A stretch of 64,000 bases of DNA, taken from positions 1 through 64,000 of the forward strand of contig JADLDK010000011.1 in assembly GCA_020846715.1 (NCBI GenBank), given 5' to 3'. Within the stretch, counting starts at the first letter, position 1. Each line of letters begins with the position of its first letter. The stretch is from Armatimonadota bacterium (GTDB taxonomy: Bacteria > Armatimonadota > UBA5829 > DSUL01). The position numbers and the translations under genes were made by a program. The notes below the pieces were generated by a model. It was not told the DNA's origin. It searched no databases and was given only the letters and a program-made list of their open reading frames with translations. Shown here piece after piece: positions 1 through 64,000 of this stretch.

Positions 1-2339
1 GACAGCGGATCTTCAATCTGACGCTGAACGGCTCTGCGTAGAGGCCGCGCGCCAAATGTCGGATCGAAGCCTTCCTCCGCCAGCAGTTCCTTGACTTCTC
101 GGGAGATTTCCAGCTCCATCCCTTGCGTGCGAAGCTGCACTCTCACTCGATCCAGCATCAGGTCAACAATCTGAACGATCTCGTCTTTGCTGAGCGAATG
201 GAACACAATGGTCTCGTCCACGCTGTTGATGAACTCCGGACGGAAGACCTTCTTCATCTCTTCCATCACGCGATTCCTCATACCCTCGTAAGACTTCTGA
301 TCTTCGCCGACAGGCTTCAGACTGCGCAGCCCCATCGTGGACTCTCCTGCGATCAGATGAGCCCCAATGTTGGACGTCATAATCAGAACCGTGTTTTTGA
401 AGTCCACGACTCGTCCTTGAGCGTCCGTCAGGCGTCCGTCCTCCATAACCTGCAGAAGGATGTTGAACACCTCAGGATGCGCCTTCTCAATCTCGTCCAG
501 CAAAATTACCGAGTACGGGCGGCGGCGAACCTGCTCTGTGAGCTGACCGCCCTCATCGTACCCAACATATCCGGGAGGCGCCCCAACCAGTCTGGAGACT
601 GCAAAGCGCTCCATATACTCAGACATGTCAATTCGGATGAGGTTGTCCTCATTGTCAAACAGGAACTCCGCCAGCGCTCGTGCAAGCTCTGTCTTGCCCA
701 CGCCAGTCGGCCCGAGGAATACGAACGATCCCATCGGCCGCTTAGGATCTTTCAGCCCGCTGCGCGCTCGCCTCACTGCCCGGCTGATCGCCTCGATGGC
801 TTCGTTCTGCCCGATAATCCGGTGGTGCAGAACTTCCTCCATTTTGAGCAGCTTAGCCGTCTCGCCTTCTACCAGCCGCGAGACCGGAATACCCGTCCAC
901 GAGTACACAATGTGCGCAATCTCGTCTTCTGAGACAGTCTGCTGCATCTGCTCACGGCGCTCATCCCAGTCCCGGCTGAGGTCGGAGAGCCTGTCCTTCA
1001 GCTCTCGCTCGCGAGCCTGTAAATCAACTGCTCGCTCGTACTCCGAGTTCTGCGGGAGTGACGCGAGCTCTTTGCTGATGGACTGCAGCTCAACGTTCAC
1101 TTCCCGTAACTCCACCGGAGGCAGGGCCAGCTGTAACCGAACGCGGGACGCCGCCTCATCAATGAGATCGATAGCTTTGTCGGGCAAAGAGCGATCGCTG
1201 ATGTAGCGATCCGCCAGGCGGGCGGCAGCGACCAGAGCTTCATCCTCAATCTGGATGCCATGATGCTCTTCATAGCGCGGCCGCAGCCCGCGAAGAATCT
1301 CAATGGCGTCTTCCACAGACGGCTCTCGCACCTGAACAGGCTGGAAGCGCCGCTCAAGAGCAGCGTCGCGCTCGATGTACTTGCGGAATTCATCCAGCGT
1401 TGTTGCGCCGATACACTGCAATTCACCGCGCGCCAGCGCAGGCTTCATGATGTTGGAGGCATCAATCGCGCCCTCAGCAGCTCCCGCCCCAACCAGCGTG
1501 TGGAGCTCATCGACAAAAAGGATGACTTCGCCGGAAGCCTTGCGAACCTCGTCAATGACGCGCTTCATCCGCTCTTCGAACTCACCCCGATACTTGGTGC
1601 CAGCGACCAGCCCCGGAAGGTCGAGAGCGACAATGCGGCGGTCTTTGAGCATCTCGGGGATGTCCCCGGAGGCGATCCGCTGCGCCAAGCCCTCGGCAAT
1701 TGCGGTCTTGCCCACACCCGGCTCCCCTATCAGACACGGGTTGTTCTTCGTGCGACGGGACAAAATCTGTATAACGCGCTCGATCTCTGAGTGACGCCCG
1801 ATGACAGGGTCCAACTTTTCAGAACGAGCCAGGTCTGTCAGATCACGGCCGAACTCATCCAGGGTCGGCGTCCGGGAGCGCGTCCGCGTTGTTGACAGAG
1901 CGGTATCCGTATCCTGGAGATTCATAACCTCGCGACGAGTTCTCTCGAGGTCCACACCCAGCTTCTGCAGCACTCTGCCAGCCAGGCCGTCACCTTCTCT
2001 GATCAGCCCGAGCAGAAGATGCTCGGTCCCGATGTAGTTGTTGTTGAGCTGGCGGGCTTCGTCGTAGGCCAGATCAATGACGCGCTTTGCACGAGGTGTA
2101 AGCTGCATGTCCTGACCAAGCCGGCCATCCCCACGAGAGACCTGACGCTCTACTTCCGCCCGAATGCGGCTTAGAGACACGCCCAGTCGATCCAGAATCC
2201 TCGCGGCCACGCTGTCATTCTCACGGACCAGACCCAGAAGCAGATGCTCGGTGCTCACATAGTTCTCGCCGAGCCTGTTCGCCTCTTCCTGCGCAAAGAA
2301 CACAACCCTGCGCGCTCGCTCGGTGAATCGTTGCCACAT
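1..2339 (-). CDS. clpC: ClpC-type AAA+ unfoldase (partial, 3' end off window)
   Basis: Hsp100 ATPase that unfolds proteins and threads them into ClpP in the cytoplasm. The frame runs from an ATG at 2339 past the left edge; 779 codons are present, so only the last few dozen residues of a family of roughly 810-830 are missing. Visible: two N-terminal Clp repeats (about 1-145, both with EHLLLGL), first AAA+ domain with Walker A GEPGVGKT near residue 204 and Walker [10 protein letters not shown], a middle region, then a second AAA+ domain with Walker A GPTGVGKT near 541 and [18 protein letters not shown] stands about 10 bases before the ATG. No ctsR or mcsA/mcsB partner lies upstream, unlike the Bacillus operon. 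The two N-repeats and the middle region favour ClpC over ClpB or ClpA. Confidence 0.96.
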
Positions 2340-3009
2340 TTTGGTCAGACCTCCCCTCGTGGCTGGTTGCCAGTTGGCGGCGCTAAAGTAGCCATCGCCA
2401 GAAACTTCTTAACCACTGTTAACTCTTAGAATCGGTTTTCAGACCGTTGTCTTTTAGACTCTTCCCATTGCGCCTCAGCCATTTTTCCGCTGTGACGCCC
2501 AGACTCCGAATCCGTCCTACCTTAGCGCGCGGGCATTGTTACTATACCCGCATGCGCCTCGTCGCCCGGTCGCCTGCTCACACTTACTCTATCATTCCTC
2601 AATGCGAGCCCGGACTATCTGTCCGAACGGAAGAGTTTCCAAACCGCAACTGCGCACCGGCAACTATCTCTATGATGAGTCCGCCGGGAATGTCTCATCC
2701 CACACAGCCTTCTCTTTACATAACTGTGCTTGGAGGATTCAGGTTCCGTTACACTCAGGCGGCGCAGTTACTGGAAATCAATCTTCAAAGCATATCTCAG
2801 AACAACCAGAAAGTCACCCCCGACCAACCGGCTAGCGCATCATACTGATTCCCTCGGCTGATCTTGCAGCTATTGGAAATCGCAGCGAGATGCGTGAGAG
2901 CCTGAGATTCTTAGCAACTTACCCCACGGTTGTCCTCCCCGCTGGACGGAATGTCCACACGGATCGCTGGCGTTTCGCGTAGATGGGGCACTAACACCCA
3001 CAGAACGCA
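2340..3009. other. Long intergenic stretch, no gene recognised
   Basis: This separates ilvE and clpC, which point the same way. Open frames here (for example 2447-2848 on +) give low-complexity peptides without a domain, a good ribosome site or a family likeness, so I call none. The clpC ribosome site (GGAGG, about 2350-2356) is at the left end. A clpC promoter should lie here, but I do not see a convincing one. No tRNA or known RNA fold was recognised. Confidence 0.5.
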
Positions 3010-3043
3010 AGAGCCGCGGAAGTCAAGCTTCTTCCACGGCTCT
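3010..3043 (-). terminator. Hairpin terminator after ilvE
   Basis: A 13-base stem (AGAGCCGTGGAAG read on the minus strand) closes over an 8-base loop, with one U-G wobble on the minus strand and a C-A mismatch on the plus strand. It stands about 50 bases past the ilvE stop. The wobble only pairs in the minus-strand RNA, which supports that direction. The tail after the stem has only a weak T run. Confidence 0.6.
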
Positions 3044-3094
3044 CAAACCCTCGCTATCAGCGCTCCAGGTGTGCTTAGCGCAATAACCTGCTGC

Positions 3095-4018
3095 CTACCC
3101 TACCGGCGCTGTTGACAGAGGCTCGTCAGTCACCTGCGAACTCTCGTATATTTGAACACCTGAGGTCCTCGTAAGTTCCCTGAAAGCGCTCATCAGATGT
3201 ACAGTAACCGGCCCAGGAGCCGCAGAGCCTATAGATCGCCCGTCCACCGAGCGTACCGGGATGACTTCCGCGGCCGTTCCAGTGAGGAAGCACTCTTGCG
3301 CCGTGTACACATCAAAGAGAGTGAAGATGTCTTCAATCACGTCATAGCCAAGGTCGCTGGCCAGTTGCATGACCGTGTTACGTGTGATCCCCTGAAGAAT
3401 TCCGGCCCACGCAGGCGGCGTGATGACTTTGCCATCACGCACGAGAAAGATGTTGTCACCCGTGCACTCGGCAACATAGCCGTGCGTATTGAGCATCAGC
3501 CCTTCACCCGCCTGAACACGGTTGGCTTCCAGCTTCGCCTGGATGTTCGCCACATACTTGCCCAGCGACTTCACGCGAGGCTCCACAGTCTGCGGCATAG
3601 CCACGCGCGTGGACACTGTGACAACGTCCAGTCCCTCTTCGTACATCTGCTTCGGGTACAGAGCAAGCCCATCGTTCATAATGACGACTGTGGCCTGCTT
3701 GCAGTTTTTGGGGTCCAGCCCCAGAGTAACCCCGCGAGTCACCGTGATGCGATTGTAGCCGTCTCGCTGCTCGTTGCGCCTGTTCAAATCGAGGATTGCG
3801 TTTCGCATCTCCTGCGGAGTCATCCCAATATCAATCATCAGCGCATGCGAGGAATGGAAGAGCCTTTCGATGTGCTCATCCAGTTTGAAGACGCGCCCAT
3901 TGTAAGTCCTGATCCCCTCAAAGACACCATCGCCGTACAGGAATCCATGATCGTATACGGAGACCACGCCCTGTTCGTGCGGAACCACCTGCCCATTGAG
4001 GAAAATGAACTTACCCAT
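3095..4018 (-). CDS. ilvE: Branched-chain amino acid aminotransferase (class IV PLP)
   Basis: Transfers the amino group between glutamate and the keto acids of Leu, Ile and Val; cytoplasmic PLP enzyme of fold type IV. With the ATG at 4018 the protein has 307 residues, usual for the family, and begins MGKFIFLNG. Family marks seen: DHGFLYGDGVFEGIR (about 23-37), the probable PLP lysine K150 in RVKSLGKY, TGDNIF (about 186-191) and a Gly-Thr-rich TGTAAEV near the end. The open frame extends 34 codons upstream, but that part is unlike the family and covers the promoter, so I chose 4018; a GGGAG sits 12 bases before it. D-amino acid or 4-amino-4-deoxychorismate enzymes of the same fold are possible but less likely. 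Confidence 0.92.
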   Translation of the reverse strand: MGKFIFLNGQVVPHEQGVVSVYDHGFLYGDGVFEGIRTYNGRVFKLDEHIERLFHSSHALMIDIGMTPQEMRNAILDLNRRNEQRDGYNRITVTRGVTLGLDPKNCKQATVVIMNDGLALYPKQMYEEGLDVVTVSTRVAMPQTVEPRVKSLGKYVANIQAKLEANRVQAGEGLMLNTHGYVAECTGDNIFLVRDGKVITPPAWAGILQGITRNTVMQLASDLGYDVIEDIFTLFDVYTAQECFLTGTAAEVIPVRSVDGRSIGSAAPGPVTVHLMSAFRELTRTSGVQIYESSQVTDEPLSTAPVG

Positions 4019-4049
4019 AACGCGTTTACACTCCCAAGAAGTTATTCCC

Positions 4050-4079
4050 AGTATAACATAGCGGCGAAAATGCCAGCAA
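4050..4079 (-). promoter_or_regulatory. Sigma70-type promoter of ilvE
   Basis: On the minus strand TTGCTG (4079-4074), an 18-base spacer and TATACT (4055-4050). The expected start, near 4043, leaves a leader of about 25 bases to the ATG at 4018. This supports the shorter ilvE start. Confidence 0.55.
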
Positions 4080-4212
4080 TTGAACCTCTGCGGTTCATTC
4101 TTGCGGCTGCGGCCAGACACCTGTTAAGACTACCGGGTCTCCGTTCGTCTATAATCCAAGAGAATTATGCCTGACCAGAGCGTCAGCAGTTGATCGAAAG
4201 GGAACAAGAGCT

Positions 4213-5073
4213 ATGCAGCCCAGATTTTTGGCCGTGGCAATAGCAGCGGCGCTGGCTTCATCGGCCATTCCAGCCACCGCTCAAGACAGCTCCGCACCTG
4301 GAGGACCGCCCGTCTCTTTGAGCGCAGAAGACCTGAGCCTCAGTGCAGTCGCGACAGCGCTTACAGAGAAAGCCAGTATCCCTGTGCTGGTAGATGGCGT
4401 TGCCACAGCGCACTTCAGCGGCAACTTCACTCAGACTCCACTGGAGCAGGTACTGGATGCTGTGGCCAGAGCGACCAAGGCAACCTGGCGTCAAGTTTTT
4501 ATTCCAGACGGGACATCCAAAAAGGACGAGCTGGACAAAGCCCGGCAGCAGGCTGCTCTCCTTCAACAGCTCGAAGCTGCCAGGACAATGATGCTCTACG
4601 ATCCGCAGACTGGTTCTCAGCTTACGCTGACGAAGTCAGATGCCAAACGCACTCAGGTGGCAGAGACAGCCAAACAGTTGGGCTTGAAGCCAGTCTATCT
4701 CTTGATCGGTTCGGAGATTCCCGCAGATGTGGGGGAAATCAACCCGGCGGCGCCGGTCTCGGCTAACGCGCTCGGGTACGCCGATCTCAGCCGTCAACAG
4801 GATCAGAGCTTTCTGCAGATGAATCGCCAGGACCGCGCTCAGGCTCTTGAGAGGTCTATGGCTGATGACATTGCCATGAATCCGACAGATCGAAAAGCCT
4901 TGATGGAAGCGCGGATGCAGGCGTACAGAGATCTGCGCAACAGCAATTCTCCCACCTACCAGCAATGGCGAGAGGCTCAGCGTGAGATGTGGAGGTCCAA
5001 TCGAGGCGCGAACCGGCAAGGACGTAACCGCAGCGCTTCTCAGGGTAACAACCGCCCTCGCGCAAACAACTGA
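4213..5073 (+). CDS. Secreted protein with a secretin-type STN domain
   Basis: 286 residues. Residues 1-23 are a signal peptide ending in IPATA-QD. Residues about 34-100 match the short STN fold found in secretins and TonB-dependent receptors: a low-complexity lead, DLSLSAVATALTEKASIPVLVD, then FTQTPLEQVLDAVARATKATW. The rest has no family I recognise; it is rich in Gln, Arg and Ala and ends in an Asn/Arg/Gly tail (about 255-286). No secretin pore or receptor barrel follows, so the STN domain stands alone, probably in the periplasm as an adaptor or sensor. A perfect TATAAT at 4150-4155 could be its -10 box, but a good -35 is not clear. A strong terminator follows at 5225. Confidence 0.75.
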   Translation: MQPRFLAVAIAAALASSAIPATAQDSSAPGGPPVSLSAEDLSLSAVATALTEKASIPVLVDGVATAHFSGNFTQTPLEQVLDAVARATKATWRQVFIPDGTSKKDELDKARQQAALLQQLEAARTMMLYDPQTGSQLTLTKSDAKRTQVAETAKQLGLKPVYLLIGSEIPADVGEINPAAPVSANALGYADLSRQQDQSFLQMNRQDRAQALERSMADDIAMNPTDRKALMEARMQAYRDLRNSNSPTYQQWREAQREMWRSNRGANRQGRNRSASQGNNRPRANN

Positions 5074-5224
5074 AGGGCGCAGTGGTCTGTTTACCAGCCG
5101 ACATATTTCTACACCGGTAAATTCCGAGATGCACAGCTGTAACCTGAGTTCTCGAATTCGCGGCGGTTGGTGAACTGTAAACGTACGAAAATGCGCTCTG
5201 CTGAGGAGTAATTATCAGGATGAA

Positions 5225-5258
5225 GCTGGCGCGCGATCCGTGTGCGCCGGCTTTTTTT
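5225..5258 (+). terminator. Rho-independent terminator after the STN gene
   Basis: A 10-pair stem GCTGGCGCGC / GTGCGCCGGC with two G-U pairs, a 7-base loop and a run of seven T. It lies about 150 bases past the STN stop codon, in the gap before a convergent gene. This is the clearest intrinsic terminator in the window. Confidence 0.85.
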
Positions 5259-5376
5259 GCGAATTCTCGACGTAAGCCGGAACACCGCCTATCGCCACGC
5301 AGTCTGCTATCTGTTGACCGACAAGACAGCTTCCCTTTGCAGTTGTTGGGTACGGACAACGAGCGAGAGGCTCACA

Positions 5377-5619
5377 ATGGCCGACTTCAACGTAGACGAA
5401 CACATTCAAAGTGATGCGCAAGCGACGGCTCAGACAGAGCTGATCCCTCATTCATCCCCTGAGACTGCGCCGCTGCGTCCCGCGACTGATCGCCGTATCC
5501 TTGAGCTTCTCTCCCCAACGCGAGAAGGGCTGTGCCTCTATCTTCTGGCTCCGCGCCACGTTACCAGTGACGTCTGGAGCAAAGTTATCCGAAGAACCTG
5601 CCACAAAGACAGCGCCTGA
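5377..5619 (+). CDS. Possible small orphan protein, 80 residues
   Basis: An ATG at 5377 with GAGAGG nine bases ahead opens a frame of 80 codons that starts MADFNVDEHIQSD and ends in a basic, Cys-containing tail. I recognise no domain, membrane segment or signal peptide. Codon third positions are mildly GC-rich, as in neighbours. It lies between a strong terminator (5225) and the 3' end of a convergent oxidoreductase gene. It may be a real small gene or chance; no other frame in this gap looks better. Confidence 0.3.
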   Translation: MADFNVDEHIQSDAQATAQTELIPHSSPETAPLRPATDRRILELLSPTREGLCLYLLAPRHVTSDVWSKVIRRTCHKDSA

Positions 5620-5704
5620 CACTAACTCTAGCAGCTCGTCCATACGCAGACCAGCGACCAAGCAACTCCTCTCTCGATTCTGAAAGGGTCAGACGCAAGA
5701 TTCT

Positions 5705-6793
5705 CTACCTCAGAGATGAGCTGAGCGCTCTTATATACTGCTCCGCAACTTCGAGGTCTTTGAGCGCTTCAGAGGCTGGGTTGCAGCTCTGCTTACTTTG
5801 CCGGACGCAACTTACAAAATGCCGGGCCTGTGCCAGCATGCTCCACACTGGATCAATTACAGGCCGCTCCCAGCGCGGATTGCCTTCCGAAGCGATATAG
5901 AAGCGCACGTCGCCGCCGTTTTGTTGTGCCATTGGCGCCGGGAGTGAGAGATCTACGCGTCCACTCTCAAAGGACACCATGTAGTACTCCTCCCAGCTCT
6001 TGTGGAGGCCGTGCCCTTTCATCTCCAGCGCAATGGTGACACCGCTGTCGGACTCCGAGAGCATGACGGCCTCGGATTTGTCCACAAAGACGACGTGGTA
6101 GTCCTCACCAATCAGATAGCGGATCATGTTGACCTGGTGAATGAAGTAGTTGACGAACGCGTTGTATTTTTCTCCAAGCTCCCCCATCCACTCCGGTGGG
6201 CTCTCAGAGGTTTCTCCGGGATAGGCAGGCGCATTATCTCCCGCGCTGGCGCGCCACTGCACACCGAAAACCCAGTCTCCCGGAGGCATACTGGCGCGGA
6301 CGTAGTTCATTCTGCCTATAGCTCCGGACAGCTTCCACTCCTCAATCCTGCGCCGGGCCTCTACAGATGCTGGAAGCGCACGCTTCATGTTGCCCACCAT
6401 GTAAATCAGCTTCTTCTCCTCAGCCAGTGAGGCCAGGCGCCGGGCATTGTCCAGGCGCAGACAGATGGGTTTTTCAGTAAGCAGATGCTTGCCGGCGTTC
6501 AGGATGTCAGGGACGATTGAAGGGTGCAGAGCGTAAGGGACAATGGCGACAACGGCATCAATGTCTGCCTCCGCCAGCATGGCCCTGTGGTCCGGGTACA
6601 CAGCGGGAATTGCATAGCGGGCGGCCACCATCTCAGCAGTCTTCCTGCGTCCTTCTGCCAGGGCGACAATCTCACAGTCGGGGATGAGAGCAAAGTTCTG
6701 AAGATGAGCGGTCTGCCCCATTGCCCCGGCGCCGACAAAACCAATTCTCAGGCGGGAGTTGTTATCCTTCGTGGAGTTCAAGGGATCCCCCAA
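5705..6793 (-). CDS. Gfo/Idh/MocA family NAD(P)-dependent oxidoreductase
   Basis: 362 residues. The N-terminal half is a Rossmann fold with GFVGAGAMGQTAH (about 18-30), then the family mark EKPICLRL (about 110) that carries the Lys used with the nicotinamide. The C-terminal half is the alpha/beta substrate domain. It belongs to the group that oxidises sugars, sugar acids or inositols; the substrate cannot be told from sequence. A TTG at 6793 is the likely start, four bases past the stop of the isomerase gene upstream (6797-7621), with AGGTG just before. The two genes form a pair, a common layout in which the isomerase-like protein handles the keto-sugar product. Confidence 0.88.
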   Translation of the reverse strand: MGDPLNSTKDNNSRLRIGFVGAGAMGQTAHLQNFALIPDCEIVALAEGRRKTAEMVAARYAIPAVYPDHRAMLAEADIDAVVAIVPYALHPSIVPDILNAGKHLLTEKPICLRLDNARRLASLAEEKKLIYMVGNMKRALPASVEARRRIEEWKLSGAIGRMNYVRASMPPGDWVFGVQWRASAGDNAPAYPGETSESPPEWMGELGEKYNAFVNYFIHQVNMIRYLIGEDYHVVFVDKSEAVMLSESDSGVTIALEMKGHGLHKSWEEYYMVSFESGRVDLSLPAPMAQQNGGDVRFYIASEGNPRWERPVIDPVWSMLAQARHFVSCVRQSKQSCNPASEALKDLEVAEQYIRALSSSLR

Positions 6794-6796
6794 TGG

Positions 6797-7621
6797 CTAC
6801 ACCTGCGCCAGCACGCGATCCAGCGCGTCTTTCGCGTCGCGGATCACTTTTTCGTGATCTTCCTGCCAGTACTTCTCGTTGAATATCTCAATACTGAGAA
6901 AACCGTCGTAGCCAATATCGCTTTTCAGAATGCGGAACTGTTGAACGAGCGGGATGACCCCGTGACCAGGGTGGATGCGGTGCCCGTCGTTGAGGTCCGC
7001 TGCGGGTATGTCCGGGCAATCATTCACATGGACGATAAGGAGTTGGCTCTGGGGGATGGCGCGAATGTCTTCGATTGGGACTGCGGACTTGTAGTAGTGG
7101 AAGGTGTCCATCATTATTCCGACAGAATCACTGCCCGAAGCGCCTGCAACCGCCAGAGCCTGCCGGGGACCAGGGATGAAGCTGGACCCACCGATGGGCT
7201 CTATGGCGCACTTAACGCCAAAACAAGCCGAAGCCTCTCCGTAGCGCTGCGCTGAGCGGCCCGCGATTTCAAGTGCGTGGGCTATGCCCGTACCTGAGGG
7301 CGGCGCGTCGCAGATGAAACACAGGAGGGTGTCAGACCCAAGATCAGAAGCGATCCTGGCGTAATGTTGGACTCGCTGGATATGGTTGTTCTGCTCAGCG
7401 AGATTGAAGGCGAAAAACGGGAAGGCCATAATAGCGGCGACAGCAAGGTTGTTTCTGTCAAGATGACGCTTGAGGTCTTCGAGTGAGTGCCGGGTGAGAT
7501 AGTCATCAATGCGCCCGGCCTCTACCTCGATGCCGTCATATCCACACGCGCCCACATAGTCGATTGTCTGCTCAAGCGGTTTATCCGCCCCGCAGGTGAC
7601 AGTGTTGAAACAGGTTTTCAT
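6797..7621 (-). CDS. Sugar phosphate isomerase/epimerase (AP endonuclease 2-like TIM barrel)
   Basis: 274 residues, the usual length of this TIM-barrel family. Marks: CGYDGIEVEAGRIDDY near 30-44, CAIEPIGG (about 157; metal-binding Glu), IMMDTFHYYKS (about 190; Asp and His), IVHVNDCPD (about 215) and FLSIEIFNEKYW near the end. These supply the metal-site Glu, Asp, His and Glu expected for xylose isomerase-like enzymes such as IolE, IolI or hydroxypyruvate isomerase. It is co-transcribed with the downstream oxidoreductase (3-base gap). Substrate unknown. It is a distant relative of the isomerase at 23940-24692, not a recent copy. Confidence 0.88.
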   Translation of the reverse strand: MKTCFNTVTCGADKPLEQTIDYVGACGYDGIEVEAGRIDDYLTRHSLEDLKRHLDRNNLAVAAIMAFPFFAFNLAEQNNHIQRVQHYARIASDLGSDTLLCFICDAPPSGTGIAHALEIAGRSAQRYGEASACFGVKCAIEPIGGSSFIPGPRQALAVAGASGSDSVGIMMDTFHYYKSAVPIEDIRAIPQSQLLIVHVNDCPDIPAADLNDGHRIHPGHGVIPLVQQFRILKSDIGYDGFLSIEIFNEKYWQEDHEKVIRDAKDALDRVLAQV

Positions 7622-7935
7622 TTGGCAAGTCCGCTCTGGTGGCCCTTTTGCCTCGACGAACTCTTGACCAGGACTGAAAGACTGGGTATCGCAAAGACAA
7701 GCAAGGGCCCTCTTTCACAAAATATCAGGCGGTCGTACTGTAAGTGTTTTCAGAGGGGATGTCAAGGCGGACTGGATGCCGATCAGGAAGTGTGACGAAA
7801 CAGGAGCGCAGAGCAAACGCCTGCGATTAGCCGGCGCGAGGACGCCCGGCCTGCGCAATGAATCTGACGAAAAACAGGTGAGGCAGAGAGGAAGCGCAGC
7901 CCTGAAAGAGCTGTGCCATTGGCCTGGCGCAAGAG
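7622..7935. other. Intergenic stretch, nothing recognised
   Basis: This lies between the isomerase start and the 3' end of the small membrane gene, both on the minus strand. A GC-rich interrupted inverted repeat (GCCGG...CCGGC, about 7831-7854) could end transcription of the gene at 7936-8205, but it has no T run. No gene or RNA was recognised. Confidence 0.4.
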
Positions 7936-8205
7936 TCAGCGACTGGAAGGAGCGCTCTGTGAAGTCCCGGGAGAGGTCATGCGCTCTGTGTCCCGCTTCT
8001 CCATCATCCGATCCTGCCTGCCAAAGAACCACATAAGGAAGAAACTGGCGGCCAACACGGCAACAAATGCCAGCAGCCACAGACGATTACTACGGACGAT
8101 AGATTTTCGCAAATCCTGCATATGCGCGAGAGCTTCCGGTTCCTTGACGTTCTGAGCAAATGACTGTACGGACTCTGCCTTGCGAGCCTGTGCGGCCTGA
8201 GACAT
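7936..8205 (-). CDS. Small single-pass membrane protein, unknown role
   Basis: 89 residues. A charged N-terminal half (about 1-40) is followed by one membrane helix, LWLLAFVAVLAASFFLMWFFG (about 42-62), then a short charged tail RQDRMMEKRDTER and a Ser/Thr end. The ATG at 8205 has GGGAGAAG four to eleven bases before it. This start site, the clear helix and flanking Arg/Lys make a real gene likely. No family is recognised. It reads away from the LOG gene and is not clearly linked with the isomerase gene. Confidence 0.6.
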   Translation of the reverse strand: MSQAAQARKAESVQSFAQNVKEPEALAHMQDLRKSIVRSNRLWLLAFVAVLAASFFLMWFFGRQDRMMEKRDTERMTSPGTSQSAPSSR

Positions 8206-8573
8206 TTTACTTCTCCCAATCCTGGCCAGCCTTCAGGGCAATCGGCCGTTCTTCGAGTATTATCGGCGGTCAGGGCACAGCCCGTTTAGGGTTATTGCGC
8301 ACATAAGCTGAAAGCGCCCTGTGTTTTGGAGGTCTCAGACAACACAGCCCTATTCTGCGCCCCTCACTGAAACACCTGCCGGATCGCAGGAGACGGCACT
8401 AACCAGGACGGTACCGCCCAACGTGTGCTGTTGCGGCCTCAACGACCGCTCCGGTAGTATACTGCGACTGTCGGCGTTACACGTCACACAACACAGGCGC
8501 AACAGACGCTTCCTTGCGTCACTATACGGGCACAACGTGCAAATTCACTCCCTGAAACACCAATAATCACTCT
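8206..8573. other. Divergent intergenic region before the LOG-family gene
   Basis: This 368-base region separates the small membrane gene (minus) and the LOG gene (plus), so it should hold two promoters. I see no confident sigma70 pair and no RNA fold. The frame at 8321-8566 on + gives a Cys/His-rich peptide with no domain and I do not call it. Confidence 0.4.
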
Positions 8574-9428
8574 ATGGCAGACCACAAATCCAAAGCTCAA
8601 AGGGCTTATCTCGATCTCGAGTTTCTAGCCAGTCCGGATGCGCGCGCGGTGCGAATTCTCTCAGAGTACTTCGGGCCCCTCCACAGATTCCGGGAAGAGA
8701 AGGTCAAAGACACTGTCGTATTTTACGGGTCCGCCCGCACTATGCAGCCTGACATTGCGGAGCGCGAACTTCAGCGGGCTGAAATGCGGCTTCTCAAGAA
8801 TCCCGACAGCGTGCTGCATCAAATGCAGCTTCGCCGGGCTGAAGCCGACTTCAAGATGTCTCACTACTATGAAGACGCTCGCAAGCTCGCATACATGATC
8901 ACCGAGTGGGCATTGTCGCTCAAAGGCTCCTGGAATCGCTTCCTTGTCTGCTCCGGCGGCGGACCTGGGATTATGGAAGCGGCTAACCGCGGCGCGGCCG
9001 AGGCTGGCGGAAAAACGATTGGACTTGGCATCAGCCTGCCCTTTGAAGAGCAGTGCAACTCCTATATTACGGACAAACTTGCTATGGAGTTTCACTACTT
9101 CTTTATGCGCAAGTACTGGTTTGTGTACATGTCCCGTGGCCTGTGTATCTTTCCCGGAGGCTTCGGCACGCTGGATGAGCTGATGGATCTGCTAACGCTG
9201 CTCCAGACGCGCAAAATCCGGCGCAGACTGCCCGTGATCATGTATGGCAGTGAGTACTGGAAAGAAGTGGTCAACTTCGAAGCTCTGGTCAAATGGGGAA
9301 CCATCAGCCCTGAAGACCTGGACCTGATAACCTACAGCGACAGCCCCGAGCACGCTTTCGAAGTTCTGATTGAAGCCCTCACGGACAGCAACGGGCGCGC
9401 CACGAGCCGCAAACACAGCGCAGGCTAG
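8574..9428 (+). CDS. LOG-family (TIGR00730-type) nucleotide-binding protein
   Basis: 284 residues. Rossmann-type protein of the family once annotated as lysine decarboxylase. The hallmark FPGGFGTLDE is at about 193-202 and an upstream Gly-rich loop reads GGGPGIMEAANRG (about 126-138). Known members are cytokinin-activating phosphoribohydrolases (LOG) or PpnN-like nucleotide 5'-monophosphate nucleosidases, so the likely reaction is release of a base from a nucleoside monophosphate. The protein has an N-terminal extension of about 80 residues compared with the shortest LOG proteins, nearer to the longer bacterial form. It appears to be single. No good ribosome site is visible before the ATG. 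Confidence 0.88.
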   Translation: MADHKSKAQRAYLDLEFLASPDARAVRILSEYFGPLHRFREEKVKDTVVFYGSARTMQPDIAERELQRAEMRLLKNPDSVLHQMQLRRAEADFKMSHYYEDARKLAYMITEWALSLKGSWNRFLVCSGGGPGIMEAANRGAAEAGGKTIGLGISLPFEEQCNSYITDKLAMEFHYFFMRKYWFVYMSRGLCIFPGGFGTLDELMDLLTLLQTRKIRRRLPVIMYGSEYWKEVVNFEALVKWGTISPEDLDLITYSDSPEHAFEVLIEALTDSNGRATSRKHSAG

Positions 9429-9642
9429 CCGGCAGACCTGGCAGAACAGGGAACTGGCGCGGCGGAAAGCTGCGTCTAACACCTGACCGCCCGGCGCTGT
9501 TGCAGGCTTCACTTTGACAGCAACGCCCGGTAAGTGCGGCGTCGCAGAGGCGGCAGAGTGACAGTCATCCCACACTCAAGGCGCCTTCCAGGAGACTGCC
9601 TGCGCAAATGAGCTGTACGCGGTGTGGTAGAATGGCTGCCTG

Positions 9643-11940
9643 ATGAGAAATTCGATCTGGCTGGGGGCCTTAGCGCTGTCTGCGGCGCTCTTGACCGGGC
9701 CGGCCTGCGCAAAGGTGACGCTGGAGGCAAAAGCAGGGATTGGCGGCTATGCGCTGAGTGGCGCACCTGTCCCCTTGCGTATCACCGTGACAAACTCCGG
9801 CGAGGCCTTTCGAGGAAGGCTCATACTCAGCACCCAGGGTCGCCGGGAACCGAGCCGCACAGAGATACCTGTCTCCGTAAGCGCCAGGGGGCGCTCCGTC
9901 TACTTTGCAGTGTGCCATTCCGTCGGAGCATGGCCTGACCTGTGCGACATTTTGGTGCGAGACAGCAACGGTTCCACAAAAGGTAGCACCAAAGCAAAGT
10001 GGACCGAACCAGAGAGTAGCCAGACTGTCCTGTGCGCCATCGGTGAGTCATCAGGCAGGTTGAGCATCCCCATGGGTTTGAGCTTTTTTGGAAGGCCTCC
10101 CGCGCCGCCTCCTGGTTTCAACGAGATTGGCGTGCCAATAGAATACCCACCAATGCCGGACATACAAGGTCTGGAAGTCGCAGCGCTTGACAGAATTGAA
10201 GATTCGGCTCAGGCTTCTGATACTGTGGGCTACTATGGACCCGCCGGCTGTCTCCTGCTAACAGGATTCAGCCCGAGATCGGCTTCTCCTCAGACGTTGC
10301 GGGTTGTCGAGGACTATGCGGCTGCTGGAGGAGTGGTACTTGTTACGGCCGCTCCGGATATTGGGCGGTTTGACGCTGAGTTCTTCCGGAATATTCTCCC
10401 CGTCACCGTCGAGAGGGCCTCATCAGTGACACTTCCGGGCTCAGGTACTCCCATCTTCTACGCAGAAGGGCGCCCAAAGACAGACGCACGCGTTTTCCTG
10501 CGGTGGGGCGACACTCCAGTCCTGACAGGCAGACCCTACGGCGCAGGATCTGTCTTCTTCCTGTCTGTGGACCCGACAAGCGCCGCCCTGCAACAGTGGG
10601 GTAGCTATGAAGAGTTACTCGAGCAGGTGCTGTCCGTCTGTTACGCCCCGTACGACGCCCCGCGAATTGACACGGTCCCTGTAACAAGACATCTGGCCGA
10701 AAGCGCAAAGATCCGATTGCCTGGCCTCGACATTGTCGGATCGTTTCTCCTCGCTTACCTTCTGGTAGTGACAGCCGGAAACTTCCTTGTTCTGAACAGG
10801 CTGGACCGGAAGCAGTTGCTCTGGTTGACAACTCCCGCCGTGGTTCTGATTTTCACCGCAGTAGCGTGGGGAATCGGGGCCAGAGTGTACGGGCGTTTGC
10901 TTACCCAGCGCCAAATAGCGATTCTGTATGGCCGGCCAGGAGAGGAGCGATGGCGAGATGACGTCATAGGGAATCTGCTGACTCCAGCGACAAGGACGTA
11001 CACTCTGAGTGTCCCACGCGGCCAGTCCTGGTGGCTGCCGTCCCCTTTCTCCCCTGAGGATGACTCAGAGCGTGAGGATGTCTTCATGGACGTCACAGAC
11101 GAAAGCAGCATCTCGAAGAGGAGCATCCATGCGCGTCAGTGGACGATCAACTACTACGGCCTCTCAGGCACACGGCGGCTCAAGACGCCCCTGAAAATAG
11201 ACTTGCGCCTGGACGCAGGGGGGAAGCTGCGCGGTACTGTCACCAACATCAGCCAATCCAAGCTCGTTGACATACGCCTCTACTGTGGGAATGACTTGCG
11301 GCAGATCAAGAGCATCAAGCGGGGAGAGACAATGGCGATGGACAACTCTCGTGTGGTGCGTTCGAGTACGTCGCAGTCGTGGTCGCAAGAGGTCGGCGGG
11401 ATAGTTTTCGATCAAATACGCGATGCCACACCCGGCGACCTGAGCTCGCTGACTATTACAGCTCTCAGCCCGAATCCGGCAGTTCCTGTCGCGTGTGACC
11501 CTCCGGCGCGGAAGGCGGAAGCATTCTCGGTGTACGTGATGACAACCAGCATTGATGTTGCGAGCGGGCAAAGTACTCTGGTGCGGCCAGGGCGTTTGAG
11601 CTGGGCGCGAGACCTGACACCTGAAGAGGCCTCCCCCCGCACCGTCACTGCGTTTTCGACCATCTCGGCAGGCATCTGGCAGTTTCGGGTGGGAGATATC
11701 TGGACTGATTTGAAAGCTAAAGAGATAGAACTTAGAGCCAAGCCCGAGATTGGACCGGCGCCGCGGCTGAGCTACTGGGACTGGCAGGCGGGCGGGTGGC
11801 AGCCTGTACCTGCCGCCGGTGCATCATTGCAGAGACTACTGCCGCAGGCCGCCGTCTCTGCAACGCACGATATCCTTGTCAAGGCAAACTTGGCGGCTCA
11901 TTCCCGGATCAGACCACCGGAGATCACCCTGAGGTACTAG
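9643..11940 (+). CDS. Large membrane-anchored extracytoplasmic protein, first gene of the MoxR/VWA operon
   Basis: 765 residues, no named family recognised. Residues 1-23 form a signal peptide (ALLTGPACA-KV). About 24-110 look like an immunoglobulin-type beta domain (VPLRITVTNSGEAFRGRLIL). About 190-330 resemble the glutamine amidotransferase-like fold seen in VWA operons (GCLLLTGFSP...VVEDYAAAGGVVLVTAAPD). Two membrane helices follow near 365-420 (VGSFLLAYLLVVTAGNFLVL; LLWLTTPAVVLIFTAVAWGI), and the rest is a beta-rich domain probably outside the membrane. The stop at 11938-11940 is two bases before the TTG of the ABC ATPase gene. The position suggests a part of the same envelope complex as the VWA proteins downstream. 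Confidence 0.75.
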   Translation: MRNSIWLGALALSAALLTGPACAKVTLEAKAGIGGYALSGAPVPLRITVTNSGEAFRGRLILSTQGRREPSRTEIPVSVSARGRSVYFAVCHSVGAWPDLCDILVRDSNGSTKGSTKAKWTEPESSQTVLCAIGESSGRLSIPMGLSFFGRPPAPPPGFNEIGVPIEYPPMPDIQGLEVAALDRIEDSAQASDTVGYYGPAGCLLLTGFSPRSASPQTLRVVEDYAAAGGVVLVTAAPDIGRFDAEFFRNILPVTVERASSVTLPGSGTPIFYAEGRPKTDARVFLRWGDTPVLTGRPYGAGSVFFLSVDPTSAALQQWGSYEELLEQVLSVCYAPYDAPRIDTVPVTRHLAESAKIRLPGLDIVGSFLLAYLLVVTAGNFLVLNRLDRKQLLWLTTPAVVLIFTAVAWGIGARVYGRLLTQRQIAILYGRPGEERWRDDVIGNLLTPATRTYTLSVPRGQSWWLPSPFSPEDDSEREDVFMDVTDESSISKRSIHARQWTINYYGLSGTRRLKTPLKIDLRLDAGGKLRGTVTNISQSKLVDIRLYCGNDLRQIKSIKRGETMAMDNSRVVRSSTSQSWSQEVGGIVFDQIRDATPGDLSSLTITALSPNPAVPVACDPPARKAEAFSVYVMTTSIDVASGQSTLVRPGRLSWARDLTPEEASPRTVTAFSTISAGIWQFRVGDIWTDLKAKEIELRAKPEIGPAPRLSYWDWQAGGWQPVPAAGASLQRLLPQAAVSATHDILVKANLAAHSRIRPPEITLRY

Positions 11941-11942
11941 CG

Positions 11943-12884
11943 TTGGCCAGATCACCTGTGCTGGAAGTTGACAATCTGACCAAAACCTACGGCGCATTGA
12001 GCGCGGTGGAGCATCTGTCGCTCACTCTGCAGCGCGGGGATGTGCTGGGCTTCGTCGGCCCAAACGGCGCCGGGAAAACGACGACGATTAAGATTGCCGC
12101 AACTCTGCTTGATGCGACTGAAGGCACAGTCCGGGTGTGCGGTGTGGACGTTCTGGAAGACCCGTATCAGATCCGCAAAATGATTGGATATATGCCAGAC
12201 TTCTTTGGAGTTTATGATGACCTGAAGGTCTGGGAGTATCTGGACTTTTTTGCGTCGGCCTACCGTCTGCCTCCTGCTGAGCGCGCTCAGGCGTCCAGAG
12301 ATGTGCTTGAAATTACAGACCTCGCGCCAAAGCGAGACTCTTACGTTGAAAGCCTCTCCAGAGGAATGAAACAACGGTTGTGTCTGGCCAAGACGCTGCT
12401 TCACAATCCGGAGCTCCTCATCCTCGACGAACCCGCCAGCGGACTGGACCCCAGAGCGAGGGTCGAATTCAAAGAGATTATCAAGGACCTGCGGGAGATG
12501 GGGAAGACGATTCTGGTCTCAAGCCATATTCTCCCTGAGCTCGCTGACTTCTGCAACAAAATTGCTGTGATTGAGGCCGGCCGTCTCATCGTCGCGGGCC
12601 CTGTGCGCGATATTACAGCCGCACTCCAGGAGGGACGGAAGATTCATATTCGCGTTCTGGAGCGTCAGGAGGAAGCGCTCGCAGAGATTGCCGAAATGCC
12701 GGGAGTAGCCAGCGCTGCCGCACAGGACGGACGCCTGATTGTCACCTACACTGGTCCGCAGGACTCAGAGCACGAAATTGTAAAGCGTCTGGTGCAAGCG
12801 GGATTCCGAGTGCTGTCCTTCTCCCCGGCGGAAATGAACCTGGAAGATGCCTTCATGCGACTTACGAAGGGAATTGTGCAATGA
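11943..12884 (+). CDS. ABC transporter ATP-binding protein (ABC-2 exporter type)
   Basis: 313 residues; energises the permease encoded next. Walker A GPNGAGKTTTIK (about 39-50), signature LSRGMKQRL, Walker B LLILDEPASGLD and H-loop ILVSSHIL are all present, and a C-terminal domain of about 80 residues typical of drug or polymer exporters follows. I start it at TTG 11943 because GAGG lies 8 bases ahead and the alignment begins there (LARSPVLEVDNLTKTYG); the open frame upstream is within the previous gene. The end overlaps the permease start by four bases (ATGA), so the two are translationally coupled. Confidence 0.92.
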   Translation: MARSPVLEVDNLTKTYGALSAVEHLSLTLQRGDVLGFVGPNGAGKTTTIKIAATLLDATEGTVRVCGVDVLEDPYQIRKMIGYMPDFFGVYDDLKVWEYLDFFASAYRLPPAERAQASRDVLEITDLAPKRDSYVESLSRGMKQRLCLAKTLLHNPELLILDEPASGLDPRARVEFKEIIKDLREMGKTILVSSHILPELADFCNKIAVIEAGRLIVAGPVRDITAALQEGRKIHIRVLERQEEALAEIAEMPGVASAAAQDGRLIVTYTGPQDSEHEIVKRLVQAGFRVLSFSPAEMNLEDAFMRLTKGIVQ

Positions 12885-14503
12885 GCGTGGTCGGCAGTTG
12901 GAGACTGGACAACCCCATTGCCGTTCGCGAGATGCGAATGCGCGCGCGAGGTTCACGCAGCTACCTCCTGCTGTTTTGCTATGTCCTCATTCTCTCGCTC
13001 GTCATGCTCCTCGCATACGGCGTCAGATCACAGCGCCCGGCGCTCTACGAAACGATTCAGAGTTCAGGACAGGAACTTCTGGCGATTCTGTTTTTCTGCC
13101 AGGCATGCCTAATCGCCGTAGTCACGCCAGGGCTGACTTCGTGGGTCCTGACAATCGAGCACGAGCAACAGACGATGGAATTGCTCGTATCCACTCTCTT
13201 AAGGCCGAAAGAGATCGTTTTTGGAAAGCTGTTACCCGCTATACTGCTGCTGAGCCTGCTTTTGTTGAGCAGTTTTCCGCTTTCGATGCTATGCCTTGTT
13301 TTTGGCGGGGTATCTCCTGGCGAAGTGGTTGCGCGCTACGTTGGACTGTATGCGTACGGCATCGTTCTGGCTGCTGCAGGAGTACTCGCATCTTCCCTTT
13401 TCAGGAAAAGCTTTCTTGCAGCGATAGCCGCATATTTATTCGCCGTGGCCTATTCCGCAATTCCGAATCTGACGGCTTCTCTCATTGCATCGGGTTGGAC
13501 CGGATGGCTGTACTCTGCGTCCCCCAACCCGGCGTGGATGGGTATTCTCCCAGGGTGGGCAACTGGCATTTTTGGGCCGTCCGATGCGACCACAAAAATA
13601 CTGGGTGTGCGCGTGCATGCTGTGGTGCTAACGGGCGTAATCAGCGGACTTCTCGCGTGGCTGCTGGCGGCTATAGCCACAGCCAACATCCCCAACTTCA
13701 ATGAAGACCGCGCCCCTCGTGTCCGCATCCTGTTTACACTCCTCACGGTTTGCGCCTTTCCTGCGCTAATGACACTCAGAGACCCTCGTACCACTGGCGT
13801 TACAAATGGGGACGTTTCCAAATGGTTTATCCTGGTGAGCTCTCTGGCAGTCCTGACCGCGCCTCAGTTCAGCATCGCAGCCCGGATCGGACGTGGAAGC
13901 GATTTGCTTTCTTCGTTGAGCCAGACTCTCCGGAGTCCAAAGAGCTGGTTTCATTCACAATGCGCCGGTGGGTTCTGGTTCAGTCTCGTGTGGGCTGCAG
14001 TAATGTGCGTGATTTGCTGTATTGGAGCCACCAGAAGTGGCAGGGTGGCAGATAATCTGACACAGGCTCTCCAGTTGACGTGGGTGACGCTGAGTCAGGC
14101 GGCAGCAAGCGCCGCGCTTGGAATTATGGTCTATTCGTTTACCAGGAGAGTCGTCTTCTCGCGTCTCGTATGCTTTGTCTCGGTAGCGATTTTCTGGTCC
14201 GTGACGAGTTCACTCGTGGTCACGTTCTTGTCACCCAGCCAGTCAAAAATCCTGGCCGGCAGCATAATTTCACGCGCGTTGCCGCTGCTACCTTTTGTGG
14301 CCTGGGCAAGGGACGGCGGTCGTCTGTCAGCGGCCGCGCCGTCTCTGTCCCTCGCGGCGATCATCACCAATCTCGCGGCTACGTTGCTCTTCTTGTTTGT
14401 AGCCGCCCGAGCGCTGACGAGATCACAGCGTGAATCCAACTCTCGAGGCGACTTGACCGGTACTGAAGAACCATACGCATCCAGAGAAGCTGTGGTAGAG
14501 TAG
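12881..14503 (+). CDS. ABC-2 type transporter permease
   Basis: 540 residues with many hydrophobic segments: about 28-48 (YLLLFCYVLILSLVMLLAYG), 70-90, 125-150, 165-205, 240-260, then further helices to the C-terminus at about 500. The N-terminal NPIAVREMRMRARG is typical of ABC-2 permeases next to an ATPase of this kind. It forms the membrane part of the exporter with the preceding gene, with which it shares four bases. The substrate is unknown; in similar operons with MoxR and VWA proteins it is taken to move or remodel envelope components. The next gene begins 5 bases after the stop. Confidence 0.85.
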   Translation: MSVVGSWRLDNPIAVREMRMRARGSRSYLLLFCYVLILSLVMLLAYGVRSQRPALYETIQSSGQELLAILFFCQACLIAVVTPGLTSWVLTIEHEQQTMELLVSTLLRPKEIVFGKLLPAILLLSLLLLSSFPLSMLCLVFGGVSPGEVVARYVGLYAYGIVLAAAGVLASSLFRKSFLAAIAAYLFAVAYSAIPNLTASLIASGWTGWLYSASPNPAWMGILPGWATGIFGPSDATTKILGVRVHAVVLTGVISGLLAWLLAAIATANIPNFNEDRAPRVRILFTLLTVCAFPALMTLRDPRTTGVTNGDVSKWFILVSSLAVLTAPQFSIAARIGRGSDLLSSLSQTLRSPKSWFHSQCAGGFWFSLVWAAVMCVICCIGATRSGRVADNLTQALQLTWVTLSQAAASAALGIMVYSFTRRVVFSRLVCFVSVAIFWSVTSSLVVTFLSPSQSKILAGSIISRALPLLPFVAWARDGGRLSAAAPSLSLAAIITNLAATLLFLFVAARALTRSQRESNSRGDLTGTEEPYASREAVVE

Positions 14504-14507
14504 AGAA

Positions 14508-16172
14508 ATGGCACGGGAGTTGGGCGCACAGATTCATCGGCTTCGTAAGAGGGTCCGGACGGCGATTGCGGTCAAATGGGCGTTTGTGGGCCTGTCTGCA
14601 GGGCTCTTCGCCGCTGCTGCCGGCATCGCCTTCGGCGGGCGATGGTGGGCATTGCTATGGGAAGTTAGTCCCGCTACTGTAACGATAGTTGGCGCGGCGG
14701 GAGGGATGTTGGCCGCAATTCTTGCTTCATTGCTCGTGCGACTGGATGAGTTTGCGGTTTGCCGAACTCTTGAGCGCCACTCTGATCTCAAGGACCGGCT
14801 GTCGAGCGCCGTATGGGCAGCAAATACAGCGCATCCACAACGCACGATTCTGGCACGGGATGCACTCGAAAGCCTTCAGAGCGTGGATATCGCGCGGGCC
14901 ATTCCTTTGGTTCATCAGCGCTACTGGCGACTGCCGGTTGCAGCAACGCTCGTTCTGATTGTGGCCATCGCACTGCCGTCACTTTCCGTCCTGCACTCTC
15001 CGCTGAAAAAGCAGGAGCAGGCCGCGATCCGCCAGCAGGGCTCACAGCTTAGAAAGGTGGCGGCCCGTATCAACAAAGAGCCACAGGCAGATCGGCAACT
15101 GGCAGAGCGGCTGGACAAACTCGGACGGCAACTGCAGTCCGGCAGACTTTCGCCGACAGACGCGCACGTAAAGCTGAACAAAATGTCAGACTCTCTACTG
15201 AAGAAATCCGAAAAGCTGGCGCAGGCCAATGCGGCGATCGGCGCGTCAATGGTTCCGCAGCGCTACGCTGAAGCAAAAGAGTATCTGGCGCAGGAAGCTG
15301 CGTCCAGACTGCGAGCCGAAAGGGCTGCGGCCACCTCAGCCGGAGATGGCAGGCATGTAAAGGACGAGGCTACGCTGAGTAGCGGCTCAGGCATGCCGGC
15401 CAAAGGCTCCTTCCCAAGAGCGACTCACGGCAGCGGCAACGGACAGGACATAGAGATTCCGTCAGAGATGGTCGAAAGGCTGGCGCAGCTCTACGGGATG
15501 AAAGATTTTCAGGAGGCCAACAAACTGCTGGCAGAGATGCGCAGGAGGCTTGGTCTGAAGCCGTCGCCAGCAACCCAGGAGGACGTGAGCCAGTATCTCA
15601 ACGCTCTGGCAAAGGCGCTTGAGAATGCGAACATGCAGCAGATCGCTCAGCACTACAAAAAGGTCGTTGAAGCGCTGAACAGCATGGACTGGCGCGCTGC
15701 ACAGAAGGCGCTGGACGCGGCGCAACGAGCAGGCGACAAGTTGGGATCGCTGATGGAGATTCAAGCGCTTGAAATGGAAGCAGCCGCTATCTGCAGCGGT
15801 CAGTTGCCAGGCCGTAACGAATACGGTTCAACTGACAGAGAAGCCAGAGGCCGAAAAGGGACGGGCAACGCGCGGGATGGCGGGCGCATCCCAGGTGCGA
15901 GTCACCTCGACAAAGACTGGGCAAAGCTCTACGCGCCGCGCGCCACCCAGACACAAAAAGTGCCCGCAAGGGCGAGCTCACTGATTAACAAAAATGGCCA
16001 GATGAAGCGTGTGGAGGTTGAGAGCGCACCTGAGCCCGGCGCACGCGCTTCTGTTCCCTACTACGAGGTTTACCCGCAGTATCGGGACGCGGCCGAGAAG
16101 GCGCTATCCCGCGAGGACGTCCCACTTTCGGAGCGCAAACGCGTGCAAGAGTATTTTGACGCGCTGAGATGA
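14508..16172 (+). CDS. Membrane protein with long coiled-coil domain (DUF4175-like)
   Basis: 554 residues. Two membrane helices near the N-terminus (about 21-42 and 57-78) precede a short conserved-looking stretch, CRTLERHSDLKDRLSSAVWA, and a third helix near 145-165. The rest, about 165-430, is Ala/Glu/Lys/Gln-rich and predicted by eye to be helical coiled coil; a basic Gly-rich linker and a short C-terminal block (YYEVYPQYRDAAEKALSREDVP) close it. This layout resembles DUF4175 proteins, which are found in MoxR/VWA operons; I have not been able to search for it. It sits between the exporter and the MoxR gene. The MoxR frame overlaps its stop by four bases. Confidence 0.7.
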   Translation: MARELGAQIHRLRKRVRTAIAVKWAFVGLSAGLFAAAAGIAFGGRWWALLWEVSPATVTIVGAAGGMLAAILASLLVRLDEFAVCRTLERHSDLKDRLSSAVWAANTAHPQRTILARDALESLQSVDIARAIPLVHQRYWRLPVAATLVLIVAIALPSLSVLHSPLKKQEQAAIRQQGSQLRKVAARINKEPQADRQLAERLDKLGRQLQSGRLSPTDAHVKLNKMSDSLLKKSEKLAQANAAIGASMVPQRYAEAKEYLAQEAASRLRAERAAATSAGDGRHVKDEATLSSGSGMPAKGSFPRATHGSGNGQDIEIPSEMVERLAQLYGMKDFQEANKLLAEMRRRLGLKPSPATQEDVSQYLNALAKALENANMQQIAQHYKKVVEALNSMDWRAAQKALDAAQRAGDKLGSLMEIQALEMEAAAICSGQLPGRNEYGSTDREARGRKGTGNARDGGRIPGASHLDKDWAKLYAPRATQTQKVPARASSLINKNGQMKRVEVESAPEPGARASVPYYEVYPQYRDAAEKALSREDVPLSERKRVQEYFDALR

Positions 16173-16183
16173 TGGAGAGAGCT

Positions 16184-17179
16184 ATGAGTATAGAGCAACG
16201 CGCGGAAGAGTTCCGCGAAACCTTTTCTGCGCTGCGCGAAGAGATCGGACGCGTTGTTGTTGGGCAGACCGAGACGATTGACGGGGCTTTGAGCTGCCTG
16301 GCCACCGGTGGGCACGCTCTGCTGGAGGGTGCGCCTGGCCTGGGCAAGACGCTGCTGGTGCGATCTTTGGCGGAAGCGGTGAGTTGCAGCTTCAGCCGTA
16401 TTCAGTTCACGCCAGACCTCATGCCCGCGGACGTAACTGGGACCAATATTGTCGCCGACACGCCGGCTGGACGTGAGTTCCGGTTTCAACCGGGACCCGT
16501 CTTCGGCAACATCATCCTGGCTGACGAAATCAACCGCGCCACGCCAAAGACCCAGTCTGCGCTTCTGGAGGCCATGCAGGAGCAGGCTGTAACGGTGGGA
16601 GGTGAGCGCCGCCCGCTTCCATCTCCATTTCTTGTACTTGCGACACAGAACCCGATTGAAATGGAGGGCACCTACCCTCTGCCGGAAGCGCAGCTAGACC
16701 GCTTTATGCTTAAGCTGCTGGTTCCTTTTCCAACGCAGGCGCAGATGGGCGCCATTCTGGAGCGCACAACGACTGGCGAAGAGCCGGCGGTCAAGCCAGT
16801 CGTGACGGGTGAGCGCATTGTGCAGATGCAGGAGACTGTGCGCGAGATTGCGCTGGCAGATCACGTCAGGGACTACCTTCTGCGCATTGTGATGGCCACG
16901 CACCCGGAGAGCGAACTGGCTCCGGCCGAAGTGCGGCACTACGTGCGCTACGGCGCAAGTCCACGCGGCGCTCAGGCCCTGGCGCTCTCGGCGAAAGTGC
17001 GCGCGCTTCTGGATGGGCGGTTCAACGTGGCTACGCAGGATGTGGAAGAGTCCTCAGCACAGGCACTGCGGCACAGACTGATTCTCAACTTTGAAGCAGA
17101 AGCGGAGCAGATATCTGCAGATATGATCGTCGAGATGGCGGTCCGCGCCGCTCAGCCTGACGAAAAGCTGCCTGTCTAG
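16184..17179 (+). CDS. MoxR-family AAA+ ATPase
   Basis: 331 residues. MoxR ATPases act as chaperones that assemble or activate partner proteins, generally the VWA proteins encoded with them. Walker A is GAPGLGKT (about 46-53), Walker B NIILADEINR, then sensor region ATQNPIEMEGTYPLPEAQLDRF, all typical. The C-terminal helical lid includes VRHYVRYGASPRGAQAL. The open frame starts at ATG 16169, but GGAGAGAG lies just before the ATG at 16184, so I prefer that. It is followed 4 bases later by the DUF58 gene; the MoxR-DUF58-VWA-VWA order is the classic arrangement. Confidence 0.95.
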   Translation: MSIEQRAEEFRETFSALREEIGRVVVGQTETIDGALSCLATGGHALLEGAPGLGKTLLVRSLAEAVSCSFSRIQFTPDLMPADVTGTNIVADTPAGREFRFQPGPVFGNIILADEINRATPKTQSALLEAMQEQAVTVGGERRPLPSPFLVLATQNPIEMEGTYPLPEAQLDRFMLKLLVPFPTQAQMGAILERTTTGEEPAVKPVVTGERIVQMQETVREIALADHVRDYLLRIVMATHPESELAPAEVRHYVRYGASPRGAQALALSAKVRALLDGRFNVATQDVEESSAQALRHRLILNFEAEAEQISADMIVEMAVRAAQPDEKLPV

Positions 17180-17183
17180 CCAG

Positions 17184-18089
17184 ATGACGCCTGAAGCCGG
17201 TAGAAAAGTGATCGGCTCAACTCTGCTGGACGCAGAGCTTATTCAGACTCTGGAGCGATTGAGGCTGGTGTCGAGACGCCGGCTGCCGGGACAATTGGCG
17301 GGCGATCGCAAATCGCCCCGGCGCGGCTCTGGTGTTGAGTTTGCGGACTTTCGCGAGTATGCGCCCGGGGACGACTTTCGCAGAGTGGACTGGAACCTGT
17401 ACGCGCGCTCTGAGAAGCTCTTCCTCAAGCTATTTTCACTGGATGAAGACAGAACTCTCTCCATTCTGATCGACTGCACGCGGTCTATGGATACCGGCGA
17501 TCCTAGCAAGGAGCTTTATGCGCGCAAGCTGGCGGCAGCGCTGGGCTACGTCGGGCTTGCCGGGATGGACAGAGTAAAACTGTATCCGCTGGGCGCCGAA
17601 CAGAGCCGGCCGATCGGTCCGCTGCGCGGCCGTGCCCATACCCACCGGATGCTGAAGTGGCTTGATGATCTCAAGTGCGACGGCCGAGGGGAGCTGGGAG
17701 CGGCGATTCAGACGTTTCTGGCCTCAGAAAAAACACCTGGCGTGGCTATTTTGCTTTCCGACTTCCTTGAAGAAGAAGTCTGGACAGAGCTTCGGGGCTT
17801 TGGGGTTCGCAGATTTGACACTACCGCCGTGCAGGTACTCTCCCCTGAGGACGTGCGGCCCGTACTGACCGGTGACTTGCGCCTGCTTGACAGTGAATCC
17901 GAGCAGAGTCTGGACGTCTCCATCACGGCATCCTTGATCCGCGACTACCAGAAGGCCCTCTCTCGACTACAAGCGAATCTGCGGGATGAGTGTCTGCGCA
18001 GCGGATTGAGCTTCCTCACGGTCCAAACAGACATGGCGATTATGGATATCTTCGGGCGCATGCTCCGCGGGCGAGGTACGGTGAGTTAG
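17184..18089 (+). CDS. DUF58 protein (VWA-like partner of MoxR)
   Basis: 301 residues. The DUF58 signature is clear: GSGVEFADFREYAPGDDFRRVDWNLYAR (about 49-76), then a von Willebrand A-like fold with the MIDAS-like string LIDCTRSMDTG (about 94-104). It has no membrane helix, unlike many DUF58 proteins, so it is probably cytoplasmic and may link the MoxR ATPase with the membrane VWA proteins. Its stop shares a base with the GTG start of the next gene (TAGTG). Confidence 0.92.
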   Translation: MTPEAGRKVIGSTLLDAELIQTLERLRLVSRRRLPGQLAGDRKSPRRGSGVEFADFREYAPGDDFRRVDWNLYARSEKLFLKLFSLDEDRTLSILIDCTRSMDTGDPSKELYARKLAAALGYVGLAGMDRVKLYPLGAEQSRPIGPLRGRAHTHRMLKWLDDLKCDGRGELGAAIQTFLASEKTPGVAILLSDFLEEEVWTELRGFGVRRFDTTAVQVLSPEDVRPVLTGDLRLLDSESEQSLDVSITASLIRDYQKALSRLQANLRDECLRSGLSFLTVQTDMAIMDIFGRMLRGRGTVS

Positions 18090-19903
18090 TGGGACTGCTG
18101 AGCGCAGGAACCCTCTGGCTGCTTGGGCCGCTTGTCGCCTTTGTCGTGGCGCTGTATCTGTTGAAGACGCAACGCACAGAAGTCCGGGTGCCCAGCTCGA
18201 TGCTCTGGCGCAGGGTGACCGCAGACATGCAGGCCAACCGTCCATGGCAGAGGCTACGCGCCACTGCGCTACTGGCTTTACAGATCGCTGCGCTCATAGC
18301 TATCGCATTTGCCGCCGCAAGACCCTTTGCGCACGCCCGGCAACGCCGCGGACAGATGATAGCTCTCATTCTTGACAACTCCGCTTCGATGGCTGCAACA
18401 GACGCACGCCCCACCCGACTGAGATGGGTGATTGAACGAGCACGAAATCTGGTACGCGATCTGGGTCCGGCAGATCAGGCGATTGTCATTGCCGCGTCAC
18501 AACGTACTCAGGTCCTATCCCCGATGACGTCTGACAAGGCTGCTTTGAACTCGGCTTTGGGGTTAGTACGCCAGACGCAACTACCCTCATCCATGCAGGA
18601 TGCGGTCGCCCTGGCACGGGCCGCGTGCAAGAGCAGCCGATCGGCAAGGATAATCATCTACAGCGACGGGTCTTATCCGGAACTGCCGGAGGACCTGCGC
18701 GCGGGGCTGCCCCTCGAGACTATCCGCGCCGGCGCAAGCGCTGCTAATACGGCAATCACCCTGCTGAATGTGGACCGGCAGGCCGGGAGGACGGGCGCTT
18801 TCGTACGCTTGTCGAACCTGGGTCACTCTGGAGAGGCTGCCGAAGTGACCCTGAGCCTGCGCCTCAACGATAGACTCATTGACGCGCGTGAAGTGAAACT
18901 GAAACCGGGGCAGTCGCAGGGACTGCCGTTTGACCTGCCGCCCTCCGTAAGCGGAGTGCTTGTGGCGCGGATAACACCAGAAGATGCGCTGCCGCAGGAC
19001 AACATCGCTTATGCGGTCATCGGGCGGACGCGCAAGGCGAGAGTGCTGATAGTAGGTCCTGGCAATATGTTTCTGGAACAAGCTCTGGCGACAGATGATG
19101 AGCTTGAAGTGACAAAGGCGCAAACAGCTCCCTCGCCAAACAAACTGGGAGCCTTCGACATCGTCATCTGGGATAGAACAGATGCGGAGGCTGAGGCTCC
19201 CGGCGCCGAGTGGTTTATCAGCTCCAGCGGTCCTGGCGCCCCCGCAAAGACAGGCGCAGTCCGAGAATCTGACGAGCCCGTCTGGCGTCCCGGCGTAGAC
19301 ATTTCGCGACACGCAGAGCTTTCCAGCATGCGCTTTGCGGAGTTTTCTTCTCTCAGGCCGGCGGAATGGGCGAGTACGCTGGCCGAAGCTGGAGGAAATC
19401 CTCTGATTGTTGGCGGGCAGAAGAACGGGATGCGGAAAATCAGCTTCGGGTGGGACTTTGTTCAATCCGATCTGCCGCTGCGCGTGACGTTTCCGATTCT
19501 CGTCTCAAACACAGTGGCGTGGCTGCTGAATCAGAGAGAGGTCACGGGGTCGTACACTCCCGGCGAAACTGTCCGGCTGGAGGCGAGATCCAAGCGGATC
19601 ACTACCGTCACTACCCCTGATGGAAGGAGGATAGCGCTGCCGGAAGGCATTGAAGACTTCTCCGAGACACTGACGGCCGGGCTGTATTCGTGGAAACAGG
19701 GTGAACGGACGGGCGTCTTCGCGGTGAATCTCTCGTCAACTGAGCAGTCGGACTTGCGAGTGGCGAGGCCCGACACACCCGCGGCCGAGACAGCCGCCGA
19801 ATCACACACCTCAGCGGCCAACAAAGAGCTTTATCCGTGGTTCGTACTGGCTGCGCTGGCCGTGCTCTGCACGGAGTGGCTTCTTTTTCATAGACGCATG
19901 TGA
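18089..19903 (+). CDS. BatA-like membrane VWA protein
   Basis: 604 residues. Two N-terminal helices with the BatA-type lead LLGPLVAFVVALYLLKTQRTEVRVPSSMLWRR (about 9-40) and ATALLALQIAALIAIAFAAARP, then a von Willebrand A domain with MIDAS string LILDNSASMAATDARPTR (about 93-110), a beta-rich region and a C-terminal helix LYPWFVLAALAVLCTEWLLF. The VWA domain should face the periplasm. I start at GTG 18089, which overlaps the previous stop and has GAGG and GGTGAG ahead; the open frame upstream is inside DUF58. In related operons such proteins sense or assemble envelope parts under control of MoxR. Confidence 0.88.
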   Translation: MGLLSAGTLWLLGPLVAFVVALYLLKTQRTEVRVPSSMLWRRVTADMQANRPWQRLRATALLALQIAALIAIAFAAARPFAHARQRRGQMIALILDNSASMAATDARPTRLRWVIERARNLVRDLGPADQAIVIAASQRTQVLSPMTSDKAALNSALGLVRQTQLPSSMQDAVALARAACKSSRSARIIIYSDGSYPELPEDLRAGLPLETIRAGASAANTAITLLNVDRQAGRTGAFVRLSNLGHSGEAAEVTLSLRLNDRLIDAREVKLKPGQSQGLPFDLPPSVSGVLVARITPEDALPQDNIAYAVIGRTRKARVLIVGPGNMFLEQALATDDELEVTKAQTAPSPNKLGAFDIVIWDRTDAEAEAPGAEWFISSSGPGAPAKTGAVRESDEPVWRPGVDISRHAELSSMRFAEFSSLRPAEWASTLAEAGGNPLIVGGQKNGMRKISFGWDFVQSDLPLRVTFPILVSNTVAWLLNQREVTGSYTPGETVRLEARSKRITTVTTPDGRRIALPEGIEDFSETLTAGLYSWKQGERTGVFAVNLSSTEQSDLRVARPDTPAAETAAESHTSAANKELYPWFVLAALAVLCTEWLLFHRRM

Positions 19904-19921
19904 GGAGAGCGCGTACATAAA

Positions 19922-22765
19922 ATGGGAGTTCGCTTTCTTCACCCCTACTGGCTGCTGGCGCTACCGCCTGTCCTGTATCTGGTCTGGCGCACGTCGCGCG
20001 AGAGTTTGGCCGGGCTGAACCCTGCGCGCAGCCTCACTGCGACTCTTCTTCGCAGTGTAATAGTAGCGGCATTGATTATGGCGGTTGCGGGTCCTCAAAC
20101 AGTGACCCGAGTGCGCGAGCTTTGCACAATGTACGTGTTGGACGTCTCCAGAAGCGTGTCAGGAGACAGCCAGGCCAAAGCGTTGGAATGGATAAAAGCA
20201 TCTCAGGACGGGATGCGCTCCGGTGACAGCGCTGGATTGATTGTCTTTGGCTCCGATGCAAGAGTGGAGTCGTCCCCTTCTCACGGCCGGCTTCCCGAAA
20301 AATCGCAGGCGGTTGCGCGGGATGCAGGGACAGATATAGCGGCTGCGCTTCGCCTCGCGATGGCATCTCTTCCAGACAGCGCATCGCGGCACATTGTGCT
20401 GCTCTCGGACGGGAACGAGACTGTAGGAGACGCCTCAGCGCAGGCCCATATCGCTCAGAGCGGCGGCATTGCGATAGATACAGTTTCGACAGGCAGCCCA
20501 AAGCAGGATGAGGCGTGGGTGGAATCCTTCAGCATCCCGTCCAGTCTGAAGACTGGCGAACCCTTTGAGGCGCGGGTGGTAGTTGGAGCCAACAGAGCGC
20601 AGACAGCACGACTGCGCGTTTATCGGAATGGTCAGCCAGTGGGCGAACGTACGGTCTCTCTCAGCGCTGGACGGTCTGTTTTTCTGATCCCGCAGAAGGC
20701 GGAAAAAGAGGGCAGCCTTCACTACCGAGCGGACCTGCAGCCTGGCGCCGACACAGAGGCTGAGAATAACAAAGCGTACGCCTTTGCAGTTGTGACTGGG
20801 AGGCCACGCATCCTGCTGGCCACAGACGACGCCCGGCTGGATGAGCCACTCATCAGCGCTCTGAAAGCAGCTAGAATCTCCCCCGAAGTCATCCGCCCGT
20901 TTCAGATTCCCGAGACCGCAGCGGATTATCTGGGGATAGACGGGTTGATTCTCTCAAATGTGCCGGCTACGGATCTGTCCGCAAACCAGATGCTGGCGAT
21001 CCGAAGCGCAGTCAGACAACTGGGAGTCGGGCTGATCATGATCGGTGGATCTCAGAGCTTCGGCGCAGGTGGCTACTTCAAGACGCCGGTGGAAGACGCG
21101 CTTCCCGTGCGAATGACTATTCGCAGTCAGCAGATCGTCCCTTCTCTGAGCTTGTTGATTGTTGTGGATAAATCCGGGTCAATGGGCATTGAGGAGCAGG
21201 GAGTTGAAAAGATCCGCATTGCCAACGAGGCTGCCGTAGCATGCATCGACGCTATTCAACCAACGGACGAACTCGGGGTCATCGCCTGCGATTCTGACCC
21301 GAAACTGGTTGCGCCATTGCGGCCTGCCTCACAAAAACTGTCTCTTTCGCGAGATATCCGCAGCATTCGCGCGGGAGGCGGCGGAATAATGGTTTATCCA
21401 AGCCTTGTACGGGCGGAGCGACTGCTTTCCGCACAAACCACCGCGATTCGCCACGTCATTCTTCTGGCCGACGGTAGTGATGCAGAGGATCAGGCCGGAT
21501 GTCTGCAACTGGCACAGCAAATGGCCACAAAGAAAATAACAGTCAGCGTTGTGGCGATCGGTGACGGAGCGGATGTCCCTTTTCTGAAACAGCTTGCCGG
21601 GGCTGGGAAAGGAACGTTCTATTTGACGCAGAGCGCCCGCAACCTGCCAAAAATCTTTACGCGGGACACGCTGCTTGCGTCGCGTTCTCTGCTTGTTGAA
21701 GAGGCGTTCAAACCCGTAATCAACGCAAACCAGGAGCCTGTCCGGAATCTGGACTTTCAGCAGATGCCGCCTCTGTTGGGTTACGTTTCCACCACGCCGA
21801 AGGCTACGGCGAATCAGGCGCTGTTTTCACACCGAGGTGATCCAGTTCTAGCGAGCTGGCAATACGGTTTGGGGCGTTCGCTGGCTTTCACGTCAGACGC
21901 GCGTTCGAGATGGGCAGCGCACTGGTTGTCCTGGCCGACTTTTCCAGCTCTCTGGGCACAGAGCGTGCGCTGGGTAATGCGCCGGAGCCAGAGTTCTCAG
22001 TGGGAGACAACAATGGACATTGAGAACGGTAGAGCGCATGTGCGGGTGGAGGCTTCCTCCACGGACGGCAAATCGGCACCGGACAGGCGTCTTCGCGCGC
22101 ACGCCGTTCTGCCAGGCGGAAGCACGGCCGATATTGCGCTCGAGCAGACGGCGCGAGGACGCTATGAGGGGTCATTTCCGGCAACTCAGCCAGGTGACTA
22201 CATTGTAAGCGTGTCAGAGCAGGGACACGGGAGAGCGCAAAGCATGGCTTCAGCCAGCCTGGCCTACCCGGAGGAGTACCGGACAACTCAGGCGAATACG
22301 CCCCTGCTGCGAGAGCTGGCACGGACATCCGGAGGGCGCTTCAATCCGAGTCCTCGCACGGTCTTCGAAAAAGCGCCCCGAAATCAGCGACGCTACACAG
22401 AAGTCTGGAGATTCTTCACCCTGATAGCGCTCCTCCTTATGCCATTGGATATCGCCGTGCGCAGGCTGATACTGTCCCCGACGGAAGCGCTGGAAGTTGC
22501 GCAGAAAGCAGCCCGGCTCCTGCCTCGCAGACAGCCTCGCTCTGCAGAGGCGCCTTCTACGTCTGATCTACTGAATAGAAAGCGCGTGAGAAGCACTGAC
22601 CCGCCAGCGGGGGCCGGAATGGACATTTCAACGACGTCTGAAGCGCAAGTCCTCGTAAAGGAGGACGAGAGTGGCGGGGTCCTCAGTGGCTCTTCTCTAC
22701 CTGAGAGCACGCCCGCGCCGACTCGCTCAAAACTGCTGGACGCCAAGCGCCGGCGTCAACAATAG
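19922..22765 (+). CDS. Double VWA membrane protein with amidotransferase-like middle domain
   Basis: 947 residues, last gene of the operon. Helices near 10-25 and 38-58 precede a first VWA domain with DVSRSVSG (about 75-82) and LLSDGNET; then a beta-rich part (CARDB-like), an amidotransferase-like domain (LILSNVPATDLSANQ ... GLIMIGGSQSFGAGGY), a second VWA domain with a full MIDAS string VVDKSGSMG (about 417-425), and a C-terminal helix FFTLIALLLMPLDIAV near 835-850 with a basic tail. Families with two VWA domains around an amidotransferase-like domain are common in planctomycete- and Armatimonadota-like genomes. A hairpin that can end transcription lies 20 bases past its stop. Confidence 0.85.
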   Translation: MGVRFLHPYWLLALPPVLYLVWRTSRESLAGLNPARSLTATLLRSVIVAALIMAVAGPQTVTRVRELCTMYVLDVSRSVSGDSQAKALEWIKASQDGMRSGDSAGLIVFGSDARVESSPSHGRLPEKSQAVARDAGTDIAAALRLAMASLPDSASRHIVLLSDGNETVGDASAQAHIAQSGGIAIDTVSTGSPKQDEAWVESFSIPSSLKTGEPFEARVVVGANRAQTARLRVYRNGQPVGERTVSLSAGRSVFLIPQKAEKEGSLHYRADLQPGADTEAENNKAYAFAVVTGRPRILLATDDARLDEPLISALKAARISPEVIRPFQIPETAADYLGIDGLILSNVPATDLSANQMLAIRSAVRQLGVGLIMIGGSQSFGAGGYFKTPVEDALPVRMTIRSQQIVPSLSLLIVVDKSGSMGIEEQGVEKIRIANEAAVACIDAIQPTDELGVIACDSDPKLVAPLRPASQKLSLSRDIRSIRAGGGGIMVYPSLVRAERLLSAQTTAIRHVILLADGSDAEDQAGCLQLAQQMATKKITVSVVAIGDGADVPFLKQLAGAGKGTFYLTQSARNLPKIFTRDTLLASRSLLVEEAFKPVINANQEPVRNLDFQQMPPLLGYVSTTPKATANQALFSHRGDPVLASWQYGLGRSLAFTSDARSRWAAHWLSWPTFPALWAQSVRWVMRRSQSSQWETTMDIENGRAHVRVEASSTDGKSAPDRRLRAHAVLPGGSTADIALEQTARGRYEGSFPATQPGDYIVSVSEQGHGRAQSMASASLAYPEEYRTTQANTPLLRELARTSGGRFNPSPRTVFEKAPRNQRRYTEVWRFFTLIALLLMPLDIAVRRLILSPTEALEVAQKAARLLPRRQPRSAEAPSTSDLLNRKRVRSTDPPAGAGMDISTTSEAQVLVKEDESGGVLSGSSLPESTPAPTRSKLLDAKRRRQQ

Positions 22766-22785
22766 GTTGCGCGTAGTACAGAACT

Positions 22786-22812
22786 AAGGGCCGACACCAG
22801 GCGCCGGCCCTT
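22786..22812. terminator. Hairpin between convergent genes
   Basis: AAGGGCCG and CGGCCCTT form an 8-pair stem over an 11-base loop, 20 bases past the MoxR/VWA operon and 28 bases past the PEP-CTERM gene on the other strand. It has no long T run on either side, so it could serve both directions weakly. Confidence 0.5.
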
Positions 22813-22839
22813 GATGCTGTCAGACTAAAGCGGGATTGA

Positions 22840-23493
22840 TCACACTCGCGGACGTCTGATAAGGCCGAGGAGCGACACCGCTCCTGTGGCCAGAGCGAGA
22901 AGGCCGCTTGGCTCAGGAACAACTGTCATACGGGCGCCGGTGAGTAGTCCTTTGATGTCGGTATTGGCGTTCATTCCGTCAAAGACTCTCGTCTGATCCT
23001 GGCCAAACGCAGCGGGGATTTGAATGGACGTGCCGGACGTCATCGCACGCGCCGTAAAGCGAAACTCCACGATCTTCAGACCAGTGGGCGAGATAGCGAC
23101 GGGAGTGCCCAGCGGTGCGGCTGCGGTGTACATGAAGGCGCCGTCGTTAATGATATCTCCTGTGATCATATCACGATTGTTGATGCCGCTGGCCTGGTAA
23201 AGCAGACCGTCGAAATCCCACTCCGGCTGCGGGGCACCCATTCCATCTGTGCCAACCTCGGGACGGATCAGAGCGGGATCCCAAGTAAGAATGACGTCCA
23301 TAGCAGACACGAACTCGTCGCTGCCTGTAGTTGACAAGGCGTACAGATCGTAGCCGAGAGTCTCTCCGATATTGGCGGTCTGGGTGATGGGCCTCAGCTC
23401 CAGATTCACAGCAGCCGATGCGCGAAGGCCGCCAGAGCAGATGATTGCAGCAGCAAGTCCGAGGAAGGTGAGAGTCTTGTTCAAAGGATGCAC
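22840..23493 (-). CDS. PEP-CTERM sorted protein with cohesin-like domain
   Basis: 217 residues. An N-terminal signal peptide (about 1-27) is followed by a beta domain whose lead, TANIGETLGYDLYA, and the block VILTWDPALIRPE resemble cohesin-type domains. The C-terminus carries the PEP-CTERM tag: VPEPSGLLALATGAVSLLGLIRRPRV, with the Pro-Glu-Pro motif (residues about 193-195), a membrane helix and a basic end. Exosortase would cut it there and route the protein to the surface or to exopolysaccharide; no exosortase gene is in this window. Start is GTG 23493, with GGAG before it. It has a sigma54-type promoter and a structured leader upstream (see those entries). Confidence 0.9.
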   Translation of the reverse strand: MHPLNKTLTFLGLAAAIICSGGLRASAAVNLELRPITQTANIGETLGYDLYALSTTGSDEFVSAMDVILTWDPALIRPEVGTDGMGAPQPEWDFDGLLYQASGINNRDMITGDIINDGAFMYTAAAPLGTPVAISPTGLKIVEFRFTARAMTSGTSIQIPAAFGQDQTRVFDGMNANTDIKGLLTGARMTVVPEPSGLLALATGAVSLLGLIRRPRV

Positions 23494-23612
23494 GTCCTGT
23501 CTCCTGTAGTATTAACCGCCTGGTGGCTGGCGTTTGTGGGTGTTACTTCTACGGCTGGTTCAGGGTTCAGCCGACCAAAGTCTGACGAATTTGCAGGCGT
23601 CCTTTCGCCTGC
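23494..23612 (-). promoter_or_regulatory. Structured 5' leader of the PEP-CTERM gene
   Basis: From the expected transcription start near 23611 to the GTG the leader is about 118 bases. Three inverted repeats follow one another on the minus strand: GCAGGCG / CGCCTGC around AAAGGA (23593-23612), CGGCTG / CAGCCG around a 10-base loop (23552-23573), and CGCC / GGCG near 23519-23534. The first begins at the start site itself. The string GCGAAAGGACGC recalls the c-di-GMP-I riboswitch, but the rest of that consensus is missing. The function is not known; transcript stabilising or a ligand- or protein-binding leader are possible. Confidence 0.4.
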
Positions 23613-23621
23613 TGTTACTGG

Positions 23622-23637
23622 TGCAACTTCCGTGCCA
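23622..23637 (-). promoter_or_regulatory. Sigma54 (RpoN) promoter of the PEP-CTERM gene
   Basis: Read on the minus strand TGGCAC (23637-23632), five bases, TTGCA (23626-23622). The GG and GC pairs are ten bases apart, as required for -24/-12 promoters. PEP-CTERM genes in other bacteria are known to be controlled by RpoN with the PrsK/PrsR two-component system, so a match at this gene is meaningful. No PrsR or RpoN gene is in the window. Confidence 0.75.
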
Positions 23638-23939
23638 ATTTCGTGAAATGCCTCCAGAAACTGGCAAAAATCAGGTGTCCAGGCTGGCATCCGATTCTTA
23701 ACAGGCGAGAGGACCGTGCGTGGGGCTCAATCGCGATTGGCAGATGTGATACTTGCCGAAATCGCTCCGTGAAACGCTAGAATTCCAGCAGAGCAAACGC
23801 TGATGTCCAGGATTTTCTCACTGATTAGACATTCTGCAGAGGAGACATAGGAAAGGCGCTAACGCTTAGCGAACTTCAGCGTGGAAACTGGTCATTCCAG
23901 ACCCTTGTCCACTAATCTATGACTCTGGAGCGCTTACCA
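23638..23939. other. Divergent intergenic region with a short palindrome
   Basis: Between the PEP-CTERM promoter (minus) and the isomerase gene (plus). An activator site for the sigma54 promoter would be expected here. A palindrome CGCTAACGCTTAGCG lies at 23857-23871, 69 bases before the isomerase ATG, and might be an operator for that gene. I recognise no gene in this stretch. Confidence 0.35.
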
Positions 23940-24692
23940 ATGCCCGACATACCTATCGCCGTTCAACTCTACTCCGTGCGTGACGACTGCGCAAAGGACT
24001 TTCCCGGCACACTCAAGGCAGTGGCTGACATGGGCTATGCGGGCGTGGAGTTTGCCGGATACTACGGCTACTCCGCCGAAGAGCTCCGAACGATGCTTTC
24101 GGAGTTGGGGCTGAAGTGCGCGGGAACACACACTGGACTGGATACGATCACAGCGCAGGAGATTGGAACGACCATAGAGTTCAACAAAGCTCTGGGAAAC
24201 AGATTCTTGATCGTTCCAGGACTGCCTGCCGAGCGCACGAGCTCGCGCGACGCCTGGCTGGAGACTGCCCGAATGTTTTCACAATCCGCCGAGCTCGCCG
24301 TGGCGGAAGGAATGCGCGTGGGATACCACAATCACCACATCGAATTCCAGGCGCTGGACGGAGAGTGGCCGTGGGACACTTTTTTTTCTAACACACCTAA
24401 GGAAGTCGTGATGCAGCTTGACACCGGCAACGCGCTGGTGGGAGGCGCAGACCCAGCGCCTATTCTCAAGCGCTACCCCGGCCGCGCGCTTACTGTCCAC
24501 CTGAAAGAACACTCCGCAACTAACGACAAGGCTCTGGTTGGTGAAGGAGACGTGAACTGGCCGCTCATCTTTGACCTGTGCGAGAACATCGGCAGCACCG
24601 AGTGGTACATCGTCGAGCAGGAATCCTATCCTTGCGCTCCACTCGAGGCTGTTGCCAAGTGTCTCGAGAATCTGCGAAAGATGGGCAAGTAG
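23940..24692 (+). CDS. Sugar phosphate isomerase/epimerase (xylose isomerase-like TIM barrel)
   Basis: 250 residues from ATG 23940, which has GGAG nine bases ahead; the frame could start at 23919 but that ATG has no ribosome site. Seen: PIAVQLYSVRDDCAKDFPGTLKAVADMGYAGVEFAGYYG (first strands and helix, about 4-42), GVEF Glu, YHNHHIEF (about 127-134; His and Glu), MQLDTGNALVGG (about 159; Asp), HLKEHS (about 188) and YIVEQESY (about 222; Glu). It resembles IolE/IolH-like and hexulose epimerase-like proteins in secreted-sugar clusters. It is alone, facing a convergent dioxygenase gene 36 bases away. Substrate not deducible. Confidence 0.88.
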   Translation: MPDIPIAVQLYSVRDDCAKDFPGTLKAVADMGYAGVEFAGYYGYSAEELRTMLSELGLKCAGTHTGLDTITAQEIGTTIEFNKALGNRFLIVPGLPAERTSSRDAWLETARMFSQSAELAVAEGMRVGYHNHHIEFQALDGEWPWDTFFSNTPKEVVMQLDTGNALVGGADPAPILKRYPGRALTVHLKEHSATNDKALVGEGDVNWPLIFDLCENIGSTEWYIVEQESYPCAPLEAVAKCLENLRKMGK

Positions 24693-24728
24693 CTCCCGCC
24701 CATAGCGGTTAGCGTCTCTGCGAAGTCT

Positions 24729-25526
24729 TTATGGGCTGGCCGATGAAGACCCGGTGAGACTCATCAGGTGCTGCTTGCCAATTTCCTTGATACGATCTAC
24801 GCTCCAGCGCTCCAGATACTCGTAAGCCGGAGGCAGGCCGTTGGCCGGTTCGTTTGAGCGGGCGGCATAACAGCAGATGAGTACCCAGCGCGGATCCGGA
24901 CTCGTGTTCTGGTCTGAGCGGTGCAGAAGGTTTGAATGGAAGAAGAGAGCATCTCCCGGATCCATCTCCACGTAGGTCTTTTCGTAGCGAGACAGAATAG
25001 CGTCCACGCGCTCCTGGTTGGCGCTCATTTGATCTCCCACGCCCCCGTGGTCGATGCGGCCGAGAGCGTGCGATCCAGGAATAACCTGTAAGCAGCCATT
25101 CGCGCGGGTCGCCCGATCAACGGCTATCATACAGCTTGTTATTGCGGGAGACAGGAACCACCCGTGATACCAGTAGCCGTAGTCCTGATGCCACTCCCAT
25201 GCGCCTCCAACAAACGGCTCCTTCATCATCATCTTGTGGTGATAGTGGTAGACCTCTTCACCCAGAAGCCTCTCCGTGGTCAGAACGATGTCTTCTGAGC
25301 GCACCAGACCACCGTACAGATCCTCAGGCAGATCATAGCGCAAGGACAGACGCGACGCAGCGCCTTCTCGATCGCTTCTATCTACCGCCAGGGACTGGTA
25401 GCGCTGATCTGCTCGCGCCGTATGGGAAAGCATCGCAATCAGCTCACTGTCAAAAAGTCGAGGGACAAGCAGAAAACCGTCGCGATGGTACGACATAACA
25501 TCATTGTCATTGAGTTGAAAAGCCAC
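24729..25526 (-). CDS. Phytanoyl-CoA dioxygenase (PhyH) family Fe(II)/2-oxoglutarate enzyme
   Basis: 265 residues. Non-haem iron hydroxylase of the PhyH family. The iron site appears as H-x-D in WEWHQDYGYWYHG (about 114-126) and a distal His in FHSNLLHRSDQN (about 195-206); the Arg for 2-oxoglutarate follows, SPDPRWVLICCYAARSNEP. The N-terminal YHRDGFLLVPRLF is typical. The start is GTG 25526 with AAGGAG seven bases ahead; an ATG five bases upstream is out of frame. In bacteria such genes often sit among sugar isomerases and Gfo/Idh proteins and hydroxylate small molecules; the substrate is unknown here. Confidence 0.88.
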   Translation of the reverse strand: MAFQLNDNDVMSYHRDGFLLVPRLFDSELIAMLSHTARADQRYQSLAVDRSDREGAASRLSLRYDLPEDLYGGLVRSEDIVLTTERLLGEEVYHYHHKMMMKEPFVGGAWEWHQDYGYWYHGWFLSPAITSCMIAVDRATRANGCLQVIPGSHALGRIDHGGVGDQMSANQERVDAILSRYEKTYVEMDPGDALFFHSNLLHRSDQNTSPDPRWVLICCYAARSNEPANGLPPAYEYLERWSVDRIKEIGKQHLMSLTGSSSASP

Positions 25527-25749
25527 TTCATAACTCCTTATCGCCGCCGTTGGGATACACGTCTGGCTACAGAGAGGTATAGTCAGTATACATCAACACA
25601 GAGTACAGACTGCCACGATCTGTGGCCTGTCAACTGAGCAGAACTCGGCTTTGGCGCGGGAAGCGGGCCACGGCTATCTACTCAGTGGGGTGGAAAGTGG
25701 TAAGGAAGAGAGAACAGGTGGCGTCGAAATGCGCAAAGCGGAGATGGGA

Positions 25750-26694
25750 ATGAAGATACGGTGGAAACGGCTCAGGATTGCCGCGATGACAGTGGTTTGT
25801 GGGGTAATTTGCGCTCAGATAAGCCTGGCAGAAGTGACTGAGGTCTGCGTGGGTCTGAAGTTTCCCGAAGGCCCCGCTTACGATGGAAAGCAGCATGTCG
25901 TATGCTCGCAGGCATCAGGAAACGCAATTGCGCGAGTCTCTCTGGACGGAGAATGTGAAGCGCAATGGCTGAAGAGTAGCCGCATTGACAACCCACTCCA
26001 GTTCAGGAATACCAACGGCCTTGCGTTCTACAAAGACGGCTCGCTTTTTGCGTGCGACAACGAACGGAACGCCATCGTGAGAATCCATCCAGATGGACGC
26101 TGCGAGATATACGCCGAAAAATACCGCGTGAAAGGCTTCCGGGGGCCAAACGATCTGGCCTTTGATGCGAAGGGCAATCTGTACTTTACAGACCCTGCAG
26201 GGTCGGGACTCCGCAATCCCACAGGGTGCGTGTACCGAGTGGAAGCTACGACGCGCAAAGTCACGCGCGTAGCAGACGGTCTGGCCTTCCCTAATGGCCT
26301 GGCGTTCAGTGCGGACGGGCGCTGGCTTTATGTGGCTGAGTCTCAAAAGAACCGGATTTTGCGATTCTCCGTGCGGAGCAACGGCATGCTTGGCAGGGCG
26401 CAGGAATTCGCAGACTTGTCCAGCGCAGGGAAAGGAGAGCCGGACGGTATAGCGTTTGATACTGCAGGCAATCTGTGGGTCGCGCACTTTGGAGCGCATC
26501 AGGTGCTGGTGATTTCCCCGCGTGGAGAAACCTTCGATAGCTATGTGATGCCGACAGGCCCAGGGCACGGGCCAAGCAATATCGCCTTCGCCGGTCCCGA
26601 TCGAAAGACTCTCTACATCACCGACCCGACAACGGACTCTCTGCTCAAAATGAGGACGCGTACGCCGGGCCTAAAGCTGATGAGCTCTCCCTGA
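25750..26694 (+). CDS. Secreted SMP-30/gluconolactonase-like beta-propeller
   Basis: 314 residues from ATG 25750, which has GGAG six bases before; the open frame runs further upstream but from this ATG a clean signal peptide results (KIRWKRLR then a hydrophobic core ending SLA-EV). The propeller has the SMP-30 marks FPEGPAYDG (about 38; metal Glu), FRGPNDLAFDAKGNLYFTDPAG (about 130-151; Asn and Asp), LAFPNGLAFSADGRWLYVAE (about 180) and GKGEPDGIAFDTAGNLWVAHFG (about 230; Asp). It likely hydrolyses a sugar lactone outside the cytoplasm. It diverges from the PhyH gene. Confidence 0.88.
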   Translation: MKIRWKRLRIAAMTVVCGVICAQISLAEVTEVCVGLKFPEGPAYDGKQHVVCSQASGNAIARVSLDGECEAQWLKSSRIDNPLQFRNTNGLAFYKDGSLFACDNERNAIVRIHPDGRCEIYAEKYRVKGFRGPNDLAFDAKGNLYFTDPAGSGLRNPTGCVYRVEATTRKVTRVADGLAFPNGLAFSADGRWLYVAESQKNRILRFSVRSNGMLGRAQEFADLSSAGKGEPDGIAFDTAGNLWVAHFGAHQVLVISPRGETFDSYVMPTGPGHGPSNIAFAGPDRKTLYITDPTTDSLLKMRTRTPGLKLMSSP

Positions 26695-26798
26695 CGACAA
26701 CGCAACTGGGCGGTTATCGGGCCACGAGCGACTTGCGCCTGGCACAACTCTGGGTCTAACATCCTGAAGACTACACTAAGAGGGGTTTGACACGGCGA

Positions 26799-27683
26799 AT
26801 GCGGTTTTTGGGCGTATTCAAGAACATTGCTCGTAAGATTCAGGGCAAGACGATTCTCGACGCGGCGACGGAAGAGGAGCTGGAAGAGGCATTGCTGAGC
26901 GCAGATGTCTCTTACGAGACGGTCGAGAAGATATTCGAGCGCATACGAGAGTCCAGACAGCACGCAGACGGCGTACAGGCGGCGCTGAAAGAGACGCTGG
27001 CAGGTATGATGGGGGCGAATACGTCGCAGGAAATCGCCACAGGAGACACTCCTCCCACCGTCGTGTTCGTTGCCGGCGTCAACGGAGTTGGCAAGACAAC
27101 AAGCATTGCGAAGCTGGCGTATATGTACACGCAGCAGGGAAAGCAGGTGTTGCTTGCCGCTGCGGACACGTTTCGCGCGGCGGCGATCGATCAGCTTGAA
27201 ATTTGGGCGCAGCGTGTGGGCTGTCAGATTGTCAAGCACGCTCCGGGCGCCGACCCGGCCGCTGTCGTCTTCGATAGCGTATCCGCGGCCAAGGCCAGAG
27301 GCGTCGACATCGTTATCGTGGACACGGCCGGGCGCCTGCACACCAGATCCAACCTGATGGAAGAGTTGAAGAAGATCACGCGCGCAGTGGAGAAGGCCAA
27401 TGGGCGAGGTCCGGATGAGACGCTTCTGGTACTGGACGCGACTACAGGGCAGAACGCGATATCGCAGGCACGGGAGTTTCTGTCGGCTGTCGATATTACG
27501 GGCCTTGTACTGGCAAAAATGGACAGCTCCGCTCGCGGTGGGACAGTCATCAGTATCAGTGATGAACTGGGAGTGCCGGTTAAGTTGGTCGGCACTGGCG
27601 AACAACTGGACGATCTGAAAGTGTTCAATCCGGAGGAGTTCGTCGAATCGCTCTTTGCCGATCCCGTCGCCCAGACAGCATAG
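26799..27683 (+). CDS. ftsY: Signal recognition particle receptor FtsY
   Basis: 294 residues. SRP receptor GTPase that docks ribosome-SRP complexes at the membrane. G-domain marks: GVNGVGKTTSIAK (G1), ADTFRAAAIDQLEIWAQ, VDTAGRL and LAKMDSSARGGT; GTGEQLDDLKVFNPEEFVESLF closes the protein. The N-domain is helical (about 1-75). There is no long acidic A-domain, so it is a short form, usual outside Proteobacteria; the start MRFLGVFKNIARK is a membrane-binding amphipathic helix. I chose ATG 26799; a TTG at 26787 is also possible, but AGAGGGG is too close to it. Confidence 0.95.
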   Translation: MRFLGVFKNIARKIQGKTILDAATEEELEEALLSADVSYETVEKIFERIRESRQHADGVQAALKETLAGMMGANTSQEIATGDTPPTVVFVAGVNGVGKTTSIAKLAYMYTQQGKQVLLAAADTFRAAAIDQLEIWAQRVGCQIVKHAPGADPAAVVFDSVSAAKARGVDIVIVDTAGRLHTRSNLMEELKKITRAVEKANGRGPDETLLVLDATTGQNAISQAREFLSAVDITGLVLAKMDSSARGGTVISISDELGVPVKLVGTGEQLDDLKVFNPEEFVESLFADPVAQTA

Positions 27684-27714
27684 AGATCGCCAATCGTTTG
27701 TGAGCTAGATCGAT

Positions 27715-28860
27715 CTAGGGCCTGGGCGGCTTGATGACGGTGACCGTCACCTGGCCTCGATTGCGCGAAACCAGAAGCACCGGGTCAACCGGGTAGGCTT
27801 TCCTCGGATTCCACGCATCTTTGTCCCAGAGACGCGCTTCCAACTTTTCGTCACCACCGGCTTTTTGATCCAGGTTGCGATAGGCAACGATGGTGATTTC
27901 ATGGTTTCTGTAAGGGCCTTTTTTCGGAAGCTCCATTTCTCCCTGCCAGGCTCCCTCCTCCGTACGAGTCAGTGACTGCCGCTGGCGTGTCGACAGGTCC
28001 CACGCGACGACGCAGGTCGAAGATAGCATCTCGTCAGGCAGAGGCATCTGACAACTGAGCCTGACTGTAGCGCCCGCCTCGACGATCATAGGATCGGCTG
28101 AGACGTGGTTGAGAATCCCAAAGTGGCGCGGAGCGGACGACACACCACCTGATTCTTCAGAGGCGAGCAGGACGGGGTCAACAGTCGCCGCAGCTTTGCT
28201 GTGCCCGTTCTCATCGCGGAAGCGTTCGAGAGCATAGACCGACACACGACCATGATAGTCTTTGGCTCCCTGTTTCCACACGCGCACTGTGACCTCTCCG
28301 GGTTGAGGGTCACTGTTCCGCATCTGGTCAGATCGCTCGTCCTCGGGCGAGTCATCGTCCAGAGCTCCCACCACAGCATCGGAGGCCGCGCGTCCAACGG
28401 TGCGGCCTATCTGTCCCACGGCCGCTTCCGCTACAGGGCCTGCGCCCGATACAGCCGCCACAGACACCCCGGCAACCGCCGCGCCACCAGCCGCTCTCGC
28501 CGCGCCCTTGAAAAGCGCCTTTGTAGACCCGCCGACGAAGCGAGCGGTTGTGCGAACCGGCCAGGTGACAACGCCAATCAACGATGAGAAGAGACTGCCA
28601 CCGCTGGAGGGAGCTTTGAGATGCGCGTGCTTCCACTCAGTCTCAATGGCCCACGTCCCGTCGCCATCTGTGAGATCTGTACCAACCACGTCTCCACTGT
28701 CATCGAAAAGCGCAACGGTGGCTCCTGTTAGGGCCGCACCTGTAGAGGCGTCCACCACAACCCCGCCAACAACCAGACCGGCCTCAGCTATTGAAGCGCA
28801 CATCCCGACAAGGCTCAGCGTCGCCAACCCGATTATCAATCGAAAGAAGAAAGCCCGCAT
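27715..28860 (-). CDS. Exported protein with carboxypeptidase-regulatory-like domain
   Basis: 381 residues. Signal peptide about 1-27 (FFFRLIIGLATLSLVGMCASIAEA). About 28-80 is a CarboxypepD-reg or transthyretin-like fold (VGGVVVDASTGAALTGATVALFDDSGDVVGTDLTDGDGTWAIET). About 110-170 is very rich in Ala and Gly, resembling a glycine-zipper or membrane-associated segment. The rest is beta-rich without a family I recognise (about 200-381). I start at 28860 because a signal peptide begins there; eight codons upstream is another ATG. It is convergent with ftsY, whose stop is 31 bases away with a 14-base palindrome between (27705-27718). Confidence 0.65.
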   Translation of the reverse strand: MRAFFFRLIIGLATLSLVGMCASIAEAGLVVGGVVVDASTGAALTGATVALFDDSGDVVGTDLTDGDGTWAIETEWKHAHLKAPSSGGSLFSSLIGVVTWPVRTTARFVGGSTKALFKGAARAAGGAAVAGVSVAAVSGAGPVAEAAVGQIGRTVGRAASDAVVGALDDDSPEDERSDQMRNSDPQPGEVTVRVWKQGAKDYHGRVSVYALERFRDENGHSKAAATVDPVLLASEESGGVSSAPRHFGILNHVSADPMIVEAGATVRLSCQMPLPDEMLSSTCVVAWDLSTRQRQSLTRTEEGAWQGEMELPKKGPYRNHEITIVAYRNLDQKAGGDEKLEARLWDKDAWNPRKAYPVDPVLLVSRNRGQVTVTVIKPPRP

Positions 28861-28940
28861 ATCCTCGAAATAACCTCCCCCCATACCTTACAATATCAGA
28901 GCCTCAGAATTCCAGCACAGTCACCTGTAAGACAAACCAA

Positions 28941-28968
28941 AACGGCCCCGAGATTTCTCAGGGCCGGT
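28941..28968 (-). terminator. Terminator after the HDOD gene
   Basis: On the minus strand AACCGGCCCTGAG pairs with CTCGGGGCCGTT (one mismatch, AAAT loop) and TTTGGTTTGT follows. It stands 33 bases past the HDOD stop. Confidence 0.7.
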
Positions 28969-29001
28969 TTCTGGAGAGGGAGGCCAAGGATCAAAGGTGA
29001 G

Positions 29002-29886
29002 TTATGCGGCTTTGAGCGCACCGCCTTCGGGCATATTTGCCGCCCAGGACAAGACTTCGCCACACTCACTCAGCCGCTGAGGCACTTCGGACGCCACACT
29101 CTGCAAAGCTGACTCTTCCAATCCACAGGCGCGAGTCACCTCTGCAGCGCTCACCTGGACCTTACAGTCTGTAAGATATCCGCCATACATGGCTTTTGAA
29201 AGCAGGTTCGCTCCGCTGACAGCCAGCACCATCGGATCGGCGCCAGGATTCATATCGTGGTGTTGCCCGATCGGGCGGCCGATCGCTTCTGGAATCCGCC
29301 ACTCTTGCGCAAGAAGGGCGCCGACAGTCGCGTGATCAGTCCCGAAGACCTTGCGTTCGGCAAAGCGCATATCGCCATTTGTTCCTGATGCGATCCAGAC
29401 AGCTTTTCCGAAGTCTTCAGAAGAATTGCGGGCAATGATGAGTTTGCCGACGTCATGCAACAGACCCGCAACAAAGGCAGACTCACTTCCCCGTCTGGAA
29501 CCAGTGAGATAGCGGGCAATGATTTCCGCAGCGGCGCCCGTTGCGACACAGTGCTGCCAGAAAGACTGCCAACTGAGACCTGGAACGCCGGTTTCCGGCA
29601 GTACGTGGTCAACCACAGAGGCAGCCAGCGCAACGGTCTTGACAGCGCTGAACCCGAGTGTGACTACGGCTTGCGTGACGGTCTCGGCCTTCGTCAAGCG
29701 CCCGTAGAAGGCCGAGTTGGCCATCCGGAGCACTTTGGTCGAGAGCGCTGGGTCCAGCATGATCGCGTTGGCGACGTCATCAGCCGTCGCGCTGTCTGAA
29801 CTGGCCACGGAGACAATACTGGCCATGCCACTTGGCAGGCTTGGAATGTCTATGCTTCTAGTGTAAAGCGGCTTACTCTGGTCCAA
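29002..29886 (-). CDS. HDOD domain protein
   Basis: 294 residues. HDOD is a metal-independent relative of the HD domain found in signalling proteins, often tied to chemotaxis or stress control. The family lead PSLPSGMASIVSVASSDSATADDVANAIMLDPALSTKVLRMANSAFYG (about 15-62) is complete, then GFSAVKTVALAASV and GLLHDVGKLIIA (about 141-152). No receiver, GGDEF or kinase part is attached. Start is TTG 29886 with GGAGG five bases ahead. It diverges from the mrp gene across a 738-base region. Confidence 0.9.
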   Translation of the reverse strand: MDQSKPLYTRSIDIPSLPSGMASIVSVASSDSATADDVANAIMLDPALSTKVLRMANSAFYGRLTKAETVTQAVVTLGFSAVKTVALAASVVDHVLPETGVPGLSWQSFWQHCVATGAAAEIIARYLTGSRRGSESAFVAGLLHDVGKLIIARNSSEDFGKAVWIASGTNGDMRFAERKVFGTDHATVGALLAQEWRIPEAIGRPIGQHHDMNPGADPMVLAVSGANLLSKAMYGGYLTDCKVQVSAAEVTRACGLEESALQSVASEVPQRLSECGEVLSWAANMPEGGALKAA

Positions 29887-30624
29887 CTATCCCTCCCATC
29901 GTCGCAGCGGCGCATCCGCACCAGACCATCTCAGTGCAGTCGGCTAGCGCTTTACTGCCGATCCAGCTCCTCCGGCGACGTCAAATCCTGGCCGCTATGA
30001 AAGAGTTGGATACCCCGTCAAAGGGCGCTGCGACGCGCGCACCCTTTTGTCCCAACTGCACGAATCTAAATTGTAAACAGTTTCACGCAAGTGAGGTCTG
30101 CAAGAAGACTTCACCGGCATTCGCGCTAAAGCTCAACGCGCTCGGTGGCTGTAAAGCACCCACACAAACAGCTTACGACTCTGGCAGACCTCTCAGCCGA
30201 GATTCGGCCTCTGGCCGCTCCGGCTATCTGTCACGACTGGGCGCGCTCACAGACTCTGCTGCGCGAAAAACAGAACCCGAAGTGGGCTATCCCGGCACGG
30301 GAGCAAACATCCCCCTCGGCCGTACCGGGGCTAGTTGTTTGTTCCACAATCCTTCCGGAGACTGGAACCAAATATGCTGACCCGGCGCTGCCATATCCGC
30401 CTCGCCTCAACGGTCTTGTAAGCCTTGCTATCCCCCCGAGTTTTGGTCCAGGTGCTGCCAGAAGCCCATGCCGGGCAGGCGAAATATCCAGCAAGGCATG
30501 CGGAGTCTGTAAGATGCCAGCAGCTCTGCAGGGAGAGACAGGGTGGAGAACCGAAGAGTCACGCCATTGACCCGCGGTTTGCCACACATCAGTCTCTTTA
30601 GTGATAATCCACTCGGAGGTCTTC
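29887..30624. other. Long divergent region with two doubtful cysteine-rich frames
   Basis: 738 bases between HDOD (minus) and mrp (plus). Two frames on + overlap: one (29997-30380) begins MKELDTPSKGAATRAPFCPNC and holds several Cys (CPNCTNLNCKQF); the other (30145-30570, GTG start) has KACGVCKMPA near its end. Neither has a good ribosome site or a family I know, but codon third positions in the second are GC-rich like real genes here. A frameshifted old gene is possible. No promoter or RNA is clear. Confidence 0.25.
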
Positions 30625-31794
30625 ATGATTTTCGGTCGTAAAAACCAGCAGGAAAGTGGCGCTAAGGATTCCGGCCTGACCTCAGAGGCAGTTCTGGAAG
30701 TCTTGCGCACAGTTAATGATCCAGAATTGCACCGCTCGCTTGTCGAGCTCAACATGGTGCGGGACATCATTGTTACAGACGGTGTTGTAGATTTTGAAGT
30801 AGTGTTGACGACACCCGCGTGTCCTTTGAAGAACACGATTGAGGACGATTGCACGGCTGCTGTCAGCGCGCTGCCCGGCGTTGAGAAGGTCAATATCCGC
30901 TGGGCCAGCCAGGTTCCCAAGTCTTTTGAACAACAGGCGCTGCCCGGCGTCAAAAATGTTATCGCAGTCGCCAGCGGCAAAGGCGGCGTGGGCAAATCCA
31001 CTGTGTCCGTAAATATAGCGGCCGCCCTGCAGAAAGCTGGCGCGAATACGGGCCTTCTGGACTGCGATATCTACGGCCCCAGCCTCCCGATGATGCTCGA
31101 CATTCATGAACAGCCGATGCTCGAGGATATTCCGGATCACAACACAGGTGAGGTCAAGCGGAAGATGATCCCGCTGGAGAAGTACGACCTCAAGCTGATG
31201 TCTCTCGGATTCCTGGCGCCTTCAGACACGGCTGTAATCTGGCGTGGCCCGCTGGTCGCCAGCGCAGTTAGGCAGATGTTGACAGATACGTACTGGGGGA
31301 GCCTGGACTATCTCATTGTTGATCTGCCGCCGGGAACCGGAGACGCTCCAATGAGCCTGGCACAGCAAGTCCCTTTGAGCGGTGTTGTAGTTGTTATGAC
31401 TCCACAGGACCTGGCAACCAAGATAGCTGGCAAATCGGTGCGTATGTTCCGATCTGAGAATCTGACAGTTCCGGTGCTTGGGATTATTGAGAACATGGCT
31501 ACGTTTGTCTGCCCGCACTGCCAGAATGAAACCGATATCTTCGGGCACAAAGGCGCCGCGGAGCAGGCGGCGAAGGACTTTGGCGTGCGCTTCCTGGGAC
31601 GGCTGCCACTTGACCCGCGCATTGTCGAGGATTCAGACAAGGGAGTTCCCACTGTCATTGCAGCGCCGGAGTCGCGCGTGGCGGAGGAATACCGGTCTAT
31701 CGCGTCGGAAATAGCTGCAGAGGTGAGCGTGCAGGCGCTTCGACCGGTTGGTTCGAAGACTCCTCCAGTTGAGTTTGCCTCGGTTAACAGCTAG
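30625..31794 (+). CDS. mrp: Mrp/NBP35-type iron-sulfur cluster carrier ATPase
   Basis: 389 residues. P-loop ATPase that carries iron-sulfur clusters to apoproteins in the cytoplasm. The N-terminal MIP18/DUF59 domain spans about 14-95 (LRTVNDPELHRSLVELNMV ... TTPACPLKN), then Walker A-like ASGKGGVGKSTVSVNIA (about 116), LIVDLPPGTGDAPM, and CPHCQNETDIFG, the CxxC that holds the cluster. The start at 30625 has GGAGG seven bases ahead, while the open frame begins earlier at 30601. It stands alone between divergent HDOD and ThuA genes. Confidence 0.95.
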   Translation: MIFGRKNQQESGAKDSGLTSEAVLEVLRTVNDPELHRSLVELNMVRDIIVTDGVVDFEVVLTTPACPLKNTIEDDCTAAVSALPGVEKVNIRWASQVPKSFEQQALPGVKNVIAVASGKGGVGKSTVSVNIAAALQKAGANTGLLDCDIYGPSLPMMLDIHEQPMLEDIPDHNTGEVKRKMIPLEKYDLKLMSLGFLAPSDTAVIWRGPLVASAVRQMLTDTYWGSLDYLIVDLPPGTGDAPMSLAQQVPLSGVVVVMTPQDLATKIAGKSVRMFRSENLTVPVLGIIENMATFVCPHCQNETDIFGHKGAAEQAAKDFGVRFLGRLPLDPRIVEDSDKGVPTVIAAPESRVAEEYRSIASEIAAEVSVQALRPVGSKTPPVEFASVNS

Positions 31795-31833
31795 ACAGAC
31801 AAGACATCCGCGCTGTCAAGATGGGAGAGCATA

Positions 31834-32646
31834 ATGAAGAAATCGTCCATTGTGATGGCGGTTGCGGTGGTGGCGTTGACTGTTGCGGGGTCTCAGTGTT
31901 TCGCCGCTCCCAAAGCAACGAAACATCTTCTGGTCGTGACTCATACCGCAGCATTCCGGCACGATTCCATCCCGACCGCTGAAGAAGTACTGGCAGACCT
32001 GGGAGCTAAGAGCGGAATTTACGACGTGGACTACGCCAGGGATGAAGCCGAAGTCAAACAAAAGATGTCGGTAGCTGCGTTGAAGGCCTATGACGGCGTG
32101 GTATTCGCCAATACTACGGGAAACCTCGGTATCCCGGATCTGCACGGCTTTTTGGACTGGCTGAAGACAGGCAAGGGCTTTGTGGGGATGCACAGCGCAT
32201 CCGACACTTATCACCCTTCTGAGGTTCAAGGCGACAGAAGCTATGTTGAGATGCTGGGTGGTGAGTTCAGGACGCATCGAAAGCAGTGTTCGATCGAGGC
32301 GATCGTCAACGATCTGAAGCATCCGGCGGTGAAGCAGCTCGGCAAGAGCTGGACAATCTTCGATGAGATCTATCTCTTCAAAGAAAACAATAGACCGGAC
32401 GTGCATGTGCTGCTCAGCACGACAACCGACCCGTGCGCTGACACCCCGGCTGCTGGTGACTTTCTGGTGTCTTGGGTGAAAGACTATGGGAAGGGCCGGG
32501 TGTTTTACACATCGCTCGGACACCGGATAGATGTCTGGGAAAACCCGGTTTATCAGCAGCATATTCTTCACGGAATCAAGTGGGCGCTGAAACTGGAGAA
32601 GGGCAGCGCGAAACCAGACAACCCGGCGCCACCGATACCCAGGTAG
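31834..32646 (+). CDS. Secreted ThuA-like domain protein
   Basis: 270 residues. Signal peptide 1-24 (VAVVALTVAGSQCFA-AP). The rest is a ThuA/trehalose-utilisation fold related to glutamine amidotransferases: HLLVVTHTAAFRHDSIPTAEEVL, VVFANTTGNLGIPDLHGFLDWLKTGKGFVGMHSASDTYH, MLGGEFRTH, IFDEIYLFKENNRPDVHVLL, VKDYGKGRVFYTSLGHRIDVW. ThuA proteins occur with sugar oxidation genes (often beside Gfo/Idh and SMP-30) and are thought to act on oxidised sugars, but the reaction is not established for this one. It ends in a Pro-rich tail before a strong hairpin. Confidence 0.88.
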   Translation: MKKSSIVMAVAVVALTVAGSQCFAAPKATKHLLVVTHTAAFRHDSIPTAEEVLADLGAKSGIYDVDYARDEAEVKQKMSVAALKAYDGVVFANTTGNLGIPDLHGFLDWLKTGKGFVGMHSASDTYHPSEVQGDRSYVEMLGGEFRTHRKQCSIEAIVNDLKHPAVKQLGKSWTIFDEIYLFKENNRPDVHVLLSTTTDPCADTPAAGDFLVSWVKDYGKGRVFYTSLGHRIDVWENPVYQQHILHGIKWALKLEKGSAKPDNPAPPIPR

Positions 32647-32688
32647 AAGTTGCATAAATGGCCGCACTGCGGCCAACCCGGTGAAAGG

Positions 32689-32716
32689 ACGGCCGCCTGC
32701 GTTTGCAGGCGGCCGT
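32689..32716. terminator. Perfect 12-pair hairpin between convergent genes
   Basis: ACGGCCGCCTGC and its exact complement enclose a GTTT loop, 43 bases past ThuA and 33 bases past the hydrolase on the other strand. No T run, but the stem is strong. A second smaller palindrome (GGCCGCA / TGCGGCC, about 32659-32674) precedes it. Confidence 0.65.
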
Positions 32717-32748
32717 TGCTACTCCTGAAGCGATGATCCGTTGCGCGC

Positions 32749-35700
32749 CTACGGCGTAGAGATTCCTCCGGAGACCTCCTTGATCATCGGCCACACTTGC
32801 GCGCCAGACTTCCAGGACGAGCTGATACCAGTGACTGAAACTGTCGTCCCCACAGCAGGAACAGCGTCAATCGGACAATAGACCCTTACTCCGATATACC
32901 CGGAGCCATCGCTGATGCTGGACCCGTCGTCCAGGTAGAAGAAGTCGGCCCCCGCAAAAGTCACGCGCCCAGTAACCTGAACCAGAAGCCCCGTATTCTG
33001 CAGCCCCGGCGCGCCGCCAACTGGCGGAGTGTACACACCGGACCAGACTCCTCCGAGCGACGCAACTGACACGCTGAGCGCTTTCAGGGGCGATCCACTC
33101 CCGGCAGGCGTAAGGATGGCATCTTTCAACTGGCGTTCACCAGACGCGGTTGTCGTGAGCGTCGCACTGACACTGACCAGATCACCAGGAGAAAATCCGT
33201 TACCCACCACGCTGATACCGGCGCTTCGATCTGACTCACAGATGTACAGTTCAGAGCCAAATACAGCACAGACGGGCTTGGCGGAGCTCAATTGAATGAC
33301 AGTATCATCCTCAAGCTGTTTGAGCTGCCCAATTCGCGCCACACTCTGCCCGGCAACAACTGTGATCCCGTCAGACGTCCCGACACCACTGGTCAGACCG
33401 GCGGCATTGGTCGCCCTGACCTCAAAAACATAGGTCTTACCAGGGGCTAAGGACAGGAAAGTGACGGTCACTTCAGTCGCGGAACCGGCGCTGGTCCAAT
33501 CCCTTATGACTGGCCCACCCTGCTCCAGGAGCCGGTACTCATACTCCGCGACCCCACTTCCCGGATCGGTAGCGCTCCAAGAGGCGTGCAGGCTGGAAAC
33601 GCTGGTAGTCGTCGCGCCATCATCTGTAACGGCAGGGATGGTGGGTGCGGTTGCGTCGAAGTTGTAGGGGCCGAAGTCGTATGACCCGTTGGGGACTCCG
33701 GCAGAATTGTAGCTCTGGGCATGGAAGTACCAACTGCCTTCCGACGAAGCGTACTTCAGCAGTCCCAACTGAGTCCAGTCACTTTCCCCAGAACCTCCCC
33801 AGGTGTGTGTAGGCGATTTATCCCAGGCAACGCGGTATTTCGCCACCCGACCGGGGCCAAACCCGCCCTGAGTGCTGAACACAAAGTCGCTCGTGGTGTA
33901 CCAGTCTCCAGCATTCTTGTTGCAGGTGATTGTCTCGGGTGTCGGAGCCTCTGAGAGCGTAACAGCGGTGGCTGGAACAGAAATAGCGGACTCATTGCCC
34001 CCTGCGTCATAAGCGGAGACACCGTAGCTGAATGAGGTATTTGCCGAGAGCCCGACATCTGTGTACTCAGGTTCTGACACAGTGGCAACAGGCTGATTAT
34101 CCTTGTAGATGCGATAACCGGTTACCGCGATATTGTCCGTGGAGGCCGTCCAGGAGAGGTGAACTTCGCTGGTAGTGACACTTTGCACCTGCAGCCCCGC
34201 GGGACGCGATGGAGGCTCTACGTCACCTGCCGACCCCTTGAACACAAACTTCACCGCATCGGACATCAGCCTGGGAGTACCGCCTGTAGTCCCCTTCGAG
34301 GAAGCGTTTCCGTCAATCTTGACACTGGCATTTGAAGCCGACTGGCCAGCATTGAACGTGTATTCTCCCACGTACTGCCACTGATTTTCATAAGGCTGCG
34401 CATTGTTCTGATCCCAGTTATGGTTGTAGACTACAGAGCCCCCGGAGATGACTTTGAAGTTGGTGCTGGCGCCGTTGGATGAAGCCCCCCATGTGACGTA
34501 AACCTCGTACGGTCCCGAATAAGGCAGACTGGGCACGAATGTGGCCGTAGCGCCTGTGAAATTGGTTGCGTATCGGGATCCAGAACCGCTGAGACCCTGA
34601 GCGGAACTCTTGGCAGTGCTGTCACCCCACGAACCTGCCTCTGTGTAGGATGGGGACGGCGTGAGCGTGCCATTCGATTTTCTGGACTCTATGACGACGT
34701 CCGGCACTGCTACGCCTGTTGTGGTGAAAGTGGAGCCGGACGACACGCTGCTACAACCACCACCTGGAGTAGATATCACGCGATAGTAGTACAGTGTATT
34801 GGCGGAGAGACCGGAGAGCACCACACTGTGATTCGTAACCAGGGCGGGATCGAGCAGCGTCATAGAGCCATAAGAGGCAGTAGTGCCGTATTCCACCCGG
34901 CTGTCTGAAGGTAAGTCGGTTGTCCACAGGATTGTGGCAAACTGCGTGCTGATCCCTTGCGCTGTTACACCGGATATCGTCGCGTACGTACAGCCGCTTG
35001 GAGACAAAGTGAAGTTACGCACAGCCATCGTTCCGGCCGCCACAGCCTGCTGCGCTGAAGCAGAAGCAAAATAAGGCTTTGCGACCGAGACAGTGTAAGT
35101 GCCGGGCGGCAAGTCTATGAAGGCATAGTGCCCTGTTCCGTCAGATTTCTGAGTACGGGTTACCGGGCCAGTGACTGTTACACTGGCGCCATCCACGGGA
35201 GCGCCCGTGGATCCGTCAAAGATATGACCGCGTATGTGCCCTTTCGTCGGTGCTGTTTTCCATGGCATTGTGGGGATATCGGTCGGCGACGGCGTCACCT
35301 GTGACACTAGGCTGGGAGCAAACCCTGCCCACGTGCCTCCGGCATACGGAACGCGGTAGGAATAACCCGCAAAACCATCCGCATAGTTGCCGGATGGAGA
35401 GGGGTTTCGCGTCTGCTTAATCTGTGAGATAGCGTTGGAAAGAGAGTTAAGGTACACTCCGGGACCGATCACCATCTGGCGGCTGGCCTTGCGATCTTTG
35501 CCGAAGTTCATCCAGCGCGTGTAATCCGCCGCGTAAGAGCCCGCCTGGTCGAAGTACATCATCGGCACCGCCATGTCAATGATGCCTTCCTGCAGCCAAC
35601 TGTCCCAGTCGGAGTAGTACTGATAATAAGGCCGCGTGTTCTTGAAAGCGTTGCGCGTGGAGGCTGTTGGGCCAGGTGCGCCTCCGACAAACGCGCCGGA

Positions 35701-36513
35701 TACTTTGACCCATGGTTTGGACTGCTGAACGCTTGCGTAGACATTGCGAACGACAGCAGTTACCTGGTCGCGGCGCCACTGCTCAAAATCGTCATCAGTG
35801 TAGGGAATCTGCGCCGGCTTGTTAGGAAACTGCTGACGAAAGCGGCTGATGCTGGTCGGATTGTAACCCTGGTTTATGCCGGTAAAGCGAATATAGTCAA
35901 AGTGAAGACCGTCAATGTCAAAGTTATTGACGAGATCCATGCAGACATCGTGAATATACTGCGCGGCCTTCGGATGTCCCGGATCGAATGCTTTGTCATC
36001 CGTTTCGTTCCCCGCATCATCCAGCGTGATCCAGTAGTTGTCCGGGTCATTCGGGTTGTTGTGCTGGTAGTAAACCGGGCTGACCGAAGAGCCGGTGGCC
36101 GTTGCGAACGTGACAATCCAGGCGTGCACCTCGATGCGCTGCTTTCCGCCGGTTGTGTCGTGGGCGGCGTTGATAATGGCCTGCAGCGCGTTGAAGTTGG
36201 ACGGGCTTAGGCCAGACATGTAAGGCTCACCCATTCCGGATGGATACATTGTGTCAGCTCGACGGCGAACCTCAACAAACACCGCATTGCAGTTGGCGTT
36301 GCGAATGTCCCCTTTGCTGGAGGCAACGCCGGGCGTCCCCAGCAGTTTGGTGACCTCGGACTGGCTGCGGGCGCCCGCGCCAAACGCATCCACCCACCAG
36401 CCTCGCAATTCTGCAGATCTGCTGGACGCTGTAAGAGCGAGAGTGAGTGCTATCGCGAGGGTGATTGAGCGAAGGGCTCGCAGGGTGGTAGATATCTTCA
36501 GTGTCAGAGTCAT
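32749..36513 (-). CDS. Modular secreted glycosyl hydrolase-like protein (GHL10)
   Basis: 1254 residues. Signal peptide about 1-34. About 35-420: GHL10 (DUF187-type) TIM-barrel hydrolase with ELRGWWVDAFGAG, FVEVRRRADTMYPSGM, VNNFDIDGLHFDYIRF and MMYFDQAG. About 430-500: carboxypeptidase-regulatory-like domain (GHIRGHIFDGSTGAPVDGASV). About 515-610: FN3 (DSRVEYGTTASYG). About 620-765: golvesin C-like beta domain. About 775-860 and 965-1060: further FN3 modules. The last 190 residues appear to hold two OB-like repeats. It probably cuts a polysaccharide outside the cell, with the other domains for binding. The catalytic residues are likely the Asp in LHFDYIRF and neighbours, by family likeness. 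It is monocistronic. Confidence 0.85.
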   Translation of the reverse strand: MTLTLKISTTLRALRSITLAIALTLALTASSRSAELRGWWVDAFGAGARSQSEVTKLLGTPGVASSKGDIRNANCNAVFVEVRRRADTMYPSGMGEPYMSGLSPSNFNALQAIINAAHDTTGGKQRIEVHAWIVTFATATGSSVSPVYYQHNNPNDPDNYWITLDDAGNETDDKAFDPGHPKAAQYIHDVCMDLVNNFDIDGLHFDYIRFTGINQGYNPTSISRFRQQFPNKPAQIPYTDDDFEQWRRDQVTAVVRNVYASVQQSKPWVKVSGAFVGGAPGPTASTRNAFKNTRPYYQYYSDWDSWLQEGIIDMAVPMMYFDQAGSYAADYTRWMNFGKDRKASRQMVIGPGVYLNSLSNAISQIKQTRNPSPSGNYADGFAGYSYRVPYAGGTWAGFAPSLVSQVTPSPTDIPTMPWKTAPTKGHIRGHIFDGSTGAPVDGASVTVTGPVTRTQKSDGTGHYAFIDLPPGTYTVSVAKPYFASASAQQAVAAGTMAVRNFTLSPSGCTYATISGVTAQGISTQFATILWTTDLPSDSRVEYGTTASYGSMTLLDPALVTNHSVVLSGLSANTLYYYRVISTPGGGCSSVSSGSTFTTTGVAVPDVVIESRKSNGTLTPSPSYTEAGSWGDSTAKSSAQGLSGSGSRYATNFTGATATFVPSLPYSGPYEVYVTWGASSNGASTNFKVISGGSVVYNHNWDQNNAQPYENQWQYVGEYTFNAGQSASNASVKIDGNASSKGTTGGTPRLMSDAVKFVFKGSAGDVEPPSRPAGLQVQSVTTSEVHLSWTASTDNIAVTGYRIYKDNQPVATVSEPEYTDVGLSANTSFSYGVSAYDAGGNESAISVPATAVTLSEAPTPETITCNKNAGDWYTTSDFVFSTQGGFGPGRVAKYRVAWDKSPTHTWGGSGESDWTQLGLLKYASSEGSWYFHAQSYNSAGVPNGSYDFGPYNFDATAPTIPAVTDDGATTTSVSSLHASWSATDPGSGVAEYEYRLLEQGGPVIRDWTSAGSATEVTVTFLSLAPGKTYVFEVRATNAAGLTSGVGTSDGITVVAGQSVARIGQLKQLEDDTVIQLSSAKPVCAVFGSELYICESDRSAGISVVGNGFSPGDLVSVSATLTTTASGERQLKDAILTPAGSGSPLKALSVSVASLGGVWSGVYTPPVGGAPGLQNTGLLVQVTGRVTFAGADFFYLDDGSSISDGSGYIGVRVYCPIDAVPAVGTTVSVTGISSSWKSGAQVWPMIKEVSGGISTP

Positions 36514-36815
36514 AGTTTCTGTCAGTAGTGTTCCACAGCCGGCAGGCGTATTCGCGGCGTAATCGATTTCTCACACCAGTCCGCTGGACGTCAGCCAGCG
36601 CAAGGAAACGTGTGAGTGAGATGAGTCGGACCTCAGAGCCGCGAACCGTGCGGCTACCGCCGGAAAACCCCGACGGCCAGTCGCTTGGGGCCGGGCTGCT
36701 GAATAACGCGGGCAGCGAGCCAGGACCGCTGCCACTCTTTGAATTACTTCAAATATAAGTCACGCACAGGCTGCTGTCAAGGACGAAATCGCGTTCACCG
36801 CCCGTAGTCCGCCGA
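36514..36815. other. Intergenic region before the GHL10 gene
   Basis: 302 bases between the hemW stop and the hydrolase ATG, both minus. A small hairpin (CGCTGG / CCAGCG, 36582-36600) is visible. A plus-strand frame here (36528-36758) has no domain and I leave it out. The hydrolase promoter should be in this stretch but is not evident. Confidence 0.35.
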
Positions 36816-37952
36816 CTAGAGGAACTCACAAAGAATCTCATTTGCCAGCAGAAGACCGTCTTTTGTCAGGCAAAGCGTGCTTCCAGAGCGCTGCAGGACT
36901 CCAGCCGCAGAGAATCGCTGAATCTCGCCCGAGTAACACGCAGCGACGTCTGTGCCAAAGCGCTGTGATACACTGTCGAGATCGATCCCCTCCGCCGTAC
37001 GAAGCGCCAGCATGATAGTCTCTCCAAGTAGCGCCCTGCCCTCCAGCTTTTCTGATTCCTCTACCCTCGGCTGACCGGCTTGCTCAATCTGTTCAATGTA
37101 GTCGCGCGGATTGATCTCCCACTTTGTACGCTGTCCCTGAACGTAGCCGACAGCCCCTGTCCCGAAACCCCAGTAGGGTTCATTGCGCCAGTAAACTTCG
37201 TTGTGCCGGCACCGAAAGCCCGGGCGGGCATAATTGGAGATTTCATAGTGTTCAAAGTTCGCTTGAGTCAGGGCTGACTGGATGGAGAGGAACATCTCGG
37301 CCTGCAGGTCTTCGTCCGGCAACTCCAGTTTGCCCAGACGGTGAAGCCTGTGAAAGTCCGTGCCCTCTTCGACTGTGAGACAGTAGGCTGAAATGTGCTC
37401 AGGCGCGAGCTGGATAGCCTGACGCACTGTCTCAAGCACATTCTGGAGTGTCTGCCCGGGCAGAGCGAACATAAGATCGAAGCTTATATTCGCATAACCC
37501 GCGCGCCTCGCATCTGCCAAAGCGCTCAGAAAGCGCTGATGCGTGTGCACGCGGCCGAGCGACTCAAGAACACTGTCGTCAAAGGACTGCGCGCCGATGC
37601 TGATGCGATTGAAGCCAGCTTCCCGTGTCTTGCACAGCTTTTGAAAGGTCGCCGATTCAGGGTTGGCTTCCAGAGTGACTTCCGCATCCGGATCGAGGCC
37701 AAAGGTCTGCCGCAGACAGTGGAGAATGCGCTCGAGGTGACGGGCTTGAAGGATGCTGGGCGTCCCTCCGCCGAAAAAGACTGTCTTGAGAGGGGCTCGA
37801 AGGTGTGCATTTGCAGTCTCGATGTGGCGGCACAGCGCCTCCACATAGCGGTCGGCCAACGGCATCAACCCCGCGTAAGAGTTGAAATCGCAGTACCCAC
37901 ACTTGGCAGCGCAGAACGGGATATGGATGTAGGCGGAAGTCGGCGCGTTCAT
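36816..37952 (-). CDS. hemW: Radical SAM protein HemW (coproporphyrinogen oxidase-like)
   Basis: 378 residues from ATG 37952 (MNAPTSAYIHIPFC). HemW is a radical SAM haem chaperone, related to the oxygen-independent coproporphyrinogen III oxidase HemN. The cluster motif is CAAKCGYCDF (C-x3-C-x2-C, about 14-23), then FFGGGTPSIL, EANPES, RISIGAQSFDD and YEISNYARPG. The C-terminal part with GFGTGAVGY is usual. An in-frame ATG lies five codons upstream (37967); the frame open to 38087 overlaps the permease gene and is not used. It is 80 bases downstream of that gene, and may be co-transcribed with it by chance. Confidence 0.92.
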   Translation of the reverse strand: MNAPTSAYIHIPFCAAKCGYCDFNSYAGLMPLADRYVEALCRHIETANAHLRAPLKTVFFGGGTPSILQARHLERILHCLRQTFGLDPDAEVTLEANPESATFQKLCKTREAGFNRISIGAQSFDDSVLESLGRVHTHQRFLSALADARRAGYANISFDLMFALPGQTLQNVLETVRQAIQLAPEHISAYCLTVEEGTDFHRLHRLGKLELPDEDLQAEMFLSIQSALTQANFEHYEISNYARPGFRCRHNEVYWRNEPYWGFGTGAVGYVQGQRTKWEINPRDYIEQIEQAGQPRVEESEKLEGRALLGETIMLALRTAEGIDLDSVSQRFGTDVAACYSGEIQRFSAAGVLQRSGSTLCLTKDGLLLANEILCEFL

Positions 37953-38031
37953 GACAGATACAGTCATTGTATCAGCATTGGTGAGCGTTTCTTCATAAGA
38001 GGAGACGTCGAGAGTGAGAACGTCGAAAAGC

Positions 38032-39027
38032 CTAATGTGCCATGCGGCGGCTCTGTCTGAGGCGATCAACAGCAACGGCGAGAACAATGATGGCGCCTGT
38101 TATGATTTCCTGAGTCCAGTTTGGCAACGGAGGAGTAACCTGGCGGCAACCGTTGCTGATAACCGTCATGATAAGCGCGCCAAAGAGCGATCCGGGTACC
38201 GAACCCTGCCCGCCGCTGAGGCTTCCACCTCCTATCACGACGGCGGCGATCACGTCGAGCTCGAGTCCAACAGCGACAGTCGGGTCACCGACCGTCAGGC
38301 GGGAGAACTGCATCAACCCGGCAAGACCAGCCAGAGCGCCTGCCAGCGTGTAAACACAAACCTTTGCCCGGTCTACCGGCACCCCACTGAGCCTTGCCGC
38401 CTGTTCGTTTGAGCCAATCGCAAAGAAGTAGCGGCCGAGCCTTGTCACGCGCAAGAGTACTGCGACCAGAGCTGCCACAAGCGCCATAACCCAGACGCCA
38501 ATCGGAAACAACATCCAGCGCTTGTCCGGGCTGAGCGCGGCGAGGATACCATTGATCCAGGTGGAGGGGGCGCTTACGGTCTGCTCCAGCGCCAGACCCT
38601 TGGCGAGTCCACGGAATACCGACAGAGTGCCAAGCGTGACAATGAACGGTACGACGCGCAGCTTTGTGATGATGAGGCCATTTATAAAGCCCGTGATCAG
38701 GCCGAGAAAGATAGACGCCAGCCCCGCGACAATAGAGGGCGCCCCGGCACGCAGCAGCAGCGCGGTCGCAACTGTGCAGACAGCGACAACCGATCCCACC
38801 GACAGGTCAATACCGCCAGCAATGATGACCAGGGTCAGGCCAATAGCCGCCGTGCCAACGATAGACGTCTGACGGAAGATCGTCTCCGTGTTTCCCCAAC
38901 TGTGAAACGAGGGCTGAGCGTGAAAAAAGAAGAGAAGATAGACGAAGACAAGACCAAGTCCGGGGCCTACCCAGGCGACCAACAGAGCTTTTTCCGCTGC
39001 AGCGAGTAGCCTGTTGCAGACGCTCAC
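38032..39027 (-). CDS. Sugar ABC importer permease (RbsC/XylH type)
   Basis: 331 residues, about ten hydrophobic segments. Membrane part of a carbohydrate ABC importer of the CUT2 group, shown by GGIDLSVGSVVAVCTVATALLL (about 70-92), ITGFINGLIITKLRVVPFIVTLGTLSVFRGLAKG and TGAIIVLAVAVDRLRQSRR. GTG 39027 has GGGGCTG ahead. The binding-protein gene ends 34 bases upstream, so they form an operon. A CUT2 importer also needs an ATPase of the RbsA kind, and none is found in this window. Confidence 0.9.
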   Translation of the reverse strand: MSVCNRLLAAAEKALLVAWVGPGLGLVFVYLLFFFHAQPSFHSWGNTETIFRQTSIVGTAAIGLTLVIIAGGIDLSVGSVVAVCTVATALLLRAGAPSIVAGLASIFLGLITGFINGLIITKLRVVPFIVTLGTLSVFRGLAKGLALEQTVSAPSTWINGILAALSPDKRWMLFPIGVWVMALVAALVAVLLRVTRLGRYFFAIGSNEQAARLSGVPVDRAKVCVYTLAGALAGLAGLMQFSRLTVGDPTVAVGLELDVIAAVVIGGGSLSGGQGSVPGSLFGALIMTVISNGCRQVTPPLPNWTQEIITGAIIVLAVAVDRLRQSRRMAH

Positions 39028-39061
39028 CAGCCCCGGCAGCTCCGAAGTCTGTGCCGTGCGG

Positions 39062-40072
39062 CTACTTCAGCCACTTCTCAATTGGAGGATTCAGCAGATC
39101 CTTGACAGCAGGCTGATCCATGTTGTCCCGCGTCACAAGCTCCACGCCAGTATCAATGCGTTTTGGGACTGCTTCGCCCCGGATATGCTGTACCATCGTC
39201 TTGACAGACAGATAACCCATTTTCAGTGGATTCTGGACGACGAGGGCATTCACGTGTCCGTTTTTCAGTCCGTCCACCAGTTCGTGAGCGCTGTCAAAGC
39301 CGACAAACTTGACAGTGCCTGCGACTTTGGCGTTTTCCAGCGCTCGCATCATTCCAAAGGTTGTTGACTCATTTGGACAGAAGATGCCGTCGACCTGGAT
39401 TCCTGCGCCCTGCTTCAGCGGCGTCAGGAGGTCTTCACTGGCACGCAGCGCCGAATCTCGCGTCGCACCGCCGTACTGATTCGCGCTGATGACCTTTATT
39501 CCCGGACTCTTCCTGAGTGCGTCCAGAAAGCCCGATTCCCGCCTGAAAGTACTGTCGCTGCCTTCCTGATAACGCAGGACCAGCACGCGCCCTTTGCCGT
39601 TCAGCAGACTGATCATATGGTGACCGGCAAGCTGCCCGCCTTTGTAGTTGTCTGTGGCGACAAAACTGGTGTAGCGGTCACTCTTGAGGTCAGAATCAAA
39701 GATAACGACGGGGATATTCTGCTGCACAGCGCTGTTGACCGGAGTCACCAGAGCGGTGTCGTCCAACGGCGCCAGGCAGATGCCGGAGACACCCGAGTTG
39801 ACAAAGTCTTCGACAGTGCGGATTTGCGCCTCTCTGTCGTCTTCCTTGAGCGGCCCCTGCCAGCTCACTTTTACGTCGAGCTCTCGCGCGGCTTTCTCGG
39901 CGCCGGCATGCACCGCTTTCCAGAAATCGTGCGTGGTGCCCTTCGGAATCACGGCAATCGTCAACGCGCTACGACTGCTCCGGGCAGGATTTTCAGATCG
40001 CGTTTTTGAGCACCCGGCCATATAAACAGCCGCAGCGCAAACAAACGCAGTCATCAGAAGCTTAACCTTCAC
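39062..40072 (-). CDS. Sugar-binding lipoprotein (RbsB type) of an ABC importer
   Basis: 336 residues. The start is GTG 40072, because GAGG is five bases before it and the protein then opens with KVKLLMTAFVCAAAVYMAGC, a lipoprotein signal with Cys at about 20. The rest is a periplasmic binding protein fold 4 (LacI-like): IAVIPKGTTHDFWKAVHAGAEKAARELDVKVSWQGP, ICLAPLDDTALVTPVNSAVQQNIPVVIFDSD, FVATDNYKGGQLAG, VDGIFCPNESTTFGMMRALE. Substrate probably a pentose, hexose or inositol. Partner of the permease 34 bases downstream. Confidence 0.92.
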   Translation of the reverse strand: MKVKLLMTAFVCAAAVYMAGCSKTRSENPARSSRSALTIAVIPKGTTHDFWKAVHAGAEKAARELDVKVSWQGPLKEDDREAQIRTVEDFVNSGVSGICLAPLDDTALVTPVNSAVQQNIPVVIFDSDLKSDRYTSFVATDNYKGGQLAGHHMISLLNGKGRVLVLRYQEGSDSTFRRESGFLDALRKSPGIKVISANQYGGATRDSALRASEDLLTPLKQGAGIQVDGIFCPNESTTFGMMRALENAKVAGTVKFVGFDSAHELVDGLKNGHVNALVVQNPLKMGYLSVKTMVQHIRGEAVPKRIDTGVELVTRDNMDQPAVKDLLNPPIEKWLK

Positions 40073-40189
40073 TCGCACCTCTACCAACTGTGAATCACCG
40101 GATCGTACCATGGACAGATAGCGGCACAGCCGCCTGTATGTTGGAAAAGCTTCGAGAATTGCCCTGTCAAGACCTTCCGCGCGCGGCAC

Positions 40190-40798
40190 TCAGAGAGGAG
40201 ACTTTTTCGACTCAAGAAGATAGCCCCGAGCTACTGCTTCCCGGATCATTTCTCTGGCATACTCCCACACATCCGGCGCGCCATCCGCAATGTGCTGGTT
40301 GCGCGCCAGGACTTTGTCCGCAGTTACGCCGTGGTCGCGCCACGTCAGTCCCTCAGTCGCAAAGTTGTGCAGCAATGGCTGGAAGCGATCCAGCGCATTG
40401 GCGTATCGGGAGTCATTCGTCTCTCGCGCCTCGAACTCTTCCCAAAGCTCCAGAAGCTCTGCTGACTGATCCGCTGGCAGAAGACCGAAAATCCGCTTTG
40501 CCGCCGCCTGCTCACGTTCGTACTTGCCGATCATCCCCTGCTCGTCGTAGCAATACGTGTCTCCGCAATCGATCTCCACGATGTCGTGAATGAGGAGCAT
40601 TTTTGCCACGCGCATTGGGTCGATATCGCCCGCGGCGTAGTCCTGAAGAAGAAAGGCCATCAGCGCAATGTGCCACGAGTGTTCGGCGCTGTTTTCCGGA
40701 CGCGAGGCATCGGTGAGCACAGTCTGCCGCAATACCCGTTTGAGCTTGTCGATCTCAAGGATGAATCCTATCTGTTGCTGGAGTCTCTCAGTAGTCAT
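40190..40798 (-). CDS. HD-domain phosphohydrolase (YfbR/HDDC2-like)
   Basis: 202 residues. Metal-dependent HD hydrolase; relatives YfbR and HDDC2 remove phosphate from deoxynucleoside 5'-monophosphates. The HD marks are the first His in ENSAEHSWHIALMAFLL (about 36-52), LLIHDIVEIDCGDTY (about 68-82, His-Asp), and a final Asp in YANALDRFQPLL (about 132-143). ATG 40798. It lies 118 bases upstream of the binding-protein gene and reads the same way; a link with the importer is not required. It diverges from the TMEM175 gene. Confidence 0.88.
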   Translation of the reverse strand: MTTERLQQQIGFILEIDKLKRVLRQTVLTDASRPENSAEHSWHIALMAFLLQDYAAGDIDPMRVAKMLLIHDIVEIDCGDTYCYDEQGMIGKYEREQAAAKRIFGLLPADQSAELLELWEEFEARETNDSRYANALDRFQPLLHNFATEGLTWRDHGVTADKVLARNQHIADGAPDVWEYAREMIREAVARGYLLESKKSPL

Positions 40799-40917
40799 AG
40801 GCTCATCTTACTACTGCCAAGGCAGGACCAGCTTGCCCGCGAGCGCAGCGTGCCGGGCGATATTTGCCTTGATTATAATGCGCGCGTCAGCCAAGAGGAG
40901 GGTGGAGCAAGACAGCA

Positions 40918-41502
40918 GTGGGCACAGGACGGATGGAGGCTTTCAGCGACGGCGTACTGGCGATAATCATCACGATTATGGTCCTGGAGCTCAAAGTCCC
41001 GCACGGCAATACAGCTGGCGCCTTGTCCGGGCTTCTGCCGGTTTTTCTCAGCTACGTGCTGAGCTTCATCTATGTTGGTATCTACTGGAACAACCACCAT
41101 CACATGCTGCACACATGTAAACGCGTGACGGGAGCGATTCTCTGGGCGAATCTCCATCTGCTCTTCTGGCTGTCGCTATTGCCCGTGACTACAGGATGGA
41201 TGGGAAACAACCACGATTCGACCCTTCCGACCGCCGTTTACGCGATCGATCTTCTGGCCACAGCCACTGCTTACTTTGTTCTTCAAGCAGCGATCATCCG
41301 CTCTCAGGGCACGGATTCAGTTCTCAAGAAGGCCATCGGCAAAGATCAGAAGGGGAAGGCATCAACACTGCTGTATTTGCTGGCGTTCGCACTTGCTTTC
41401 GTGCGGCCATGGCTGGCTCAGACAATCTTTGTGCTGGTAGCTGTTATGTGGCTGATTCCAGATACAAGAATTGAGCGGGCACTCAGCGATAAGAGTGCGT
41501 GA
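40918..41502 (+). CDS. TMEM175-family (DUF1211) potassium channel-like protein
   Basis: 194 residues, six hydrophobic helices. Bacterial TMEM175 proteins form tetrameric potassium leak channels. The family motif RMEAFSDGVLAIIITIMVLELKVP (about 5-28) is nearly exact, with the Phe-Ser-Asp of the pore helix. Later helices: VFLSYVLSFIYVGIYWNNHHHML, AILWANLHLLFWLSLLPVTTGWM, YAIDLLATATAYFVLQAAII, LLYLLAFALAFVRPWLAQTIFVLVAVMWLIP. The start is GTG 40918 with GGAG about 12 bases ahead. Single gene, divergent from the HD gene; rnpB lies downstream on the other strand. Confidence 0.88.
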   Translation: MGTGRMEAFSDGVLAIIITIMVLELKVPHGNTAGALSGLLPVFLSYVLSFIYVGIYWNNHHHMLHTCKRVTGAILWANLHLLFWLSLLPVTTGWMGNNHDSTLPTAVYAIDLLATATAYFVLQAAIIRSQGTDSVLKKAIGKDQKGKASTLLYLLAFALAFVRPWLAQTIFVLVAVMWLIPDTRIERALSDKSA

Positions 41503-41672
41503 GTGGCTGTTAGTTCAGTGCCCTTACCAACCCCTCTTAACAGTCCAGGTGAATACAACTATGTTGAGATAACTTATACAAACTACAGCGCGGACGGTGT
41601 CTTACCAAGTGAAAAGGCGGCCCAACGGGAAATCAGAGCAGACAGTCCGAACATGTCCTGGCAGGACCGAAA

Positions 41673-42095
41673 GCGTGGCGGATGTCCGTAAGCCGGGTTC
41701 TGTTCTATGCGGCCATCTATCTAGGCCGCAGCTTGCGCTGCGGCTCAAGCGGTCTGCACCGGAGAGGAAACCGCGGGCCGCGGGCTCCCTCTCCTTGCCT
41801 TGCTCCAGGTGGGGTTTACCCAGCGCCCGCCTCTCGACGGGCCTGGTGGTCTCTTACACCACCGTTTCAGCTTTTCTGAGCGCTGGCGGGAAATCCCAAC
41901 CGCGCGTCAGAGTTTTCTTTTCTGTGGCACTTTCCGTACCGGACGCGTATCGCTCCTGGAGGCCTGAGCGCTCTGGGAGCGCAGCCCCGTCCGGCCCCGG
42001 ACGTTATCCGGCACCCTGCCCTGTGGAGCCCGGACTTTCCTACTGACACTGTACCGATTGACACAGGTCAGTCGGCCGCTCGACATCCGCCACAC
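41673..42095 (-). ncRNA. rnpB: RNase P RNA
   Basis: The catalytic RNA that trims the 5' end of tRNA precursors. On the minus strand the 5' part has the conserved GAGGAAAGTCCGGGCTC-like block (here AGGAAAGTCCGGGCTCCACA, about 42022-42045) followed by GGGCAGGGTGCCGGATAACG, and the 3' end has CCGGCTTACGGACATCC. The ends form a perfect 12-pair P1 helix: 42093-42082 with 41686-41675. Length is about 420 bases, usual for type A. A TATTAT at 42103-42098 is a likely -10 box, giving a start near 42091. All frames here are shadows. Confidence 0.96.
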
Positions 42096-42125
42096 TAATA
42101 ATACCGAAAATCCAGCGTCTTTGGT

Positions 42126-42656
42126 TCACTCGGGCAGCCCCAGCCCGGGCAAAGACCTGGGAAGAGCGTGTGGAAGCAGAGAGTGCACAGCGCCAAATGA
42201 CATCCACGCCAACACGGCGCTGACCATAAGAAACAGAACAATAGCCGCACAGCCCAGACCGCGAGACCCCTTAACCATCGCAATCAAGCCAAGAACGACC
42301 GCCGCCGGGGAAGCGCACAGCAGAGCTGCTATGACAGCGCTGATAGCATAGGCCTGCGCGACATCTGAGTCGGACATCCGGACACCGGGCACAAGCGCAT
42401 GTCCACATGCGCGACAGTAAATATCTCCAGAAGTGACCTGCGTCTGACAATACGGGCAAAAATCCAGGGCGCCGGCAGACGTCTGGGTTGCGGTAGCGCT
42501 CTGAGAGGCTTGCTGCGAAGGGCCGGGTGTATATGCGGGAGGAGATGGAGTGGCGCCGCTCAGTCCCTGCGCCTCTCCGCAAAACGGACAGACGCGAGCT
42601 GAGGCGTCAATCTGCTTGTGGCACGAGCGGCAGTAGATGGGAAATAGATCTGACAA
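42126..42656 (-). CDS. Zinc-ribbon membrane protein (DUF4190-like)
   Basis: 176 residues from TTG 42656, which has GAGG nine bases ahead; the frame could open at TTG 42710 without a ribosome site. Two zinc ribbons: CRSCHKQIDASARVCPFC (about 9-26) and CPYCQTQVTSGDIYCRACG (about 66-84), separated by a Pro/Ser/Gln-rich linker. Two membrane helices follow at the C-terminus: AISAVIAALLCASPAAVVLGLIAM and GLGCAAIVLFLMVSAVLAWMSF, the DUF4190-type pair. Role unknown; proteins of this build are common near membranes. It lies just upstream of rnpB, and both read the same way, with a 30-base gap. Confidence 0.8.
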   Translation of the reverse strand: MSDLFPIYCRSCHKQIDASARVCPFCGEAQGLSGATPSPPAYTPGPSQQASQSATATQTSAGALDFCPYCQTQVTSGDIYCRACGHALVPGVRMSDSDVAQAYAISAVIAALLCASPAAVVLGLIAMVKGSRGLGCAAIVLFLMVSAVLAWMSFGAVHSLLPHALPRSLPGLGLPE

Positions 42657-42848
42657 TGAATTAGACCTCGCCCTACACTCTGTACTGCAGTCGGCGCATT
42701 GCGCAAACAAGAATTCAGGCCGAGCGGAGTATCAGGCCGTTCGCTGTAGCCTTATCCGAGTGGCTTGGGTATACTCCGGCTAGCTGGAGATGCGGCGCTC
42801 CAGAACAGGCGAACTTGTGCCCACGAAGCTGCAGCAGGGCATGCGACC

Positions 42849-43430
42849 ATGACGGCAACAGATAACAGCACACGCAGAGAATTTGAAGAACTGGCCATTC
42901 CGCACCTGGACAGCCTCTATTCGGGCGCAATGCGCATGACGCGCAACCCCGCGGAGGCCGAAGACCTGGTTCAGGAGACAATGCTGCTTGCATTTCGTCA
43001 CTTTGATCAGTACAAACGCGGAACAAACATCAGGGCGTGGCTGTTTAGAATTTTGGCCAACACGTTCATCAACAGCTACCGAAAGAAATCCAGAGAGCCA
43101 GAACGTGTTGATCTGCCAGAAGTTGAAGACTTCTACTTTCTCAATGAAGTCAGCCGCAACAATCAGGGATCGGAAAACCCGGAATCCCAGGTCCTGGGGA
43201 AGTTCGTCCACGAGGACATTATGGCCGCCATCGACAAGCTCCCAGAGGAGTTCCGAATGGTTGTCATTCTGAACGCTGTGGAAGGATTCGCGTATCAGGA
43301 AATCGCGGACATTCTCGGGATTCCAATTGGCACCGTCCGCTCTCGGCTCTATCGAGGGCGCAAACTCTTACAGAAATTGCTTTACGAGCAGGCTCGTGAA
43401 ATGGGATATGTCGGAACGCAGACAGATTAG
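42849..43430 (+). CDS. ECF sigma factor, SigR/RpoE-like
   Basis: 193 residues. Alternative sigma factor that directs RNA polymerase to stress genes. Region 2 is [49 protein letters not shown] (about 17-65), region 4 [49 protein letters not shown] (about 133-181). The closest kin by eye is the SigR/SigH group, which answers disulfide stress. ATG 42849 is used; the frame opens 28 codons earlier but that part is unlike the family. The next gene, an RsrA-like anti-sigma factor, overlaps it by 23 bases, so they are co-translated. No own-promoter match was found. Confidence 0.93.
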
Positions 43431-43647
43431 CTGCCGGGAGGCAGTCGCGCGGTTGTACGAATTCCTTGACAGGGAAGGCGCGACTGCATCACTTGAAGAG
43501 GTCGAAGAGCACCTGAACATTTGCAGACACTGCTGCGGGCTGTTCGAGTTCGAGGCCTCATTCTGGAAAGTTGTGAGAGAAAAGGGACAGGAGTGCCGGT
43601 GTCCTGAGACTCTGAGAAGTCGAATCCGAATACTGATCCAGGAGTGA
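43408..43647 (+). CDS. RsrA-like zinc anti-sigma factor
   Basis: 79 residues. Zinc-binding anti-sigma (ZAS) protein, expected to hold the preceding sigma factor until oxidation expels zinc. The ZAS pattern is complete: C9, H35, C39, C42 (HLNICRHC), with extra C43, C63 and C65. RsrA of Streptomyces has C11, H37, C41, C44, C61 and C62, so the spacing of the first four is the same and the later pair is shifted by two or three residues. The end, [12 protein letters not shown], is typical of the RsrA group. It starts inside the sigma gene at 43408, and is followed by a cyclase gene 11 bases later. Confidence 0.85.
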
Positions 43648-43658
43648 GCCGCTCCACA

Positions 43659-44309
43659 ATGCAGGATGCACGCCGGACAACCCGCGTAGACGCTTCCGTC
43701 CCGCTTGGGCCGGGTACGCCGGTCTGGCCGACAGACCCACCCGTTGAGTTACAACGCATTTCCTCAATCCGCAACGGTGACTCCTGCAACCTCACTCACG
43801 CGCGCTTTTCCGCCCATGCCGGAACCCACCTCGACGCCCCATGCCACTTTGTCGATTGCGATGAAGGAGTGGATACCCTCAATCTTGACACCCTGATTGG
43901 CCCCGCCTATGTATTGGATCTGGCACAGCATAGGGGCGCAATTGAAGCGAATGATCTGCAAAATACGCCTGAATGCCAGCGCCTGATTCTGCGAACTTCC
44001 AATACGACTCGAGGTCTGATGCGAATCAGAGATTTTACCCGGGACTATGCGCACATTGGAGAGTCGGGGGCACGCTGGCTTGTGGAGAGAGGAATTCGCC
44101 TGATTGGCGTTGACTATCTCTCTATCGAAGGCTTCAACACAGGCTCGCATACTGTCCACGATATCGTCCTTGGCGCGCGCGTCATTGCGGTGGAAGGGCT
44201 GGATCTGACGGACGTCGGCGGTGGGTGGTGGAAGATGATCTGCCTGCCCGCCAAGTTCGCAGGCGCAGACGGAAGCCCGGCCCGCGTCGTCTTCGAGCGG
44301 GAGAGCTAG
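43659..44309 (+). CDS. Cyclase/kynurenine formamidase-like hydrolase
   Basis: 216 residues from ATG 43659. The cyclase family hydrolyses N-formylkynurenine or similar amides and lactones with a metal. The metal motif HAGTHLDAPCHF (H-x-G-T-H-x-D, about 48-59) is complete; then VDYLSIEGFNTGSHTVHDIVLGARVIAVEGLDLTDV, also family-like. The first codon could be GTG 43644, which overlaps the previous stop, but GGAG then touches it, so I prefer 43659. It lies downstream of the sigma/anti-sigma pair and may be read with it. Convergent with uvrA, 9 bases away. Confidence 0.88.
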   Translation: MQDARRTTRVDASVPLGPGTPVWPTDPPVELQRISSIRNGDSCNLTHARFSAHAGTHLDAPCHFVDCDEGVDTLNLDTLIGPAYVLDLAQHRGAIEANDLQNTPECQRLILRTSNTTRGLMRIRDFTRDYAHIGESGARWLVERGIRLIGVDYLSIEGFNTGSHTVHDIVLGARVIAVEGLDLTDVGGGWWKMICLPAKFAGADGSPARVVFERES

Positions 44310-44318
44310 GGCGTCCCT

Positions 44319-47282
44319 CTAAGCGGCAGCCTCCACCTTTTTCACCGCGCTTTTTCTAGCCGGACGACGTCGGCCGCTGCCGTTCTCGGAGGCTGAATCT
44401 ATGGAGGCATTCAACGCCGCCTGCTGCACTTTCTCTGCGTCCAGCATGGGCCTGAGAAAGCGTCCGGTATGACTGGCTTCGCACGCGGCGACAGCTTCTG
44501 GTGTCCCCAGCGCCACGACTGTACCGCCCTGCTCGCCACCTTCCGGCCCCATATCAATAATCCAGTCTGCTGTCTTGATGACGTCCAGGTTATGCTCAAT
44601 AGCCAGTACAGAGTTGCCCTGAGAAGTCAGGCGCTGCAAGACTTCCAGCAGCTTCTTGATGTCGTGGAAATGGAGTCCGGTGGTGGGCTCATCGAGAATA
44701 TACAGGGTCTTCCCTGTGCCGCGCTTGGCCAGTTCCGTAGCCAGCTTCACGCGCTGGGCCTCACCCCCCGAAAGCTGTGTCGCGGGTTGTCCCAGCTTGA
44801 TATAGTCCAGTCCAACATCGTGAATTGTCGAGAGCTTTCGCGCGATGGGAGGAATATTTCGGAAGAACTCCAGCGCCTGTTGGACGGTCATGTCCAGAAC
44901 GTCCGCGATTGTCTTGCCTTTGTAGCGAACCTCCAGCGTTTCCCGGTTATAACGCTTGCCTTTGCACACCTCGCACGGAATATAGACGTCCGGCAGGAAG
45001 TGCATCTCAATCTTGATGATCCCATCCCCGTGGCATGACTCGCAGCGTCCTCCCTTCACGTTGAAGCTGAAACGGCCGGGCTTGTACCCACGCATACGGG
45101 CATCCGGAGTCTGAGCGAAGAGTTGCCGGATCATATCGAAAACACCCGTGTAGGTGGCTGGATTTGAACGCGGCGTGCGACCGATCGGGGACTGATTGAT
45201 GTCGATGACCTTGTCGACGTTCTCCGCCCCCTTCATTTCTCTGTGCTTGCCCGCGCCACGGAAGGTTCCATAGACTTCGCGCATCAGCCGCGGATACAAA
45301 GTCTCCTGAATCAGAGTCGACTTGCCAGAACCAGAGACTCCGGTCACGCAGGTAAATACTCCAAGCGGGATGCGCACGTCTATGTTCTTAAGGTTGTGCT
45401 GCGTAGCGCCTTTGACTTCGACAAACTTGCCGTTTGGCGATCGGCGCTCAACCGGGACTTCGATGCGCTCAACTCCGGCGAGGTAGCGGCCGGTAAAAGA
45501 CTCCGAATTTCTGATAATCTCCTCGATCGGACCTGCGGACACGACAAAGCCGCCGTGCTCTCCGGCTCCCGGACCAATATCAATGATCCAGTCCGCGGCC
45601 CGCATCGTGTCCTCGTCATGCTCCACAACGATGATCGTGTTCCCGAGATCGCGCAGGCGCACAAGAGTCTCAATGAGGCGATGGTTGTCGCGCTGGTGAA
45701 GCCCGATGCTTGGTTCGTCCAGAATGTACAAGACGCCCATCAGGCCGGAGCCTATCTGCGTCGCAAGACGGATGCGCTGAGCCTCGCCCCCCGCAAGCGT
45801 GCCTGCTGCACGGTTGAGAGTCAGGTAGGTCAGTCCAACATCTCGTAGAAAACCTAGACGTACTTTGATTTCTTTGACGACCTGCCGCGCGATAATCTGC
45901 TGACGCTCAGAAAGAGCGAGTCCGTCGAAGAAGTCCAGTGCGGCGCTGACTGACAGCTCCGTCACCTGCGAAATATTGCGATCCCCCAGTGTTACGGCCA
46001 GGCTCTCCGGCTTCAGGCGAGCGCCGTGACAGGACGGACACGGGTGGCTGGTCATCAGTCTTTCGGTCTCTTCGCGAAGCTGAGGAGACGTCGATTCTCT
46101 GTAGCGCCTGTCCAGCCAGTTGAGCACGCCCTCAAAGCGGGTCTGCCACACGCTCCCGCGCCCATACCTGCTCTCAGAGTGTATTTCGATTTGCCGATCG
46201 GAACCGTTGAGCAAAATCTGAAACTGTTTGGCAGTCAGGTCTTCAACAGGCGTATCCATTGTAAAGCCGTACGCCTCGCCAACTCCCTTTAGAACCTTCT
46301 GCCAGTATTCGCTGGTCGAGCGAGCGAGTGGCGCAATAGCTCCCTGATTGATTGACAGCTTTTTGTTCGGGATGACAAGGTCGGCGTCTATCTTCTGAAA
46401 CGCACCCAGCCCGTGGCACTCAGGGCAGGCGCCATAGGGAGAGTTGAAGGAGAAGTTACGAGGTGCGACCTCTTCCAGACTGACGCCGCAGTTCGGGCAT
46501 GCGAAGTGTTCGCTGAAGGTGAGCTCCTGCTCATCAAAGCCGTCCTGGTCGCCTTCTTTACGGGACTGAACGAAAACGCTCACGTTGCCACCGGCCAAGC
46601 GCAGGGCCGTGGAGATAGAATCAGAGATGCGCTGCCCGGCGTCCGAGCGCAGCACGATGCGGTCAATGACAACCTCGATGGTGTGCTGCTTGTAGCGATC
46701 CATCTCAATGTCGTCGGTCACCTCGTGCATCTGCCCGTCAACGCGCACGCGGACGTACCCCTGCTGGCGGACGTCGTCAATAACCGTTTGATACGTGCCT
46801 TTGCGACCACGCACGAGAGGAGCGAGAATCTGAAGCCGGCTACCCTCCGGCAGGCTGAGGACGGTATCCACAATCTGCTCTGTGGTCTGCTGGGCAACCG
46901 CCTGACCGCACTTCGGACAGTGCGGGGTCCCCACCCTGGCAAACAGCAGGCGCAGGTAGTCATAAATCTCCGTCACCGTGCCAACAGTAGAGCGCGGATT
47001 GCGCGTGGTGGATTTCTGGTCGATGGAGACGGCGGGTGACAGCCCCTGAATGTCGTCAACATCCGGCTTGTCCATCTGCCCCAGAAACTGCCGCGCGTAG
47101 GCTGAGAGCGACTCTACATACCGGCGTTGCCCCTCCGCATAAATGGTGTCAAAGGCCAGCGAAGACTTGCCCGAGCCGGACAGTCCCGTAATCACCACCA
47201 ATTTGTCGCGCGGAATCTCAAGATCGATATCTTTAAGGTTGTGCTGGCGCGCGCCGTGAATGATGATTTTGTCTTGAGACAT
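44319..47282 (-). CDS. uvrA: Excinuclease ABC subunit A
   Basis: 987 residues. Damage-scanning ATPase of nucleotide excision repair, which loads UvrB. Two ABC modules: [44 protein letters not shown] (first Walker A, about 31-75) and [12 protein letters not shown] (about 658). First zinc finger CPNCG...CPECHG, second [27 protein letters not shown]. The signature loops [12 protein letters not shown] and [12 protein letters not shown] are both present. The start is ATG 47282 ([18 protein letters not shown]), with GGGG before it; the frame extends 29 codons further but unlike the family. The Ala/Lys/Arg-rich C-terminal tail is a species trait. It diverges from the restriction island. Confidence 0.97.
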
Positions 47283-47433
47283 AGACACAAAACCCCTACT
47301 GTTGACCGAGCGGATGCTGACGCACTGGGAGCGGCTGTGCGAACCACTCCATTTTAGCCCAACGAACAAAAGTCGGGGGCAGGTTCCAGGGGACGAAATT
47401 GGGCTGTATTGCGCTCTCTCCTTCAGCTTCTGA

Positions 47434-47462
47434 TTGACCGCAGGCCGGTGATTCGCTATATT
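47434..47462 (+). promoter_or_regulatory. Sigma70-type promoter of the restriction island
   Basis: TTGACC (47434-47439), a 17-base spacer and TATATT (47457-47462). The start should fall near 47469, about 38 bases ahead of the res ATG. Both boxes are near consensus, so the island is likely transcribed constantly. Confidence 0.7.
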
Positions 47463-47506
47463 AAGCTGATCAGCGTGCGCGGACTACACGGCTGACACGA
47501 GATACC

Positions 47507-50500
47507 ATGGCTCAGGTCGTAATCGAAAACCCCGTTATCAACTCTCCTTTTGAGGAGCCCCGCCGCCACTTCCGCTTCGATGAAGATGGCATCACGAGCG
47601 ACATCGTCGAAAGCCGCAGGCGCAGCTCCTACTTCATTCCCGTCCCAAAAGCCAAGAAGAAAAGCAAACAGCTTGTGCTGGCTACGGAATGGACGCAGGA
47701 GCGAATCGAAGAGAATACCTTCATCAATCTGGTGCGCGAGCGCGTGGGATTGTGGCGGCGGGAGGGCAGACCAGGCGTTACCCCCGTTACCCGGCAGCTT
47801 CTTGCGCACTGGACCGCTGAAGATCGCGAGCGGCGGCTCTACTTCTGCCAGATCGAAGCGCTGGAGACTCTGATCTACCTAACCGAGTGCGCGGGCAAAA
47901 TGGGCGATGCGTCCCTGGCCACAAAGCTGAAAGACTTCAACAACGCCAGCAATCCCGGTTTGGACCGCCTTGCGCTCAAGATGGCCACGGGAACTGGCAA
48001 GACGGTCGTTATGGCCATGCTTATCGCCTGGCACACCCTCAACAAGCTGGCAAACCGGCAGGACACGCGCTTTTCCGATACTTTTCTGATTATCACGCCG
48101 GGAATCACCATCAAAGACCGCCTGCGCGTGTTGCTCCCAAACGACGGGGACAACTACTACCGGACTATGGATGTTGTGCCCGCCGACATGCGCGAAGATC
48201 TCGGTCAGGCCAATATCCTCATCACGAACTACCACGCATTCCTCCACCGGGAAAAGATCTCGGCCGGGAAGCTCACCAAAGAGGTGCTGCAGTCGCGTGG
48301 AGGTTCGTCAAGCTCGACGTTCACGGAGACGCCCGATGAAATGGTGCGCAGAGTGTGCCGGCAATTTGGCTCGAAGAAGAACATCATCGTCATCAACGAC
48401 GAAGCGCACCACTGCTACAGGCGCAAGCCGGAAGCCCCCGAAGAAAAGCTGACCGGCGATGAGCGCAAAGAGGCGCAGAAGCGCGACGAAGCAGCCCGCG
48501 TCTGGATATCAGGCATTGAGGCGGTCAAGAACAAGATAGGTGTAAAGGCCATCTACGATCTGTCCGCAACACCGTTCTTCCTTCGCGGGTCAGGCTATCC
48601 GGAAGGGATGTTGTTCCCGTGGGTTGTCTCGGACTTCTCTCTCGTGGACGCCATCGAGTCCGGCATCGTGAAAGTCCCGCGCGTGCCCGTAGCGGACGAT
48701 TCCATGACGGGCGACCAGCCGACGTACCGCGATCTGTGGACGCGCATCCGGGACGATCTCCCGAAAAAAGGCCGCGGCACGGAGGCTGCTCCCGTTGAAC
48801 CAAAGCTGCCAGCAGAGCTGGAAGGCGCCATTCGCAGCCTTTACGGCAACTACGAGAAATACTACCGGCAGTGGGAGCAGAGCACAGATGACGCCGGTAA
48901 TTCCGGCGTTCCGCCGGTGTTCATTGTCGTCTGCAACAACACGAACGTTTCGAAGCTCGTCTTCGACTTCATCGCCGGATGGGAGAAACCGCTCGAAGAT
49001 GGCCAGACGGTCAATGTGCCCGGGGCGCTCCCTCTTTTCAGCAATGTCGAGCACGGCCAGTGGCTGCACCGTCCGAACACGATTCTGATTGACAGCGAGC
49101 AGCTCGAATCGGGCGAGGCGATGAGCGATGAGTTCAAGAAGATAGCCGCCGCCGAGATCGAGGAGTTCAAGGCGGAGTATGTAGCGCGCTTCCCTGGACG
49201 CGACGCCAGCAAGTTGACCGATGAGGACCTGCTGCGCGAGGTTATGAACACGGTCGGTAAACGGGGAAAGCTGGGGGAGCATGTGCGCTGCGTTGTCTCA
49301 GTCTCAATGCTCACCGAAGGCTGGGATGCGAACACCGTGACCCATATCCTCGGGGTACGCGCATTTGGGACACAGCTCCTCTGTGAGCAGGTGGTTGGAC
49401 GCGGGCTGCGCCGAATGAGCCATCAGCCGGATGACAACGGGCTGTTCCCCGCAGAATACGCAGAGGTGTACGGCGTTCCGTTTTCCTTTATCCCGGCGGC
49501 CGGTTCGATGACCGACCCGAAACCCGGACCGATCCCCACGCGCGTCCGGGCGCTGGAAGACCGGATTGCATGCGAGATCACCTTCCCGCGTGTTTCGGGA
49601 TACCGCTATGAGTTTCCCGCGGAGCGGCTGACCGCAGATTTCACAGAGGATTCACGCTTCGCCCTCACGACCGAAGATGTTACCACTCGCACGAAGATGG
49701 GCGCCTTTGTCGGTGAAACCGTTATTCACAACCTGGATGACCTTCGCAAACACCGAATGCAAGAGGTGGCCTTTATCCTGGCCAAACGGACGCTCGAGGC
49801 GTACTTCCGGGACGAAGAGGGTAATATCAAACACTGGTACTTCCCGGATCTGGTCGAAATCGCCCGCCGCTGGCTTGAGGAATGCCTCACCTGCAAGGAC
49901 AACTGCTTCCCGCAGCTTATGCTCCTGACCCAGTTTCAGCACGACGCCGCCGACCGTATCTACAGGGCGATTGTGGCGTCCCAGGAGGGCGAAAAGCGGC
50001 TGATACCGATCCTGCGACCGTATGACACCGTCGGCTCCACGCGCTACGTGGACTTCGACACAACGCGCCCGGTGTATGCGACCGATCCGGAAAAGTGCCA
50101 CATCTCGCACGTCGTGGCCGACACGGAGTCGTGGGAGCAAAAACTTGCGCAGGCGCTGGAGGAGATGGTCGAAGTCGCACACTACGTCAAGAACCACAAC
50201 CTCGGCTTCACAATTCCCTATTCGCTTTCCGGGGAGGAGCGCAGCTACATCCCGGACTTCATCTGCCACGTCCGGCAGGGGGACGGACAGACGCTGAACC
50301 TGATCCTCGAGTGCTCCGGTGAAAAGAGAAAGGACAAGACGGCGAAGACCGCTACGGCCCGGACACTGTGGGTTCCAGCCATCAACAACCACGGCGGCTA
50401 CGGCCGCTGGGCGTTCCTGGAGATAAGCGATCCGTGGGATGCGAAGCAGACGATACGGGCCTGGCTCCATCATGCGTCCCATGAGACCCACAAGACCCAT

Positions 50501-50512
50501 GCCGATGTCTGA
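47507..50512 (+). CDS. Type III-like restriction enzyme subunit (Res, BPTD_3080-like)
   Basis: 1001 residues. SF2 helicase-nuclease of the type III Res kind; the build is that of the family called BPTD_3080 restriction endonuclease. Walker A ATGTGKTVVMAMLIAW about 159-174; DEAH-type motif IVINDEAHHCYR near 295; motif VI LLCEQVVGRGLRRM near 625-638. The C-terminal nuclease domain has YIPDFICHV (D917) and LILECSGEKRKDK (E935). Relatives usually read E-[VI]-K-G at the last site; here the Lys place is Ser937, so cleavage may be lost. The next gene overlaps by 8 bases, and the last 12 residues come from a 28-base repeat also found at the end of that gene. Confidence 0.88.
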   Translation: MAQVVIENPVINSPFEEPRRHFRFDEDGITSDIVESRRRSSYFIPVPKAKKKSKQLVLATEWTQERIEENTFINLVRERVGLWRREGRPGVTPVTRQLLAHWTAEDRERRLYFCQIEALETLIYLTECAGKMGDASLATKLKDFNNASNPGLDRLALKMATGTGKTVVMAMLIAWHTLNKLANRQDTRFSDTFLIITPGITIKDRLRVLLPNDGDNYYRTMDVVPADMREDLGQANILITNYHAFLHREKISAGKLTKEVLQSRGGSSSSTFTETPDEMVRRVCRQFGSKKNIIVINDEAHHCYRRKPEAPEEKLTGDERKEAQKRDEAARVWISGIEAVKNKIGVKAIYDLSATPFFLRGSGYPEGMLFPWVVSDFSLVDAIESGIVKVPRVPVADDSMTGDQPTYRDLWTRIRDDLPKKGRGTEAAPVEPKLPAELEGAIRSLYGNYEKYYRQWEQSTDDAGNSGVPPVFIVVCNNTNVSKLVFDFIAGWEKPLEDGQTVNVPGALPLFSNVEHGQWLHRPNTILIDSEQLESGEAMSDEFKKIAAAEIEEFKAEYVARFPGRDASKLTDEDLLREVMNTVGKRGKLGEHVRCVVSVSMLTEGWDANTVTHILGVRAFGTQLLCEQVVGRGLRRMSHQPDDNGLFPAEYAEVYGVPFSFIPAAGSMTDPKPGPIPTRVRALEDRIACEITFPRVSGYRYEFPAERLTADFTEDSRFALTTEDVTTRTKMGAFVGETVIHNLDDLRKHRMQEVAFILAKRTLEAYFRDEEGNIKHWYFPDLVEIARRWLEECLTCKDNCFPQLMLLTQFQHDAADRIYRAIVASQEGEKRLIPILRPYDTVGSTRYVDFDTTRPVYATDPEKCHISHVVADTESWEQKLAQALEEMVEVAHYVKNHNLGFTIPYSLSGEERSYIPDFICHVRQGDGQTLNLILECSGEKRKDKTAKTATARTLWVPAINNHGGYGRWAFLEISDPWDAKQTIRAWLHHASHETHKTHADV
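50474..50501 (+). repeat. 28-base direct repeat, copy 1 (3' end of res)
   Basis: Begins GCGTCCCATGAG and ends GACCCATG. It differs from copy 2 (51063-51090) at 3 of 28 positions. In the res frame it codes for ASHETHKTH. It lies directly before the four-helix gene start at 50505. Confidence 0.85.
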
Positions 50513-51104
50513 AGCAGGCTTCATCCCGAAGCACGGAGGCTACCAGGACCTTGCGGCCTACCAGAAAGCCAGGATCGTCTATGACGCGACGGCCGCCTTT
50601 TGTCAGCGCTTTGTTGACAGGCGCAGCCGGACACACGATCAGATGATTCAGGCGGCAAGGTCTGGCAAGCAAAACATCGTGGAAGGGAGCATGGCTTCGG
50701 CGACCTCCAAAGAGACGGAAATCAAGCTGATGAACGTCGCGCGCGCCAGTCTGGAGGAGCTTCTGGAGGACTACCGCGACTTTCTGCGCACGCGCAAACT
50801 GCCGGCGTGGGACAAAAACCACCCGCAGGCGCAGGTAATCCGGAAGCTGGCGTACGGGGAGCATGTGTCCTATAAGACTTATGAGACTCGTGTGGCCCAC
50901 GCGCCTCCGGAGGTCGCGGCAAACACCATCATCTGCCTGATTCACCAGACGAACTATCTGCTGGACCGCCTGCTGAGAAGCCTGGAGAAGTCCTTCCTTG
51001 AGGAAGGTGGCCTGCGCGAGCGCATGACGCGGGCGCGGCTGCGGCAACGTAACATTCAGCGTGCGTCCCATGAGGCCCAGAGGACCCATGAACAAGAAGA
51101 TTGA
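50505..51104 (+). CDS. Four-helix bundle protein (S23/IVS-like, 'suffix' type)
   Basis: 199 residues. About 15-115 matches the four-helix bundle of 23S rRNA intervening-sequence (S23) proteins: KARIVYDATAAFCQRFVDRRSRTHDQMIQAARSGKQNIVEG then KETEIKLMNVARASLEELLEDYRDFLR. A C-terminal helical part (about 150-185: NTIICLIHQTNYLLDRLLRSLEKSFL) fits the form named four-helix suffix domain. Known relatives may bind nucleic acid or partner proteins; the role in restriction loci is not known. ATG 50505 overlaps the res stop; the stop overlaps mod by 17 bases. Repeats at 50474 and 51063 bound it, and a third, degenerate copy (50871-50894) lies inside. Confidence 0.85.
   Translation: MSEAGFIPKHGGYQDLAAYQKARIVYDATAAFCQRFVDRRSRTHDQMIQAARSGKQNIVEGSMASATSKETEIKLMNVARASLEELLEDYRDFLRTRKLPAWDKNHPQAQVIRKLAYGEHVSYKTYETRVAHAPPEVAANTIICLIHQTNYLLDRLLRSLEKSFLEEGGLRERMTRARLRQRNIQRASHEAQRTHEQED
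51063..51090 (+). repeat. 28-base direct repeat, copy 2 (3' end of four-helix gene, mod start)
   Basis: 25 of 28 bases match copy 1 (50474-50501). It codes for ASHEAQRTH in the four-helix frame and ends with the ATG of mod at 51088. Its frame relative to the repeat is the same as in res, so recombination between the copies would leave a res gene with an intact end directly before mod. Confidence 0.85.
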
Positions 51105-53883
51105 GAACATCACCCATTCCGACACCCGGCCGAACATACCGACGGAGGAGCTTCGAGGGTTTGTAAGCGAGGACGAGCAGAAGCCGAAGGCGGTGCTGTA
51201 TCCGCGCGATCCGTCGCTGGACCCCCAGCTTGTGTGGAAGGGCAAGGACCAGCAGGACGCTGAGGACCTGTCCGTGCTGTCTGTCCCCATCTACATTCAG
51301 GAGAAGATTCACCCGCAGGCGATTATCGAGGACTTCCGGCGGCAGGCGAGCGCCCAAGCGTCTCCAGCGCCCCCCGCCCAGCTCGATCTGTTCGGCGATG
51401 CCTTCAACGGCCTGCCGTTCGAGGAACAGATTCAGTTCTACGAGCACGCCAACCACTGGTCCAACAGGATGATCCTGGGCGACAGCCTGCTGGTGATGAA
51501 CTCGCTGGCGGAGAAGGAGGGGCTGAAGGGGCAGGTCCAGATGATCTACATAGACCCGCCCTACGGCATCAAGTTCGGCAGCAACTGGCAGGTGTCCACG
51601 CGCAAGCGCGATGTGAAGGACGGGGCAGCCTCTGACCTGACGCGCCAGCCGGAGCAGGTCCGGGCGTTCCGGGACACGTGGGAGTACGGCATCCACTCGT
51701 ACCTCGCGTATCTCCGCGACAGGCTGGTCGTCGCCCGCGAGCTTCTCACTGAATCCGGCAGCGTGTTCGTGCAGATTGGTGATGAGAACGTGCACCTGGT
51801 GCGGTGCCTTCTGGACGAGGTGTTTGGGAGTGAGAATTCCTGCGGCGAGATAGTCTTTGCGAAAACCAGCGGTTTCCAGTCGCGCTTGCTGACCGGGGTT
51901 GCAGACTATCTGCTGTGGTACACGAAGAACCGAGAGGCTGTGAAGTACCATCAGCTTTACCTAAACAAGGAGTTGGGCGGTGGCGGCACAGCAGAATACC
52001 GCTATGCAATGCTGCCTGACGGAAGTACCCGCACACTCCCGACAGATGATTTAGCTGCGATACAACAGCTGCCGGCCGGCAGCAAGCTGTTCCGCCACGA
52101 CAATTTGGCGACACAAGGCAACCCTGTATTCGAGGTGGTAGTGAACGGGCGCACATATGCGAACAGCTACAAGTCGAACCCTGAAGGTATGGCGCGTCTG
52201 ATCACTGCCGGTCGCGTTTCCGCGCGGCGCAGTTCGGCAGGGTACATTAGGTTCCTCGACGATTTCGGTGCTGTCCCACTGAACGCTCTCTGGACTGACA
52301 CCGTCATAGCAGGCTGGAGCGAAGACAAGCAGTATGTGGTCCAGACCGCGCGCCGTGTGATCGAGCGTTGCCTCCTCATGACCACCGACCCCGGCGACCT
52401 CGTCCTGGACCCCACCTGCGGCAGCGGCACGACGGCGTACGTAGCGGAGCAGTGGGGACGCCGCTGGATCACCTGCGACACCTCTCGCGTAGCGCTGACC
52501 CTTGCCCGCACACGCCTTATGTGCGCGAAGTTTCCTTACTACCTGCTGGCCGATTCCCCCGAGGGGCGCAAGAAAGAGTCCGAAATCAGAGGGCTGGAAG
52601 CCGACCACGCCTCACTGCCCACTGACCACCAATCACTGACCACTGGCCACGACATCAAGCGCGGCTTTGTTTACCAGCGCGTGCCGCACATCACGCTGAA
52701 ATCCATCGCCAACAACGAAGAGATAGACACCATCCACGAAAAGTGGCAGCCCGCGCTGGAGGACTTGCGAGCAAAAATCAACCAGGCCTTCGGAAAGAGC
52801 TGGGAAGAGTGGGAAGTGCCGCGGACAGGGGACAGCGGGAAGAAGCCAGTGGGCAGTGAGGCGGAGGCCCTGCTGAAGAAATGGTGGGACCTGCGCCGGG
52901 AGCGCCAGCAGGAGATTGACGCCAGCATCGCCCGCCGGGCCGACGCCGAGTTTCTCTACGACAAGCCCTACGAAGACAACAAGCGCATCCGCGTTACAGG
53001 CCCTTTCACCGTCGAAAGCCTGTCTCCTCACCGCCAGATATCCGTGCAGAGCAAAAAAGAGCTTGAAAAGCCGACGGAGGACGGCTACCAGTTCTCTATC
53101 CGCGGAGCGGGCGAGTTTGGCGTCACCATCATCGAAAACATGAAGAAGGCCGGTGTCCAGAACACCGTCAAGGGTGAGCGGCTGAAGTTCGACCGTCTGG
53201 ACATCTACCCTGGCGAGTGGTTGCACGCGGCCGGTGAATATACGGAAGGGGAGACCACAAAGCGGGTGGCCGTCTGTGTGGGCCCGGAGTTTGGGACCGT
53301 CACGCCGGACCTCGTACGTGAAGCCGCCAAGGAGGCTGTGAAGGGCGCTGGATTCGACACGCTCCTCATCGCCGGCCTCGCCTTCGATCCACACGTCGGC
53401 GAGGAGACGAAGCGCTACGGAAACCTCGTCGTCCTTCCCACAAGGATCAACGCCGACCTCACGATGGGCGACGAACTCCTGAAGAAAACCGGCGCCGGAA
53501 ACCTCTTCATGATCTTCGGAGAGCCGGATATCGTGGTGAGCCACTTGTCTGGCGACCAGGTGCAGGTGACTATCCGCGGTGTGGACATCTACGATCCGAC
53601 GACTGGCGAGCTCCGGTCAGACGCAACCGACGAGATCGCCGCCTGGTTCATAGACACGAGCTACAACGAAGAGAGCTTCTTCGTGCGCCACGCCTATTTC
53701 ACAGGCGCAGGCGAGCCATACGACAAACTGAAGAGAGCGCTCCGAGCGGAGGTGGACGAAGCTGCGTGGGCCGATCTCTACCTCACCACAAGCCGCCCCT
53801 TCGCCCGTCCCGAATCCGGCAAAATCGCCGTCAAAGTCATCAACCACTATGGTGATGAGGTGCTGAAGGTGTACGACGTGTGA
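51088..53883 (+). CDS. N6-adenine DNA methyltransferase (type III-like Mod)
   Basis: 931 residues. Adds a methyl group to adenine N6 with S-adenosylmethionine. Motif IV DPPYG is at about 156-160 and motif I DPTCGSGT at about 441-448, the order of beta-class enzymes, with the target recognition region between. The C-terminal part past about 520 (YQRVPHITLKSIANNEEIDTIHEKWQP ... ) is long and not in classic 650-residue Mods; it is usual in this Res-type partner. ATG 51088 follows AGAGGA and overlaps the four-helix gene. A 10-base repeat at 52620-52643 makes a polar insert. The last 73 bases recur at 57548. Confidence 0.9.
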   Translation: MNKKIENITHSDTRPNIPTEELRGFVSEDEQKPKAVLYPRDPSLDPQLVWKGKDQQDAEDLSVLSVPIYIQEKIHPQAIIEDFRRQASAQASPAPPAQLDLFGDAFNGLPFEEQIQFYEHANHWSNRMILGDSLLVMNSLAEKEGLKGQVQMIYIDPPYGIKFGSNWQVSTRKRDVKDGAASDLTRQPEQVRAFRDTWEYGIHSYLAYLRDRLVVARELLTESGSVFVQIGDENVHLVRCLLDEVFGSENSCGEIVFAKTSGFQSRLLTGVADYLLWYTKNREAVKYHQLYLNKELGGGGTAEYRYAMLPDGSTRTLPTDDLAAIQQLPAGSKLFRHDNLATQGNPVFEVVVNGRTYANSYKSNPEGMARLITAGRVSARRSSAGYIRFLDDFGAVPLNALWTDTVIAGWSEDKQYVVQTARRVIERCLLMTTDPGDLVLDPTCGSGTTAYVAEQWGRRWITCDTSRVALTLARTRLMCAKFPYYLLADSPEGRKKESEIRGLEADHASLPTDHQSLTTGHDIKRGFVYQRVPHITLKSIANNEEIDTIHEKWQPALEDLRAKINQAFGKSWEEWEVPRTGDSGKKPVGSEAEALLKKWWDLRRERQQEIDASIARRADAEFLYDKPYEDNKRIRVTGPFTVESLSPHRQISVQSKKELEKPTEDGYQFSIRGAGEFGVTIIENMKKAGVQNTVKGERLKFDRLDIYPGEWLHAAGEYTEGETTKRVAVCVGPEFGTVTPDLVREAAKEAVKGAGFDTLLIAGLAFDPHVGEETKRYGNLVVLPTRINADLTMGDELLKKTGAGNLFMIFGEPDIVVSHLSGDQVQVTIRGVDIYDPTTGELRSDATDEIAAWFIDTSYNEESFFVRHAYFTGAGEPYDKLKRALRAEVDEAAWADLYLTTSRPFARPESGKIAVKVINHYGDEVLKVYDV
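52620..52643 (+). repeat. Short tandem repeat inside mod
   Basis: Two exact copies of CACTGACCAC (52620-52629 and 52634-52643), with weaker copies on either side from 52607 to 52655. It codes for a polar linker with TDHQSLTTGHDI between the methylase core and the C-terminal region. A similar peptide, GQSLTTDDIDI, ends the helicase gene at 57517. Confidence 0.55.
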
Positions 53884-53887
53884 GGGT
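53815..53887 (+). repeat. 73-base direct repeat, copy 1 (mod 3' end)
   Basis: Begins TCCGGCAAAATCG and ends TGTGAGGGT, covering the last 22 codons of mod, its stop, and four bases. Copy 2 is at 57548-57620, 3.7 kb away. 70 of 73 bases are the same. The three differences (53850, 53853, 53856) are T here and C there, each the third base of adjacent codons Tyr, Gly, Asp. Confidence 0.95.
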
Positions 53888-53926
53888 GGAAGGAACTCAT
53901 CACAAACTTGGCAAGAAAGGAATCGC

Positions 53927-56320
53927 ATGAGCTACTTCAGTGAACTTATGGCAGCACGACAGAACGACGTACCCGATGAAGCCGTAACGGGAATTGGCAT
54001 TGATCTCGGTACAACGAATTCAACTGTCGCCGAGGCAAGCTGGGATCCAAACCAGCCAGAGAGCGTCCAGGTGCGTTGCCTCGATATTCCCCAAGAGACA
54101 CTAAATGCCGGCAATACTACGAGTCCGCTGTTCCCTTCGGTGGTGGCTGTTCTGCCAAACCGGGTACTTGTCGGGGAAGGCGCCAAGCGGCTAAGAGCTG
54201 AGAGCACCGAGTATAACCTCTTACCTTACCGGGACCTGTTCTACGAATGCAAGAATGAAATGGGCATTACGCGCACTTACAACCAGGCGCCGGAAGGCTT
54301 TCGATGCGCACGCGACATCGCAGCGAAAGTTTTAGGGTGTCTGGTGGAAACGCTGCGCGACGACACGGCCATTCAGAGGGCCGTCGTTACGGTACCTGCC
54401 TCGTTCCAGGTGCCCCAGCGCTCGGACACTGTGGAGGCGGCACGCGAAGCAGGCATACAGATAATGCCGGGGGATCTGCTTGATGAGCCGATTGGAGCGT
54501 TTCTGACTTTTCTCAACGGCCTACCAGACGAGGATCCCCTGCAGCGCTGCGGCTCGTCGCGCCTTGTGGTGTTCGACTTCGGCGGCGGCACCTGCGACAT
54601 AGCGGTACTTCAGCTCACGCGCCAGTCACCGGAGCGTCCGATAAGCGTGGCTCCGCTAGCGGTGTCTCGTTACCACCGGCTTGGTGGTGGTGACATTGAT
54701 AACTCCATTGTACATGAAGTCCTGATTCCTGCATTGCTCGAAGCAAATGGGATATCGTCCAGCGAAATAGAGTTCAAGGAGCGAAAGTACTTCCTGGAGC
54801 CAGCCCTTCTCGGCGTGGCTGAGTCACTGAAGATATCGCTGTGCAACAGCGTACGAAGGCTCAAGGATTTCAAGCGTTTCGATCCGACAGATACCGATCG
54901 CCACACTGCAGTACTTCCATCAAGCCATCAGTGTGTGTTAAATGGCAGGCAGCTTCTGCTACCCAGCCCCTCTCTCACGCTAGAACAGTTCGAGGCAATC
55001 CTCGCTCCGTTTCTCGACGAAGACATCACAGTGCCTATTGAGGGTGATTACGGCGTCACATGCTCCATCTTTGCGCCGCTGGATGATGCGCTAGCCCGCT
55101 CTAATTTGCGACCAACCGACGTGGATACAGTGCTACTCGTCGGCGGCAGCAGCCTGATTCCACAGGTTGTGGAGGCGCTGGAACAACACCTGGGGCCTCA
55201 AGCACAAGTGCGGACTTTTGACGACCACGGACAGATACAGACTGCCGTCGCCGAGGGGGCAGCCTTGCACTCATTGGCACTGCGCCTTTTTGGCGCGGGT
55301 CTTATTCAGCCAGTTCTGAGCGATAGCATCGGCCTCCGCACAAGAGATGGGATTCTCACCCTGATTCCCAAGGGCGAAGCTGTGCCATATCCTGCGGACG
55401 GCTGGGGCCAGATAGACACCCTTAGCATACCGGAGACAGCTGAATCATTGGATCTTCGGATCGATCTGACGGCTGACGACGGACGTGCCCAGCGTCGGCT
55501 GCAATCTGCGATTTGGAGGATCTCGGGACCGGTGACCAAGGGGGAATCCCTAGTAGTTCAGTATCATATGGACGACAACCAGATGCTGGCAATACGGGCA
55601 TTTCGCGCTGGAGCGCCGGGGAGTCCATTCGGCCTCACAGTTGAACGGCCTCTGACCCACGTGGTCGACCCAAACGAGACTCGCGGTAAGATTATTGAGA
55701 TCGAGGAAAAGATTAGAACAGGAGATTACGCGGGATGGGCCCGCGTGGCCGCGTTCCGGGAGCTCGCGGTACTCTGTGCAGAGGTAAGGCAATTCGAGCG
55801 GGCTCTCAGTCATCTAAAGACAGCAAATACAATCGCCGGTACTCCGCAACCGGGCCTGCTGAACTTGGCCGGAATCTACGCAGGGCGGTTAGGCGATCAT
55901 AAACGGGAGGAGACTTTCTACACGGCCGCGGCCCAAGCTGGCACAAACTGGGGTGGGCCCCTATTTAACCTCGCCGATTCTCTCGAGCATCGCGGTGAAC
56001 TTCAAAAAGCGCGTTTGTTGGTTGAGCAAGCTTTGGAACGCGAACGGGAAGCAGGCTACCTCGTTCTCTACGCTAAAATCCTAAGCGGGCAAGGCGACAA
56101 GGACGGGCGAGATGCAGCGCTGTCGCAAGCTCTTGAGACGTTCGGACCTGTTGAAGCTCTGGAGGATTGGGAGGTGGGCTGGCTGCGCCTTGCAGCGCGT
56201 ATGGTAGGAGACAACAAACTCCTTTCGGCTTGTGACGAAGAAAGCCGTCGCCGAAAGATGGGTGGCAATGGAGAAGACGGAGGAGGGGTGCTCCCAATCG
56301 GTCCCAGCGGGAAGGAGTAG
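53927..56320 (+). CDS. Divergent Hsp70 ATPase with C-terminal TPR-like repeats
   Basis: 797 residues. The Hsp70 ATPase core is complete: phosphate 1 [16 protein letters not shown] (about 22-37), phosphate 2 VVFDFGGGTCDIAVL (about 213-227) and adenosine motif VLLVGGSSLIPQVVEAL (about 405-421). About 460-600 is a shortened beta region in place of the usual substrate domain. About 610-770 holds helical TPR-like repeats (FRELAVLCAEVRQFERALSHLKTA; LLNLAGIYAGRLGDHKREETFYTAAAQAG; LFNLADSLEHRGELQKARLLVEQALE). It is far from the housekeeping DnaK at 61599. Helicase gene follows after 3 bases. AAGAAAGGA precedes ATG 53927. Confidence 0.9.
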   Translation: MSYFSELMAARQNDVPDEAVTGIGIDLGTTNSTVAEASWDPNQPESVQVRCLDIPQETLNAGNTTSPLFPSVVAVLPNRVLVGEGAKRLRAESTEYNLLPYRDLFYECKNEMGITRTYNQAPEGFRCARDIAAKVLGCLVETLRDDTAIQRAVVTVPASFQVPQRSDTVEAAREAGIQIMPGDLLDEPIGAFLTFLNGLPDEDPLQRCGSSRLVVFDFGGGTCDIAVLQLTRQSPERPISVAPLAVSRYHRLGGGDIDNSIVHEVLIPALLEANGISSSEIEFKERKYFLEPALLGVAESLKISLCNSVRRLKDFKRFDPTDTDRHTAVLPSSHQCVLNGRQLLLPSPSLTLEQFEAILAPFLDEDITVPIEGDYGVTCSIFAPLDDALARSNLRPTDVDTVLLVGGSSLIPQVVEALEQHLGPQAQVRTFDDHGQIQTAVAEGAALHSLALRLFGAGLIQPVLSDSIGLRTRDGILTLIPKGEAVPYPADGWGQIDTLSIPETAESLDLRIDLTADDGRAQRRLQSAIWRISGPVTKGESLVVQYHMDDNQMLAIRAFRAGAPGSPFGLTVERPLTHVVDPNETRGKIIEIEEKIRTGDYAGWARVAAFRELAVLCAEVRQFERALSHLKTANTIAGTPQPGLLNLAGIYAGRLGDHKREETFYTAAAQAGTNWGGPLFNLADSLEHRGELQKARLLVEQALEREREAGYLVLYAKILSGQGDKDGRDAALSQALETFGPVEALEDWEVGWLRLAARMVGDNKLLSACDEESRRRKMGGNGEDGGGVLPIGPSGKE

Positions 56321-56323
56321 CAA

Positions 56324-57517
56324 ATGGCTTGGCTCGTGCCTTTTGCACGCCTGACACCCGAACAGCAGCGGGCCGTGGAGCAACCTATGGACGGAAGCCG
56401 AGCTATCACCGGGCCTCCTGGTTCTGGCAAGTCCATGGTTCTTGTGCATCGCGCGGACTATTTGCGAACAAAGTACGGTCTTCCTCCCGACAGTTTCAAG
56501 TTGTTTGTCTATACAAATGCGCTGAAAGAGTACATTCAGGCCGACTCCACTTTGATTGATCTCCCGGAAGATAGTGTTTGCACCTGGGACAGCTGGTGTT
56601 GCGATTACTACAGAGACCACATTGGCCGGCAGCTTCCATGGAACAGAAATGATAGATGTCCTGCGTTCACGGAGATGAGAGCTGCAGTGAGAAGCCATCT
56701 ACTAGCCCGGCGATTACCTCGCCCACTGTATGAGTTTGTTCTCGTGGACGAAGCACAGGATATTGATGCCGAATCCTTGAGCACGCTCACCTTGATCAGT
56801 CGACATCTTATGGTAGCGATGGATCAGAAGCAGCGACTCTACGAAGAGGGTACTGACGAGCGGCAGGTGCTGGAAGCCCTGGGGCTAAAGCAGGAGAATA
56901 TAGCCCTTATCAATGCCTTCCGGTGCTGCCCCCACGTTCATAATGCGGCAGCGTGTTTCCTACTCGACGAGGCTGAGCGAGGGAAGTTCCTGGCACAGAA
57001 ATACACCCCAACCAAGCAGAGCGAAACGGTGGTCCTGTACAAAGCAGCAGACTACCACGACGAGTCGGAGAATCTGATCCGACTTGTTCGAGAGCGGGTG
57101 AACATGGGAGAGCGAGTTGCAATTCTTGTACCCACAAACCGTCTAGCGATCGGAAACACCAAGGGTCTGCAGGAAGCGGGAATCCCAGCTGAGTTTAATA
57201 AAGAGGCGGACCACACATCAGACGCTCCAAAAGTGATGACCTACTACTCGGCAAAAGGACTCACATTCAACAGTGTTTTCATGCCTTACCTCTCGTGGCA
57301 CCGCTTTGAGAACGTGCCCACACCGCCAGAGGATCTCCTTTTTGTTGGCACTACACGCGCACAGGACTGGGTGTATATGAGTACAAGTGGAACTCCGCTG
57401 CCGCAGCTTGAATGGCTAGAACCGGAGATCGGGCGCAGTGTCAGCGTCAGGCAGAAAGGAGAGGAAGTCAAACCCACTGGCCAGTCATTGACAACTGACG
57501 ACATAGATATCCTGTAA
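56324..57517 (+). CDS. Compact UvrD/Rep-like SF1 helicase
   Basis: 397 residues, about half the size of UvrD. Motifs in order: Q-like LTPEQQRAVEQP, Walker A ITGPPGSGKSMVLVHRADYL (about 28-47), Walker B FVLVDEAQDIDAESL (about 137-151), motif III LMVAMDQKQRLYEE, motif IV-like LINAFRCCPHVHNAA, motif V MTYYSAKGLTFNSVFMPYL (about 305-323) and motif VI LLFVGTTRAQDWVYMS. The accessory 1B and 2B parts are small or absent. ATG 56324 has GGAG six bases before it, inside the end of the Hsp70 gene, so the two are coupled. It could move on DNA or RNA, or serve only as a switch. Confidence 0.88.
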   Translation: MAWLVPFARLTPEQQRAVEQPMDGSRAITGPPGSGKSMVLVHRADYLRTKYGLPPDSFKLFVYTNALKEYIQADSTLIDLPEDSVCTWDSWCCDYYRDHIGRQLPWNRNDRCPAFTEMRAAVRSHLLARRLPRPLYEFVLVDEAQDIDAESLSTLTLISRHLMVAMDQKQRLYEEGTDERQVLEALGLKQENIALINAFRCCPHVHNAAACFLLDEAERGKFLAQKYTPTKQSETVVLYKAADYHDESENLIRLVRERVNMGERVAILVPTNRLAIGNTKGLQEAGIPAEFNKEADHTSDAPKVMTYYSAKGLTFNSVFMPYLSWHRFENVPTPPEDLLFVGTTRAQDWVYMSTSGTPLPQLEWLEPEIGRSVSVRQKGEEVKPTGQSLTTDDIDIL

Positions 57518-57547
57518 GGAACGCCAAGGATTTCGCCAGCATCGCGG

Positions 57548-57620
57548 TCCGGCAAAATCGCCGTCAAAGTCATCAACCACTACGGCGACGAGGTGCTGAA
57601 GGTGTACGACGTGTGAGGGT
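57548..57620 (+). pseudogene. Orphan copy of the mod 3' end (repeat copy 2)
   Basis: This stretch codes for the same last 22 residues as mod (SGKIAVKVINHYGDEV...) with a stop at 57614-57616, but no gene leads into it. It stands 31 bases past the helicase stop and 8 bases before the 3' end of the copper ATPase gene. The flank to the right, not that at 53888, is thus the probable original right flank of mod. Confidence 0.9.
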
Positions 57621-57623
57621 TGC

Positions 57624-59861
57624 CTACCTGAACCCGCGCAGGCGCAGGCTGTTGGTGACGACGGAGACGGAGCTCATGGCCATGGCAAGGGAGGCGATCA
57701 TCGGATTGAGGAGCCAGCCGGTAACCGGGTAGAGAACGCCGGCGGCTACGGGAATCCCAATGGCGTTGTAGATAAAGGCGAAGAAGAGATTTTGCTTGAT
57801 AGTGGAGAGTGTAGCTCGTGAGAGGCGCACAGCGTTCACAACGTCTGAAAGGTCTCCACGCATCAGAGTGATGTCGGAGGCTTCCAGCGCTACGTCCGCT
57901 CCGGCGCCAATAGCGATACCTACGTCCGCCTGCGCCAGCGCAGGAGCATCGTTCACTCCGTCCCCCACCATCGCGACCACTGCGCCAGTGGCCTGTTCGG
58001 CTTTCACCTGAGTAGCCTTGCCATCCGGCGGAACTTCCGCAAGAACGTGCTGGATGCCAACCTGGTCCGCCACAGCCTGCGCTGTGCGGCGGTCATCACC
58101 TGTGAGCATTACTACCTTTGCCCCAAGGGCTTTCAGGTGGCACACAGCGTCAGCAGAGCCCGGTTTGACGGTGTCCGCAACGGCGATCAGAGCCAGGGGC
58201 CGGCCTTCCACCCAGAGGACCACAGGAGTCTTGCCATCAGCAGCCAGGGTTCTGGCCTGCGTCTGAACGCTGTCCGGCAGGTCCCCTTGCGTGGCGTTCA
58301 TCCGCACACTACCGACCTGAACAGATTGGCCTTCTACTGCTGCAGAAACACCAAAGCCCGCTAGAGACTGAAAATCGGAAGGGTCCGGAAGTACGGCGCC
58401 CTCTGACTCAGCCGCGCGTACGATGGCCTCGCCGATGGGATGTTCGGAGCGGCGCTCAACAGCAGCGGCCAGCCGCAGCGCGTCCAGGCGCTCTATTCCA
58501 AATCCAATGACATCTGTCACCTGCGGTGTTCCGGACGTTATAGTGCCAGTTTTGTCCAGTATTACGGTCTGGATGCGCCCTGCCCGCTCGAGGATTTCTC
58601 CGCCTTTGATGAGAATGCCAAGCTTCGCGCCAACGCCGCTGCTGACCATAATGGCCGCCGGAGTGGCAAGCCCAAGAGCGCAGGGACAGGCGATAATGAG
58701 AACAGCGACGAAGGAGACCAATGCATCCGTCAAGCGAGTGTCTACCGGACGCACGTTGTACCAGACGAGAAAAGTAACAACGGCAATAGCGATGACGGTG
58801 GGGACAAACCAGGCGCTGATAAGGTCCGCCAGGCGTTGGATGGGCGCTTTCTCACTCTGAGCCTGGCGCACCAGCTCCACAATCTGCTGCAGGGCGGTCT
58901 CCCGCCCAACGCGCGTGACTTTGCACGTGAAAGAGCCCGCGGCGTTTAGCGTGCCTCCAATGACCTCATCGCCTACTCCGCGCTCAACAGGCACGGACTC
59001 TCCGGTCATGAGAGACTCATCAAGCGAAGAAGCGCCTTCTGTGATAACACCGTCAACCGGCACCTTCTCCCCCGGGCGGACAATGACCAGGTCACCCGTG
59101 ACGACCTGCTCCACAGGAATATCCACTTCCTGCCCACCGCGAACAACCCGCGCGGTTCTTGCCTGGAGTTCCATCAGACTGCGGATAGCGGTGGAGGCCT
59201 CCCCGCGCGCCCGGGCTTCCAGCATCCGGCCAAAGAGAATCAGAGTCGTGATGACGGCGGCTGTCTCAAAGTACACATGGGGATGACCACCCATCGAGTG
59301 CAGCAGACCGGGCGCCACCAGCGCAACCAGACTGTAGGCGTACGCCGCGAACGTGCCCATCGCAATCAGCGTGTTCATGTCCGAAGACTTGTGGCGCAGC
59401 GCCGCCCACGCACCCGTATAGAACCCGCGCCCGGACCAGAAAACGACGGGCGTAGTCAGTACAAGCGATATCCAGTGCCCCGGATACCAGTTCATAAAGA
59501 ACATCCCAAGGATGAAAACTGGAACGGTCAGAACGGCGGCGGTTCTGAAGCTGCGGACGGTGTCCGGGTACTCATCGCGCATATGGGAATGGTCGTGCCC
59601 AGCGCTTTCCGGCACGATGACTTCCGCCTCATAGCCAGCCTTGTGCACCGCCTGCGCGAGGACGTCAGGGCTGACATGCGAAGAGGTGTGAACGCGGGCT
59701 TCCTGCGTCGCAAAATTGACAGAAGCAGACTCGACGCCGGGGACTTTTTTCAAAGCGCGCTCGACGTTAGCCACACACGACGCGCAGTGCATTCCACCGA
59801 TACTCAGATCGCAAACTTCGCCCTCAGGGGCGGTATGGACGCTGTGCTCTTGGACGGCCAT
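57624..59861 (-). CDS. copA: Copper-translocating P1B-type ATPase
   Basis: 745 residues. Pumps Cu(I) out of the cytoplasm. One N-terminal heavy-metal domain with GMHCASC (about 23-29); membrane helices from about 104; the Cu site CPC in [17 protein letters not shown]; phosphorylation site DKTGTIT; TGES; HP in [11 protein letters not shown]; and [22 protein letters not shown]. The Met-Ser pair [14 protein letters not shown] near the end completes the Cu(I) path. ATG 59861 has GGAGGAG eight bases ahead. The upstream genes at 59919 and 60390 read the same way and could be in one unit. No copper regulator or chaperone is adjacent. Confidence 0.95.
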
Positions 59862-59918
59862 CTCGGATTGCTCCTCCGCAGGAATAACTCCGCATATCTG
59901 AAAGTGGTTCCCGGATGT

Positions 59919-60386
59919 TTACTGCCGGGAGACGTACTTGATTTTGATCTTCCTCCAGACAGTTCGATACACGGTAAACTCGGACCTGGGGCCAGCAGGA
60001 GGCAACGTAATTACCAGCGTCTCGGAGGAGGCCCAGCGCACAGTCAGATCGTCGCGCTTTCCATACAAAACATAGTCCGCGCGGTCCTGATAGACGGGTT
60101 CCTGCTCCTGCGGGCGCAGATAGACGCCTACCTCTTTATGAGAGACAGACGCGCCGAAGCCATGCGTCACAACACTTGCGACAAAGCGTCCGTCCGGCGA
60201 GGGGGCCGTCATGCGGACACTGTAGCGATCGAGATCCCTGGAAATCTGTGCCACAACCCAGTAGAAGGCGCCAAAGCCTACTGCCGCCATGATGAACAGG
60301 GCGACCAGGCATCTAAGCAGCCCGTTCCGGCACCCGCACCCACTGCGGCTTCGGTTCTCCACAGTCTCCAAAACTTCTGAAGGCAC
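59919..60386 (-). CDS. Small membrane-anchored protein, unknown function
   Basis: 155 residues. A short basic lead with CGC and CR, one membrane helix LLRCLVALFIMAAVGFGAFYWVVA (about 23-46), then an extracytoplasmic domain of about 105 residues: SPDGRFVASVV, GVYLRPQEQE, TVRWASSETLVITLPP. The last part looks like a single propeller-type or DUF5412-like beta unit; I am not sure of the family. GTG 60386 has GGAGG 10 bases ahead and lies 3 bases past the dehydrogenase stop, so the two are co-transcribed. copA follows 57 bases on. Confidence 0.65.
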   Translation of the reverse strand: MPSEVLETVENRSRSGCGCRNGLLRCLVALFIMAAVGFGAFYWVVAQISRDLDRYSVRMTAPSPDGRFVASVVTHGFGASVSHKEVGVYLRPQEQEPVYQDRADYVLYGKRDDLTVRWASSETLVITLPPAGPRSEFTVYRTVWRKIKIKYVSRQ

Positions 60387-60389
60387 TGT

Positions 60390-61289
60390 TTATTCACCTC
60401 CCGCTGACGCCTCAGGGTCGACTCCGGCCAGCCGGGCGAAGACCTTGCTGACTGCGGAGTAGTCCTCCTCGGCATACCCGGAGGCGCTGGCGGCGGCGAA
60501 GAACTGGCGCATCATCGCCAGCATTGGCTGCGGGACGTTCTCAGTGTCTCCTGCTGCCAGAGCAAGGTCGATATCCTTGATAATGTTGTTGACAATGAAG
60601 TTTGCCGACCAGTCCCCCTCCATAATCTGCCGGGCCTTGCTGGCGTACATCGGCGAAGCAAGAGCGGAAGACTGGATGACTTCCGTGAAAAGGGCCGGAT
60701 CCAAACCGCTCTTACGCGCAAAGGCCAGTGATTGAGAAAAGCCACAGATCATGCTCACGATGAGCATATTGCAGGCCAGCTTCAGCGACGCCGCTGCGGA
60801 AGGTTGTTCAAATCGCCACGTCCGCTTCCCGAGAAGACTGAGGACTGGCTCCAGCGTGTCAACAGCCTCAGCCGACCCGGCTGCGAACATCAGCAGGGCG
60901 CCCTCAGCGATTTGCCTCCTGCTTCCAAGCACCGGACAGTGGACAAAGAAGCGGTTGGAGTTGTGATACGACTGGGACAGATCGAAGGCTACAGAAGGGG
61001 AGATAGTGCTTGTATCACAGTGCACGGCCCCATCCTGAAGCCCGCGCAAAATGCCATCCTCTCCAAGTGCGACCTCGCAAATGGCTTCGTCATCTTTCAG
61101 AGAAGACAGGACTATCGCAGCGTTCTGTGCGGCGTCTCGAGGAGTGCGCGTCACAGTTGCTCCGCGCTCTTTGAGAGGTAAGGCTCGCTCAGCCGTGCGG
61201 TTCCAGACAGCCAGGTCGTGCCCGGCTTCCAGAAATCGCCGCCCCATCGCCGCTCCCATTGTACCTGTTCCAATCAAAGCAAGTTTCAT
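60390..61289 (-). CDS. Beta-hydroxyacid dehydrogenase (6-phosphogluconate dehydrogenase-like)
   Basis: 299 residues. NAD(P)-dependent dehydrogenase of the 3-hydroxyisobutyrate / tartronate semialdehyde reductase family. Rossmann lead LALIGTGTMGAAMGRRFLEAGHDLAVWNRT (about 3-32), substrate motif GAVHCDTSTISP (about 91-102), and the catalytic Lys in ASLKLACNMLIVSM (about 167-180). The C-terminal helical domain is typical. ATG 61289 with AGGA. The substrate is unknown. It opens the unit that also holds the small membrane gene and perhaps copA. Confidence 0.92.
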   Translation of the reverse strand: MKLALIGTGTMGAAMGRRFLEAGHDLAVWNRTAERALPLKERGATVTRTPRDAAQNAAIVLSSLKDDEAICEVALGEDGILRGLQDGAVHCDTSTISPSVAFDLSQSYHNSNRFFVHCPVLGSRRQIAEGALLMFAAGSAEAVDTLEPVLSLLGKRTWRFEQPSAAASLKLACNMLIVSMICGFSQSLAFARKSGLDPALFTEVIQSSALASPMYASKARQIMEGDWSANFIVNNIIKDIDLALAAGDTENVPQPMLAMMRQFFAAASASGYAEEDYSAVSKVFARLAGVDPEASAGGE

Positions 61290-61452
61290 TAGTTTCCTGA
61301 ATGTGTAAAGAGTCCGGGCAGAACTGCCCGTTTCTGCAGCCTATGATAGCTCTGTGCGCGGCCGGACGCCGCCAAAGTGCGAACGAAGCGCGGCCGAACC
61401 AAAAAAACGATAAAAATCTTCGCAGAAGGGAACAATGCTGTTAGCAAGAGCA
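61290..61452. other. Divergent region before dnaK, left part
   Basis: Between the dehydrogenase (minus) and the dnaK promoter. No CIRCE inverted repeat (TTAGCACTC with its complement) was found, and no other operator stands out. Confidence 0.4.
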
Positions 61453-61482
61453 TTGACAATATTAGACTCAATACTTGATAAT
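61453..61482 (+). promoter_or_regulatory. Sigma70-type promoter of dnaK
   Basis: A perfect TTGACA (61453-61458), 18-base spacer and GATAAT (61477-61482). The start would be near 61490, leaving a leader of about 110 bases before the TTG of dnaK at 61599. Confidence 0.7.
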
Positions 61483-61598
61483 CCCTGCGATAAAAAGATG
61501 TGGGTAAAAACCACTGGAGAGCGGTTCAGAACAGAGCCTGCTCCACACGGATTACACAGTGAAAAAGACCGGACGAGTTCCGGGCGGAGGTGATTGCA

Positions 61599-63425
61599 TT
61601 GGCAAAAACAGTTGGTATCGATCTTGGCACCACTAACTCGGTCGTCGCGGTTATGGAGGGCGGCGAGCCCACCGTCATCCCAAACGCCGAAGGCTCCAGA
61701 ATTACGGCGAGCGTTGTTGGATTCACCAAGAATGGCGAACGGCTGGTAGGGACGCAGGCAAAGCGTCAGGCTATCGTCAACCCCGAGCGCACCGTGATCT
61801 CGATCAAACGCGATATGGGAACGGACACGCGCGTTTCGATCGACGGCAAGAACTATTCTCCTGAAGAGATATCCAGCATGATTCTTCAGAAGCTGAAGAC
61901 AGACGCGGAAGCCTACCTTGGGGACAAAGTGGAGAGCGCGGTGATCACTGTACCGGCTTACTTCAACGACGCCCAGCGCACAGCGACCAAGAACGCAGGC
62001 GAGATCGCAGGGCTCAAGGTACTGAGGATTATCAACGAGCCAACTGCTGCCGCCCTGGCGTACGGGTTGGACAAAAAGGAAAACGAAACCATTCTGGTTT
62101 GGGACCTTGGAGGGGGAACGTTTGACGTGTCCATCCTGGAGGTGGGCGAAGGCGTGTTCGAAGTCAAGTCCACGCATGGCGATACGCATCTGGGTGGCGA
62201 TGACTGGGATGAGCGCATTGTCGAGTATGTGGCTGATGAGTTCAAGAAAGAATCTGGAATTGATCTGCGCTCAGACAAGCAGGCGCTTCAGAGGCTTCGC
62301 GAAGGCGCTGAGAAAGCGAAGGTTGAGCTGTCTAACGTGGTCCAGACGAACATCAACCTGCCCTTCATTACGGCCGACGCTAACGGCCCAAAGCACCTGG
62401 ATGTCACGCTCACCCGAGCAAAGTTTGAGGAGCTGACTGCGGACCTGCTGGACCGCTGCGTGAAGCCGTACAAGCAGGCTATTGAAGACGCCAAACTCGA
62501 GGACAAAGACATTGATGAAGTGATTCTGGTTGGCGGCTCAACCCGAATGCCACAGGTGCAGGAGCTGGTCAAGAAGCTCATTGGCAAGGACCCGCACAGG
62601 GGCGTTAATCCGGATGAGGTCGTGGCAGTAGGCGCTGCTATCCAAGCTGGCGTTCTGGCGGGTGAAGTGAAGGATGTTGTGCTCCTGGACGTGACACCGC
62701 TTTCACTGGGCATCGAGACTCTGGGCGGCGTGTGCACCAAGCTCATTCCGAGAAACACAACGATCCCTACGCGCAAATCTGAAACATTCACGACGGCCGC
62801 TGACGGGCAGACCGAAGTTACAGTGCACGTGCTTCAGGGTGAGCGCGAGATGTCCCGCGACAACAAGAGCCTCGGAATGTTCCACCTGTCTGGAATTCCA
62901 CCCGCGCCTCGTGGTATCCCGCAGATCGAAGTGACCTTTGACATTGACGCCAACGGCATTCTGCATGCGAGCGCGAAGGATCGGGCTTCCGGACGCGAGC
63001 AAAGTATCACGATTACCGGCTCCAGTAATCTGGATAAGGGCGATATCGAAAAGATGGTGCGCGAGGCGGAGTCGCACGCTGATGATGACCGCAAGGCCAA
63101 AGAGGTTGCGGAGATCAAGAACCGCGCTGACAGCCTTATCTACAATACCAACAAGACGCTGACAGACCTTGGTGACAAAGCGCCGGAAGACGTCCGCGCC
63201 CGCGTGGAGAGCGCGCGCGACAAGCTGCAGGAAGCGCTGAAGGGCGATAACCAGCAGGATATCGCGTCGGCCACAGAAGAGCTGCAGCAGGCAGCTTATC
63301 AGCTTAGCGAGATTCTCTACCGGCAGAGCGCGGAACAGGAGTCTCCGGAACAGGAACCGGCAGGGGCAGCCGCCGCGTCGAACGGCGGCGAAGACGTGAT
63401 CGAGGCCGAGTACAAAGAGGAGTAA
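61599..63425 (+). CDS. dnaK: Chaperone DnaK (Hsp70)
   Basis: 608 residues. Housekeeping Hsp70. It starts at TTG 61599 with GGAGG eight bases ahead, giving the canonical [13 protein letters not shown]; a GTG three codons earlier lacks this spacing. ATPase core: [43 protein letters not shown]. Substrate domain: [16 protein letters not shown], and a helical lid. The end has Glu/Ala-rich tail. The protein appears complete and ordinary. grpE and dnaJ are not next to it upstream (a divergent dehydrogenase is); hsp20 follows after a perfect hairpin. Confidence 0.98.
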
Positions 63426-63437
63426 ACACACACGACA

Positions 63438-63463
63438 CCTGGCGCAGTTGCAACTGCGCCAGG
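63438..63463 (+). terminator. Perfect palindrome between dnaK and hsp20
   Basis: CCTGGCGCAGTTG followed at once by its complement; the hairpin keeps an 11-pair stem with a TTGC-type loop. No T run follows, so it may be a partial terminator, or a processing or stabilising element that sets hsp20 below or above dnaK. Confidence 0.5.
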
Positions 63464-63537
63464 CTGATCTCCTCCCCAGAGGAGCAGGGTAGAAGCCACA
63501 AAAACATTCACAAAGACTACTTGAGAGGTGAAAGCAG

Positions 63538-63972
63538 ATGCGAATGGATGTAAGGGGACGAGATCCGTTCAGGGAAATTGCGGAGCTGTTTGAGCCGTGG
63601 CGACACGGCGCGCGGCGTGGCGGAGCGGAAGAGGCGCGGAGTTCAAGTTGGACGCCGGAGTGCGATGTGCGTGAGAGCGACAACGATATCGTTGTTGTCT
63701 GCGAAGTGCCTGGCGTAAAGATGGAAGACATCAACATAGAAGTCACGGCAGATACGCTGAACGTCTCTGGTGAACGCAGCCTTCCGCAACCGGATGACGG
63801 GCAATGGGTACGCGTTGAGCGTCAGTATGGTCCGTTTTCACGGTCATTCTCTATCGGTATTCCGGTGGATGTCCAGAATGTGAAAGCGGTCTATCGGGAT
63901 GGGCTGCTGCAGGTGACCATCCCCAAATCACAGGCCGTCAGGCCGAAGAAGATTGACATCGAAGTCGGTTGA
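63538..63972 (+). CDS. Small heat shock protein Hsp20
   Basis: 144 residues. ATP-independent holdase, forming oligomers that bind unfolding proteins for DnaK. The alpha-crystallin domain covers about 40-140: WTPECDVRESDNDIVVVCEVPGVKMEDINIEV, LNVSGERSLP, and YGPFSRSFSIGIPVDVQNVKAVYRDGLLQVTIPK, with G-L-L and the I-x-I/V type end (IDIEV). GAGAGG lies nine bases before ATG 63538. It is 112 bases after dnaK and read the same way. The window ends 28 bases later without another clear gene. Confidence 0.95.
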   Translation: MRMDVRGRDPFREIAELFEPWRHGARRGGAEEARSSSWTPECDVRESDNDIVVVCEVPGVKMEDINIEVTADTLNVSGERSLPQPDDGQWVRVERQYGPFSRSFSIGIPVDVQNVKAVYRDGLLQVTIPKSQAVRPKKIDIEVG

Positions 63973-64000
63973 GGATCGCCGGCGATGAGGTGGTGATTGT

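Follow-up and report, generated by a model that had tools for sequence, protein, structure and literature searches.

A single two-component/sigma54 switch probably controls the PEP-CTERM genes of an Armatimonadota bacterium in two ways, by direct activation of some and by repression of others via redundant, Qrr-like antisense RNAs. In this circuit, a histidine kinase and a receiver-AAA+ response regulator would switch on sigma54-RNA polymerase. The response regulator has no DNA-binding domain, and therefore presumably acts from solution on all sigma54 promoters. The sigma54 polymerase would make the mRNAs of a few PEP-CTERM genes, including one in the window, the 64,000-nucleotide stretch of DNA analysed here, and would also transcribe, from four or perhaps five gene copies, a short RNA that ends in a terminator and has the core CAUCUUUUUCUCCUUC. 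The core of this sRNA is predicted to pair with the start regions of mRNAs from a different PEP-CTERM set, and so to block their translation. With direct activation of one set and sRNA repression of another, one signal would thus swap sorted surface proteins. The promoters, the architecture and conservation of the RNA, its complementarity to mRNAs and the co-occurrence of the parts are read from sequence, and from them we infer transcription, repression, a signal and enhancer-free activation. The wider statement, that across this class of Armatimonadota an HTH-less activator turns on one PEP-CTERM set and shuts off another via redundant SD-to-AUG antisense sRNAs, in a Qrr-like circuit for exosortase-sorted proteins, is offered tentatively, as having a little less than an even chance of being right.

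If true, the circuit would give a poorly studied phylum a trans-acting sRNA family with predicted targets, and PEP-CTERM/sigma54 control would reach beyond the Proteobacteria and beyond transcription. It would also allow sigma54 activation to be examined in a case where no enhancer protein is bound to DNA. The targets are predicted precisely, as the SD-spacer-AUG region of PEP-CTERM mRNAs. A literature search returned no paper joining PEP-CTERM, sRNA and antisense; the combination, the sRNA family and the start-codon antisense core appear to be new in the literature searched.

The window gene and its promoter

The window gene lies on the minus strand (22840..23493), starts with GTG and encodes a PEP-CTERM protein of 217 amino acids with a signal peptide-like N-terminus. 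The protein is of the secreted type, with a C-terminal PEP, a hydrophobic stretch and a basic tail. Its PEP-CTERM sorting motif (22852..22920, minus) matches TIGR02595 with 20.7 bits in the genome search and 16.7 bits in the protein scan, against a cut-off of 16, and its score against Pfam PF07589 is under that family's cut-off. The Shine-Dalgarno sequence AGGAG is found 7 nt upstream of the GTG (23501..23505, minus). The best relatives of the protein are 37-41% identical, with no close orthologue for alignment, and a protein scan of genome contigs found no relative; upstream of the two homologues in the window gene's own genome, no sigma54 promoter was seen.

The promoter of the window gene, TGGCACGGAAGTTGCA (23622..23637, minus), has GG at -24 and GC at -12, agrees with the consensus TGGCACGN4TTGCW and is an exact fit to TGGCACGNNNNTTGCW, 128 nt ahead of the PEP-CTERM GTG. 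Placement of the C of GC at -12 predicts a transcription start (+1) at 23611 on the minus strand. The promoter suggests that the window gene belongs to a PEP-CTERM sigma54 regulon and is activated directly.

Sigma54 sites and PEP-CTERM genes across the genome

The 3.2-Mb genome contains ten perfect matches to TGGCACGNNNNTTGCW on both strands, and about 40 genes that score above the cut-off of the PEP-CTERM family. Four of the ten sites are less than 300 nt upstream of a PEP-CTERM gene, at 27 (contig C10), 128 (C11, the window), 147 (C30) and 250 nt (C66) from the start codon. The stretches less than 300 nt upstream of PEP-CTERM genes make up 0.2% of the sequence, and the presence of four of the ten sites in them has p about 4e-9 (binomial). 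Two more perfect sites are farther from PEP-CTERM genes, by 414 nt (C66, in tandem) and 482 nt (C51), two are ahead of the sRNA (C10:48146 and C63:37215) and the other two are inside apparent coding sequence. When one mismatch is allowed, the pattern matches 43 times, compared to 22 for the reversed control pattern, and one such site, on C50, is 86 nt ahead of a PEP-CTERM start codon. Besides the window gene, at least four PEP-CTERM genes are preceded by perfect or near-perfect sigma54 sites. At the few PEP-CTERM loci of relatives examined, no sigma54 matches were found.

Two of these loci are unusual in layout. On C66, one PEP-CTERM gene has a pair of perfect sigma54 sites upstream (C66:4678 and C66:4842; L010 and L011), separated by 164 nt. 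The perfect site at C51:44680 (L007), 482 nt from its PEP-CTERM gene, is in a region where no gene is obvious, and could drive an unrecognised RNA.

A sigma54/PEP-CTERM regulon has been predicted for Proteobacteria (PMC1569441), and RpoN dependence has been shown for one PEP-CTERM gene (PMC9850573). The regulon described here resembles the proteobacterial PrsK/PrsR regulon in that many PEP-CTERM genes have sigma54 -24/-12 sites upstream, at similar distances, and in that the activator is of the two-component type. It differs in that the activator is below the PrsR cut-off and lacks an HTH, that no conserved upstream enhancer motif was found, and that a multi-copy sRNA also belongs to the regulon. 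The original prediction had claimed a textbook -24/-12 site at the window gene, and this was borne out by a perfect consensus that is one of only ten in the genome. It had also named PEP-CTERM genes as RpoN/PrsR targets in other bacteria; a genome-wide sigma54/PEP-CTERM regulon agrees with this, but the activator is not a strict PrsR, as it lacks the HTH and scores 386 bits against TIGR02915 (PrsR), for which the cut-off is 502.6.

The leader of the window gene

The window gene was also predicted to have a three-hairpin leader from the expected start, either an RNA stabiliser or a riboswitch, that could be shared across the regulon. The stems are present, all on the minus strand. Hairpin 1 (GCAGGCG-AAAGGA-CGCCTGC; 23593..23612) has 6-7 bp and starts at -1/+1, and with +1 at 23611 it therefore begins at the predicted 5' end of the transcript. 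It is followed by hairpin 2 (CGGCTG...CAGCCG; 23552..23573) and by a weak hairpin 3 (CGCC...GGCG; 23517..23532). Such an arrangement might be expected of a specific element common to sigma54 PEP-CTERM genes, such as a 5'-end stabiliser hairpin or a riboswitch, but the structure does not go beyond chance. The leader from +1 to the start codon folds with z = -1.2 compared to shuffled sequence, hairpin 1 does not stand out significantly from shuffles or from the upstream regions of other genes, and hairpins 2 and 3 are at chance level. Stems of at least 7 bp are common: 20% of dinucleotide shuffles have one, as do 55% of the 118-nt upstream regions of other genes in the genome. A slightly longer stretch, including promoter-side bases, folds with z = -2.1.

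The position of hairpin 1 at +1 is exact, but it is a single case. The leaders of the other sigma54-driven PEP-CTERM genes show no common length (about 17, 76, 137 and 240 nt), and a strong hairpin beginning at +1 is absent from all of those compared. With lengths from 17 to 240 nt and no common fold, the leader is therefore not a regulon feature. In an Rfam search, no family reached its gathering score on the window leader. A regulon-wide leader element is thus very improbable; neither a structured leader nor a riboswitch common to these genes is supported, and the window leader is an ordinary 5' UTR. A match to SNORA55 in Rfam over the promoter and leader (23587-23678, minus; E 1.6e-4), with 30.7 of the 45 bits of its gathering score, was taken as chance.

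A putative multi-copy sRNA behind sigma54 promoters

The RNA element common to the sigma54 regulon is, as judged from sequence, a trans-encoded sRNA and not the leader. Five copies were located in the genome (G000), at C10:48146, C20:3366, C23:3393, C23:3216 and C63:37215 (L108-L112). The intergenic promoters of four copies are perfect sigma54 sites (C10:48146 and C63:37215) or near-perfect ones (C20:3366 and C23:3393), and the fifth copy, in tandem on C23, is without an intact sigma54 promoter. After each of the four sites comes the same GGAAACCAAA..ATCTTTTTCTCCTTCTGTCA, with a G+C hairpin and a run of T downstream; the 18-nt core is identical in these four copies. The predicted RNA has a length of 60-120 nt and ends in an intrinsic terminator, and the copies, with their terminators, fold with z of -2.8 to -4.4 compared to shuffles. 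The sRNA has no Rfam match at the gathering threshold.

A sequence model of the sRNA finds matches in the three genomes of the same family and in the majority of the class; in the other classes of the phylum that were searched, it gave no convincing match. A scan with the core pattern gave a match in one Armatimonadetes MAG, WAS_Bin_18. By a stricter promoter-plus-core search of fetched loci, 34 distinct copies behind the consensus TGGCACGATTCTTGCA were counted across the class, with 1-5 per genome. The core forms the 3' arm of a hairpin at the 5' end (GAGAAAA-loop-UUUUCUC) in many relatives, and this hairpin loses stability when the 5' arms are shuffled (Stouffer z -8.3, uncorrected for relatedness). 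A longer subtype of the sRNA, of about 110-120 nt (L135, L140-L146, L173), has a conserved middle element, AAGTGTTGTGG, between the core and the terminator.

Predicted targets of the sRNA

The reverse complement of the core reads GAAGGAG-AAAAAG-AUG, which has all the parts of a translation start region, namely a Shine-Dalgarno sequence, a spacer and the AUG. Outside the sRNA genes, the genome has a single perfect match to GAAGGAGAAAAAGATG (C41:121526) and a single match with one mismatch (C5:46545), and both end at the ATG of PEP-CTERM genes; two of the matches with three mismatches (C23:10340 and C17:46479) likewise end at a PEP-CTERM ATG. In G010 and G012, genomes of another family, the only non-sRNA match to TGAAGGAGAAAAAGATG is again at a PEP-CTERM ATG. 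In a small sample of other PEP-CTERM starts from relatives, the pairing energy with the sRNA core from the same genome is -17 to -29 kcal/mol for most.

Pairing energies extend the result to the whole PEP-CTERM set, with gene starts chosen by a heuristic. Energies below -20 kcal/mol were calculated for 14 of 42 PEP-CTERM starts versus 4 of 339 controls (p 1e-11), the control genes being those of the window and of 20 other stretches, which together cover about 14% of the genome. The PEP-CTERM starts also outpair the controls when all candidate starts are considered (p 7e-7). Only about a third of the PEP-CTERM starts pair strongly with the sRNA, and the six sigma54-driven PEP-CTERM genes are all outside this group, compared to 14 of the 36 others within it, a trend only (p 0.08). 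The absence of sigma54-driven genes from the strong targets suggests two gene sets. As the core can act as a generic anti-SD sequence too, targets beyond the PEP-CTERM set are likely.

As the core includes CUCCUU and is similar to the 16S tail, the sRNA might instead be a general anti-Shine-Dalgarno RNA that damps many mRNAs, with PEP-CTERM genes prominent only through their strong Shine-Dalgarno sequences. This is unlikely, since the PEP-CTERM excess persists after regression on 16S-tail pairing, used for Shine-Dalgarno strength (p 1e-8), and is also found among strong-SD genes only (p 5e-10), and since the complementarity runs through the spacer to the AUG. The 5' arm of the sRNA, GAGAAAAACAU, resembles the target start region, and in many relatives the anti-start core folds against an SD-like 5' arm, which would suit an sRNA that activates PEP-CTERM mRNAs, or that buffers another RNA as a decoy, rather than one that represses. 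We regard this as quite improbable, as perfect cover of both the Shine-Dalgarno sequence and the AUG would most simply act as a ribosome block. The intrinsic terminator at the 3' end of the short RNAs might also be that of attenuator leaders for downstream genes, with no action in trans. However, the copies occur in tandem arrays of two or three between unrelated genes, and therefore look free-standing, and the downstream genes are often in the opposite orientation; attenuation is scarcely credible.

The proposed repression by a free-standing antisense RNA recalls the Qrr RNAs of Vibrio, which are multi-copy, sigma54-driven sRNAs under LuxO (PMC2680268, PMC8043402). Both systems have several redundant, short, terminator-ended sRNAs with sigma54 promoters, a response-regulator activator and a conserved pairing core. 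The arrangement is therefore Qrr-like, with multiple sigma54-driven sRNAs, a conserved pairing core and a terminator, and with repression predicted from complementarity. The sRNAs differ from Qrr in that they match no Rfam family, and so are not assigned to the Qrr family, and in that they belong to the phylum Armatimonadota. In addition, their core is antisense to the SD-AUG region of surface-protein genes, and the activator is without a DNA-binding domain.

The activator and its co-occurrence with the sRNA

The genome has a single copy of rpoN (C5:61246) and one true sigma54 activator (C44:56919; L099:1474-2673), a receiver-AAA+ protein of 399 amino acids that best fits AtoC/NtrC-type models and whose gene adjoins that of a PAS/GAF histidine kinase. 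The protein terminates after the AAA lid, with no C-terminal Fis-type HTH, and the HTH is missing from the activator in every genome of the class examined. Four orthologues from other classes were read, and these have long C-terminal tails of HTH length. No common enhancer motif was found in the 250 nt upstream of ten sigma54 sites, the result to be expected of an activator without DNA binding. The activator of G000 also has GSFTGA instead of GAFTGA.

FlgR from Helicobacter and CtcC from Chlamydia are HTH-less sigma54 activators. The activator described here is similar in that it consists of a receiver and an AAA+ domain without a C-terminal DNA-binding domain, and is the sole activator of one sigma54 regulon. 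It differs in that the regulon consists of PEP-CTERM genes and sRNAs, rather than flagellar genes, and in that the absence of the HTH is common to the class genomes examined.

The activator and the sRNA tend to be present or absent together. The sRNA was detected in 21 of the 23 class genomes with the activator, and in none of the five without it (G008, G009, G013, G021 and G025; no match below 1e-3). In G011 and G019, no sRNA was detected, though the activator is present. In G013, which has neither the activator nor the sRNA, a remnant of the rpoN DNA-binding domain is interrupted by two stop codons (G013:C43:31741-31884), and the whole system looks to have been lost.
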